DNA of 34,950 nucleotides from a virus. Both the position numbers and the translations under genes were made by a program. Shown one piece after another: positions 1 through 34,950 of the stretch (its first letter is position 1; each line of letters begins with the position of its first letter). The stretch lies in IMG/VR virus record IMGVR_UViG_3300033145_002781, positions 1 through 34,950 of that record; one strand, given 5' to 3'. Under the pieces are notes generated by a model that did no database searches, was not told where the DNA came from, and saw only the letters and a program-made list of their open reading frames with translations.

Positions 1-40
1 AGATTAAACAAAATATGATGCAACGAAGGAAAAGTGATAA

Positions 41-460
41 ATGAATCTTCCAAACGTACAGAAATTATTAATCGAACACGAAGGCTGCGCATTGAAGCCT
101 TATAAATGCACAGCAGGGAAGACCACAATCGGGGTTGGTCGCAATCTTGAAGACAAAGGGATCTCTTCAGAAGAAGCTCTTTATCTTTTTAATAATGATA
201 TAAGGGCCTGTGTCACAGACCTTGAGTTGTTTTTCTTTCCTAAACAGTTCCTAAGCTTCCCTGATAATATTCAATCAGTTTTAATCAACATGAGATTCCA
301 GCTCGGGCACACTGGGCTAAAAAGATTTAAAAAAATGTTACAGGCTTTTCGGCTTGAAGATTATAGGGAAGCTGCTATACAGATGAAAGATTCGCAGTGG
401 TATAAACAGGTTCCTAAAAGAGCGAAGGAATTAATACAAATGGTAAGGGGGGCGGCATGA
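41..460 (+). CDS. Phage lysozyme (endolysin), GH24/T4-type
   Basis: This is a 139-residue muramidase expected to cut peptidoglycan at lysis. The N-terminus carries the T4-lysozyme active-site pattern: the glutamate of HEGC, eight residues to a cysteine (YKCTAGK), then the threonine of TTIGVGRNL. The residue equivalent to T4 Asp20 is therefore cysteine, a variant I recall from many phage lysozymes of this type. No signal peptide or SAR helix is visible, so export through the neighbouring holin is likely. A GGAAAAG ribosome site precedes the ATG, and the gene overlaps the holin-like gene by four bases (ATGA). The first 40 bases of the window hold only this leader. Confidence 0.88.
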   Translation: MNLPNVQKLLIEHEGCALKPYKCTAGKTTIGVGRNLEDKGISSEEALYLFNNDIRACVTDLELFFFPKQFLSFPDNIQSVLINMRFQLGHTGLKRFKKMLQAFRLEDYREAAIQMKDSQWYKQVPKRAKELIQMVRGAA

Positions 461-924
461 TGTGGCCGTGGGCAACAGCAATAAAAGAAACAATTGGCGG
501 AGCCTTCGGTATTATAAAGGAGCCGCTTGTCGAATGGCAGAAAAGAAAGACAATCAAAGCGCAAGCCGCAACAGAAGTTGAAAAACTTTATGCCACCGCC
601 ACTGTTAAAAAGGCAGAGGCTCTTGTCGAAATGGCAAAACAGGGCCAGGCTATTGAGGCTGATTGGGATGCCAGAGCGCAAGAGCAAGCAAAATTTTCCT
701 GGAAAGATGAAGCTTTAATGCTGCTGTTATTTTTTCCTGTTTTAATTATCTTTATTTCTCCATTTATCCCCGGGAAATACCAGGACAGGATAATTGATGC
801 TGTTGCTGCCCTGGAAAAGTTTCCAATGTGGTATGTTGTTATGCTTTTAGGAATCGTATCTTCTGTTTTTGGGTTGCGGTGGCTGATCGCCCCAATAGTC
901 CAAAAGATGAATGCAAAAAAATAA
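457..924 (+). CDS. Holin-like membrane protein (GTA_holin_3TM-like)
   Basis: A 155-residue protein, probably the holin partner of the upstream lysozyme. It has an amphipathic N-terminus, a long charged Ala/Glu/Lys-rich helical segment (about residues 25-85), then two clear membrane segments: about 88-105 (LMLLLFFPVLIIFISPF) and about 123-145 (WYVVMLLGIVSSVFGLRWLI). The size, the WKDE before the first membrane helix and the location fit phage/GTA-type holins. The start is the ATG in the ATGA overlap with the lysozyme stop, and a second ATG follows immediately. A spanin-type role is less likely because no lipobox is seen. Confidence 0.7.
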   Translation: MMWPWATAIKETIGGAFGIIKEPLVEWQKRKTIKAQAATEVEKLYATATVKKAEALVEMAKQGQAIEADWDARAQEQAKFSWKDEALMLLLFFPVLIIFISPFIPGKYQDRIIDAVAALEKFPMWYVVMLLGIVSSVFGLRWLIAPIVQKMNAKK

Positions 925-948
925 TTAATTTTAAACTTGGAGGGTGTT

Positions 949-1359
949 ATGAATTTTCGCAATTTGAAAAAACTGTATCTTGGCAAAGTGTCCATAACTG
1001 ACATGACAGACGGTGGCGGCGTTGCCGGCACTTATGACTTTACAACCAAACTTCCTGCAGGGTTTTTGCCCTTAGCCGGAAAAATCAAAACCATCATTGC
1101 ATTTGCGGGTGGGGTTTCTGCCACAGCAGAACTTGGTGTCAGTGCAGACCCTGATGCATTTGTTGGTGGCAAGGACATCACGGTCCTGGACAAGATCAAC
1201 GCCACCCCTGGTGCTGCACCTGCGGTCGGTATCGACGCGGAAGCAACGGTTCGGCTGACCATTACCGAACCCACTGACTTTTCCCTGTTTACGGCGGGCA
1301 AGGTTGAATGCGCTCTTTGGTGTGTGGACGTGAATGAGCAGGTAGTTGTTGCCACATAG
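949..1359 (+). CDS. Small phage protein of unknown function
   Basis: A 136-residue protein rich in Ala, Gly, Thr and Val, with predicted alternating β-strands, no membrane segment and no motif I recognise. The ATG is chosen because GGAGGGTG sits just upstream; an in-frame TTG 12 bases earlier has no ribosome site. It is the last gene of the rightward lysis cluster and ends 17 bases before a strong terminator. A virion decoration or tail accessory role is possible from position and composition, but that is inference. Confidence 0.65.
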   Translation: MNFRNLKKLYLGKVSITDMTDGGGVAGTYDFTTKLPAGFLPLAGKIKTIIAFAGGVSATAELGVSADPDAFVGGKDITVLDKINATPGAAPAVGIDAEATVRLTITEPTDFSLFTAGKVECALWCVDVNEQVVVAT

Positions 1360-1376
1360 CGTTTCTTTTATCCCTG

Positions 1377-1418
1377 AACGCCAGGCCCGATCCCATGGGC
1401 CTGGCGTTTTTCTTTTTT
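1377..1418 (+). terminator. Rho-independent terminator ending the rightward late/lysis genes
   Basis: A perfect 12-bp stem (AACGCCAGGCCC at 1377-1388 with GGGCCTGGCGTT at 1397-1408) has an 8-nt loop and is followed by a T-rich tract (TTTCTTTTTT). There is no T tract on the other strand, so it acts on rightward transcription and separates the lysis cluster from the convergent minus-strand genes. Confidence 0.92.
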
Positions 1419-1440
1419 GTATCATGCTTTTTGTCTGTAA

Positions 1441-1501
1441 AAATAACGTACAGAACTGAGCCGCAAGCGAAGCGAGTCGGCTCCTCCAGTGGTAGTTATA
1501 A
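1441..1501 (-). other. attC-like recombination site (distal)
   Basis: A 61-nt imperfect palindrome. In minus-strand sense it starts with an R''-like box TTATAAC, which includes the TAA stop of the 71-residue gene, and ends with an R'-like box GTTATTT; five core base pairs (ATAAC/GTTAT) match. Inside, ACT and GAGCCG pair with CGGCTC and AGT, with four unpaired bases on the R'' side and unpaired spacers of 4 and 7 nt. Length, asymmetric bulge and stop-codon overlap match integron attC sites, but the stem is less regular than in the proximal site. Confidence 0.4.
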
Positions 1502-1711
1502 ACCTTTGACTATTTCGCATCCCTCGATATGACAAAAGTCATCAATCCTGCAATCAAAACAACAAGTTAAATTTGGGCAATTACTTTCAACGATTTTATA
1601 AAATTCATCACCAAATTTTTCGTAAGCTTCGTTCATTATTCTCGTAATCATTCTATTATTTGGATGATTTACGATAGGACATTGATTACATTCTTCGTCG
1701 CAATATTTCAT
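1496..1711 (-). CDS. Small cysteine-rich protein, unknown
   Basis: A 71-residue protein with nine cysteines, including CDEECNQC near the start, NCPNLTCCFDC in the middle and FCHIEGC near the end. This suggests one or two metal-binding clusters. I do not recognise the family. The ribosome site and leader (GGAGAAACAAATGAAA) are nearly identical to those of the upstream gene at 1791-2291, suggesting common origin or co-regulation. The stop codon lies inside the palindrome at 1441-1501. The base composition is AT-rich, like the rest of this block. Confidence 0.7.
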   Translation of the reverse strand: MKYCDEECNQCPIVNHPNNRMITRIMNEAYEKFGDEFYKIVESNCPNLTCCFDCRIDDFCHIEGCEIVKGL

Positions 1712-1790
1712 TTGTTTCTCCTGATTTATAACAAAGGATTAAACCACAAAAAAACTATTTGCATTCTGCCGCTGAAATATAAGAATTGCG

Positions 1791-2291
1791 TTATGAAGCC
1801 TGCTTTTGGCGTCGTTTCCGGAACTCTTTAACTATTTCCTCCTGACAGGTTCGGCAAATTTTAACTATACCGTTCCAGCAATCATCATAAGGGAATTTTT
1901 CTGATTTATAATTACCAATTTTTTTGAGATTTTCCATGGCAGGCTCCCCCCATCGCACATAAGGAAATTTAATAATCTCATAAGCTCCTGGAATTACGTC
2001 AACTTCCTGATCTGTTAAAATTATGATCGATCCTATGTCGTCGCATTCTTCTTCTTCATCAAAATCCTCACATATAGGACAAATAAATCTATATTCATCG
2101 TTATAACATTCGTCACACATAAATTCGTTGTCACGGTCAATATTTGGAGAGCCAACTTCGTCATCAGGGATAAGGTCTCCACACCATGAGCACGTATAAA
2201 ATTTTTTATGGAGCCGAGCCGATATCGGTTCGGTATAGTGATAATTAAAAAGGTCGTTGAATTCATTCACCCGCCGTTGGTACCATTTCAT
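1791..2291 (-). CDS. Zinc-ribbon-like acidic protein, unknown
   Basis: A 166-residue acidic protein with a central cysteine cluster: CSWCGD, then MCDECYND, then CPICEDFDEEEEC. A further C..C pair follows near the C-terminus (ICRTCQE). This suggests zinc-ribbon or rubredoxin-type knuckles, but no catalytic motif is recognisable. I start at the ATG of MKWYQ because AAAGGAGA lies seven bases upstream; an in-frame ATG ten codons earlier has no such site and would overlap the small gene at 2311-2451. It probably belongs to one transcript with the methyltransferase. Bases 1712-1790 hold no gene. Confidence 0.72.
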   Translation of the reverse strand: MKWYQRRVNEFNDLFNYHYTEPISARLHKKFYTCSWCGDLIPDDEVGSPNIDRDNEFMCDECYNDEYRFICPICEDFDEEEECDDIGSIIILTDQEVDVIPGAYEIIKFPYVRWGEPAMENLKKIGNYKSEKFPYDDCWNGIVKICRTCQEEIVKEFRKRRQKQAS

Positions 2292-2310
2292 TTGTTTGTC
2301 TCCTTTTATA

Positions 2311-2451
2311 TTAAATAGCATTATTTATCTGTACCCCAACCATTCCGGCTAATATACCCCAGAACTCCCATGTTTCATAAGTTGTTCCTGTGCTGCCTAA
2401 AATTAAAAATACAATGCCGAAAAGAAACATATTGATTATTATTCTGATCAT
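2311..2451 (-). CDS. 46-residue membrane protein (hidden small ORF)
   Basis: Reading the minus strand gives MIRIIINMFLFGIVFLILG followed by a polar turn (STGTTYETWE) and a second hydrophobic stretch (FWGILAGMVGVQI), then TAA. The ATG overlaps the methyltransferase stop codon (ATGA), which implies translational coupling, and GGGAG lies just upstream. The stop falls 19 bases before the next gene's ATG, so the ORF fills the gap between its neighbours exactly. The function is unknown; two short membrane helices are likely. Confidence 0.6.
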   Translation of the reverse strand: MIRIIINMFLFGIVFLILGSTGTTYETWEFWGILAGMVGVQINNAI

Positions 2452-4031
2452 TTCATTTCTCCCTTCAAATGAAAAATTATTTCGGAATATGCTGCTCTAT
2501 CCTTCTCTACTCTGTTTAAAACTGGTCTTTTATATTCATTAACAATTTTCATGTTAGACAGTTCAGCAATTTGTGGGTATAGACCATATTTATCATTGGC
2601 TACCAAAAACACGTCATAATCTTGTTTCAAAAATTGCTTACAGTTATTCAAAACATCAGAAATACCTTTAACATAAGACTTTCGTGCTTCTAATCCTTGA
2701 CCTTTGCATAAAGGGCCAATCTCCAATTTATCATTCCATTCAAAACCAAACAAGTCATAAGCATAAGCATGTTGTTCATGATAGTTTATTAAACCAACAT
2801 ATGGCGGACTTGAAAAGATTCCATCTATCTTGTTGTCTTTAATTAATTTGCCAAATTTAGGATATTTCTCCTCTAACTCTTGTATTATATTAATTGTTCT
2901 ACTATCTCCCTGTAAACATTTTTGAAAGGTATCTGTCCTAAGTTTATTAAATTGAATAATTCGTTTAATTGTATCTTGTGCATATCTTTGCCACCAGCTT
3001 AATATTGAAAATAATGGCTTACATATCTTGCCGTGTTTTTTACAATAATACGTTGTGGTTACAGGCTCTTTTAGTGTTGCCAAGTCAGCATGAGTTGTTG
3101 CACGGCACGAACGGACAGTACGACTCAAAACTAAAGCAAGAATTTTTTTGGTTTCCAGGTTTTTAATGGATTCTATTTGTTTAAAGACAAAATCAATTTC
3201 ATTTCTAACAACTTGCAGAAACCATTTGTCCAGAAATGAATCATTTTTTTTCTGTTTCAATGAAATTTTGTAATTATCTATAAGCTTATGGTATATTTGT
3301 AAAAATTCATCGGATTTTTGCTTGCCATATAATTTTTCATTTATTTTTTTTTGTCTGACTTTATACTTAAACTCTGGTGATGGAAAAAAATTGCTATTAA
3401 ATATTTTCAATTCATTTAATAATCTATTCTCAAAATTCACATTGTTTTTTTCTTTCTGAAAACTTTTTAGGCTTTGCGTAATTATATCAGCTGTGTTTTT
3501 GACATCATTAATGTCATATTTCCCAACTTTAACATTACTTATAAAGGCATTAAATGCAGAAACATCAATTCCAATCGAATGTAAATTTAATTCACTTGCC
3601 TGCACAAGAGTTGTTCCACTGCCACAAAAAGGGTCTAAAATAATATCACCTGCATTAAAAAATGATTTATTTTTAAAATCATCAGTATGCTGATCCAAAA
3701 AGTATTCAACGAGCTGCGGAATAAATTTTCCTTTATATGAATGCAATCTATGAACATGTTTTGTTGTTTCAGATTCTTTATATTCAGAAAAGGACAAATT
3801 CCAGTTTAAATCATTCCCCAACTGTTTTTTCCATCGGTCTTCTTTTGTCTCATAATGTGAATTGTAATATTCTTCTAAATCATACCTATTGACAAAAGCA
3901 TTTCCATTGTTTCCGTTTTTAGGTATTCTTCCGTATTGAATTAAATACGATATATTTGATGGAGTAACATTTTTGCCTATATATTTGGATGCCCAAACAC
4001 TTGCATCTTTTATTGTCATTAAATCTTGCAT
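2448..4031 (-). CDS. DNA methyltransferase with N-terminal HTH, probably N4-cytosine or N6-adenine specific
   Basis: A 527-residue SAM-dependent DNA methyltransferase. Residues about 5-55 resemble an excisionase/MerR-type winged HTH. RLHSYKGKF follows at about 95-103, a sequence common before the SAM domain in such enzymes. The SAM-binding motif DPFCGSG is at 133-139 and the catalytic motif IV SSPPY at 407-411, with a long, probably target-recognition, segment between. SPPY favours N4-cytosine, but N6-adenine is not excluded. No cognate nuclease is recognisable nearby, so it may be an orphan used for protection or regulation. The gene is much more AT-rich than the head genes, a sign of recent acquisition. 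It is first in an operon with the 46-residue membrane protein and two Cys-rich proteins. Confidence 0.85.
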   Translation of the reverse strand: MQDLMTIKDASVWASKYIGKNVTPSNISYLIQYGRIPKNGNNGNAFVNRYDLEEYYNSHYETKEDRWKKQLGNDLNWNLSFSEYKESETTKHVHRLHSYKGKFIPQLVEYFLDQHTDDFKNKSFFNAGDIILDPFCGSGTTLVQASELNLHSIGIDVSAFNAFISNVKVGKYDINDVKNTADIITQSLKSFQKEKNNVNFENRLLNELKIFNSNFFPSPEFKYKVRQKKINEKLYGKQKSDEFLQIYHKLIDNYKISLKQKKNDSFLDKWFLQVVRNEIDFVFKQIESIKNLETKKILALVLSRTVRSCRATTHADLATLKEPVTTTYYCKKHGKICKPLFSILSWWQRYAQDTIKRIIQFNKLRTDTFQKCLQGDSRTINIIQELEEKYPKFGKLIKDNKIDGIFSSPPYVGLINYHEQHAYAYDLFGFEWNDKLEIGPLCKGQGLEARKSYVKGISDVLNNCKQFLKQDYDVFLVANDKYGLYPQIAELSNMKIVNEYKRPVLNRVEKDRAAYSEIIFHLKGEMK

Positions 4032-4074
4032 CTTTAACTTTTCCTCAATTGTAAGATTTTGTTTCTATTTTTAC

Positions 4075-4135
4075 ACAGAACGATTTAGTTCAGCGGGCAC
4101 GGCTTTTTGCGCTCCGCTGTAACGGCTTGTTATAT
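4075..4135 (-). other. attC-like recombination site (proximal, well formed)
   Basis: A 61-nt palindrome with the full layout of an integron attC site. In minus-strand sense it reads R'' box ATATAAC (4135-4129), 5-nt spacer AAGCC, L'' GTTACAGCGG (4123-4114), a 17-nt variable loop, L' CCGCTGAAC (4096-4088), 6-nt spacer TAAATC, R' box GTTCTGT (4081-4075). L'' and L' pair over nine bases with one extrahelical A on the L'' side, as expected for this orientation. AAC/GTT pair in the R boxes, but the outer R' bases do not match R'', as happens when a cassette has inserted next to an existing attC. A stop codon lies inside R''. Confidence 0.55.
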
Positions 4136-4259
4136 TTTGGTTGCTTCTAAAAGTTCATCCGAATAGCCATTTTCTTTAGCCCAATCCTCTAAATCTTCGC
4201 CAGACCAGTTTTCCCAAACTAACTTGTTTGCATTTCTCCCCGGTAGTTATGCGGTTAGT

Positions 4260-5945
4260 TTAAAAAAAACTTTCCCTGCTAAGCGCAAACTGCGCACCCC
4301 TGCTCCTACCGGCAAATACAGGCGGGCAGCTCGACGGCGGGATAAATTGCCCGGCATTTTTAAACGGGTATGTCTGCTTGACCCTGTTCCAAAAAATCCG
4401 CAACTCTGCCAAAGTCAATTGATCGCGGGGCTTCCCGTCAAATATCTTCCGAGCGTCCCGCATTATAAAAGGATATTCATACCCTTGCTCCATGGCATAC
4501 CTCTTCAGGTGCCTGTCTATCTTCCGCCTGAGAGACCATTCTTCCTGCTTTGGGGTCAGTTCCCGTTCTTCTTTTTGGAAGCGGACCCTGCCTATCACCC
4601 TCTCGCTAAGCTCCAAAATTTGCGATTTAAGAGGGATGCATGGCCCCTGGCTACTTCCGCCCTCGGAGCACTCCAGTCCTAAGCCGAACAAGGGGAGTTG
4701 TTCTTCTTTCTGTGCCACAGGTATTGCTCTTGTTACCTGCTCTTTTTCAATGACTGCTACAAACTCCAGAAACGCAGGATCTTTTGGCGCAAAAATATGC
4801 GCCATCTGGGACCGGTATTGACCACTTTCTTTATCAACCCGGGTCGCACGGCTTACGCATTGCTCCATCCATTCCGCCGATCTGATCCGGGTCAGAACAC
4901 AGACATGGGATACAGGCGGCACGTCCAGGCCCTCATATGCCACAGCGATCGTCACAAGCACTGGGGCACGGCCCTTGAAACGGTTAATGTTTTCAATGCA
5001 GGCTTTTGAATCGTGACTGGTAGCAAGCAAAGAAGGGACCCCCATGTTTTCCAGATATGCCATACACCGCCGGGCATCCTCAATCCTTGCAGTGACAAAC
5101 AGGGCTTTTGCCCTGGGCTTTTTTTGTTTATACTTCAGCCAGTGCACCAGCGTGGCATCCATTAACTGCTCTGCGAAGTCAGTCTGCAGCGCAGTATATA
5201 AGGCGCTGGATCTGTCCTTTGGTTGCACCTGGGCAAAGCTGGATACCTGTTTTCTTGCCCCAGTGAATTCCTGCCACTCGAATTCGCCGTCATGCAAATG
5301 GAACGAGATCGGCAGGATTGCCTGTTCTTGAATAGCATCTGTCCTGGAATATCGGATCACATGAGTTTTATTGTCCCCGGTAAGTTCCACATACCCGTTT
5401 TTATATTTCATGCAGGCAATCTGTTTTTTATTTGCCCTGGAAAGGGTCCCGGACATCATGATTACATATTGTGCTGCATCAATAATTTTGTTTACGGCCT
5501 CATGCCAGGGGCTGTCCTTTTCGACGTGATGGAATTCATCCAGAATAACGATATACCGGCGGCTTTTGATCGCATCAACCGCATATCCGTGCTTATCATG
5601 GCCCAATGCTTGGTAAGTGGTTACGAAACCATGCATACCCCGGCACGGGTTCCTGTCATTTGTGCTTGCCCGGATGGACAGATTGACCTTGAACAGCTTT
5701 TTAAAGAAGTCATCCATAAACACTTCTTCGCATTGCTGCTGTAGCGACTGCCTGGGAACAATACAGCAGATTGAATCTGCCAAACCGGCCTTGAGCAATT
5801 TTCCTGCATTGACAGGGACAGACCCTTTACCACCGCCGGCCACAACTGAAAGAATAATTTTTCTAATATCTTTGAACCTGGGTGATCCGGAGATAATGCC
5901 GTCGATCACCTGGTTCATTTCTGATTGATGTTTTCTGAGTTTCAT
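4260..5945 (-). CDS. Superfamily 2 DEAD/DEAH-type helicase
   Basis: A 561-residue ATP-dependent helicase, probably acting in phage DNA replication or recombination. Motif I is AGGGKGS (residues 36-42), a variant Walker A with glycine instead of Thr/Ser right after the lysine. Motif II is ILDEFHH (DEFH at 136-139), motif III MSGT at about 163, and motif VI QCVSRATR lies near residue 360. The C-terminal 100 residues are charged, with no recognised domain. The final roughly 30 residues (from PPSSCPP) look low-complexity and may be a drifted extension. The ATG has AGGA directly before it and GGGAG eight bases upstream. A GCATCG/CGATGC hairpin lies just upstream of the gene. The gap 4032-4259 holds an attC-like site and an ORF remnant. 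Confidence 0.83.
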   Translation of the reverse strand: MKLRKHQSEMNQVIDGIISGSPRFKDIRKIILSVVAGGGKGSVPVNAGKLLKAGLADSICCIVPRQSLQQQCEEVFMDDFFKKLFKVNLSIRASTNDRNPCRGMHGFVTTYQALGHDKHGYAVDAIKSRRYIVILDEFHHVEKDSPWHEAVNKIIDAAQYVIMMSGTLSRANKKQIACMKYKNGYVELTGDNKTHVIRYSRTDAIQEQAILPISFHLHDGEFEWQEFTGARKQVSSFAQVQPKDRSSALYTALQTDFAEQLMDATLVHWLKYKQKKPRAKALFVTARIEDARRCMAYLENMGVPSLLATSHDSKACIENINRFKGRAPVLVTIAVAYEGLDVPPVSHVCVLTRIRSAEWMEQCVSRATRVDKESGQYRSQMAHIFAPKDPAFLEFVAVIEKEQVTRAIPVAQKEEQLPLFGLGLECSEGGSSQGPCIPLKSQILELSERVIGRVRFQKEERELTPKQEEWSLRRKIDRHLKRYAMEQGYEYPFIMRDARKIFDGKPRDQLTLAELRIFWNRVKQTYPFKNAGQFIPPSSCPPVFAGRSRGAQFALSRESFF

Positions 5946-6005
5946 TCCTATGCTCCCGGACGCATCGTTTGTTTTGTCGATGCTGCAGCCGGTTAGTTCG
6001 CCTTT

Positions 6006-6137
6006 TTATACCTTCTCAAAATACCTATCCAATATTCTAATAACCAAAGCGGTTACAGAAATCCCAAGTTTTTTAGCCTCTTTTTTTAGTGTCTCCCATA
6101 GTCTGTCAGGGATCAGCATATTTCTTCTTGTTTTCAT
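6006..6137 (-). CDS. 43-residue ribbon-helix-helix DNA-binding protein (hidden small ORF)
   Basis: The minus strand encodes MKTRRNMLIPDRLWETLKK, then EAKKLGISVTALVIRILDRYFEKV in two runs, ending in TAA. This is a typical Arc/CopG-type fold: a short basic β-strand (TRRNMLIP), helix A (DRLWETLKKEAKKLG) and helix B (SVTALVIRILDRYF). It probably regulates transcription or excision, because it lies between attP and the helicase gene and its promoter abuts one integrase arm repeat. There is no Shine-Dalgarno site; the promoter places transcription start at or next to the ATG (see the promoter entry). A 60-base gap with a hairpin separates it from the helicase. Confidence 0.7.
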   Translation of the reverse strand: MKTRRNMLIPDRLWETLKKEAKKLGISVTALVIRILDRYFEKV

Positions 6138-6143
6138 GCGTAT

Positions 6144-6172
6144 ATCTTACACAATATAAATAGATTGGTCAA
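6144..6172 (-). promoter_or_regulatory. σ70-type promoter for the ribbon-helix-helix gene
   Basis: On the minus strand TTGACC (6172-6167) is followed after exactly 17 bases by TAAGAT (6149-6144). Six bases later comes the ATG at 6137, so the transcript should start at or within a base of the start codon. The -35 box lies eight bases from the 31-bp repeat at 6180-6210, so integrase or excisionase binding there could affect this promoter. Confidence 0.6.
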
Positions 6173-6179
6173 GCCTTTA

Positions 6180-6210
6180 TGCTACCATCTATGCTACCAT
6201 TTTTTTTATT
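6180..6210. repeat. attP arm-type repeat, copy 1
   Basis: A 31-bp sequence identical to 6434-6464. It contains two direct copies of TGCTACCAT separated by CTA, then an eight-T tract. It lies about 100 bases to the left of the tRNA-derived core. Paired short repeats on both sides of the core are the expected layout of integrase arm-binding sites. Confidence 0.72.
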
Positions 6211-6309
6211 TTTAGTGCCGTTTAGGGGTACTTAGTGATAGTAGAGATTTTAAAAGATGCTTGCCTCTTGGGTTTTTGTTGATATTGCAGAAAAGTTAAA
6301 AATGTGTCT

Positions 6310-6375
6310 GCTCGCCTGCTAAGCGAGTATGGGTGTTATAGTCCATCGAGAGTTCGAATCTCTCTTTCTCCGCCA
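6310..6375 (+). other. attP core: 3' fragment of tRNA-Ser(GCU)
   Basis: The segment reproduces a tRNA-Ser from the anticodon arm onward: anticodon stem CTCGC/GCGAG around the loop CTGCTAA (anticodon GCT), a variable arm, the T-arm with GTTCGAATC, the acceptor strand TTTCTCC, G, and an encoded CCA. The 5' third of the tRNA is absent; the bases upstream are unrelated AT-rich sequence. This is how a phage that integrates into the 3' end of a tRNA gene carries its core: the phage copy restores the tRNA on insertion. It is therefore not a functional tRNA here. No other gene lies between 6138 and 6425. Confidence 0.85.
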
Positions 6376-6425
6376 CAAATAACGATCTTGGGAGAGAGTT
6401 GTCGCATTGAGCGGGTCTCTCCTTT

Positions 6426-7502
6426 TTATTCCGTGCTACCATCTATGCTACCATTTTTTTTATTATGAGGTTGTTTCAGCGGGATTATGTTTTGAGTTTT
6501 TTCGATAAAGTTTGCTGCCTTAGCTTCGGCGCCCTGGAAACTTTTTATATAGTTGTCTGTTGTCGTTGTCCTCTTGTGCCTCATCTGCTTTTGGACATCT
6601 GACAATGATAACTCTTGCCCTGCTACCATTAGTGATGCCACATGATGCCGGATAGCGTTAAAACCAAAGGGTTTGACTCCTGCTCTTTGGCAAAGTTTCG
6701 GCATTATATTATCCATTGTATATTTCGAAAGCCTTCCACCAGTCTTATTGGGAAAGACAAAAGGCGAATGCTTGTTCCGATTTTTATATAAGGCATCGAG
6801 GATCTCAAATAAAACATTATTGATAAACAGCTTGTCAGACTCTAATGCCCCGCCCCTCCTTTTTCGGGTCCATAGTTTTATTGTTCTGTCCCGGAAATTA
6901 ATATCTTCCCACCCTAAACGCCTGATTTCAATTGCCCTGGCCCCTGTATGATAAATGCACTGCAGGATAGCATATTCTTTTTCATTCGCTGCAAGCATCA
7001 CTTTATTAACGTCCTCTTGTGGAGGAACATATTTCGTGAAAGGCTCTTCTTTGTATTTTTCAATTGCTGTTGCAGGGTTTTCAGTGATATATTTTTTTTT
7101 AATCAGCCAGTTGAAAAGAGTGCTGATTTCTCTCAAATCTCTATTGGCTGCTTTCCCCGATACTGCAGCAAACCGGCTGTCTAAATATTTTTCTATATCC
7201 AATGGTTTGATTTCAGAAAAAGGCTTATCCTCTCCCCAGAATTGAATCAATGATTTGATAATAAATGTTTTTTGCCGGTATGTATTTTTTTGTTGCCGCT
7301 TCTGGCAATAAAGAAGGTAGTCAGTTGATGCCCGAGAGAAGGTTAAAGGGATCTCCTGCGGGTTGGTCAACTTTAGTTTTGTTTTTCTTTCCCACTCTGT
7401 GGCTGCAGTCTTGGTCAGAAAACCTCTTTTTGTTGTTATGGGGAATCCGGATAATCTTACCCGGCCTGTCCATGTTTTTCTTTTTTTGTCCTGTGTTGGC
7501 AT
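6426..7502 (-). CDS. int: Tyrosine site-specific integrase
   Basis: A 358-residue phage integrase that should recombine attP with the 3' end of a tRNA-Ser(GCU) gene. An arm-binding N-terminus (WTGRVRLSGFPITTKRG) is followed by a SAM-like core-binding domain (about residues 50-150) and a catalytic domain. Box I arginine is in HTGARAIEIRRL, box II arginine in NAIRHHVAS, the later histidine in MRHKRTTT, and the tyrosine nucleophile in DNYIK. The usual box II histidine (HxxR) is asparagine here. The gene is last in the leftward early operon and its 5' end overlaps the HTH gene by 182 bases. Its 3' end contains an arm repeat. Confidence 0.93.
   Translation of the reverse strand: MPTQDKKRKTWTGRVRLSGFPITTKRGFLTKTAATEWERKTKLKLTNPQEIPLTFSRASTDYLLYCQKRQQKNTYRQKTFIIKSLIQFWGEDKPFSEIKPLDIEKYLDSRFAAVSGKAANRDLREISTLFNWLIKKKYITENPATAIEKYKEEPFTKYVPPQEDVNKVMLAANEKEYAILQCIYHTGARAIEIRRLGWEDINFRDRTIKLWTRKRRGGALESDKLFINNVLFEILDALYKNRNKHSPFVFPNKTGGRLSKYTMDNIMPKLCQRAGVKPFGFNAIRHHVASLMVAGQELSLSDVQKQMRHKRTTTTDNYIKSFQGAEAKAANFIEKTQNIIPLKQPHNKKNGSIDGSTE
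6434..6464. repeat. attP arm-type repeat, copy 2 (inside the integrase 3' end)
   Basis: This is identical over 31 bp to 6180-6210. It lies within the last codons of the integrase gene, where the two TGCTACCAT units encode the repeated Gly-Ser of NGSIDGSTE. It is about 59 bases to the right of the tRNA core. The same site thus serves as coding sequence and probable arm-binding site. Confidence 0.72.
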
Positions 7503-7674
7503 AATCCCTATTTTTTAAAAAACAAATTACATCGTCAACATCAAACCTCGCGCCCTTGGCAGTGCACCCATAGCCAATATAGAAATGAGGATACTGCCTC
7601 CAGGTTTTCAGCAAGATACTTTCCGAGCATAACAATACTTCAGCAAGCCCTTTGATGTCAACAATCTGTGTCAT
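7321..7674 (-). CDS. HTH protein, excisionase/AlpA-like candidate
   Basis: A 117-residue protein whose first 55 residues (IVDIKGLAEVLLCSESILLK..., then ARFDVDDVICFLKNR) look like a MerR/AlpA-type winged HTH of phage excisionases. The remaining half is basic, lacks a recognisable domain and is read in another frame over the start of the integrase gene. The ATG at 7674 is preferred; a TTG four codons earlier is possible. It lies 23 bases after the PP-loop gene and immediately before the integrase, the usual place for an excisionase. The long tail may be incidental, or part of a frameshift fusion with the integrase (see findings). Confidence 0.62.
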   Translation of the reverse strand: MTQIVDIKGLAEVLLCSESILLKTWRQYPHFYIGYGCTAKGARFDVDDVICFLKNRDYANTGQKKKNMDRPGKIIRIPHNNKKRFSDQDCSHRVGKKNKTKVDQPAGDPFNLLSGIN

Positions 7675-7697
7675 ATGTCCAGTCAAGGTTTAATCCA

Positions 7698-8759
7698 TTA
7701 AAACATTTCCATCTGAATTTGTGGTTGATATGGTTCGTACTTGAACTTCATGGCAACCTTCCGGTCCGGGCAATTTTCCCGGATGTAATCCAGGATATTT
7801 TTCAGACCCAATTTTTTCATACAGAATCTAAATAATTTGGGGTGGGTTTCTCTTAGCATTTGAAACCTGTTTGGTGCTGATTCCATATGCATCCCAAAAC
7901 AACAAAAAACACAACCGGTGGAGTGCACGCCATCAAAAAACAATTTGCCTGTGGAATTATCTTGATGAATATTTCCGTAAACTTTTGCATACGGAATGTC
8001 GTATTCAACTATCGCCTGAAGGATGTCCTGTTCTGTCCAAAAGCCCAACGGGGTGGATCTGGGATGTTTCGCATCAAATGCATTGCATCCAGACTGCAAA
8101 TAAACTTTTTCCCTGGTTTTAGAGTCAGCTGCCATTTTTTTCATTATCTGACAGCACCGGTCAGAAATTTTAAAAGGTGCATCGATCAAAAAACGCCATC
8201 GCTGTGCAACCTTAAATCCATTTGTTTTTTGCCCAAAACGGTTAATACCCTGATCATACAGCCGCCATATATTTTTGTTGTTTGGTGTCGGGTTTCTCAG
8301 GACATTGATACCCCGTGCCGTCTTCTTACTGATTACCGGCCAGCCATAGTCACGGATGATATGATGAAAAGGTATCCGTGGACGAAGCGTTGTAACATTA
8401 TCAGTTTTCTTGACAAGAGAAAGGATCTCCGGGTACTCCAGGCCGGTATTACAAAAAACAGCAGGCGTCTTTGGATATATTTTCCTGACCAGGTGGAGCA
8501 ATACAGCACTGTCTTTGCCTCCGCTGAAACTGACGGCAACATTGCCGTCAAAGGCTTGGTGCCATTCTCTAATCCGCTCCAGAGACAGTTCAACCTTTTC
8601 TTTCAAAGGGAGAGCCTGCCTCCGGCGCAGGGCATCATACCTTTTGTTCAGCTCGCCGGATTGAACTCTTTCATGCCATTTTTTTTCAAACGGTGTCAGT
8701 TCGGCTGGAATATTGCCTTTTGCGTCTTTAGTAATCACAACACATCCTCTATCTTCCAT
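7698..8759 (-). CDS. PAPS/APS-reductase-like PP-loop ATP pyrophosphatase with Fe-S signature
   Basis: A protein of about 353 residues in the phosphoadenosine-phosphosulfate reductase superfamily. The PP-loop SFSGGKDS (SGGKDS at 79-84) binds ATP. NTGLEYPE and RSTPLGFWTEQDI are typical family blocks. A CC pair at 202-203 followed 79 residues later by CVFC (283-286) matches the CC-X80-CXXC [4Fe-4S] pattern of APS reductases. The C-terminal ECGLH reductase motif is absent, so sulfate reduction is unlikely. Thiolation or another nucleic-acid modification, as in DndC-like relatives, is an inference. An upstream in-frame ATG (8789) would overlap the nuclease gene further. It lies between the nuclease and excisionase-candidate genes in the early operon. 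Confidence 0.82.
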   Translation of the reverse strand: MEDRGCVVITKDAKGNIPAELTPFEKKWHERVQSGELNKRYDALRRRQALPLKEKVELSLERIREWHQAFDGNVAVSFSGGKDSAVLLHLVRKIYPKTPAVFCNTGLEYPEILSLVKKTDNVTTLRPRIPFHHIIRDYGWPVISKKTARGINVLRNPTPNNKNIWRLYDQGINRFGQKTNGFKVAQRWRFLIDAPFKISDRCCQIMKKMAADSKTREKVYLQSGCNAFDAKHPRSTPLGFWTEQDILQAIVEYDIPYAKVYGNIHQDNSTGKLFFDGVHSTGCVFCCFGMHMESAPNRFQMLRETHPKLFRFCMKKLGLKNILDYIRENCPDRKVAMKFKYEPYQPQIQMEMF

Positions 8760-9267
8760 TTCGGCTCTGCTTCTTCCACGGGGAGTCATAAATCAATGGC
8801 ATTACACCTTGTAGGTGTAGTCTCCTCAATGCCGAATACATAAGCGCCGTTTCGTTTTTAATATTCCTCTCCTGAAACATGAATTCTTGGTCAGATGACC
8901 ATACATTGCCATCTGGCCCTACTTTTTTGTAAACCCTACCCTTGGGGCTGACATAAAGAAGGCCCCATCTGTCTGGCAAATCTTCCGGCTTGATCACGCC
9001 TTTTGGGCAGAGGTAATACCTATACTTCCCAACACCAAGCCAAGGGTTTTCCCGGAACATCTTTTTGCGGTCTGCAAGAAAATCAGCCTTGGAGGTTTTG
9101 CATTCAACAAGTATAGAGGCCTCATGCCTGAAACCAATAGCATCTGGTATTTCCATTGCTAATGTTGCAAGCTCCGTAAAAGCGAACCCGCATCTTCTCA
9201 AAAGCCATTTTTTGGCAATTTTGACCAGGTCTGAGTGTGTGAATTTCATTGGATCAACTCCCTGCAC
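8749..9267 (-). CDS. PD-(D/E)XK-type nuclease, resolvase/MmcB-like
   Basis: A 172-residue protein, or 167 from the second methionine. The pattern IPDAIGF followed by SILVECKTSKADF supplies the D and ExK residues of the restriction-endonuclease-like fold (about residues 40-63). KYRYYLCPKGVI and RWGLLYVSPKGRVY follow, as in phage repair nucleases that I recall under MmcB-like or VRR-like names. It probably cuts or trims DNA during phage recombination. It overlaps the start of the PP-loop gene and its 5' end overlaps the stop of the C5 methyltransferase, so the genes are translationally coupled. The second methionine (MKFTHSD, 9252) is the more usual start. Confidence 0.68.
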   Translation of the reverse strand: MQGVDPMKFTHSDLVKIAKKWLLRRCGFAFTELATLAMEIPDAIGFRHEASILVECKTSKADFLADRKKMFRENPWLGVGKYRYYLCPKGVIKPEDLPDRWGLLYVSPKGRVYKKVGPDGNVWSSDQEFMFQERNIKNETALMYSALRRLHLQGVMPLIYDSPWKKQSRNGR

Positions 9268-10520
9268 AGCGCCCTGGCTGTCTTAACCGGTACTGCATTA
9301 CCGACCTGCTTCACGACTTCCCCTTTATTGCCCGCAAACTGATAATCATCTGGAAAAGATTGGGCCGCTGCCAGCTCATGAGGCTGGAGCATCCGCAAAC
9401 GAATATCCAAGCCCGGGGTTCTCCGGAACACTTCAACCAGGCCAAACCGATCCTTTGTTGTAATTGTACCCAGAGGCTTGTCAATGGCCTGGGCCTGCCC
9501 GGTTCCAAAATATTTGATTATGAATGGTTCAGGTTCAATTAGCCCATATTCAATTAGCCCATACCGGTTGCTTGTATCCACAACCGGCAGTGGGGCATCT
9601 ATATCATGAACCCTTTTTTCTGGTCCTTTGCCACCATGGAACCTGGCCAAAAAGGGCTGGCATAAATACATATTCTGCTGGGTCGTCAGTGTTGGAATAG
9701 GTTTTGTAATCTCTCTTGACATGCTTTCCCCCCTCATTATCGTGATGAAATCTGCACCACAAAACTTTTTTAACCCATATTCAATCCTGGCCACCGTTTT
9801 TTCTGCAAGCGGTTTTTCCCGGTTGAAAATTGACTGACCCTGGATGGACCAGTCTATAATACTTCTGGCCGGCACCCACGGTTTTGTTTCCCCGAAAAGA
9901 TTACGGCCGCCAGCTTCGGTGTGGGTGATTTCCGGCCAGCGGATTTTTTTATTTCCACGCCGTGCGATAAGAAAAAATCTTTTCCGGCAAGTGGGGTCCC
10001 CATAGTCGGCAGAGTTCAATACCCGGTGATCAACCCTGTATCCAAGAGACTGCAAGGCGATTTTGAAAGCCTTGAAAGTTTCCCCTTTTTTTGATTTCAG
10101 GGGCTTGCCATTCACACCCAAAGGCCCCCAAGTTTGAAACTCCGGAACATTTTCTATCAGCATGTTGTCAATATACAGGACCTCCGCCCACCTGATGATA
10201 TGCCATGCTGATGATCTGGACTGATCAGAGCAGGGACGTCCACCACGGGCATTGCTGTGATGAGTGCACTCCGGAGAGGCCATGAGCAGATGCAGCCGGC
10301 CGCCTGGGAATAATTTCCGAGGATTGATATTGTCCAGGTTTTCGCATAGATGGACAGCACCAGGGTGATTCTTTGCATGCGTTTCTATTGCCCTGGGCCA
10401 GTGATCTATTGCAGTAAGCCGGACTTTTTTTCCGGCTGCACCGGCCGCCTGGATCAGCCCAGTGCTGGTGCCCCCAGCGCCACAGAACAGATCCACTATC
10501 CTAAGGTTTATTTCCTTCAT
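9246..10520 (-). CDS. C5-cytosine DNA methyltransferase with variant SPEC catalytic motif
   Basis: A 424-residue DNA C5-cytosine methyltransferase. Motif I DLFCGAGGTSTG is at residues 10-21. The catalytic loop reads ASPECTHHS with Cys85, where most family members have PPCQ. The ENV motif is at 123-125. The RxR of motif VIII is in TCRKRFFLIAR, and motif X is KQVGNAVP near the C-terminus. A target-recognition region lies between about 230 and 350. The Glu before the catalytic Cys replaces the almost invariant Pro; I recall similar phage-encoded enzymes, so this is a subfamily trait rather than a mutation. The gene overlaps the DUF5131-like fragment upstream and the nuclease gene downstream. Confidence 0.9.
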   Translation of the reverse strand: MKEINLRIVDLFCGAGGTSTGLIQAAGAAGKKVRLTAIDHWPRAIETHAKNHPGAVHLCENLDNINPRKLFPGGRLHLLMASPECTHHSNARGGRPCSDQSRSSAWHIIRWAEVLYIDNMLIENVPEFQTWGPLGVNGKPLKSKKGETFKAFKIALQSLGYRVDHRVLNSADYGDPTCRKRFFLIARRGNKKIRWPEITHTEAGGRNLFGETKPWVPARSIIDWSIQGQSIFNREKPLAEKTVARIEYGLKKFCGADFITIMRGESMSREITKPIPTLTTQQNMYLCQPFLARFHGGKGPEKRVHDIDAPLPVVDTSNRYGLIEYGLIEPEPFIIKYFGTGQAQAIDKPLGTITTKDRFGLVEVFRRTPGLDIRLRMLQPHELAAAQSFPDDYQFAGNKGEVVKQVGNAVPVKTARALCRELIQ

Positions 10521-10777
10521 TTCGGGAACTCCTTGATCACTTCCGGATACCCGTAATTGTCTTTTACCCAGACTGGGATACTGAGGTCCCTTGCAGTCTT
10601 AATCAGAAAGTCAGCCCATTGTTTAGGCGGCTTCTTCGCACCCCTGCTTGAGTCCGCACCAATTATGATCCAATCCAATTCAGAAAAAAGGTTAAAGCTG
10701 ATCATTGGTGATTCAATTAAAGGCTCAAATGAGACGAATTTCCCTGGGCCTTGTTTATTCAGCATTTGCCGCCCCAT
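10517..10777 (-). CDS. DUF5131 (Gp37/Gp68)-like protein, C-terminal part only
   Basis: An 86-residue protein resembling the C-terminal third of phage Gp37/Gp68 (DUF5131) proteins, which are usually about 250 residues and radical-SAM-like. VSFEPLIES, LDWIIIGADSSRGAK and SIPVWVKDNYG correspond to the usual FEPLL..., LDWVIVGGESG... and PFFFKQWG blocks. The N-terminal cysteine cluster is absent. It overlaps its upstream neighbour by 19 bases and its downstream neighbour by four, as an active small gene would. It may be a trimmed domain or a decaying remnant. A second in-frame ATG at 10765 is possible. Confidence 0.6.
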   Translation of the reverse strand: MGRQMLNKQGPGKFVSFEPLIESPMISFNLFSELDWIIIGADSSRGAKKPPKQWADFLIKTARDLSIPVWVKDNYGYPEVIKEFPK

Positions 10778-11316
10778 TTAACAGCCTTGGAGCCTTGCCG
10801 CCACGAAAGAGGCGCAGCGGCCCTGATGGCTTCATTAAGATCCTCTGCCGCGTCAATTATGTCTTGCGGGATATAATCACTGTCTTCTGCCATCACATCA
10901 CAAAAATGATCATTGACATCAAACTCAGGAAGCTCGATCGGGCAGCAATGGCAAAGCTGCAGGTTTTCTTTTTTGACCCCATAATCATCGCAATACACTT
11001 CGATCTCATCTATCCCGTTGAAAAAATAAGTGTCGGTGCCGTATATACAAACCGGGCTTTCCCCATCCCATGGAGCTTTTTCCATGGAATTGAATTTTTC
11101 ATCTTCTTTTTTTTCCCGGCATTTTCTGCAGAGCGTATAGTGCTTACTGCAAATAGCTCCACACTCGCATTTAACATGCGTAGACCCTGACCACCTAGCC
11201 AGATGTTCAGAGGATTTGCTGTTCCCGTGGTAATATCCCTTAGAGCATACCCAGCCTTCTATCCCTGTCCGATATGTCGCAGCCTGATCGCTGTCGTATA
11301 AGATTTGTTCCGTCAT
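10759..11316 (-). CDS. Cysteine-rich hypothetical protein with zinc-finger-like pairs
   Basis: A 185-residue acidic protein. A treble pattern KCECGAICSKHYTLCRKCREKK (about residues 49-70) suggests a zinc ribbon, and LCHCCPIE gives a second cysteine pair near residue 127. No catalytic motif is recognisable. Its start codon shares a base with the stop of the 48-residue gene upstream (TAATG) and its stop lies inside the next gene, so it is tightly packed in the early operon. The function is unknown. Confidence 0.65.
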   Translation of the reverse strand: MTEQILYDSDQAATYRTGIEGWVCSKGYYHGNSKSSEHLARWSGSTHVKCECGAICSKHYTLCRKCREKKEDEKFNSMEKAPWDGESPVCIYGTDTYFFNGIDEIEVYCDDYGVKKENLQLCHCCPIELPEFDVNDHFCDVMAEDSDYIPQDIIDAAEDLNEAIRAAAPLSWRQGSKAVKWGGKC

Positions 11317-11462
11317 TATATTTTAACCCCCTGTACGTTAAAGAAGCTCAACCTCCCCCGGTAGGGCATGAACTCCATTGGTTTTAGATCCCCGATTGTT
11401 AGGTCCGGGATGGCACGGATTAATGCAAGTTCAGATAGGTGGCGTAGTCTATTTCTTTCCAT
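11316..11462 (-). CDS. 48-residue basic protein (hidden small ORF)
   Basis: The minus strand encodes MERNRLRHLSELALIRAI, then PDLTIGDLKPMEFMPYRG and RLSFFNVQGVKI. The ATG lies inside the end of the DUF4406-like gene, preceded by AAAAGG, and the TAA overlaps the ATG of the next gene (TAATG). This coupling on both sides fills a gap otherwise without a gene and argues that it is translated. No family is recognised; the N-terminal half is probably helical and basic. Confidence 0.6.
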   Translation of the reverse strand: MERNRLRHLSELALIRAIPDLTIGDLKPMEFMPYRGRLSFFNVQGVKI

Positions 11463-11820
11463 TGACCTTTTCATATCGCCACCTTTCTAATGCTTCATAA
11501 TTGTAAAAAACAGGGAGACCAATCTCTTTAGCTCGTTTTATTTCAGCGTCTACCCCGCCGCCCTTGCCTTTGCCTGATATGACATATACGCAGTCTGAGA
11601 CTTCGAGCCAAACCATAGAAGCGTTGTAAAACGCCTCTTTCTCAAGCGGGGTGTCTGGATTGTCCATGGCGTATGACGCATCATGCCACGGGCAAAAAGG
11701 CGCGAATCCGAGGTAAAATAGTTTGGCGCAAACTTTTCTGCCTTTACCTATATTCTGTAGCCCTTCGATTATATTGTCGGCGCTGTAGTCTCCTGCTACA
11801 TATACTTTTATTGGTTTCAT
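11449..11820 (-). CDS. DUF4406 / nucleoside 2-deoxyribosyltransferase-like protein
   Basis: A 123-residue small Rossmann-like protein. It starts with IKVYVAGDYS, has FAPFCPWHDASYA in the middle, WLEVSDCVYVISG, and the acidic block GGGVDAEIKRAKEIGLPVFYN, which matches the catalytic-Glu segment of the nucleoside deoxyribosyltransferase/DUF4406 fold. Phages carry such proteins, and nucleotide salvage or base modification is the usual guess. AAAGGAGAAA lies about ten bases before the ATG. A 17-codon ORF (11817-11870) ends in an ATGA overlap with this start and may be a coupling leader. Confidence 0.75.
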   Translation of the reverse strand: MKPIKVYVAGDYSADNIIEGLQNIGKGRKVCAKLFYLGFAPFCPWHDASYAMDNPDTPLEKEAFYNASMVWLEVSDCVYVISGKGKGGGVDAEIKRAKEIGLPVFYNYEALERWRYEKVNGKK

Positions 11821-11893
11821 GCGCTTAATTTCTCCTTTTTTGTTTCAATAAAATCAAATAGTGTCGGCATGTCTTTCCCACATATTAAGACTG

Positions 11894-12373
11894 TTACACC
11901 TCAACAAGAGCAAACCCTAATCCGCTCTGTTTCAGCACCTCAAAATTATATTCCCCGTATGCGATCAGACATATCGTACACCCACTATTCGCACTTGCCT
12001 CAGTACCGTCTACATAACAAAAATGCGGTCGGCGATTCAAAAACAAGATCCCATTGCATTTTCCCCAGACGTAATCAGCGAAAGCTTTTGTTTCTCCAGC
12101 AGCAGGGAGAAGCATTATCCCGTTTCCGTGTTCTGCCATTTTCCGCATCCACATAGGGCGGTGGTAACGGTGAAATGGTGGATTGCACCACACACGGCCA
12201 AACCATTCTTTATGAAGGCCGTCGTCGAGTTCAGTGTAATAATGCTTCGCTGTATCCCACGGACGGGAAACCGGAGCGCACGGGTCAAGATCGAACCCCC
12301 CGAGCGCATCCAAGATCCAGCGTGGGGTCAACCACTCATCGTTTTTTCCAATTATTTGTTGGTGTGCTTTCAT
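11894..12373 (-). CDS. Phage DNA N6-adenine methyltransferase (Dam phage family)
   Basis: A 159-residue methyltransferase of the short phage Dam family (PF05869 type). NDEWLTPRWILDALGGFDLDPCA is the family N-terminal signature, with the SAM-binding acidic residue in FDLDPC (about residues 27-32). WCNPPFHRY supplies the catalytic NPPF motif. GIMLLPAAGETKAF and GILFLNRRPHF follow as expected. It should methylate adenine in phage DNA, probably for protection from host restriction. A 22-codon ORF (12370-12438) sits just upstream and overlaps its ATG. Confidence 0.9.
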   Translation of the reverse strand: MKAHQQIIGKNDEWLTPRWILDALGGFDLDPCAPVSRPWDTAKHYYTELDDGLHKEWFGRVWCNPPFHRYHRPMWMRKMAEHGNGIMLLPAAGETKAFADYVWGKCNGILFLNRRPHFCYVDGTEASANSGCTICLIAYGEYNFEVLKQSGLGFALVEV

Positions 12374-12430
12374 GATACAAATTCCTCAAAATTCAAGGCT
12401 TTATCATCCAGGTAATAGTCGTTTCCCTCT

Positions 12431-12661
12431 TTACCCATGGCCAGTATTCTTATAGAGTCGATCATTTTGCTTTCTTTCCTTTCCCGCTAATTGGTTTTCA
12501 GCCTCGTAAATAGCACTCTTTATGTCTGTGATTAATGAAAGCGCAATTTTGCCGCCTTTTTCAGTCTTAAAATCAGGGAGCGGAAGCAGTGAAACGTATT
12601 TGTCCACTGCATCCGGAATTGATTTCAAATTTGCCTTATCACTTCTTTTCTGAGTATCCAT
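12431..12661 (-). CDS. Small hypothetical early protein
   Basis: A 76-residue, charged, mostly helical protein (MDTQKRSDKANLKSIPD... with ISLITDIKSAIYEAENQL-type helix content in the middle). No motif is recognised. The ATG at 12661 follows the SbcC-like stop by three bases; an in-frame TTG one codon earlier is not needed. It sits in the early operon between the SbcC-like gene and the Dam-type methyltransferase. Confidence 0.6.
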   Translation of the reverse strand: MDTQKRSDKANLKSIPDAVDKYVSLLPLPDFKTEKGGKIALSLITDIKSAIYEAENQLAGKERKQNDRLYKNTGHG

Positions 12662-12664
12662 CAA

Positions 12665-15235
12665 TCACGCAGCTATATTGGATTCAGAAACAATCCCGCC
12701 GTGCTGAAAGATCAAGGCATGATCAGCCATGGCCTGGCAGTCAGGGATGTGTGAGATAAAGAAGAGTTTTTCAAAATCGCCCTTGGCCATGAGCGCCCGG
12801 TACATCTTAATGAACCGCTCAGCCTTGTCCTTGTCCAATGCCCCTGATTCCTCGTCCGCAAAACAGGTCTGAAAATGGACACCCGATTTTTCAGCATTGA
12901 CAAGGATCTGTGCTGCCTTGAAAGCCTGTAGTATCCACACGCTCTCGCCGCCTGAGTAATCTGCAAGAGGGAAGCTTTGCCCATCCCCGCGGCTGATCAT
13001 AATATCAAGGATCTCTGCGCCTGTTTCCGGGTCCTGGGTGACCAGGTCAACAAAGAATTCTCCGCCATATGCCTCTGTCAGAAGATCGTTTGCAAGCCCG
13101 GTCAATAGAGGGGCGGCTGCTGCAATTTCAAGGGCCTGCAAGCCTGATTTTGACACAGCCCCCCTGATATATGCCCACCGGCTGATTTCCTTTCGGATGT
13201 GCTTTTCCAGTTTCCGTAGCCTGTCTATCTCGGCAGCATCATTCAAAGACCCTTTGGCTTTTTCTTCACAGACGGCAATGGCTTTTTCTGTCTCAGACAC
13301 CAGGCCTTTGAGCCTTTCAATTTCTTTTTCCTGTTGAGCGCTGACGCTACGCGCTTGTTGCTGTTTTCTTGCAATGTCCGCAGAGGAGATATTCAGGGAT
13401 AGCGCAATGACATCATTTTCCAGCCTCGTGAACAGCGCCTGGAGCTCTACGCTCTGATTTGTATACGCCTCAAGAGTCTTGTCCTGCTCTGCCTGTTTTT
13501 CTTTCGCTGCAACGGCGGCATGGGTCAGCTCTTGTTTGGCCATGTCCAGGTCCGCCTTTTTCCCTGCCAGTGCCTGCAGCTCTTCAATCCGGTCAGGGAC
13601 GCCGTCTATATACCCTTTGACCTCTGCATATTGTGCCAGCAATTTTTCCCGGGTAATACTTTTTTCGTCCCGTTTTTTTTCCAGGGTTTTAATGGCTGCA
13701 GAGATTACCCCTGCCCGGCTGCCTACGATCCTGGCTCTTTCTTCCAGCGCCGTCTTTGTTTTTGACAATTCATCCTTGAGCCTGGTGATATCCGTCTCTA
13801 TTTTAGCCAGACGCTCTTTTTCCGCATTGAGCGCCCTGGCATTCTCGGCCCTGCGGTCCGCCAGCTCTTTTTCTTTTGCCGGCTTCTCTTTGATTTGCTC
13901 CAGGGCGTTCTTGATGAAAGAACAAGTATCATCAATGCAGTCTGGTGGGCGCCGAGAAATCAAATCCTCAGCCTTGGCATATGCTGCCAGCTCTTTTTCT
14001 ATGCTTGCCGCCACTGCATCGAATGCCATGGACTCGATCAGCGCCTGCACCTGGGATGCATACGCGGTCCCGGATTCTATATCCGTCTTTATCTGTGATA
14101 TTTTATCTGTAAGTTCTGACATCTGGCTGTCTGAGTCCCAAGCCCGGACCTGTGCCTGGTGGTCCGATATCTGGGTGTTAATCGCATCTATGGAGTCCCG
14201 GATATTAGTACCTTGCTCAGACAGAGCATTCAGCCGAGACTGCCAGATCTTTTCTTCTTTCCGGATTTGCTCGATCCCTTCGGTTGCTGTCAAAATCTGC
14301 TTTTCCTGAGCCACTATGGCCTGGAATGGAGATAGGCGATTCCTTTGGGCGTCCTGCCATGCTACATAACTCTTAGCTGCCCTTTCGCATACCTCCCGTG
14401 CTTCAGCCATAGTTTCTTCAAGCGCGGCCAGTTGCTTTTTCTTTTCCGCCACAGTTGCTTCTTTTTTGGCGGCCTCGACGGCTTGTTTGGACAGCTTCTC
14501 AATATCAGATACTGTGCCCGTGAGTATCAATTCGGCCCCGGAGATATCTTCTTTGTATGTCTCCAATTGTCGCTTATGGCCATCAAGGCGGCGATTGTTT
14601 TCATCAATCTCAACAGTCTTGTTTTCAAACCCCTCCAGGTCACTCTGACACCTGGCCAGGGATCTTTCGCATTCGGTGATAACCTTGCCCACGCTGTGCC
14701 AGTATTCTACATACCTTTTCAGCCCCAATAGTTCTATTAAAAGGCCCTTGAATTCTCCGGTGGGCAGGTCTGTCAGTTTCTTGCCGCCCTGGCAGGAAAA
14801 CATGGAAGAATAGAAAAGCTTTTCGGATCCGAAGAGCTCTACAACTTTCTTACGATACTGACTGATCTTACCTTTAACCAATGGCTCCCCGTCGCGCCAG
14901 ATATAACCCTCCGGTGACATAGTGGTACCGGCCGGGATCTCAACTCGAAAAAGGTATTCTCTGCCCTGGTGGATGTAACAGACCTCTTTATAAGAATCCC
15001 GTAGCCTGAACTGTTTTTTCAGGTTGTAGCGTTTCGGGTCCTTCATCTGCCTGCTTGGGAAAACATCGAACGGAGAAAGCATTTCCATGAATGTTGTTTT
15101 CCCCCGGCCATTCTCCCCGGCCAGCGTGACCAGGCCGGATATATCTTCAAAATTAACTGCCACTTCATCCACGCCCAGGCCGTAATATAGGCCATAGCTC
15201 CCTTTTGCCTTGAACCATCCTTTAAGCTGCGCCAT
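12665..15235 (-). CDS. SbcC/Rad50-like ATPase
   Basis: An 856-residue SMC-type ATPase expected to pair with the SbcD-like nuclease upstream for double-strand end processing. Walker A GENGRGKT is at residues 40-47. Two long coiled coils (about 175-430 and 450-690) flank a turn near residue 435 with PPDCIDDTC, where Rad50 proteins have the CXXC zinc hook; here the cysteines are four residues apart (CX4C). The signature motif is DYSGGES and Walker B/D-loop is FADEESGALD, both near the C-terminus. It overlaps the SbcD-like gene by 14 bases and is probably co-translated. Confidence 0.9.
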   Translation of the reverse strand: MAQLKGWFKAKGSYGLYYGLGVDEVAVNFEDISGLVTLAGENGRGKTTFMEMLSPFDVFPSRQMKDPKRYNLKKQFRLRDSYKEVCYIHQGREYLFRVEIPAGTTMSPEGYIWRDGEPLVKGKISQYRKKVVELFGSEKLFYSSMFSCQGGKKLTDLPTGEFKGLLIELLGLKRYVEYWHSVGKVITECERSLARCQSDLEGFENKTVEIDENNRRLDGHKRQLETYKEDISGAELILTGTVSDIEKLSKQAVEAAKKEATVAEKKKQLAALEETMAEAREVCERAAKSYVAWQDAQRNRLSPFQAIVAQEKQILTATEGIEQIRKEEKIWQSRLNALSEQGTNIRDSIDAINTQISDHQAQVRAWDSDSQMSELTDKISQIKTDIESGTAYASQVQALIESMAFDAVAASIEKELAAYAKAEDLISRRPPDCIDDTCSFIKNALEQIKEKPAKEKELADRRAENARALNAEKERLAKIETDITRLKDELSKTKTALEERARIVGSRAGVISAAIKTLEKKRDEKSITREKLLAQYAEVKGYIDGVPDRIEELQALAGKKADLDMAKQELTHAAVAAKEKQAEQDKTLEAYTNQSVELQALFTRLENDVIALSLNISSADIARKQQQARSVSAQQEKEIERLKGLVSETEKAIAVCEEKAKGSLNDAAEIDRLRKLEKHIRKEISRWAYIRGAVSKSGLQALEIAAAAPLLTGLANDLLTEAYGGEFFVDLVTQDPETGAEILDIMISRGDGQSFPLADYSGGESVWILQAFKAAQILVNAEKSGVHFQTCFADEESGALDKDKAERFIKMYRALMAKGDFEKLFFISHIPDCQAMADHALIFQHGGIVSESNIAA

Positions 15236-16559
15236 TCAGCACCTCCCTTTCTTCCATCTTTATAATTTCCGCTTGGGGCTCTGTCTCTAACAGCTCCAGC
15301 CGGCCCAGCCCATACTTGACCAGGTCCTCAGTGCTCAAGGCTTCAACCTTTTCAAGCATTTCAAATACTCCCTCCGGCGCAGGCTGGGATCTGTGATCCG
15401 CCAGGGCCTTGACTTTTTCGACCAGGGTTTTTGCTCTGATTATTTTTTCTTCCCTGCTGTTCTCGCGCCGGACTCTGTCAACCTCAAGAGTAACATTTGA
15501 GGCGCCTGCCTCCAGCAAGAGGCGTTTGATTTTTGACTGATTGATCATCCTTATGTCATCCATCCAGGCCGTTATCTTGACCTTAATCCATGACCCTATT
15601 TCTGCGTGTGGTTTCATTACGGAAAAAACGATTTCTGCAAAATCCATATCCGAATTATCAAGGTGCCATGGCTCCTTGATGAGGTCATAATCAATCTGTG
15701 CCATTTCCCGCGTCGGGGTCTTAATAAATTCCGCATCATTGAAATCGGCATGTATGGCCGTGTGAATATAAAACCCCTTATCCTCTTTTCTTTCTCCGAA
15801 GGTTTTGCGGAAAATAGATCCGGAATGATAGGCAAGGCCACGGGCACCGGGGAGGACGTACTCCTGCCTCATATGGATATGGCCAAGGCAATATAGATCC
15901 GCACGGGCCATGACCAAGGTCTCCTTATCAATAGCAATATCCCCGCCCGGGAGAAGTTGAGTCTCGGAAATTTTAGATCCTTTCATTGAAAAGTGCCCGT
16001 TAAGGATATGTGGCGTGTCCGGATACCTTGCCGCTTTCACTGAAAAGTCTGCAAAGATGGCGCCCATGGCTTGTGCGATATTCATATTGTCGGTTTCTGC
16101 ACCCTGTCTGTTCTTCCAGAATTCTTTTGTAGGCGCCGGGACCTGAGAGACAATGAGCCTGACGACTTCGCTCTCTTTGCGTGGCGGAGATGTGGCCCAG
16201 GCCAGGCAGCCACTGACAGGCCGGGCATATAACAATAGTTGTTCCGGTTTCGTGCTGACATGGATTGGATATTTGCCTGAAGCATGTTTTAACAATTCAG
16301 GAGTCATGCCATCGTGTGAATAAGTCCCGACCACTACAGCAACCGGAGCAATATCAGACATTATTCTGAACTGCGCCAGGATGGTTTTAGCAGACTTGGT
16401 GTCTGCCACAAGGTACTGCGAATTTGTGACGTCCCCGCTGCAGAGAATAGCGTCTATCTCTTCCTCTTTTGCTCGGCCGATCATATAGTCCATGCATTTT
16501 TTTATTTCTGCATGGTTTTTTTCATCATAATGAACGTCCGCAAAATGTAAAATTTTCAT
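15222..16559 (-). CDS. SbcD/Mre11-like nuclease
   Basis: A 445-residue metallophosphoesterase nuclease, partner of the SbcC-like ATPase. Motifs in order: DxH in FADVHYD (residues 7-12), GDxxN in CSGDVTNSQ (about 41-49), a variant of GNHD reading GTYSHDG (about 88), GH in LNGHFSM, and GHIH in LGHIHMR. The Asn of the usual GNHD motif is replaced (SHD), while the catalytic His is kept; I recall similar GTxSHD forms in other phage SbcD proteins. The C-terminal region is long and helical, likely for SbcC contact. The start codon overlaps the stop of the annealing-protein candidate (ATGA). Confidence 0.9.
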   Translation of the reverse strand: MKILHFADVHYDEKNHAEIKKCMDYMIGRAKEEEIDAILCSGDVTNSQYLVADTKSAKTILAQFRIMSDIAPVAVVVGTYSHDGMTPELLKHASGKYPIHVSTKPEQLLLYARPVSGCLAWATSPPRKESEVVRLIVSQVPAPTKEFWKNRQGAETDNMNIAQAMGAIFADFSVKAARYPDTPHILNGHFSMKGSKISETQLLPGGDIAIDKETLVMARADLYCLGHIHMRQEYVLPGARGLAYHSGSIFRKTFGERKEDKGFYIHTAIHADFNDAEFIKTPTREMAQIDYDLIKEPWHLDNSDMDFAEIVFSVMKPHAEIGSWIKVKITAWMDDIRMINQSKIKRLLLEAGASNVTLEVDRVRRENSREEKIIRAKTLVEKVKALADHRSQPAPEGVFEMLEKVEALSTEDLVKYGLGRLELLETEPQAEIIKMEEREVLNGAA

Positions 16560-17578
16560 TTCTTAAGTCCTTTCATAATGTGTTTATAATACTCTGTCCG
16601 GTGCTCTTGGTTCCAGAATTCCAGGCCAGGCTGACCTTTCATATCCTGCTCGTGCAGCCGGTACCCGGTTTTTTCAATTACTGTCATGATTGTGCGCACC
16701 TGCTCTTCAACGGGGATGTTTTCAAAATCAACAATTGCCGATTCTGGCATAGCCCCTTCTGCGGCCGGAGGAAGGTTTTCCGGAGTGACGTCTTTAGCAG
16801 GGATGGCGGCTGGCATCGGAGGGCCTTCAATTATACCAGGGGCAACGCCGTATACACCGGTTATCGCCTGCTGGAAACTGGCCAGTTGTGCTGCCTGGAC
16901 CTGCGGGTTTGCAGGGTCCAGGATATACCGGACGATATAAAAGTCTTTGGCGATCCCGTCGTGGTTGTTTTTATTGTTTCCGTGGGCATGAAAAGATACC
17001 GGCAGATGGAGAATATTCCTAATTACCCTTGATTGAGCTCCGCTTTCACACCGCTCGTCCATGGTTTCTCTGATCTGGTTGATATCACGATCTGTATATT
17101 GCCGGATGTAGTCCTGTTCGTTGTTCGGCCAGGGCTTTTTCCCTTTGTTTGTCTGGAAATCCTGGTTTTTAAAGAAAAATTGTTTTTTGTATTTTTCTTC
17201 ACAGGCACTTCTTTTAGCATCCAGGTCAATGTGTTTGTGCCCGACGACCTCAGACCATAGGCCCTCGGCGGTCCGGTACCGGCCGACCACGCGGAATGAA
17301 CAATAATTAGGGTTTTTGTGATCGTCCATGCGGCCAACGCGGCCCACTTCGGCGGCCCACTGGATGCCGGCAGCATCCGCCAGCTTCATGGACGCATGGT
17401 GGTGAATTCCGAATTTTCCCTGATTTGGATAGAAATCCGACGGCAGCAGACGTACAACTTCCAGGACAGGTATAAACAACCCGTTGACCTGGGGGAGCGG
17501 GACAGACGGCACAAAAATAAAATGCCCTTCTTTCCGCGCCTGGGTGAGCTGCTCTCTCAGTTTTTTGTTTTGATCCAC
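16556..17578 (-). CDS. Putative phage recombination protein (single-strand annealing type)
   Basis: A 340-residue protein starting with GTG behind an ideal AAAGGAGGTAA ribosome site. Residues about 40-210 hold the conserved-looking part: KLADAAGIQWAAEVGRVGR, FRVVGRYRTAEGLW, HKHIDLDAKRSACEEK and a QSRVIRNILHLPV segment. The C-terminal 100 residues include a Pro/Ala-rich linker and end in a helix (RTEYYKHIMKGLKK). First place in an operon with SbcC/SbcD-like proteins suggests a RecT/Rad52-type annealing protein, but no family signature is certain. A recombination-linked unknown is the safest name. Confidence 0.5.
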   Translation of the reverse strand: MDQNKKLREQLTQARKEGHFIFVPSVPLPQVNGLFIPVLEVVRLLPSDFYPNQGKFGIHHHASMKLADAAGIQWAAEVGRVGRMDDHKNPNYCSFRVVGRYRTAEGLWSEVVGHKHIDLDAKRSACEEKYKKQFFFKNQDFQTNKGKKPWPNNEQDYIRQYTDRDINQIRETMDERCESGAQSRVIRNILHLPVSFHAHGNNKNNHDGIAKDFYIVRYILDPANPQVQAAQLASFQQAITGVYGVAPGIIEGPPMPAAIPAKDVTPENLPPAAEGAMPESAIVDFENIPVEEQVRTIMTVIEKTGYRLHEQDMKGQPGLEFWNQEHRTEYYKHIMKGLKK

Positions 17579-17581
17579 GAC

Positions 17582-17662
17582 TTACCTCCTTTGTGCGGAG
17601 GCATAGACGCAAAGAAACCGCATGACTTTACGGCCATCGGTTTCTTTTTCAGATTTTGTCAT
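17582..17662 (-). CDS. Possible 26-residue leader ORF
   Basis: The minus strand reads MTKSEKETDGRKVMRFLCVY, then ASAQRR and TAA. The stop is made from the last bases of the AAAGGAGGTAA ribosome site of the annealing-type gene, three bases before its GTG. This could couple translation, or be accidental. No clear ribosome site precedes it. Confidence 0.3.
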   Translation of the reverse strand: MTKSEKETDGRKVMRFLCVYASAQRR

Positions 17663-17667
17663 ATTTG

Positions 17668-17704
17668 CCCCCGTGTTAGGGGGCGATCGGTTGGGGGATC
17701 GATC
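17668..17704. repeat. 19-bp repeat copy 1 with adjoining G/C hairpin
   Basis: ATCGGTTGGGGGATCGATC at 17686-17704 is repeated exactly at 19271-19289, and both copies are preceded by GGGCG. Just upstream here a hairpin GCCCCC-GTGTTA-GGGGGC (17668-17685) adjoins the repeat. It lies in the leader of the leftward early operon. A perfect TTGACA -35 box (17740-17735, minus strand) lies upstream, but I see no convincing -10 at 17 bases. Confidence 0.6.
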
Positions 17705-17770
17705 AGGGGTATGATCCCATACTTAGATATAGGATGTCAAATATTTTTTCAAAAAAATTGAATTTTGAGG

Positions 17771-18034
17771 TTATAATACTTCTCGGAGAAAGGAAATGGC
17801 TCCGAATATAATAAAAACAGCAAAAAGGGCGGCGATGATAGACTGTGCCCCGGGGACAGCAATATATAAATATAAAATTCCCCCAACGACAGCAGAGTTG
17901 ATGACCCCGGAGCTGGTATTTTTTTTAAAACCTCTATATATAATTAAACCACATGCCATAATTGCGAAAACAATCCATAAGCTCTGAACTTCGTTCATTT
18001 GCTCCATTGCGCGCCCTGCTGGGTATGAATCCAT
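17771..18034 (-). CDS. Small membrane protein next to the repressor (possible superinfection exclusion)
   Basis: An 87-residue protein with three predicted membrane helices: about 19-34 (WIVFAIMACGLIIYRG), 47-60 (VVGGILYLYIAVPG) and 64-82 (SIIAALFAVFIIFGAISFL). AAGGAGGGG precedes the ATG. It follows the repressor gene by 30 bases on the same strand, so it is probably expressed from the lysogenic promoter. Small membrane proteins in this place often block superinfection, but there is no sequence signature for that here. Confidence 0.62.
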   Translation of the reverse strand: MDSYPAGRAMEQMNEVQSLWIVFAIMACGLIIYRGFKKNTSSGVINSAVVGGILYLYIAVPGAQSIIAALFAVFIIFGAISFLREVL

Positions 18035-18064
18035 GCCTAACCCCTCCTTGGTGGTTTTTAATTT

Positions 18065-18595
18065 TTATGATAATTTCCCAGTGCCGTCAACACCCTCCTC
18101 AAGCTCTAACTCTAATAGTTCGTCCTGGAGAAATTTTTTAATTCTTTTAAGTTTTGACTTTTTCTTTTTTTCAATTTCACGAATCAGGTAATTGAGTTCA
18201 TAAGCCAGGTCTGGCTGCTCGAAATCATCAACGAGCTTGTGGTGCCCGGAGTTCTTTTTGTTTTTGTAGATACCGAGATCATTTGAGGGCTGTTGGCTTC
18301 TGAGCCTTTCAACAACCTGTGCGGTTATTTTATCTATGTTTTGCTCGGCGTATTTTACGACCTGGGGCCTGAGTTCATTGCGGCCTATCTCAATCATTTC
18401 TTTGTAATCGGTATTTGTGGCTTTCAGAATTTTTTTCCGTATTTCAAAATTTGGTTTAGTTCTACCTGACATATACCCGGTTATTGTTGGCTGACTGACA
18501 CCTACTTTTTCAGCAAGCTTTTTGCCTGTGATTTTTTTGTTAATTTTTATCAACTTAATTAACCAGGCTACAAACAGTTTTGATTCATCTTCCAT
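18065..18595 (-). CDS. CI-type HTH repressor
   Basis: A 176-residue lysogeny repressor candidate. The N-terminal XRE-type HTH is KKLAEKVGVSQPTITGYMSGRTKPNFEIRKKIL in overlapping runs (about residues 24-56). The C-terminal half is charged and coiled-coil-like with a Lys-rich stretch (IEKKKKSKLKRIKK); no S24/LexA-type protease domain is visible, so induction probably does not work by self-cleavage. I start at MEDESKLF because a promoter (TTGATG, 17 bases, TATACT) ends seven bases before that ATG; the longer reading from 18631 would begin upstream of the promoter's -10 and -35 boxes. The mRNA would be leaderless. Confidence 0.82.
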   Translation of the reverse strand: MEDESKLFVAWLIKLIKINKKITGKKLAEKVGVSQPTITGYMSGRTKPNFEIRKKILKATNTDYKEMIEIGRNELRPQVVKYAEQNIDKITAQVVERLRSQQPSNDLGIYKNKKNSGHHKLVDDFEQPDLAYELNYLIREIEKKKKSKLKRIKKFLQDELLELELEEGVDGTGKLS

Positions 18596-18602
18596 AATTC
18601 TA

Positions 18603-18631
18603 AGTATATTACACCTATTTACAATCATCAA
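18603..18631 (-). promoter_or_regulatory. Repressor maintenance promoter (PRM-like)
   Basis: On the minus strand TTGATG (18631-18626), a 17-base spacer and TATACT (18608-18603). The repressor ATG follows after seven bases, so the mRNA should start at or next to it, as λ cI does from PRM. Two TTACA half-sites (18609 and 18619) lie in the spacer. Confidence 0.6.
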
Positions 18632-18707
18632 TGTTAATGATTGTTATGTGATTACACTATCTTGTAACTTTTATTACAGCATGTAATTTATTTCTTGACA
18701 TATTACA
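18609..18707. promoter_or_regulatory. Operator region between repressor and Cro-like gene
   Basis: Seven copies of a TGTAA/TTACA half-site lie in 99 bases: TTACA at 18609, 18619, 18652, 18674 and 18703, and TGTAA at 18663 and 18682. They form inverted pairs, such as TGTAA-N6-TTACA at 18663-18678, and one pair flanks the rightward -35 box. This is the expected binding site of the two HTH proteins that diverge from it. Confidence 0.62.
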
Positions 18708-18723
18708 ATTAATAACATAAATT
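18695..18723 (+). promoter_or_regulatory. Rightward early promoter (PR-like)
   Basis: A perfect TTGACA at 18695-18700, a 17-base spacer and TAAATT at 18718-18723. The Cro-like ATG at 18731 is seven bases downstream, so the first message should have almost no leader. The -35 box is enclosed by a TGTAA/TTACA operator pair. Confidence 0.65.
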
Positions 18724-18730
18724 AACAAAT

Positions 18731-18958
18731 ATGATGAAACAAAAACATATTGCAGAGATTTTAAGGGTGTCACAACCAACTATTAACTTAGTTCTTACTG
18801 GCAAAAGAAAAGTTTCGTGGCCCTTGGCTCAAAAACTATCAAACCTCTTTCCTGGGAAAACCATCGCCCAGTGGAAAAATGCAAGTCCGGAAGAGCTGAG
18901 GATCGCATTCTCACAACTAGAAACATTAGATGCGCAAGTAGAGATGGAGGTAGTATGA
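18731..18958 (+). CDS. Cro-like HTH regulator
   Basis: A 75-residue protein with an HTH at residues 5-30 (AEILRVSQPTINLVLTGKRKV), as in Cro/CI-type regulators, and a helical tail. It lacks a ribosome site; the promoter predicts a leaderless message and two ATGs lie in tandem (ATGATG). It diverges from the repressor across the shared operators and overlaps the next gene by four bases (ATGA). Confidence 0.8.
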   Translation: MMKQKHIAEILRVSQPTINLVLTGKRKVSWPLAQKLSNLFPGKTIAQWKNASPEELRIAFSQLETLDAQVEMEVV

Positions 18959-19170
18959 ACTTCTCTATTTTTAATATATCAACCAAGAGCGCTGAGATCA
19001 ACTATAAAAATATTGCCAAACTTGCCAAAGAGGCGGGGGAGGTAATTTCTGTTTTAGCGGTGTCTCTTGAGGACGGGGTTATCACAGAAAAAGAAAGAAG
19101 GTGCTGCGTCAAGGAGCTTCTGGATCTATCACAGATCACAAACAGCTTAATGATGCAGCTAAATAAATAA
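18955..19170 (+). CDS. Small helical protein, possible CII-like regulator
   Basis: A 71-residue protein starting in the ATGA overlap with the Cro-like gene. NYKNIAKLAKEAGEVISVLAVSLEDGVITEKERRCC and the Leu-rich end (ELLDLSQITNSLMMQL) are mostly helical. Position is that of CII-type regulators, but an HTH is not clear. Its function is uncertain. Confidence 0.55.
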   Translation: MNFSIFNISTKSAEINYKNIAKLAKEAGEVISVLAVSLEDGVITEKERRCCVKELLDLSQITNSLMMQLNK

Positions 19171-19270
19171 CTGCGCGGCACCGAAAGCTGCAACCGGCAA
19201 GGCCAACGGCAGTGAAAGGGCAGAATGGTTATTAATCGGCAAGAGCGAAAAACTAATTTAACAAGGGCGT

Positions 19271-19289
19271 ATCGGTTGGGGGATCGATC
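19271..19289. repeat. 19-bp repeat copy 2
   Basis: ATCGGTTGGGGGATCGATC, identical to 17686-17704 and also preceded by GGGCG. Here the repeat is enclosed by GGGCG and CGCCC, giving a short inverted repeat. It lies between the CII-position gene and the small membrane gene at 19336. No gene is seen in 19171-19335. Confidence 0.6.
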
Positions 19290-19335
19290 GCCCTGAAAGG
19301 GGGTAGTAAATAATTTTTTTTAAAGGAGAATAAAA

Positions 19336-19536
19336 ATGAAATACAGAAAATCAGACCGTATGAAGGGGTTTTGTTCTGTCATAGCAGGTTTAATTGCTAT
19401 CTGTGGGCTGCTTCTGGCGGGATGTGATGCAAACCCCTTCAAATATCAGTTTGTTGGCTGCACTATTGGTGTCCTGTTGTTTGCTGCAGGACTGTACTGT
19501 ATATATTTGCTGAACAAAGGGGATTTGCCAGGATAA
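19336..19536 (+). CDS. Small two-helix membrane protein
   Basis: A 66-residue protein with two hydrophobic helices: about 12-29 (CSVIAGLIAICGLLLAGC) and 38-58 (CTIGVLLFAAGLYCIYLL). LLLAGC resembles a lipobox, so a lipoprotein is an alternative. AAAGGAG lies nine bases before the ATG. It is the first gene of the rightward replication cluster after the repeat at 19271. The function is unknown. Confidence 0.6.
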   Translation: MKYRKSDRMKGFCSVIAGLIAICGLLLAGCDANPFKYQFVGCTIGVLLFAAGLYCIYLLNKGDLPG

Positions 19537-19549
19537 GGAAAAGGCGGGT

Positions 19550-20476
19550 ATGACTACAAAAGAGATAGAAGGTGGTTATGTTTTATTTGCCAGGAAATTT
19601 CTCTCCTCCTCCCTTATGGATAAACCCCCGTTATGGGTAAAATTATTCACATGGATGCTCCTGAAAGCTAACAGAAAAAATGGGTATAAAGGCCTTAAAG
19701 TAGGCCAGTTTGATACCAAGATTTCAGAAATGCAGGACGCTATGGCATATTATGTTGGATACCGTCGAGAAGCCCCAACCCCTAAGCAAATCAGGGTTAT
19801 TTACGAAGGCCTTGCGAAGGGGCTAACGGAGGGCTCAACGAAGGGCACTGAAGCAGTTATATCAGTTGAAGCTCTGAAGGGCAAACGAGGGTTAAGGATA
19901 ACTATCTTAAATTATAAGAAATACCAAGACCCAAAAAACTACGAGGGGCACAAAGAAAAACAATCCAAAAAACCACACGAAGGGCATAGCGAAAAGTTCA
20001 CGAAAGGATTTTGCAGGGCATACCTTATTAGTAAACAAGAAGAATACAAGAAGAACAAGAAGATATATAAATATATCTCTCCCACCATGACAAATTTCGT
20101 TGTTGATTTTATTTTCCATATCCATGACCAAAAACAAAACCTTGCACCGACCATTACAAAAAATTTTATTGAGAATTCTTTTACCACTGTTCTCGATCTT
20201 GTTCGGCTCGATGGTTTCGATTTTAAATATATCCGGGATGTGGTCAGATTCGCTGTTAAAGACGCTTTTTGGAAAGAAAACTTATTATCACTCACAACCT
20301 TGAGAAGGAGAAGTAAAACAAACGACCTAAAAAAATTCCAAAACATTGCCAATAAATATGAATCTGAAAAAAATTCAAAGCCGAAAAAAATAAATGGGAG
20401 GTCAGAACAAAACGCTCTGGCGTGCCACGATTTTATTGAAAGCATGATGCAGGAGGCAGATTATGAAGAACACTAA
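19550..20476 (+). CDS. Phage replication initiator / replisome organiser-like protein
   Basis: A 308-residue protein likely to bind the phage origin, like λ O or DnaD-type organisers. The N-terminus (YVLFARKFLSSSLMDKPPLWVKLFTWMLLKAN) and the KIRVIYEGLAKGL-like segment resemble the winged-helix start domain of phage replisome organisers. A low-complexity Lys/His-rich linker (about residues 125-160) follows, then a helical C-terminal domain. The next gene overlaps it by 14 bases and looks like a helicase loader, which supports the pairing. An origin may lie in the linker-coding part, as in λ, but no clear iterons are seen. Confidence 0.62.
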   Translation: MTTKEIEGGYVLFARKFLSSSLMDKPPLWVKLFTWMLLKANRKNGYKGLKVGQFDTKISEMQDAMAYYVGYRREAPTPKQIRVIYEGLAKGLTEGSTKGTEAVISVEALKGKRGLRITILNYKKYQDPKNYEGHKEKQSKKPHEGHSEKFTKGFCRAYLISKQEEYKKNKKIYKYISPTMTNFVVDFIFHIHDQKQNLAPTITKNFIENSFTTVLDLVRLDGFDFKYIRDVVRFAVKDAFWKENLLSLTTLRRRSKTNDLKKFQNIANKYESEKNSKPKKINGRSEQNALACHDFIESMMQEADYEEH

Positions 20477-21032
20477 AAACAACTTGCTTATTTTTTCTAA
20501 AGTTATGTGGGGGATTGCAGAGGATTTCGGCGGGAAGATATCTCCAGAGGGTATGAAAATGAGATTTAAAGCCCTTGAAGAATATTCTATTAACCAAATC
20601 ACAGCATCCGGAACATGGCTCATAAAAAACCGGCAGAAAACATTTCCGGCGGTTCCCACCACGAAGGAATTCATCGACGTGATCGAGGGTTGGGAAAAGC
20701 CAAAAATCAGCACTGAAAGCAAGGCGGAGATCCAGGCCGCGAATGTCCTTGCCTGTTTACGACGTTGGGGCCGGAACTGGAAGCCTGAATTTTCAGATCC
20801 TGTAACACAAATACTCATGACTGAGCGATGGCCCTGGTACAGATGGGCACTGTCGCTGAAAGAAGATCAGGAACAATGGTGGAAAAAAGATTTTATGCTT
20901 CTTTATAAAGCCTACACTGAAGAGGAAAAAGCAACCCAGATGATGTTAGAGGCGCCGGTCATTGGACTGGGAAAAATCGGAGTAAGCAACGTAAAAAAAA
21001 TAGCCAGTTCAATTGCCCGGAGGATGGAATGA
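20463..21032 (+). CDS. Probable replication P-like helicase loader
   Basis: A 189-residue protein. LLIFSKVMWGIAEDFGGKISPEGMKMRFKALEEYS and FPAVPTTKEFIDVIEG are reminiscent of phage replication P/DUF6475-type proteins, in which a short helical domain precedes a helicase-binding part. The first 60 residues are the best match. It overlaps the initiator gene and its stop overlaps the resolvase start (ATGA). GCAGGAGGC lies just before the ATG. Confidence 0.55.
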   Translation: MKNTKNNLLIFSKVMWGIAEDFGGKISPEGMKMRFKALEEYSINQITASGTWLIKNRQKTFPAVPTTKEFIDVIEGWEKPKISTESKAEIQAANVLACLRRWGRNWKPEFSDPVTQILMTERWPWYRWALSLKEDQEQWWKKDFMLLYKAYTEEEKATQMMLEAPVIGLGKIGVSNVKKIASSIARRME

Positions 21033-21730
21033 CAAAAATCCGGAAACTAATGCTTAATGCCCCCAAGTGTCCCGCTTGTGGGAAGAAAAAATACCCTGGC
21101 AGGCAGGTAGCAATAGCGGCAGCAAGGGTTCTGTCTGTGGAAAAAGGGGTACCCGTTGATGCGTATTATTGCCGGGACGGCCATTGCTGGCACATAGGCC
21201 GGTCAAACAAACAAGAGCTGTATAAGATCGTAGAGGCCAGAAGGGATGACATGATAACAAAAAACGTAGCAACCATAGGTATTGACCCGGGGCAAACAGG
21301 GGCCATAGCTCTTGTGAGCGGCTCAAACCTCTCTGTTTGGGATTATACGAGCATAGAAACAGCCGCGGATAAAATAAGCGCCCTCAATGAGCGGTTCGAT
21401 ATAAAATTTGCCATTCTCGAAAAAGTCTGGCCTCAACCCAACGATGAACCCAAACGCCTGAATGTCCTGATCCGGAACGCAGCCATGTGGGATACTCTGC
21501 TGCATATCAATGATATCCCACACGAAGAATATGCGCCGTCGACCTGGCGTGCGGGTCTGGTCAGTAAGCGCAAGAGATACAAGAAAGAGAACTATATCTT
21601 GACCGCAAGCAGGCTATTCCCTGCGTTTGTTGGGGTTTTTACCAGGCACGATAGAGCTGAGGCAGCCCTGATGGCATACCGAGCCTGGAGGCATGTCGAG
21701 GCTGGCTGGGAAACGAGGAAAAAGGCATAA
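21029..21730 (+). CDS. Zinc-ribbon/RuvC-like Holliday junction resolvase
   Basis: A 233-residue protein of two parts. Residues 1-65 carry a zinc knuckle (CPACGKKKYPGR then YYCRDGHCWHIGR). Residues about 75-230 are a RuvC/RNase-H-fold resolvase: TIGIDPGQTGAIAL gives the first Asp, FAILEKVWPQ the Glu, and RHDRAEAALMAYRAW the late His/Asp. It should resolve branched recombination or replication intermediates before packaging. An internal ATG at 21251, with GAAGGGA just before it, could produce the RuvC part alone. The gene overlaps the loader gene (ATGA). Confidence 0.8.
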   Translation: MTKIRKLMLNAPKCPACGKKKYPGRQVAIAAARVLSVEKGVPVDAYYCRDGHCWHIGRSNKQELYKIVEARRDDMITKNVATIGIDPGQTGAIALVSGSNLSVWDYTSIETAADKISALNERFDIKFAILEKVWPQPNDEPKRLNVLIRNAAMWDTLLHINDIPHEEYAPSTWRAGLVSKRKRYKKENYILTASRLFPAFVGVFTRHDRAEAALMAYRAWRHVEAGWETRKKA

Positions 21731-21803
21731 TAAGACTGAGTGGGGAAAAATTAAAAGAATTAACCCGGGAAGACATATTTAAACCAGGAATAGGAGGTCT
21801 CTG

Positions 21804-22025
21804 ATGTTGTGCCCATATTGCAAGGAGTCGCATAAACACCGCGTGCTCGACACAGACACAAAGATAGGTCCGTGTATTCTCCGGCAGCGAGAATGTCTCG
21901 GTTGTGGCGAGAGGTTCAGCTCTGTTGAGTATCCAACCGACGCAGAAGGTTGGCGGCGCCTGTATGATGCGTTTGTGCGGCCTGCCCAGGAGCGGGCCAG
22001 GAAACTGGAAAGGGCAAATGGATGA
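21804..22025 (+). CDS. NrdR-like zinc-ribbon protein without ATP-cone
   Basis: A 73-residue protein that matches the first domain of the ribonucleotide-reductase repressor NrdR: MLCPYCKE, HRVLDTDTKIGPCILRQREC and LGCGERFSSVE. The ATP-cone that makes up the rest of NrdR (about 150 residues in total) is missing, replaced by a short charged helix. It could bind DNA at NrdR-type sites or act as a packaging/late regulator. AATAGGAGGTCTCTG precedes the ATG. It overlaps the small terminase gene by four bases. Confidence 0.72.
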   Translation: MLCPYCKESHKHRVLDTDTKIGPCILRQRECLGCGERFSSVEYPTDAEGWRRLYDAFVRPAQERARKLERANG

Positions 22026-22678
22026 ATCAGGCTATTACACCCCCGGCTCACCTGCCGCCCAAGCAGCAGCTATTTTACGTGTATTATCTACAGACACTCA
22101 ATGCTGTTCAGTCTGCTATCAAAGCTGGATACTCTAAAAATACTGCACTGAAATCAGCGTATCTTTGGGTTGGGAAAAATCTGGAAAAGTGCCCCAAGGC
22201 ATACCAACCCTTGTGCCAAGCTATCAACGAGTCCAAAGCCCACATGATTGAAAAGGTGGCTCTAACGCCCGCCAGGGTGCTTGAGGAATGGATGTCAATT
22301 GCTTTTTTTAACCTGCAGGACATATTCGACCAGGAGACAGGAAACCCCCTGCCTATTAATGAGCTGCCACCAGAAGCGGTTTCAGCTTTAGAGTCCCTGC
22401 AGGTCTTGAAAGAAAGCTCGAAAATTGAGGGTCAGGCCGAGGTGAATACGGCCATGGTTAAGTTTAAGGCGCACCAGAAAACAAAGGCACTTGAATTTTT
22501 ATCAAAATATTTGAGGATAGACCCCACCCATGACTACAAAAAAGGCGGATACAACCAGGCCGGCTCGTCAGAAACAGAGGTGATAGGCAAGGTTTTAAGG
22601 CGAATTGGCGGGAGAACCAGGGGGCTGCCGGCTCCAGTACGGGAAATCCCGGAAAATTTTAATTTAGAAGGAGAATAA
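22022..22678 (+). CDS. terS: Small terminase subunit
   Basis: A 218-residue protein. PPKQQLFYVYYLQTLNAVQSAIKAGYSKNTALKSAYLW is the HTH-like DNA-recognition region typical of small terminases (about residues 12-50). A helical oligomerisation region and a basic tail (RRIGGRTRGL) follow. It sits two genes upstream of the large terminase and overlaps the NrdR-like gene (ATGA). It should select phage DNA for packaging. Confidence 0.82.
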   Translation: MNQAITPPAHLPPKQQLFYVYYLQTLNAVQSAIKAGYSKNTALKSAYLWVGKNLEKCPKAYQPLCQAINESKAHMIEKVALTPARVLEEWMSIAFFNLQDIFDQETGNPLPINELPPEAVSALESLQVLKESSKIEGQAEVNTAMVKFKAHQKTKALEFLSKYLRIDPTHDYKKGGYNQAGSSETEVIGKVLRRIGGRTRGLPAPVREIPENFNLEGE

Positions 22679-22679
22679 C

Positions 22680-23120
22680 GTGACAACTATTGCTTATAAG
22701 GACGGCCTTATTGCCTATGATTCCAGGATGACAGAGGGCAACATTATCATCTATAACGACTATAACAAGCACACAGAGGTTGACGGTGTGCATTTTTTCT
22801 TTACAGGCGCAGACGCAGAATATCAAGATTTGATCAATGCTTATTTCGGGAGAGCCTTCGCACCAGGAATAGATGCTGGTGCTATCGTTGTTGATGGTGG
22901 AAATATTTTTAGTTGCGGCGTCGTGTCCCGTGACGAATTCTACAAAGCCCCGCTTGAAAAAGAAAAACCATATGCGCTGGGAAGTGGCTCCCCCTATGCA
23001 TATACCGCCATGGACATGGGTGCACCAGCCGGCAAGGCAGTCGAGATGGCAAAAAAAAGAGACACCCGGACAGGCGGAGAGGTGAGAGTTTTTTCTATTA
23101 ACGGAGCCAGGAGCAAATAA
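22680..23120 (+). CDS. HslV/proteasome-β-like N-terminal-threonine hydrolase
   Basis: A 146-residue protein starting with GTG, one base after the small terminase stop, behind AGAAGGAGAA. MTTIAYKDGLIAYDSRMTEG matches the N-terminus of HslV: removing Met would expose the catalytic Thr, with Asp13 (DSR) and Lys29 (YNKH) in the usual D17/K33 positions. YALGSGSPYAYTAMDMGA and RDTRTGGEVRVFSING match the rest of the fold. No HslU-type ATPase is in the window. It is only slightly shorter than HslV (about 175 residues). Prohead processing or turnover of host factors is possible; its place between the terminase genes is unusual for a protease. Confidence 0.82.
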   Translation: MTTIAYKDGLIAYDSRMTEGNIIIYNDYNKHTEVDGVHFFFTGADAEYQDLINAYFGRAFAPGIDAGAIVVDGGNIFSCGVVSRDEFYKAPLEKEKPYALGSGSPYAYTAMDMGAPAGKAVEMAKKRDTRTGGEVRVFSINGARSK

Positions 23121-23125
23121 CCAAA

Positions 23126-24814
23126 ATGCAGGTAGGATACAAACGAAAACTATATCAGCCCTTCATCGACGAAGAAACCGGTGTTTTGGTCGATTTTTCA
23201 GATGACGTCACCGGGACCGGCATTCTGCACCCCGACGATCCTGCATTAGATCGAGAGGGGAAAGACGGGCAGCATCACCTTGAATTCGAAGATGCCGCCG
23301 ACATGGAGGCAAAGCTTTCGGATAAATGGTGGCGGCTGAACAACCTGTACTATATCATCGACGCAAAAGGCGATAAGGTTCTGTTCAAACCCAATTACAG
23401 CCAGTGGCTTTTCTACAACAATCTCTGGTATATGAACCTGATCCTCAAGGCCCGGCAGCTCGGATTTACCACGTTTATTGATATCTATATCCTGGATGAA
23501 TGCCTTTTTAATCCCAACATCGAGGCCGGGATCGTTGCACACAACAGGGAGGATGCCGGGAAGATCCTCCGCCGGAAGATCCTCTTTCCCTACAACAATC
23601 TACCTGAGTGGTTGAAAGAAGCCAGGCCCCTGATCACAAAATCAAAAAGCGAGATGGAGTTCAAGCACTCTGACACAGATTCTTCTGTCCTCAGTGTCGG
23701 CACGTCTTTCCGATCCGGTACCTGCCACCTCCTCCATATTAGCGAGTTTGGGAAAATATGCGCCCAGTATCCCGCGAAAGCAGAGGAAATTGTATCGGGC
23801 GCCCTAGAGGCTATCCATACAGAAAATAGGCAATGCCTGTCGTTTATCGAGTCGACGGCAGAGGGCCGGCAGGGTTATTTTTATGATTATTGCCAGGAGG
23901 CCCAGAAATTCCAACTCATGAATATCAAGCTCTCCCCGCTTGATTACCGGTTTCATTTCTATCCATGGTACGAAAACCCGGGCAATGCCTCATCAACGCC
24001 CAGGGTGATCACTGACCACATGTCCAAGTATTTTGCCAGGATGGAGGCGGAGATAGGGGAAAAGCTGACACCCGAGCAGAAATACTGGTATGTGGCCAAA
24101 GAGGCTAAGCTTGGGGAGTTGATGAAGCGGGAGCATCCGTTCACTCCCAAAGAAGCATTTGAGCAGGCTATCCTGGGGGCATATTTTGCCAGTCAGTTTG
24201 ACAAAATCCGCATGGACGGAAGAATATGCAATGTCCCTCACAATTCAGGGGTTGTTGTCGATACATGGTGGGACCTGGGCATCGGTGACGCCATGGCCAT
24301 CTGGTTCACACAAGATATTGGCCGGCAGATCCACGTCATTGACTATTACGAAAATTCCGGGGAAGGTATTGAATTCTATGCCAATATGCTTGCAGAAAAG
24401 CGCCTGACCCTGAAATATGAATACGGTACCCATAATGGGCCGCACGACCTGGCCAAGAGAGAGATAGGCACAGGTGTCGATATCTGGACATCAGCTGCCA
24501 ATATTGGGATCAAATTCAGGAAGATTCCAAGGACAAAATTCAAAAGGGACTCGATCAATGCAGCCAGGACAATCTTATCCTTGTGCTGGTTTGATCAGAC
24601 CAGGTGTGACAAAGGTATTATGCGCCTGGAGAATTACCGGAAGGAATGGAACCCATTATTACAATCATACAGAGACACTCCTCTGCACGACATTAACAGT
24701 AATTGCGCCGATGCCCTGCAGACCATGGGCATGGGACACAGGTTTAAGCTGGCACAATCAGCGGCACGTGTAATGAATACTGTCCAGCCTGTTTCGGCAG
24801 CTGGTTGGACATAA
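23126..24814 (+). CDS. terL: Large terminase subunit (packaging ATPase/nuclease)
   Basis: A 562-residue motor protein. Walker A-like KARQLGFTT is near residue 111, where phage terminases often read KSRQLGFTT, and Walker B LLHISEFGK is near residue 205. SFIESTAEG forms the coupling motif. The C-terminal RNase-H-like nuclease has DTWWDLGIGDAMAIWF (Asp) and NCADALQTMGM (late Asp). It should cut and pump DNA into the prohead through the portal encoded downstream. The ATG follows the protease stop by five bases. Confidence 0.93.
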   Translation: MQVGYKRKLYQPFIDEETGVLVDFSDDVTGTGILHPDDPALDREGKDGQHHLEFEDAADMEAKLSDKWWRLNNLYYIIDAKGDKVLFKPNYSQWLFYNNLWYMNLILKARQLGFTTFIDIYILDECLFNPNIEAGIVAHNREDAGKILRRKILFPYNNLPEWLKEARPLITKSKSEMEFKHSDTDSSVLSVGTSFRSGTCHLLHISEFGKICAQYPAKAEEIVSGALEAIHTENRQCLSFIESTAEGRQGYFYDYCQEAQKFQLMNIKLSPLDYRFHFYPWYENPGNASSTPRVITDHMSKYFARMEAEIGEKLTPEQKYWYVAKEAKLGELMKREHPFTPKEAFEQAILGAYFASQFDKIRMDGRICNVPHNSGVVVDTWWDLGIGDAMAIWFTQDIGRQIHVIDYYENSGEGIEFYANMLAEKRLTLKYEYGTHNGPHDLAKREIGTGVDIWTSAANIGIKFRKIPRTKFKRDSINAARTILSLCWFDQTRCDKGIMRLENYRKEWNPLLQSYRDTPLHDINSNCADALQTMGMGHRFKLAQSAARVMNTVQPVSAAGWT

Positions 24815-24854
24815 TATAACAGGGCGGGTAGGAAAAATAAAAAGGAGAAATATC

Positions 24855-25109
24855 ATGAGTGATTTATTTATTGGCATCAAGATCATCAAAGCAGAACCCA
24901 TGAACAAGTTTGAATTTTTGAAAAAATACAAAGGGGTGATAACCGGTCCGTCTCCCCCAGGGACTGAACTGGACCCGGGGTATCATGTTGTGTATCCGCA
25001 GCCAGACGGCAAAGAATACCATTCATGGAGCCCAAAAGAGGTTTTTGATAATTGTCACAGAAAGATCATGCCGTATGAACTTGACATGATTGCAAAAGAG
25101 AACAGGTAG
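24855..25109 (+). CDS. Small conserved phage protein, unknown
   Basis: An 84-residue protein. FIGIKIIKAEPMNKFEFLKKYKG at the start and YHVVYPQPDGKEYHSWSPKEVFD in the middle resemble a small protein found beside terminase/portal genes in many phages, which I know only as uncharacterised. AAAGGAGAAA precedes the ATG. It is probably soluble and small enough to be a head accessory or regulatory protein. Confidence 0.72.
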   Translation: MSDLFIGIKIIKAEPMNKFEFLKKYKGVITGPSPPGTELDPGYHVVYPQPDGKEYHSWSPKEVFDNCHRKIMPYELDMIAKENR

Positions 25110-25144
25110 TTTTTTACCCGCCCAGTTACACAAGGAGAAACATT

Positions 25145-27286
25145 ATGCAAAGCGCATTCGGAATGGTGCCAGTCGTCACCAACAATCAGTTAAGAGCGAA
25201 AGAAGATGCAGAGCTTAAGGCCAAAAAAGAGGCCCAGGAGCGGCAGGGCCGGCCCTTTATCCTTGGCCTTGTTCATGATCTTCGGGACAAGTGGGATGCC
25301 GCCAAGGCAGCCAAGCACGAAATTGAACAAGAGATGCTGACCGACATCAGAAACAGGAAAGGTGTGTATAGCGCCGCCAAGCTGGCAGAAATCAACAAAC
25401 AGGGTGGCAGCGCCATCTTCATGATGTTAGGGGAAGAAAAGGCCAGTGCTGTTACTGCCTGGTTGAAAGATATATACTTCGGTAACCCTAACAACAAAAT
25501 ATGGGGGACCAAGACCACGCCGGTTCCGGAATTAAACCCTGCCCAAAAAGCACAGATTGTCGAAAAGGTTATGGCTGAGGCTCAAACTGAAATGCGGGCC
25601 ATGGTTGAGGCCGAGATCCAGCAGGGCCTGATCAAGACAAACCAGCAGGCCAAGGAGCGCTTCAGCATGATGATGGTTGAGCGCATGGAAGAGCTGGCCG
25701 GAGAAGTTCAGGAAGCCGAGCAGGCAGCAGCCAACAAGGCTGAAAACAGGATCGAAACCAAGCTGGACGACATTATTGTTGAGTCCGGATTCAACAAGGT
25801 CCTCCAGTTGCTGCTTGATGACATCAACACATTCAAGTGCGCAATCCTCAAGGGCCCCATTCAGATGTCCAAAAAAAAGATAGTCTGGGATCATCGGCCG
25901 CCCGGACAGGGACCGGCCCATGCCCAATTACCGGCGCCTGGACAAGAAGGTGGGAAGCCAGAGCGCCCGGTTAAAGTCAAAGACGTTTTGTCCTGGAAAT
26001 TCGAGAGAGTGTCCGCTATGGACATCTACCCTTTGCCAGATGCAGAGAACTTCGACCAGGGTTTTTTTCAGCGGCACAGGCTGACCAAGAGTGCGCTATA
26101 TGCCATGAAAAAGATTCCGGGGTTTGATTCTGACGCGATTGACCTTGTTCTCAGGGATTATACAGCCGGGGCGGTTGACTGGCTGAATGTTTCCATTGAC
26201 CATGCCCGCCAGCGTCTTGAGGATCGGCCCGATGAATGGAGGAAGACCGGCGGCAAGATTGATGCTCTCCAATTCTGGGGGGATATCCAGGGCCTGCAGC
26301 TGCTTCAATATGGCATGGACCCGGAAAAAATAGAGGACCCCATGGTCTCATACAAATGCGAGGTCTGGCTGATAGACAAATATGTGATCAAGGCCGAGCT
26401 TAACGGCAACCCGCTGGGGAAGGTGCCTTATTTCAAGACCAGTTTCCGCCGGAATAACGGCAGTTTCTGGGGGAAATCCACACTATCATTGATCAAAGAC
26501 AGTATTGATGCCTGTAACGCATCCGCCAGGAATATGCTCAACAACGCGGCTATTTCGTCTGGACCGCAGGTGGGAGTTGATTACTCTCAGATCAGAGAAG
26601 GCGATCATGTGACCGGGATGTATCCCTGGAAGGTCTGGGCGTTTGACGGCAACGCGCCGGGTGGGATGAGTCAGAAGGACCCGATTAGGTTTTTTGTGCC
26701 GCCATCCACCCTGGCCGAGCTGATCAAGCTCTATACGTTTTTTTCCGAACAGGCCGATGAAAAGACGGGTGCGCCCAAGTATTCCTATGGCGGAAATCAG
26801 AAAGGCGGGCCGCTGGATACAGCCAGGGGGTTCACTATGATGATGAACTCTGTCGCCAGGGGGATCAAGTCTGTTGTCTCTAACATCGACGATGATATCA
26901 TCGCCCCTGCAATTATCTACCTGTATGAAATGCAGCTGCTGTATTCCAATGACCCTGAATGGTTTCAATCCGACCTGACTATTCTTGCCCAAGGCAGCAT
27001 CAGCCTGGTTATGAAAGAAGCCGCCGCTCTGAGACGGAATGAATTTTTGAACATTGCAATGAATCCCACCGTCCTGCAAGTCATTGGCATTGAGGGCTTT
27101 GCTGAGATATTGAGAGCGGTCGCAGAAGGCCTTGATCTGCCGAGCGGCAATATTGTTCCGTCCAAAGAAACCATAGCCAGAAAAGCAAAACTTGCGCAAC
27201 TAACCGCCACGGCAGGGAAAGAAGAAGGCAAGCCCGGCAAAGATGAAGAAAACACACAGAAAGGACAAAGCGATGGGGAAGACTGA
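25145..27286 (+). CDS. Portal protein (podovirus type)
   Basis: A 713-residue portal, in the size class of P22 (about 725 residues) and N4-like portals. An N-terminal charged coiled-coil region (about residues 15-60) is followed by a long Glu/Gln-rich insertion (about 140-220). KAELNGNPLGKVPYFKTSFRRNNGSFWGKS and PKYSYGGNQKGGPLDTARGFTMMMN in the second half match the conserved portal core. It should form the twelve-fold ring through which DNA enters and to which the short tail attaches. CACAAGGAGAAAC precedes the ATG. Confidence 0.87.
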   Translation: MQSAFGMVPVVTNNQLRAKEDAELKAKKEAQERQGRPFILGLVHDLRDKWDAAKAAKHEIEQEMLTDIRNRKGVYSAAKLAEINKQGGSAIFMMLGEEKASAVTAWLKDIYFGNPNNKIWGTKTTPVPELNPAQKAQIVEKVMAEAQTEMRAMVEAEIQQGLIKTNQQAKERFSMMMVERMEELAGEVQEAEQAAANKAENRIETKLDDIIVESGFNKVLQLLLDDINTFKCAILKGPIQMSKKKIVWDHRPPGQGPAHAQLPAPGQEGGKPERPVKVKDVLSWKFERVSAMDIYPLPDAENFDQGFFQRHRLTKSALYAMKKIPGFDSDAIDLVLRDYTAGAVDWLNVSIDHARQRLEDRPDEWRKTGGKIDALQFWGDIQGLQLLQYGMDPEKIEDPMVSYKCEVWLIDKYVIKAELNGNPLGKVPYFKTSFRRNNGSFWGKSTLSLIKDSIDACNASARNMLNNAAISSGPQVGVDYSQIREGDHVTGMYPWKVWAFDGNAPGGMSQKDPIRFFVPPSTLAELIKLYTFFSEQADEKTGAPKYSYGGNQKGGPLDTARGFTMMMNSVARGIKSVVSNIDDDIIAPAIIYLYEMQLLYSNDPEWFQSDLTILAQGSISLVMKEAAALRRNEFLNIAMNPTVLQVIGIEGFAEILRAVAEGLDLPSGNIVPSKETIARKAKLAQLTATAGKEEGKPGKDEENTQKGQSDGED

Positions 27287-27785
27287 AGAAAAAGAGGCGG
27301 AGGTAAAGGCCGCCGAAGAGAACGTCCCGCAATATATTTCTAATCAGACTGTAGGGGAAATGGGGGATCAGGACCGGGATAACTTCGACTATTTGATGCA
27401 GAACAAGACGTTTATCAAGAGGTTTAATGGCCCGTCTCCGCAAAAGGTATTAGATGCGGCCATGAGGTTTTCAGGCGCATGCCTGGATGCAATTCTGCGG
27501 CACTATGGGTTCAAAATGACGCAGAAACTGGCTCAAAACCCTGGCATGGTAGACAGGCTCCTGAAAGAGCGCTACAAGCTGCGAATCGAAACTCGGAGGT
27601 ATCCCCCGGAAGAAGAAGTTTATCAGACCGGCATATATGTTTTGAAGTTGAGGGCAGCCGGGGCCGGAGACATGATCGATCATGAGATTGTCGGTTTTGT
27701 CTCTGAGCCGTTTGTCTGGAAGCAGGGCGGGAAAATTATTCAACTTCAGCCAGATATTTGTGTAAGGACCACATATTCGCTATGA
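27273..27785 (+). CDS. Hypothetical protein downstream of portal
   Basis: A 170-residue protein. The ATG at 27273 is chosen because GAAAGGACAAAG precedes it; an in-frame ATG at 27243 lies deeper inside the portal gene. The first 30 residues are charged, then LDAAMRFSGACLDAILRHYGFKM and a β-rich end. No motif is recognised. It overlaps the portal by 14 bases and the next gene by four (ATGA), so it is probably co-translated with the head genes. Confidence 0.65.
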   Translation: MGKTEEKEAEVKAAEENVPQYISNQTVGEMGDQDRDNFDYLMQNKTFIKRFNGPSPQKVLDAAMRFSGACLDAILRHYGFKMTQKLAQNPGMVDRLLKERYKLRIETRRYPPEEEVYQTGIYVLKLRAAGAGDMIDHEIVGFVSEPFVWKQGGKIIQLQPDICVRTTYSL

Positions 27786-28033
27786 TTAGGAACCTAAACA
27801 CTAATTTACCAGAAGACCAGGCTGTGTTGGCGGCGTTTGCAACCCTTTCTTTCAGCCACGAATGGAAGTCTGTTATAAAACCCTACCTGGATGAGGAGCT
27901 ACACAAGCTGGATGTGGCCAACCGGACAGCAGAGCCATATATGGCCACAAGGTTAGGGGCTGCTGCGGAAACACTGCAGGCCATCATTGATAAGTTTGAC
28001 CGGGCAGTGGACATCATTGGCAATATGAAATAA
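27782..28033 (+). CDS. Small helical protein, head module
   Basis: An 83-residue, all-helical protein starting in the ATGA overlap with its neighbour. PEDQAVLAAFATLSFSHEWKSVIKPYLDEELHKLD and a second helix (AAAETLQAIIDKFDRAVDII) resemble small uncharacterised head-module proteins of podoviruses. The gene ends one base before a terminator. Confidence 0.62.
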   Translation: MIRNLNTNLPEDQAVLAAFATLSFSHEWKSVIKPYLDEELHKLDVANRTAEPYMATRLGAAAETLQAIIDKFDRAVDIIGNMK

Positions 28034-28034
28034 T

Positions 28035-28065
28035 CCCGGCGGGTTGAGGCTCTGCCGGGCTTTTT
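28035..28065 (+). terminator. Rho-independent terminator between portal and scaffold modules
   Basis: CCCGGC (28035-28040) pairs with GCCGGG (28054-28059) across a 13-nt loop and is followed by CTTTTTG. It starts two bases after the stop of the small helical gene. The stretch 28066-28283 holds no gene I can support; scaffold and coat expression would need readthrough or a promoter in it. Confidence 0.78.
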
Positions 28066-28283
28066 GTATTCCTGCCGAAAGCCCAATCTAACATATACCG
28101 CTATGTCGGTCAGAAACATTGCCTGCCTTTAATTTTCTCTATATCAACATTAATAGGACAGCTTACGGCCCTGTACACCGGGACAGGCCAGACACCCCAG
28201 CACCCTTGAGCGCAAAAGGACATGTGGAGGCGGCACCCCGGCCAGGAACCAAGACCCTTACCCCAAACAGGAGAAGCCAAAAA

Positions 28284-29294
28284 ATGGCAGTACCCGATCA
28301 AGTTAAAGCCATGAGCCAGAATGCAGACGATCTGCAAACCGCCTTGGCAAAAGAATCGACCCCAAAAGATGGGACAGTGCCACCAGCAACCCCGGAACCC
28401 GGGACAGTGCCTGAGACACCCCCAGCAAGGCAAGATTCACCACCAGACAATAACCAGCCAGCGCAGCAACCTAATCTTGAACAGCAGTATAAATCTCTTC
28501 TCGGTAGAGTCGAGGCACAGGCCTCGCAACTCAAAGACTTGCGGGCTCAAAACGACCTGCTTTACAAACAAGTCTCTGAATTGAACCGTGAAAAACTTAC
28601 ACTCGAACAGGACCTTCAGGATGCAAAAGCACAGGCTACAAAAGAACCACCCACTGACACGGATGTAGACTCTGACCCAAAATTGCTCGATGTCGAGCAG
28701 ATGGCTAAGTATGGCGCAGAATTCGGAGAGATGGCCAAAGCATTGAATAATGTCATGACCTACCAGCAAGCCGCCAAGCCAACCCAGCCCGATATCACAA
28801 CACCTGCTCCTCAAGAAGGCGTTACACTTAATATGCTCAAAACCTCTATTATAGCAGACGTTTTCGCTGTCCATGGCATTGACTATAATGCCATGGACAG
28901 CTCCAAGGAGTTCATCGGCTGGCTTGCTCAATTTGACGCTACCACCGGAGCTCAGAACGGAGCTGCATGGAACGAGGCAATTGCGGTCAGGGACAAGGCA
29001 GCGTGCCTGCGGGTCATAAATAATTTCCTTGTTTCCGAAGCTGGCCAGGCCTATCAGGCAGCGGCCCTATCGACACCTGAGCCGGGGATTACCCCAAACC
29101 AACAGCCAACCATTCCCCAGTCCGGGGAAGACCCGACCCAGACTCCTCAACAAGGAGAGATCTGGACAAAGGAAAAAGTGACTGCTTTTTTCAAAAAGCT
29201 GGCTGGCGGGGGGTTTAAAGACAACCCGGAAGAGGCAAAAAAGATAGAAGCTGACATCTTTGCAGCCCAGGGCACAGATCGGTACCAAGGGTAA
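28284..29294 (+). CDS. Head scaffolding protein
   Basis: A 336-residue, acidic, Pro/Gln/Ala-rich protein. A disordered start (residues about 20-70, rich in PPATPEPG-type repeats) leads into a coiled coil (LGRVEAQASQLKDLRAQ..., then LNREKLTLEQDLQDA; about 75-125). A mixed helical C-terminus ends in a charged tail (TKEKVTAFFKKLAGGGFKD). Composition and place directly before the coat gene fit scaffold proteins of P22/T7-type phages. The ATG at 28284 has AGGAG upstream; a 55-codon upstream extension has no ribosome site and looks like non-coding sequence. Confidence 0.8.
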   Translation: MAVPDQVKAMSQNADDLQTALAKESTPKDGTVPPATPEPGTVPETPPARQDSPPDNNQPAQQPNLEQQYKSLLGRVEAQASQLKDLRAQNDLLYKQVSELNREKLTLEQDLQDAKAQATKEPPTDTDVDSDPKLLDVEQMAKYGAEFGEMAKALNNVMTYQQAAKPTQPDITTPAPQEGVTLNMLKTSIIADVFAVHGIDYNAMDSSKEFIGWLAQFDATTGAQNGAAWNEAIAVRDKAACLRVINNFLVSEAGQAYQAAALSTPEPGITPNQQPTIPQSGEDPTQTPQQGEIWTKEKVTAFFKKLAGGGFKDNPEEAKKIEADIFAAQGTDRYQG

Positions 29295-29303
29295 GGAGAA
29301 CCC

Positions 29304-30251
29304 ATGTTTCCAGTTTCCCCTAATACCGGTGCGTATTCAGCCGCCGGTCTATCCGGAACCTATATCCCAGAGATATGGTCCGGAAAACTTTTAGTAAAAT
29401 TTTACGAAGCCACTGTATTTGCCCATATTGCCAATACGGACTACGAAGGCGAGATCGCCAAGTTTGGCGATAAAGTCATTATTCGAACCGTTCCGGACAT
29501 GGAGATCCGCAAATACAAGATCGGCATGTCTCTGCAGTACGACAATCCTCAGTCAGAGAATGTAGAGCTGCTTATCGACCGCGGTGAATATTTTGCCTTT
29601 TCCATCAATGATGTTGAGGCAAAGCAGGCCGACATTAATTATGTCGATAAATGGGCAACCGATGCTTCTCAGCAGATGAAAGGCGCCATTGACAAAGCTA
29701 TCCTTGGTGTCATGTACACCCAGGCATCAGCATACAACCGTGGCTCCACAGCTGGAAAGATTGACGGCGCCATCGACCTTGGCACAACTGATGTTGACGG
29801 CTCTAAGGCTGTAGCTCTTGGAAAAACCACCATCGTCGAGAAAATAGTTGAGTGCGGACAGTGCCTGGCAGAACAGAATATTCCCGAAACAGATCGGTAT
29901 TTTGTTATCCCTGCCTGGATGGGCACAAAAATCAAAGTGTCTGAGCTCAAAGATGCGTCTCTTTCCGGAGACGGTATTTCAACTGAAAGGTCCGGCAGGA
30001 TCGGCAGTATTGACCATTTCACCCTTTACACAAGCAATAATATCCTGCCTGTGACCGAAGGGGCTGTCAAATGCTATCATGCCATTTTTGGACATAAATC
30101 AGGCCTTACGTTTGCCTCTCAGCTGACCAACACAGAAAAGATCAAAAATCCGAGTGATTTCGGTGATCTTATGAGGGGTCTGCAGGTTTATGGATTCAAA
30201 GTCATTAAAGCTGAATCTGTCGGAGACCTGTACTGCAAGAAGGCTGCGTAA
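29304..30251 (+). CDS. Major capsid (coat) protein, podovirus P22-like
   Basis: A 315-residue protein. SGTYIPEIWSGKLLVKFYEATVFAHIANTDYEG, FGDKVIIRTVPDMEI and QADINYVDKWATDASQQMKGAIDKAIL are typical of phage coat proteins in the P22/HK97 fold group. There is no N-terminal delta domain, so a separate scaffold is needed; that gene is adjacent. AAGGAGAACC lies just before the ATG. The product should form the icosahedral head shell. Confidence 0.88.
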   Translation: MFPVSPNTGAYSAAGLSGTYIPEIWSGKLLVKFYEATVFAHIANTDYEGEIAKFGDKVIIRTVPDMEIRKYKIGMSLQYDNPQSENVELLIDRGEYFAFSINDVEAKQADINYVDKWATDASQQMKGAIDKAILGVMYTQASAYNRGSTAGKIDGAIDLGTTDVDGSKAVALGKTTIVEKIVECGQCLAEQNIPETDRYFVIPAWMGTKIKVSELKDASLSGDGISTERSGRIGSIDHFTLYTSNNILPVTEGAVKCYHAIFGHKSGLTFASQLTNTEKIKNPSDFGDLMRGLQVYGFKVIKAESVGDLYCKKAA

Positions 30252-30261
30252 TTTTTCGCCC

Positions 30262-30319
30262 GGGCTGTTTTCCTTCGCAGCCCACGCCCTAAGGGGAGGG
30301 CCCCGCAGAGCCTCCCCTT
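30262..30319 (+). other. Two hairpins after the coat gene
   Basis: GGGCTG (30262-30267) pairs with CAGCCC (30278-30283), and AAGGGGAGG (30291-30299) pairs with CCTCCCCTT (30311-30319). There is no T tract, so a full terminator is unlikely. They could be partial terminators or RNA stabilisers that raise coat mRNA relative to downstream genes. Confidence 0.5.
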
Positions 30320-30344
30320 AAAACCTATACGAGAGGTATATATC

Positions 30345-30941
30345 ATGGAACAAAAGTATTGTTTTAACCCCAAAGACCCGACCGTACGATTCGTCATGAC
30401 AGAATTTTTGATGGACGAGGGTTTTGTGGAGTGCCCTGCACCGGGAACCCCGATTCCCCCAACACTGCTGGCTGGTGCCGGTGGTGTCCTGGACCAGACC
30501 GCGGCCAACCTGGCCAAGCAATTGAGAGCCAAGATGGGCAACGCTCCCACAGAAGCACAATTAAAGCGCCTGGTAGACATGGTCGGACGGGTCGACCTTG
30601 ACACGCTTGAAGCCAAACAGGAGCCGGTCAGCGATATCCCGCCGCCCCCTGAACCGCAGAGCGCTATGGGCGCAACAGATGAGGCGGCGCCGCCTGCAGA
30701 AGAGTCCAACCCGACAACCGACGTCATGGAAATGCACGAGATCCCGCAGGTAAACCCTATAGAGACAACCGAGGCGGCCGTGAAGAGGTGGTTTAAAACT
30801 GATCTCTCAAAGGTGACAAAACCTGAGCTTTGCAACTTTGGGCTCAAAAAGTTTAAAGTCCAGGTAGATATGGCAAAGACTAAGCCAATGCTGGTCAAAG
30901 ATCTTCAGATGGCTGAAGCAGCAGCCAGGACGGCAAAATAA
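30345..30941 (+). CDS. Hypothetical virion protein downstream of coat
   Basis: A 198-residue protein with an Ala/Pro/Glu-rich middle (residues about 95-150) and a charged helical C-terminus ending AEAAARTAK. The first 35 residues (KYCFNPKDPTVRFVMTEFLMDEGFVECPAPGTP) look structured, and KVTKPELCNFGLKKFKVQVD is SAP-like. No family is certain. It is directly followed by the adaptor-like gene without a gap. A head accessory or capsid-lining protein is possible. Confidence 0.6.
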   Translation: MEQKYCFNPKDPTVRFVMTEFLMDEGFVECPAPGTPIPPTLLAGAGGVLDQTAANLAKQLRAKMGNAPTEAQLKRLVDMVGRVDLDTLEAKQEPVSDIPPPPEPQSAMGATDEAAPPAEESNPTTDVMEMHEIPQVNPIETTEAAVKRWFKTDLSKVTKPELCNFGLKKFKVQVDMAKTKPMLVKDLQMAEAAARTAK

Positions 30942-31598
30942 ATGGGTACCATCACTGGGGCACAGCTATCAAAGGATATAGGGCAAACCCTGAGCGATTC
31001 CGGGCATGATAACTGGACAGAGGCTGATGATATTTTCCCGGCAGTAACAGAGGCGTTGCGGGCAATCGTTATGATACGGCCAGATGCATACCCAGAGCAC
31101 GGCAACATTGCGCTTGAGGTAGGCAAGGCCATCCAGACTCTGCCCAGTGGTGGTATTATCCTCTCAAGCATTATTCGGAACAGAGGTACCGATGGGACTA
31201 CAAACGGGCCGACCATCACCCAGGTTGAAAAATCTGTTCTTGATCAAACCCTGCCAGGGTGGATTGTTAAGACAACGGAAACCAGGATCAGGAATTATAT
31301 TTACACACCGGAGGTACCTGCGCTTTTTCAGGTTTTCCCGATCCCGACAGCAGCCCTCAATGTAGAGGGCGTGTGGGGGAAGGCCCCAACCGCCATCACC
31401 GATGCCCTGGATGTTATTTGCATTGATGACACATACGGGCCAGCCATAAAAGAATGGGCTCTGTTCCGGTTGCAGTCCATGGAGGTTGAAGGGGCCAGTA
31501 TTAATCTGGCCATGGCCCACCAGACCAATTTTTTTAATCTCATGGGTACCAAGATGTCAAATCAGATTACTGCCCTGCAATTAAAAGGTGCGCTTTAA
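30942..31598 (+). CDS. Head-tail adaptor-like protein (DUF6682/SU10 adaptor type)
   Basis: A 218-residue protein. DIFPAVTEALRAIVMIRPDAYP and IQTLPSGGIILSSIIRNRGTDG match what I recall of the podovirus adaptor family DUF6682 (SU10 adaptor). The C-terminal block KEWALFRLQSMEVEGASINLAMAHQTNFFNLMG is typical. It should bind the portal and connect it to the short tail. The ATG immediately follows the previous stop, and the stop overlaps the next ATG. Confidence 0.72.
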   Translation: MGTITGAQLSKDIGQTLSDSGHDNWTEADDIFPAVTEALRAIVMIRPDAYPEHGNIALEVGKAIQTLPSGGIILSSIIRNRGTDGTTNGPTITQVEKSVLDQTLPGWIVKTTETRIRNYIYTPEVPALFQVFPIPTAALNVEGVWGKAPTAITDALDVICIDDTYGPAIKEWALFRLQSMEVEGASINLAMAHQTNFFNLMGTKMSNQITALQLKGAL

Positions 31599-32167
31599 TG
31601 GAATCCTTATTGCCATATGTTATACCTTATGTGCCGGGTTGCCCGGAAGTTGTTGTAGAAAGCAAGATCCTGGAAGCCGCAATATCTCTTTGCGAAAATA
31701 CTAATTGCTGGCGGATAGATCAGGAAAACACTGTCCCTGCAGAAACCGAGGCCGAAACATCTACTATTACCCTGACGCTGGACACAGGTGCCGAGCTTGT
31801 TGGAGTCCCTGTCTGCAAACGTGACGATCTTCCCTATATGGATTACACCGTTTCCGGGCTTGATGTCAGTGTCCCAGCCTGGGCACAGGAATCAACATTG
31901 TTTACAACGGCAGCGCAGCGGCCAAAGAGAGATGCAGAGTCTCTCCCGGAGGCATTCACGGCTATGACCTGGACCGATTGGCGGCAGGCCCTGGCGGAGA
32001 TGGCCAAAGCTTTGCTCCATTCAATGTCAAGGCAGGCGTGGTCCGATCCACGCCAGGCGGCCGCTGATATTAATCAATATAACAGCAACATTGGAATACT
32101 GCGTGCTCAAATCTCTCGGCCAAGCCCGATGGCGGCAATGAGAGTGCAGCCCAGACTTTTTGTTTAA
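31598..32167 (+). CDS. Tail connector-like protein
   Basis: A 189-residue protein. PGCPEVVVESKILEAAISLCENTNCWRID and the C-terminal WTDWRQALAEMAKALLHSMSRQAWSDP helix resemble small podovirus connector or gatekeeper proteins between adaptor and nozzle. The middle part is β-rich. It starts at the last base of the adaptor stop codon (TAATG). No exact family is claimed. Confidence 0.62.
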   Translation: MESLLPYVIPYVPGCPEVVVESKILEAAISLCENTNCWRIDQENTVPAETEAETSTITLTLDTGAELVGVPVCKRDDLPYMDYTVSGLDVSVPAWAQESTLFTTAAQRPKRDAESLPEAFTAMTWTDWRQALAEMAKALLHSMSRQAWSDPRQAAADINQYNSNIGILRAQISRPSPMAAMRVQPRLFV

Positions 32168-32193
32168 TCTTCTTTTTCTTGTAGGAGGCAATT

Positions 32194-33855
32194 GTGGCTC
32201 TCATTGACCTGTCCGTATTTAAGCCAGCATACCCGATTGTCGAGCCAGAAAATCTGCCTCCTGAGTACGCGGCCGACCTTCTTGATTGCGACTTAACCAG
32301 GGGTGGCCTGCGCGCCACAAAATTAGACTCTCTTCAGACCAGCATCGCTATCTCAGTCGACACCCAGAGTATTTATTTCAACGGGAATGTGTGGTACCAG
32401 TGGCCGGGGTTGGTTGATGTTGCCAAAAACTTTGACAGCATCACATCCAAACGAGTCTTGATCACGGGCGACGGGTATCCGAAAGAGACCGATACCGCCC
32501 TTGGGGATACCGGGCTGGGACCATGGCCGGCTGCGACCAGAAGAAACGGCTTACCAGCGCCTGCAGATGCCCCTGGCATCCTCCTTGGAGGAGTAGCTGG
32601 GACGGATGAAAAAGGCCGGTACTCCTGGGTTTATACATATTATTATACTCGGCCAGATGGGTCTGTTATTGAATCAGCACCTTCTCCGCCTACGGCAGTG
32701 ATAACCGTAATGGATGGAGAGACCGTCACGCTAACCACCATGGCATACCCTGATCCGGCTGTTGCAGGATGCAGCTATACCGGTATCCGAATATATCGCA
32801 TGGTGGCCACAGAATCTGGCGCCTTGTATCATTTTGTCCATGAGCAGACAGACGTCCTTGATTGGCTGGATGATGTGTCAGATGAAACAGCGTCTGCAAA
32901 TGCAATTTTGGAAACGATGGATATGTCCTCCGGGTACCCTGTTTCCTGGGAAAAACCGATCGACACATTAAAAGGTATAACCCTGGTGGACTATGGTTAT
33001 TTTGTCGGGTATGACGGCAATAAGATATATCCATCCGTTCTCTTTGTGGGTTATGCTTTCCCTGGAAAATACAGCCTGTCCACAGACTCTCAGATAAAAG
33101 GCCTGGGCTATACCGGGTCTGTTGTTATTGTTCTGACAGAGGCTAACCCCTATATGTTATACGGGCAGGACCCGGCCACATTGTCATTACGCCGCCTGAA
33201 CTATGTCCGGCCCTGCATTGGGAAGACCCGGTCTATTGTCAGCACTCCTGTCGGGGTTATCTTTCCGTCTCTGGAAGGCTTGGCAATGATAGATGCCACC
33301 GGAACGGAACATCTTCTCACGGAAAATATTTTCACCCAGGATCAATGGACAGCCCTCAACCCTGATAATTTCATATCTTTTCTTTACCGGGGAAAATATG
33401 TTGCTTTTGAATCCGGCACACAGAATGTCCACATAATCGACTTTAAAAAAGGTTTGTATGAAAAAGGGCAGGCTTACGGGGTTGTCCGGGCTGCCTTCCA
33501 AAAAGAAGAGGATAAGCGGATTTACATTGTTGTTGATAATGTCGATGTGCGGGAGCTGCGCAAGTGGCGAGGTGGCTTGACAAAGGCTTATTACTGGGAA
33601 TCAAAAACCTTTTCCTTCGGATCGAAAACCTTTTTCAGCAGGGCAAAGATTACAGGAGATTTTTCAGGGGGCGGAACAGTTTCTGTTACTCTGTGTGTTG
33701 ATGGGGTAGACAGGCCTGCAATCACAGTGACCGGACCAGGGATCGTCAACATAGGCCGGTTCTACGCCAGGAGTATTTCCGCTAAATTCAGCGGCAAAGC
33801 CACAGTGACCAGGTTCCTTCTTGGCAGCTCTGCCAGAGAGGTGCTGAATGTCTGA
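32194..33855 (+). CDS. Tail nozzle-type protein (β-propeller)
   Basis: A 553-residue, strongly β-rich protein starting with GTG behind GTAGGAGGC. LPPEYAADLLDCDLTRGGLRA at the start and YSWVYTYYYTRPDGSVIESAPSPPT with YTGIRIYRMVA in the middle match podovirus nozzle/tail-tube B proteins, as in T7 gp12 or P22 gp10 relatives. The C-terminal third repeats β-hairpins. It should close the short tail and open on adsorption. No tape-measure or tail-tube gene follows, supporting a short tail. Confidence 0.75.
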   Translation: MALIDLSVFKPAYPIVEPENLPPEYAADLLDCDLTRGGLRATKLDSLQTSIAISVDTQSIYFNGNVWYQWPGLVDVAKNFDSITSKRVLITGDGYPKETDTALGDTGLGPWPAATRRNGLPAPADAPGILLGGVAGTDEKGRYSWVYTYYYTRPDGSVIESAPSPPTAVITVMDGETVTLTTMAYPDPAVAGCSYTGIRIYRMVATESGALYHFVHEQTDVLDWLDDVSDETASANAILETMDMSSGYPVSWEKPIDTLKGITLVDYGYFVGYDGNKIYPSVLFVGYAFPGKYSLSTDSQIKGLGYTGSVVIVLTEANPYMLYGQDPATLSLRRLNYVRPCIGKTRSIVSTPVGVIFPSLEGLAMIDATGTEHLLTENIFTQDQWTALNPDNFISFLYRGKYVAFESGTQNVHIIDFKKGLYEKGQAYGVVRAAFQKEEDKRIYIVVDNVDVRELRKWRGGLTKAYYWESKTFSFGSKTFFSRAKITGDFSGGGTVSVTLCVDGVDRPAITVTGPGIVNIGRFYARSISAKFSGKATVTRFLLGSSAREVLNV

Positions 33856-34950
33856 AAGGGTAATTAACATACCGGCTATCCCGCCGTCCACCCCTCCGGA
33901 ACTGGTTGAATATCTGACCTCCCTCAGCCAGGCTCTTGAATTGCTCCAGGGCCAGGGCCGGAACCGGGAGGTTGACCGGGCTGTCCGGGTTGGTGAGATG
34001 TTGGGTATGGTCACTAAATTTACCCCAACCGTCACCAGTGGCGACCCCGCACCCTCGGGTGAGACTCCGCTTCCTCCAACCAATTTAATTGTCATTGCCG
34101 GGGTTTTTGTCCACACAATATCTTTTACTCTCCCGAATGATGACATCGTCAGTCATATAGAAATTTGGGCGGCTAAGAACAGCCAGATTCGGGATGATGC
34201 ACAGCGGATTTATATCTTGACGGTTTTGCCTGATGATCAAGGAATTACCGTCTCTGTAAAAATCCCGGTTGATGATGTCACAGCCGATTATACTTATTGG
34301 GTCAGGTCTGTGAGTTTTGCCGGGAATCATTCAGTGTGGTGCCCGCCTGATACACAGGGTGGGTATGTGGTCCCCGGGGATGACACAATAGATGACACCA
34401 TTAACGGAGTGATATCGATCTTAAAAGGCGGGGCGCCTGCGGTATATAGTGCGACCACAACGTACAACCTGAAAGATCGTTGCCAGAAATCGGACGGCAG
34501 GGTGTATACCAGCAAGGTTGATGGCAATCTCGGCAATGAGCCGCCCAATACAGCCTATTGGGACAGAACCGGTATTCTCATGACCGGCGAAGTCGATGGC
34601 GTGGCTACTGTAGCTGTCGACGGCAACCTGGTTGTGGACGGGACTATCCTGGCAAGGCACATCCAGGCGAATAGTATCAAGGCAAACCATATAGACGCTG
34701 CGCAGGCTTTTGTGATGACCATCCAAAGCAGCAATTATGAGGCTGGTGTCAGCGGTTGGAAGATTGACAAAGCCGGCAATATGGAAATGAATAGCGGAAC
34801 GATCACCGTTACAGGACCCAGTACAGGATATTCAAATTTTACCGATATTCCGACCAGCTTAGCTGATATTAATCAATCAGAATTTGATTTACTTGGAGAA
34901 AGTATCCTTTTTTCCTGGGATGGTACTGAACCATTAAATCTTATGACCAA
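33848..34950 (+). CDS. Tail fibre/tip protein, truncated by the window edge
   Basis: An open frame of at least 367 codons running off the right edge. The first 75 residues are Pro-rich and helical; then a fibronectin-like domain (LPPTNLIVIAGVFVHTISFTLPNDD..., about 77-165) follows. GAPAVYSATTTYNLKDRC resembles a carbohydrate-binding-like module. GTILARHIQANSIKANHIDA is the IxAxxI repeat common in phage tail tips and fibres. It overlaps the nozzle gene by eight bases. It is likely to bind the host surface. The C-terminal part is outside the window. Confidence 0.75.
   Translation, partial: MSERVINIPAIPPSTPPELVEYLTSLSQALELLQGQGRNREVDRAVRVGEMLGMVTKFTPTVTSGDPAPSGETPLPPTNLIVIAGVFVHTISFTLPNDDIVSHIEIWAAKNSQIRDDAQRIYILTVLPDDQGITVSVKIPVDDVTADYTYWVRSVSFAGNHSVWCPPDTQGGYVVPGDDTIDDTINGVISILKGGAPAVYSATTTYNLKDRCQKSDGRVYTSKVDGNLGNEPPNTAYWDRTGILMTGEVDGVATVAVDGNLVVDGTILARHIQANSIKANHIDAAQAFVMTIQSSNYEAGVSGWKIDKAGNMEMNSGTITVTGPSTGYSNFTDIPTSLADINQSEFDLLGESILFSWDGTEPLNLMT

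Follow-up and report, generated by a model that had tools for sequence, protein, structure and literature searches.

Family, predicted fold, and genomic context of a proteasome-like threonine hydrolase encoded between the terminase genes of a phage contig

What does a proteasome-like enzyme do between the two terminase genes of a phage? The original prediction for such a gene in IMG/VR record IMGVR_UViG_3300033145_002781 was an HslV-like threonine protease without its ATPase partner HslU, which might borrow host HslU or act in prohead maturation. For this gene and its relatives we computed the family, the predicted fold, the conservation of catalytic residues, the gene context, and the extent of co-inheritance with the terminase.

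The gene and its neighbors

The window, which is the whole stretch of 34,950 bases analyzed here, is a linear and possibly incomplete IMG/VR contig, and absences reported for it hold for the contig only. The record is cut at its right end, since a tail-fiber-like ORF (33848-34950, + strand; PHROG 31, E=2e-10) runs off there. The features of interest are as follows, with fractions referring to 211 aligned proteins; PPH denotes the phage branch of the proteasome-like Ntn-hydrolase family.

22022..22678, + strand: terminase small subunit, TerS (PF03592, E=8.1e-23; PHROG 51/2606)
22680..23120, + strand: PPH, proteasome-like N-terminal-threonine hydrolase, 146 amino acids, GTG start (PHROG 1040, AF2 model, Foldseek)
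22683..22685, + strand: codon of Thr2, the putative nucleophile, which would be Thr1 once Met is removed (211/211)
22719..22721, + strand: codon of Asp14, equivalent to proteasome Asp17 (207/211)
22767..22769, + strand: codon of Lys30, equivalent to proteasome Lys33 (208/211)
22806..22808, + strand: codon of Gly43, equivalent to proteasome Gly47 of the oxyanion hole (211/211)
22980..22988, + strand: GSG 101-103, with Ser102 equivalent to proteasome Ser129 (Ser in 197/211, Thr in 7)
23058..23078, + strand: RDTRTGG 127-133, holding the equivalents of proteasome Asp166 and Ser169 (Asp128 207/211, Thr/Ser131 210/211)
23126..24814, + strand: terminase large subunit, TerL (PHROG 2, E=2e-24; PHROG 2472, E=4e-79)
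25145..27286, + strand: portal, SU10-like (PHROG 332/1216; PF23899 slightly below its cut-off)
29304..30251, + strand: major capsid protein (PHROG 267, E=6e-50)

Gaps of 1 and 5 nt separate the PPH ORF from the TerS stop and the TerL ATG, respectively. A good Shine-Dalgarno sequence lies inside the 3' end of TerS, and the PPH product starts with MTT and has no propeptide. The PF03592 and PHROG matches thus confirm that the ORF lies between two terminase genes. The absence of HslU was also borne out, as the HslU model TIGR00390 found no match in the window record, within the limits of a possibly incomplete contig. A promoter scan of the window returned no more sites than shuffled sequence did, with no + strand site immediately upstream of PPH or TerL, and no near DNA relative of the window was found in the phage collection searched. 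By reading of the ORFs, the - strand also appears to carry an SbcC-like ATPase, an SbcD-like nuclease, and a RecT-like protein in tandem (12665-17578) and a PAPS reductase-like protein near a DNA cytosine methyltransferase-like gene (7698-8789).

Family assignment, predicted fold, and catalytic residues

A chance match of the window protein is ruled out by PHROG 1040 ("peptidase HslV family"; residues 1-142, E=6e-36), by tblastn hits to Pseudomonas phages (E=2e-41), and by a profile search of PDB sequences that returned proteasome beta subunits (E=5e-13). Relatives were found in 528 records of the phage collection, mostly 140 to 160 amino acids long. The AF2 model (mean pLDDT, 94.2; pTM, 0.88) has a proteasome beta fold. 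Foldseek matched the model to a Caulobacter phage "proteasome subunit beta" (4e-12) and other phage Ntn proteins (up to 4e-12), a mouse 20S subunit (beta5; 1e-8), the betaproteobacterial proteasome homolog BPH (5ovt; 1e-8), and Thermotoga maritima HslV (4e-8). In place of helices H1 and H2 of proteasome beta and HslV, the model has a single helix (45-55) followed by a strand (67-72), and the alignment with Escherichia coli HslV has a deletion in the window protein at the H2 region and the pore-loop stretch after it.

Membership in HslV proper was rejected on model scores together with the missing H2 and pore-loop stretch. None of the NCBIfam HslV models matched the window protein; its NCBIfam match was archaeal proteasome beta, weakly. 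Neither PF00227 (Proteasome; 18.6 bits, cut-off 22.4) nor TIGR03634 (22.8 bits, far below the cut-off of 224) gave an accepted match. Among 137 diverse relatives, the archaeal proteasome beta model matched 76 and the HslV models 5, weakly. HslV (ClpQ) and the window protein share the Ntn fold, Thr1, Asp17, Lys33, and GSG, but the window protein is about 30 residues shorter, and the RD..TGG block is not conserved in E. coli HslV, which has ICIYTNH where the window protein has RDTRTGG. Archaeal and eukaryotic proteasome beta subunits are closest by sequence profile and share the catalytic set, including the Asp166 and Ser169 equivalents, whereas the window protein has no propeptide, one helix fewer, and scores far below the family cut-offs. 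BPH is among the best fold matches and was placed in the same group I (PMC8665760); it differs in having H1 to H4, an acidic pore loop, and a 14-mer double ring, whereas PPH is known here from a single-chain prediction.

The PPH family was described in 2021, with WP_042125023.1 as reference, as proteins of about 140 residues without a propeptide or helix H2, with Thr1, Asp17, Lys33, and Gly47, and phage encoded or phage flanked (PMC8665760). All of these traits are present in the window protein (the lack of H2 as predicted), and nothing essential separates the two apart from its unusual position between TerS and TerL, in a comparison drawn from the published description rather than from the WP_042125023.1 sequence. 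On size, catalytic residues, the missing H2, and PHROG 1040, it is near certain that the window protein is a PPH, with the predicted fold of that family, and not an HslV; the family name of PHROG 1040 is a label by homology. Of the HslV-like threonine protease first proposed, the proteasome family, the N-terminal threonine, and the intact catalytic site therefore stand, and the HslV identity does not, given the lack of an HslV model match and of H2 and the following stretch. Nor is the combination as striking as it had seemed. The protein is not new: it has relatives in those 528 phage records, and an HslV-like gene without HslU was noted earlier in a Salmonella jumbo phage, reported to have two HslV-like genes (PMC7823757). 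Two PPH-like genes (L189 and L193) apparently also lie on one 42-kb contig in our set (3300047469_000099).

These assignments bear on a first explanation, in which PPH mimics HslV by joining or replacing the host subunit in HslUV and redirecting degradation. The profile-profile match between E. coli HslV and the window family (E=6e-10), the lack of HslU in the phage record, and the HslV label in phage annotations are all in keeping with it. However, the proteasome-like RD..TGG signature and the preference of the relatives for the archaeal proteasome beta model point away from HslV, and the 2021 survey found no AAA+ partner co-occurring with the new homologs (PMC8665760). Docking to host HslU is doubtful because both the AF2 model and the HslV alignment lack H2 and the stretch after it, and we consider such mimicry quite improbable.

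The N-terminal Thr, Asp, Lys, GSG, and TGG blocks recognized from the outset are all present, as Thr2, Asp14, Lys30, GSG 101-103, and RDTRTGG 127-133. The set holds in relatives only about 25% identical, and near-invariance at that overall identity argues that PPH is likely catalytic. One PPH (L076:6001-6435) has Tyr in place of the catalytic Asp14 and may be inactive or reflect a sequencing error. By analogy, BPH may weigh against an active-peptidase reading, as this related protein, whose catalytic site is intact, showed no activity on standard substrates, although it did bind epoxomicin (PMC5777263). Another explanation is a non-hydrolytic Ntn enzyme, such as a small-molecule amidase or a peptide ligase like archaeal connectase. 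Connectase belongs to the fold family and is a monomeric ligase without H1/H2 (PMC8665760), and PPH likewise lacks one of the two helices; the connectase-type helical insertion between S3 and S4 is nonetheless absent from the AF2 model, and we give this explanation little credence.

Genomic context and exchange of packaging modules

In the 2021 survey, gene neighborhoods gave no hint of what PPH does (PMC8665760). We collected close and distant PPH loci, whose diversity comes from seeding with distant phage members, because an alignment-seeded scan added one new locus only. In all 58 nonredundant close loci, the first downstream ORF of at least 400 amino acids was TerL. A TerL was found within 3.5 kb downstream of PPH in 110 of 111 close loci and in 34 of the 79 distant loci with enough sequence, against about 9% expected for random placement in a 40-kb genome, an estimate that ignores relatedness. 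The TerLs near PPH fall into 11 sequence groups by single linkage, nine of which adjoin a distant PPH.

Gene order around PPH varies. TerS relatives, where identified, lie after PPH in nearly all loci, although the TerS seeds may include some non-TerS genes; the exception is the window, where TerS directly precedes PPH, with L208 as a further case at a distance. The order in the window (22022-24814) is TerS-PPH-TerL, and the relatives examined have PPH-TerS-TerL or PPH-metallopeptidase-TerL, while in L187 and L198 TerL precedes PPH. Distant PPHs also occur away from the terminase: next to holin and endolysin (lysozyme) genes in Jerseyvirus and Kagunavirus, by a helicase and DprA in KPP10, by a helicase loader in Shewanella phage 3/49, and on the opposite strand among tail genes in Jedunavirus. 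Escherichia phage nepoznato, whose hosts include E. coli K-12 MG1655, encodes a PPH as well.

A putative zinc metallopeptidase (PF18894, PhageMetallopep) with an HExxH motif directly follows PPH in 30 of the 58 nonredundant close loci (L001:6854-7459 and 29 others); the PHROG 513 label "transposase" for this gene looks wrong. This arrangement would fit a late peptidase pair that processes or degrades one shared target. However, PF18894 found no match in the window record, TerS takes that place in other loci, and no such gene is among the annotated neighbors in KPP10, Jerseyvirus, and Jedunavirus, many of which are called merely "hypothetical." A pair of this kind is, in our judgment, very doubtful.

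The recurrent position near TerL invites the explanation that PPH is a head-maturation protease, cutting scaffold, portal, terminase, or capsid while the head assembles, in the manner of canonical prohead proteases. The tight packing of PPH between TerS and TerL in the window is consistent with this, as is the nearby TerL in nearly all close relatives. No canonical head protease was recognized among the window ORFs scanned. The downstream ORFs sampled in close relatives, which have genes for scaffold (PHROG 206) and minor-head (PHROG 241) proteins, likewise included no separate gene for one. As those relatives are of the scaffold/minor-head type, with no separate canonical prohead protease among the ORFs scanned, PPH could still have a head-processing role in them. 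Scaffolds of the P22/SPP1 type nevertheless work without proteolysis, and the window protein has the Ntn proteasome fold by AF2 and Foldseek rather than that of a serine- or cysteine-type prohead protease. Furthermore, a Seoulvirus member carries a PPH, and the giant Salmonella phage SPN3US is presumably of the same genus. SPN3US has a prohead protease of its own, gp245 (PMC5694885).

Adjacency to terminase as proof of a packaging role was rejected by the distribution of packaging modules over the PPH tree. Mapped onto a tree of 137 PPHs, the 85 TerL-adjacent rows require at least 33 switches of TerL group; the tree is based on a short, partly unresolved alignment and leaves 56 of 134 inner branches open. 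For the two main TerL groups, well-supported PPH branches alone force 9 to 10 switches. For example, L061 and L064 share 99.3% identity in PPH, and their TerLs belong to different groups, being 18% and 78% identical, respectively, to the TerL of L001 (alignment A1). In such pairs, DNA homology takes in PPH with part of its upstream flank and breaks off close to the 3' end of PPH. In L042 and L046, 97.7% DNA identity extends over 4,693 bp and is followed by unrelated packaging genes. Near-identical PPHs beside unrelated packaging modules, with homology ending at the PPH 3' end, indicate that PPH moves with the upstream module and that this end is an exchange point of packaging modules.

PPH is therefore not co-inherited with the terminase, and the site that it occupies between TerS and TerL has the look of a module boundary. 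The lack of co-inheritance with TerL argues against a dedicated terminase or scaffold substrate, while a target common to many phages is still compatible with it. With near-identical PPHs beside unrelated packaging modules, many PPHs far from head genes, and the Seoulvirus case, a prohead-maturation role is not favored, and we consider it unlikely. The closeness of PPH to terminase at a module boundary is new relative to the 2021 survey, and a literature search with scant reach into subscription papers and preprints found no functional study of PPH.

Proposed role of PPH

We infer Met removal, catalysis, HslU independence, and late expression from the features described above. Removal of Met1 by host methionine aminopeptidase should expose Thr2. 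Lys30 and Asp14 should then activate Thr2 for attack on a peptide (or amide) bond, with Gly43 providing the oxyanion hole and Ser102, Asp128, and Thr131 assisting. As the subunit has no H2 or pore-loop stretch and the record has no HslU, PPH likely works without HslU, perhaps as an oligomer on a small or partly unfolded set of substrates. Late expression is probable, as PPH sits in the packaging gene cluster here.

The reading that we prefer is that PPH is an HslU-independent threonine peptidase that acts late and in an accessory capacity on a host or general target, and we see about an even chance that it is correct as a whole. Under this preferred reading, PPH would be retained as an accessory gene at the edge of a packaging or lysis module without belonging to the packaging machine, and its target would more likely be a host protein or a general late-infection target than the terminase or scaffold of the phage itself. 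We rate an HslU-independent late peptidase above a dedicated prohead or terminase protease. Still, the recurrent closeness to terminase, with PPH mostly upstream, between the two genes here, and after TerL in L187 and L198, could mean a tie to packaging. PPH might then be a packaging-linked or late-stage threonine protease, a minimal ATPase-free proteasome subunit with a target common to many unrelated packaging and lysis systems, an idea that we regard as a long shot. If true, such a common target would explain why PPH stays beside the terminase while the terminase itself is swapped.

The contexts described here place PPH close to the terminase at a module boundary, yet they speak against PPH being the dedicated partner of any single terminase. 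They thereby narrow the experiments to be done, and the function of PPH is testable in a phage of E. coli K-12.
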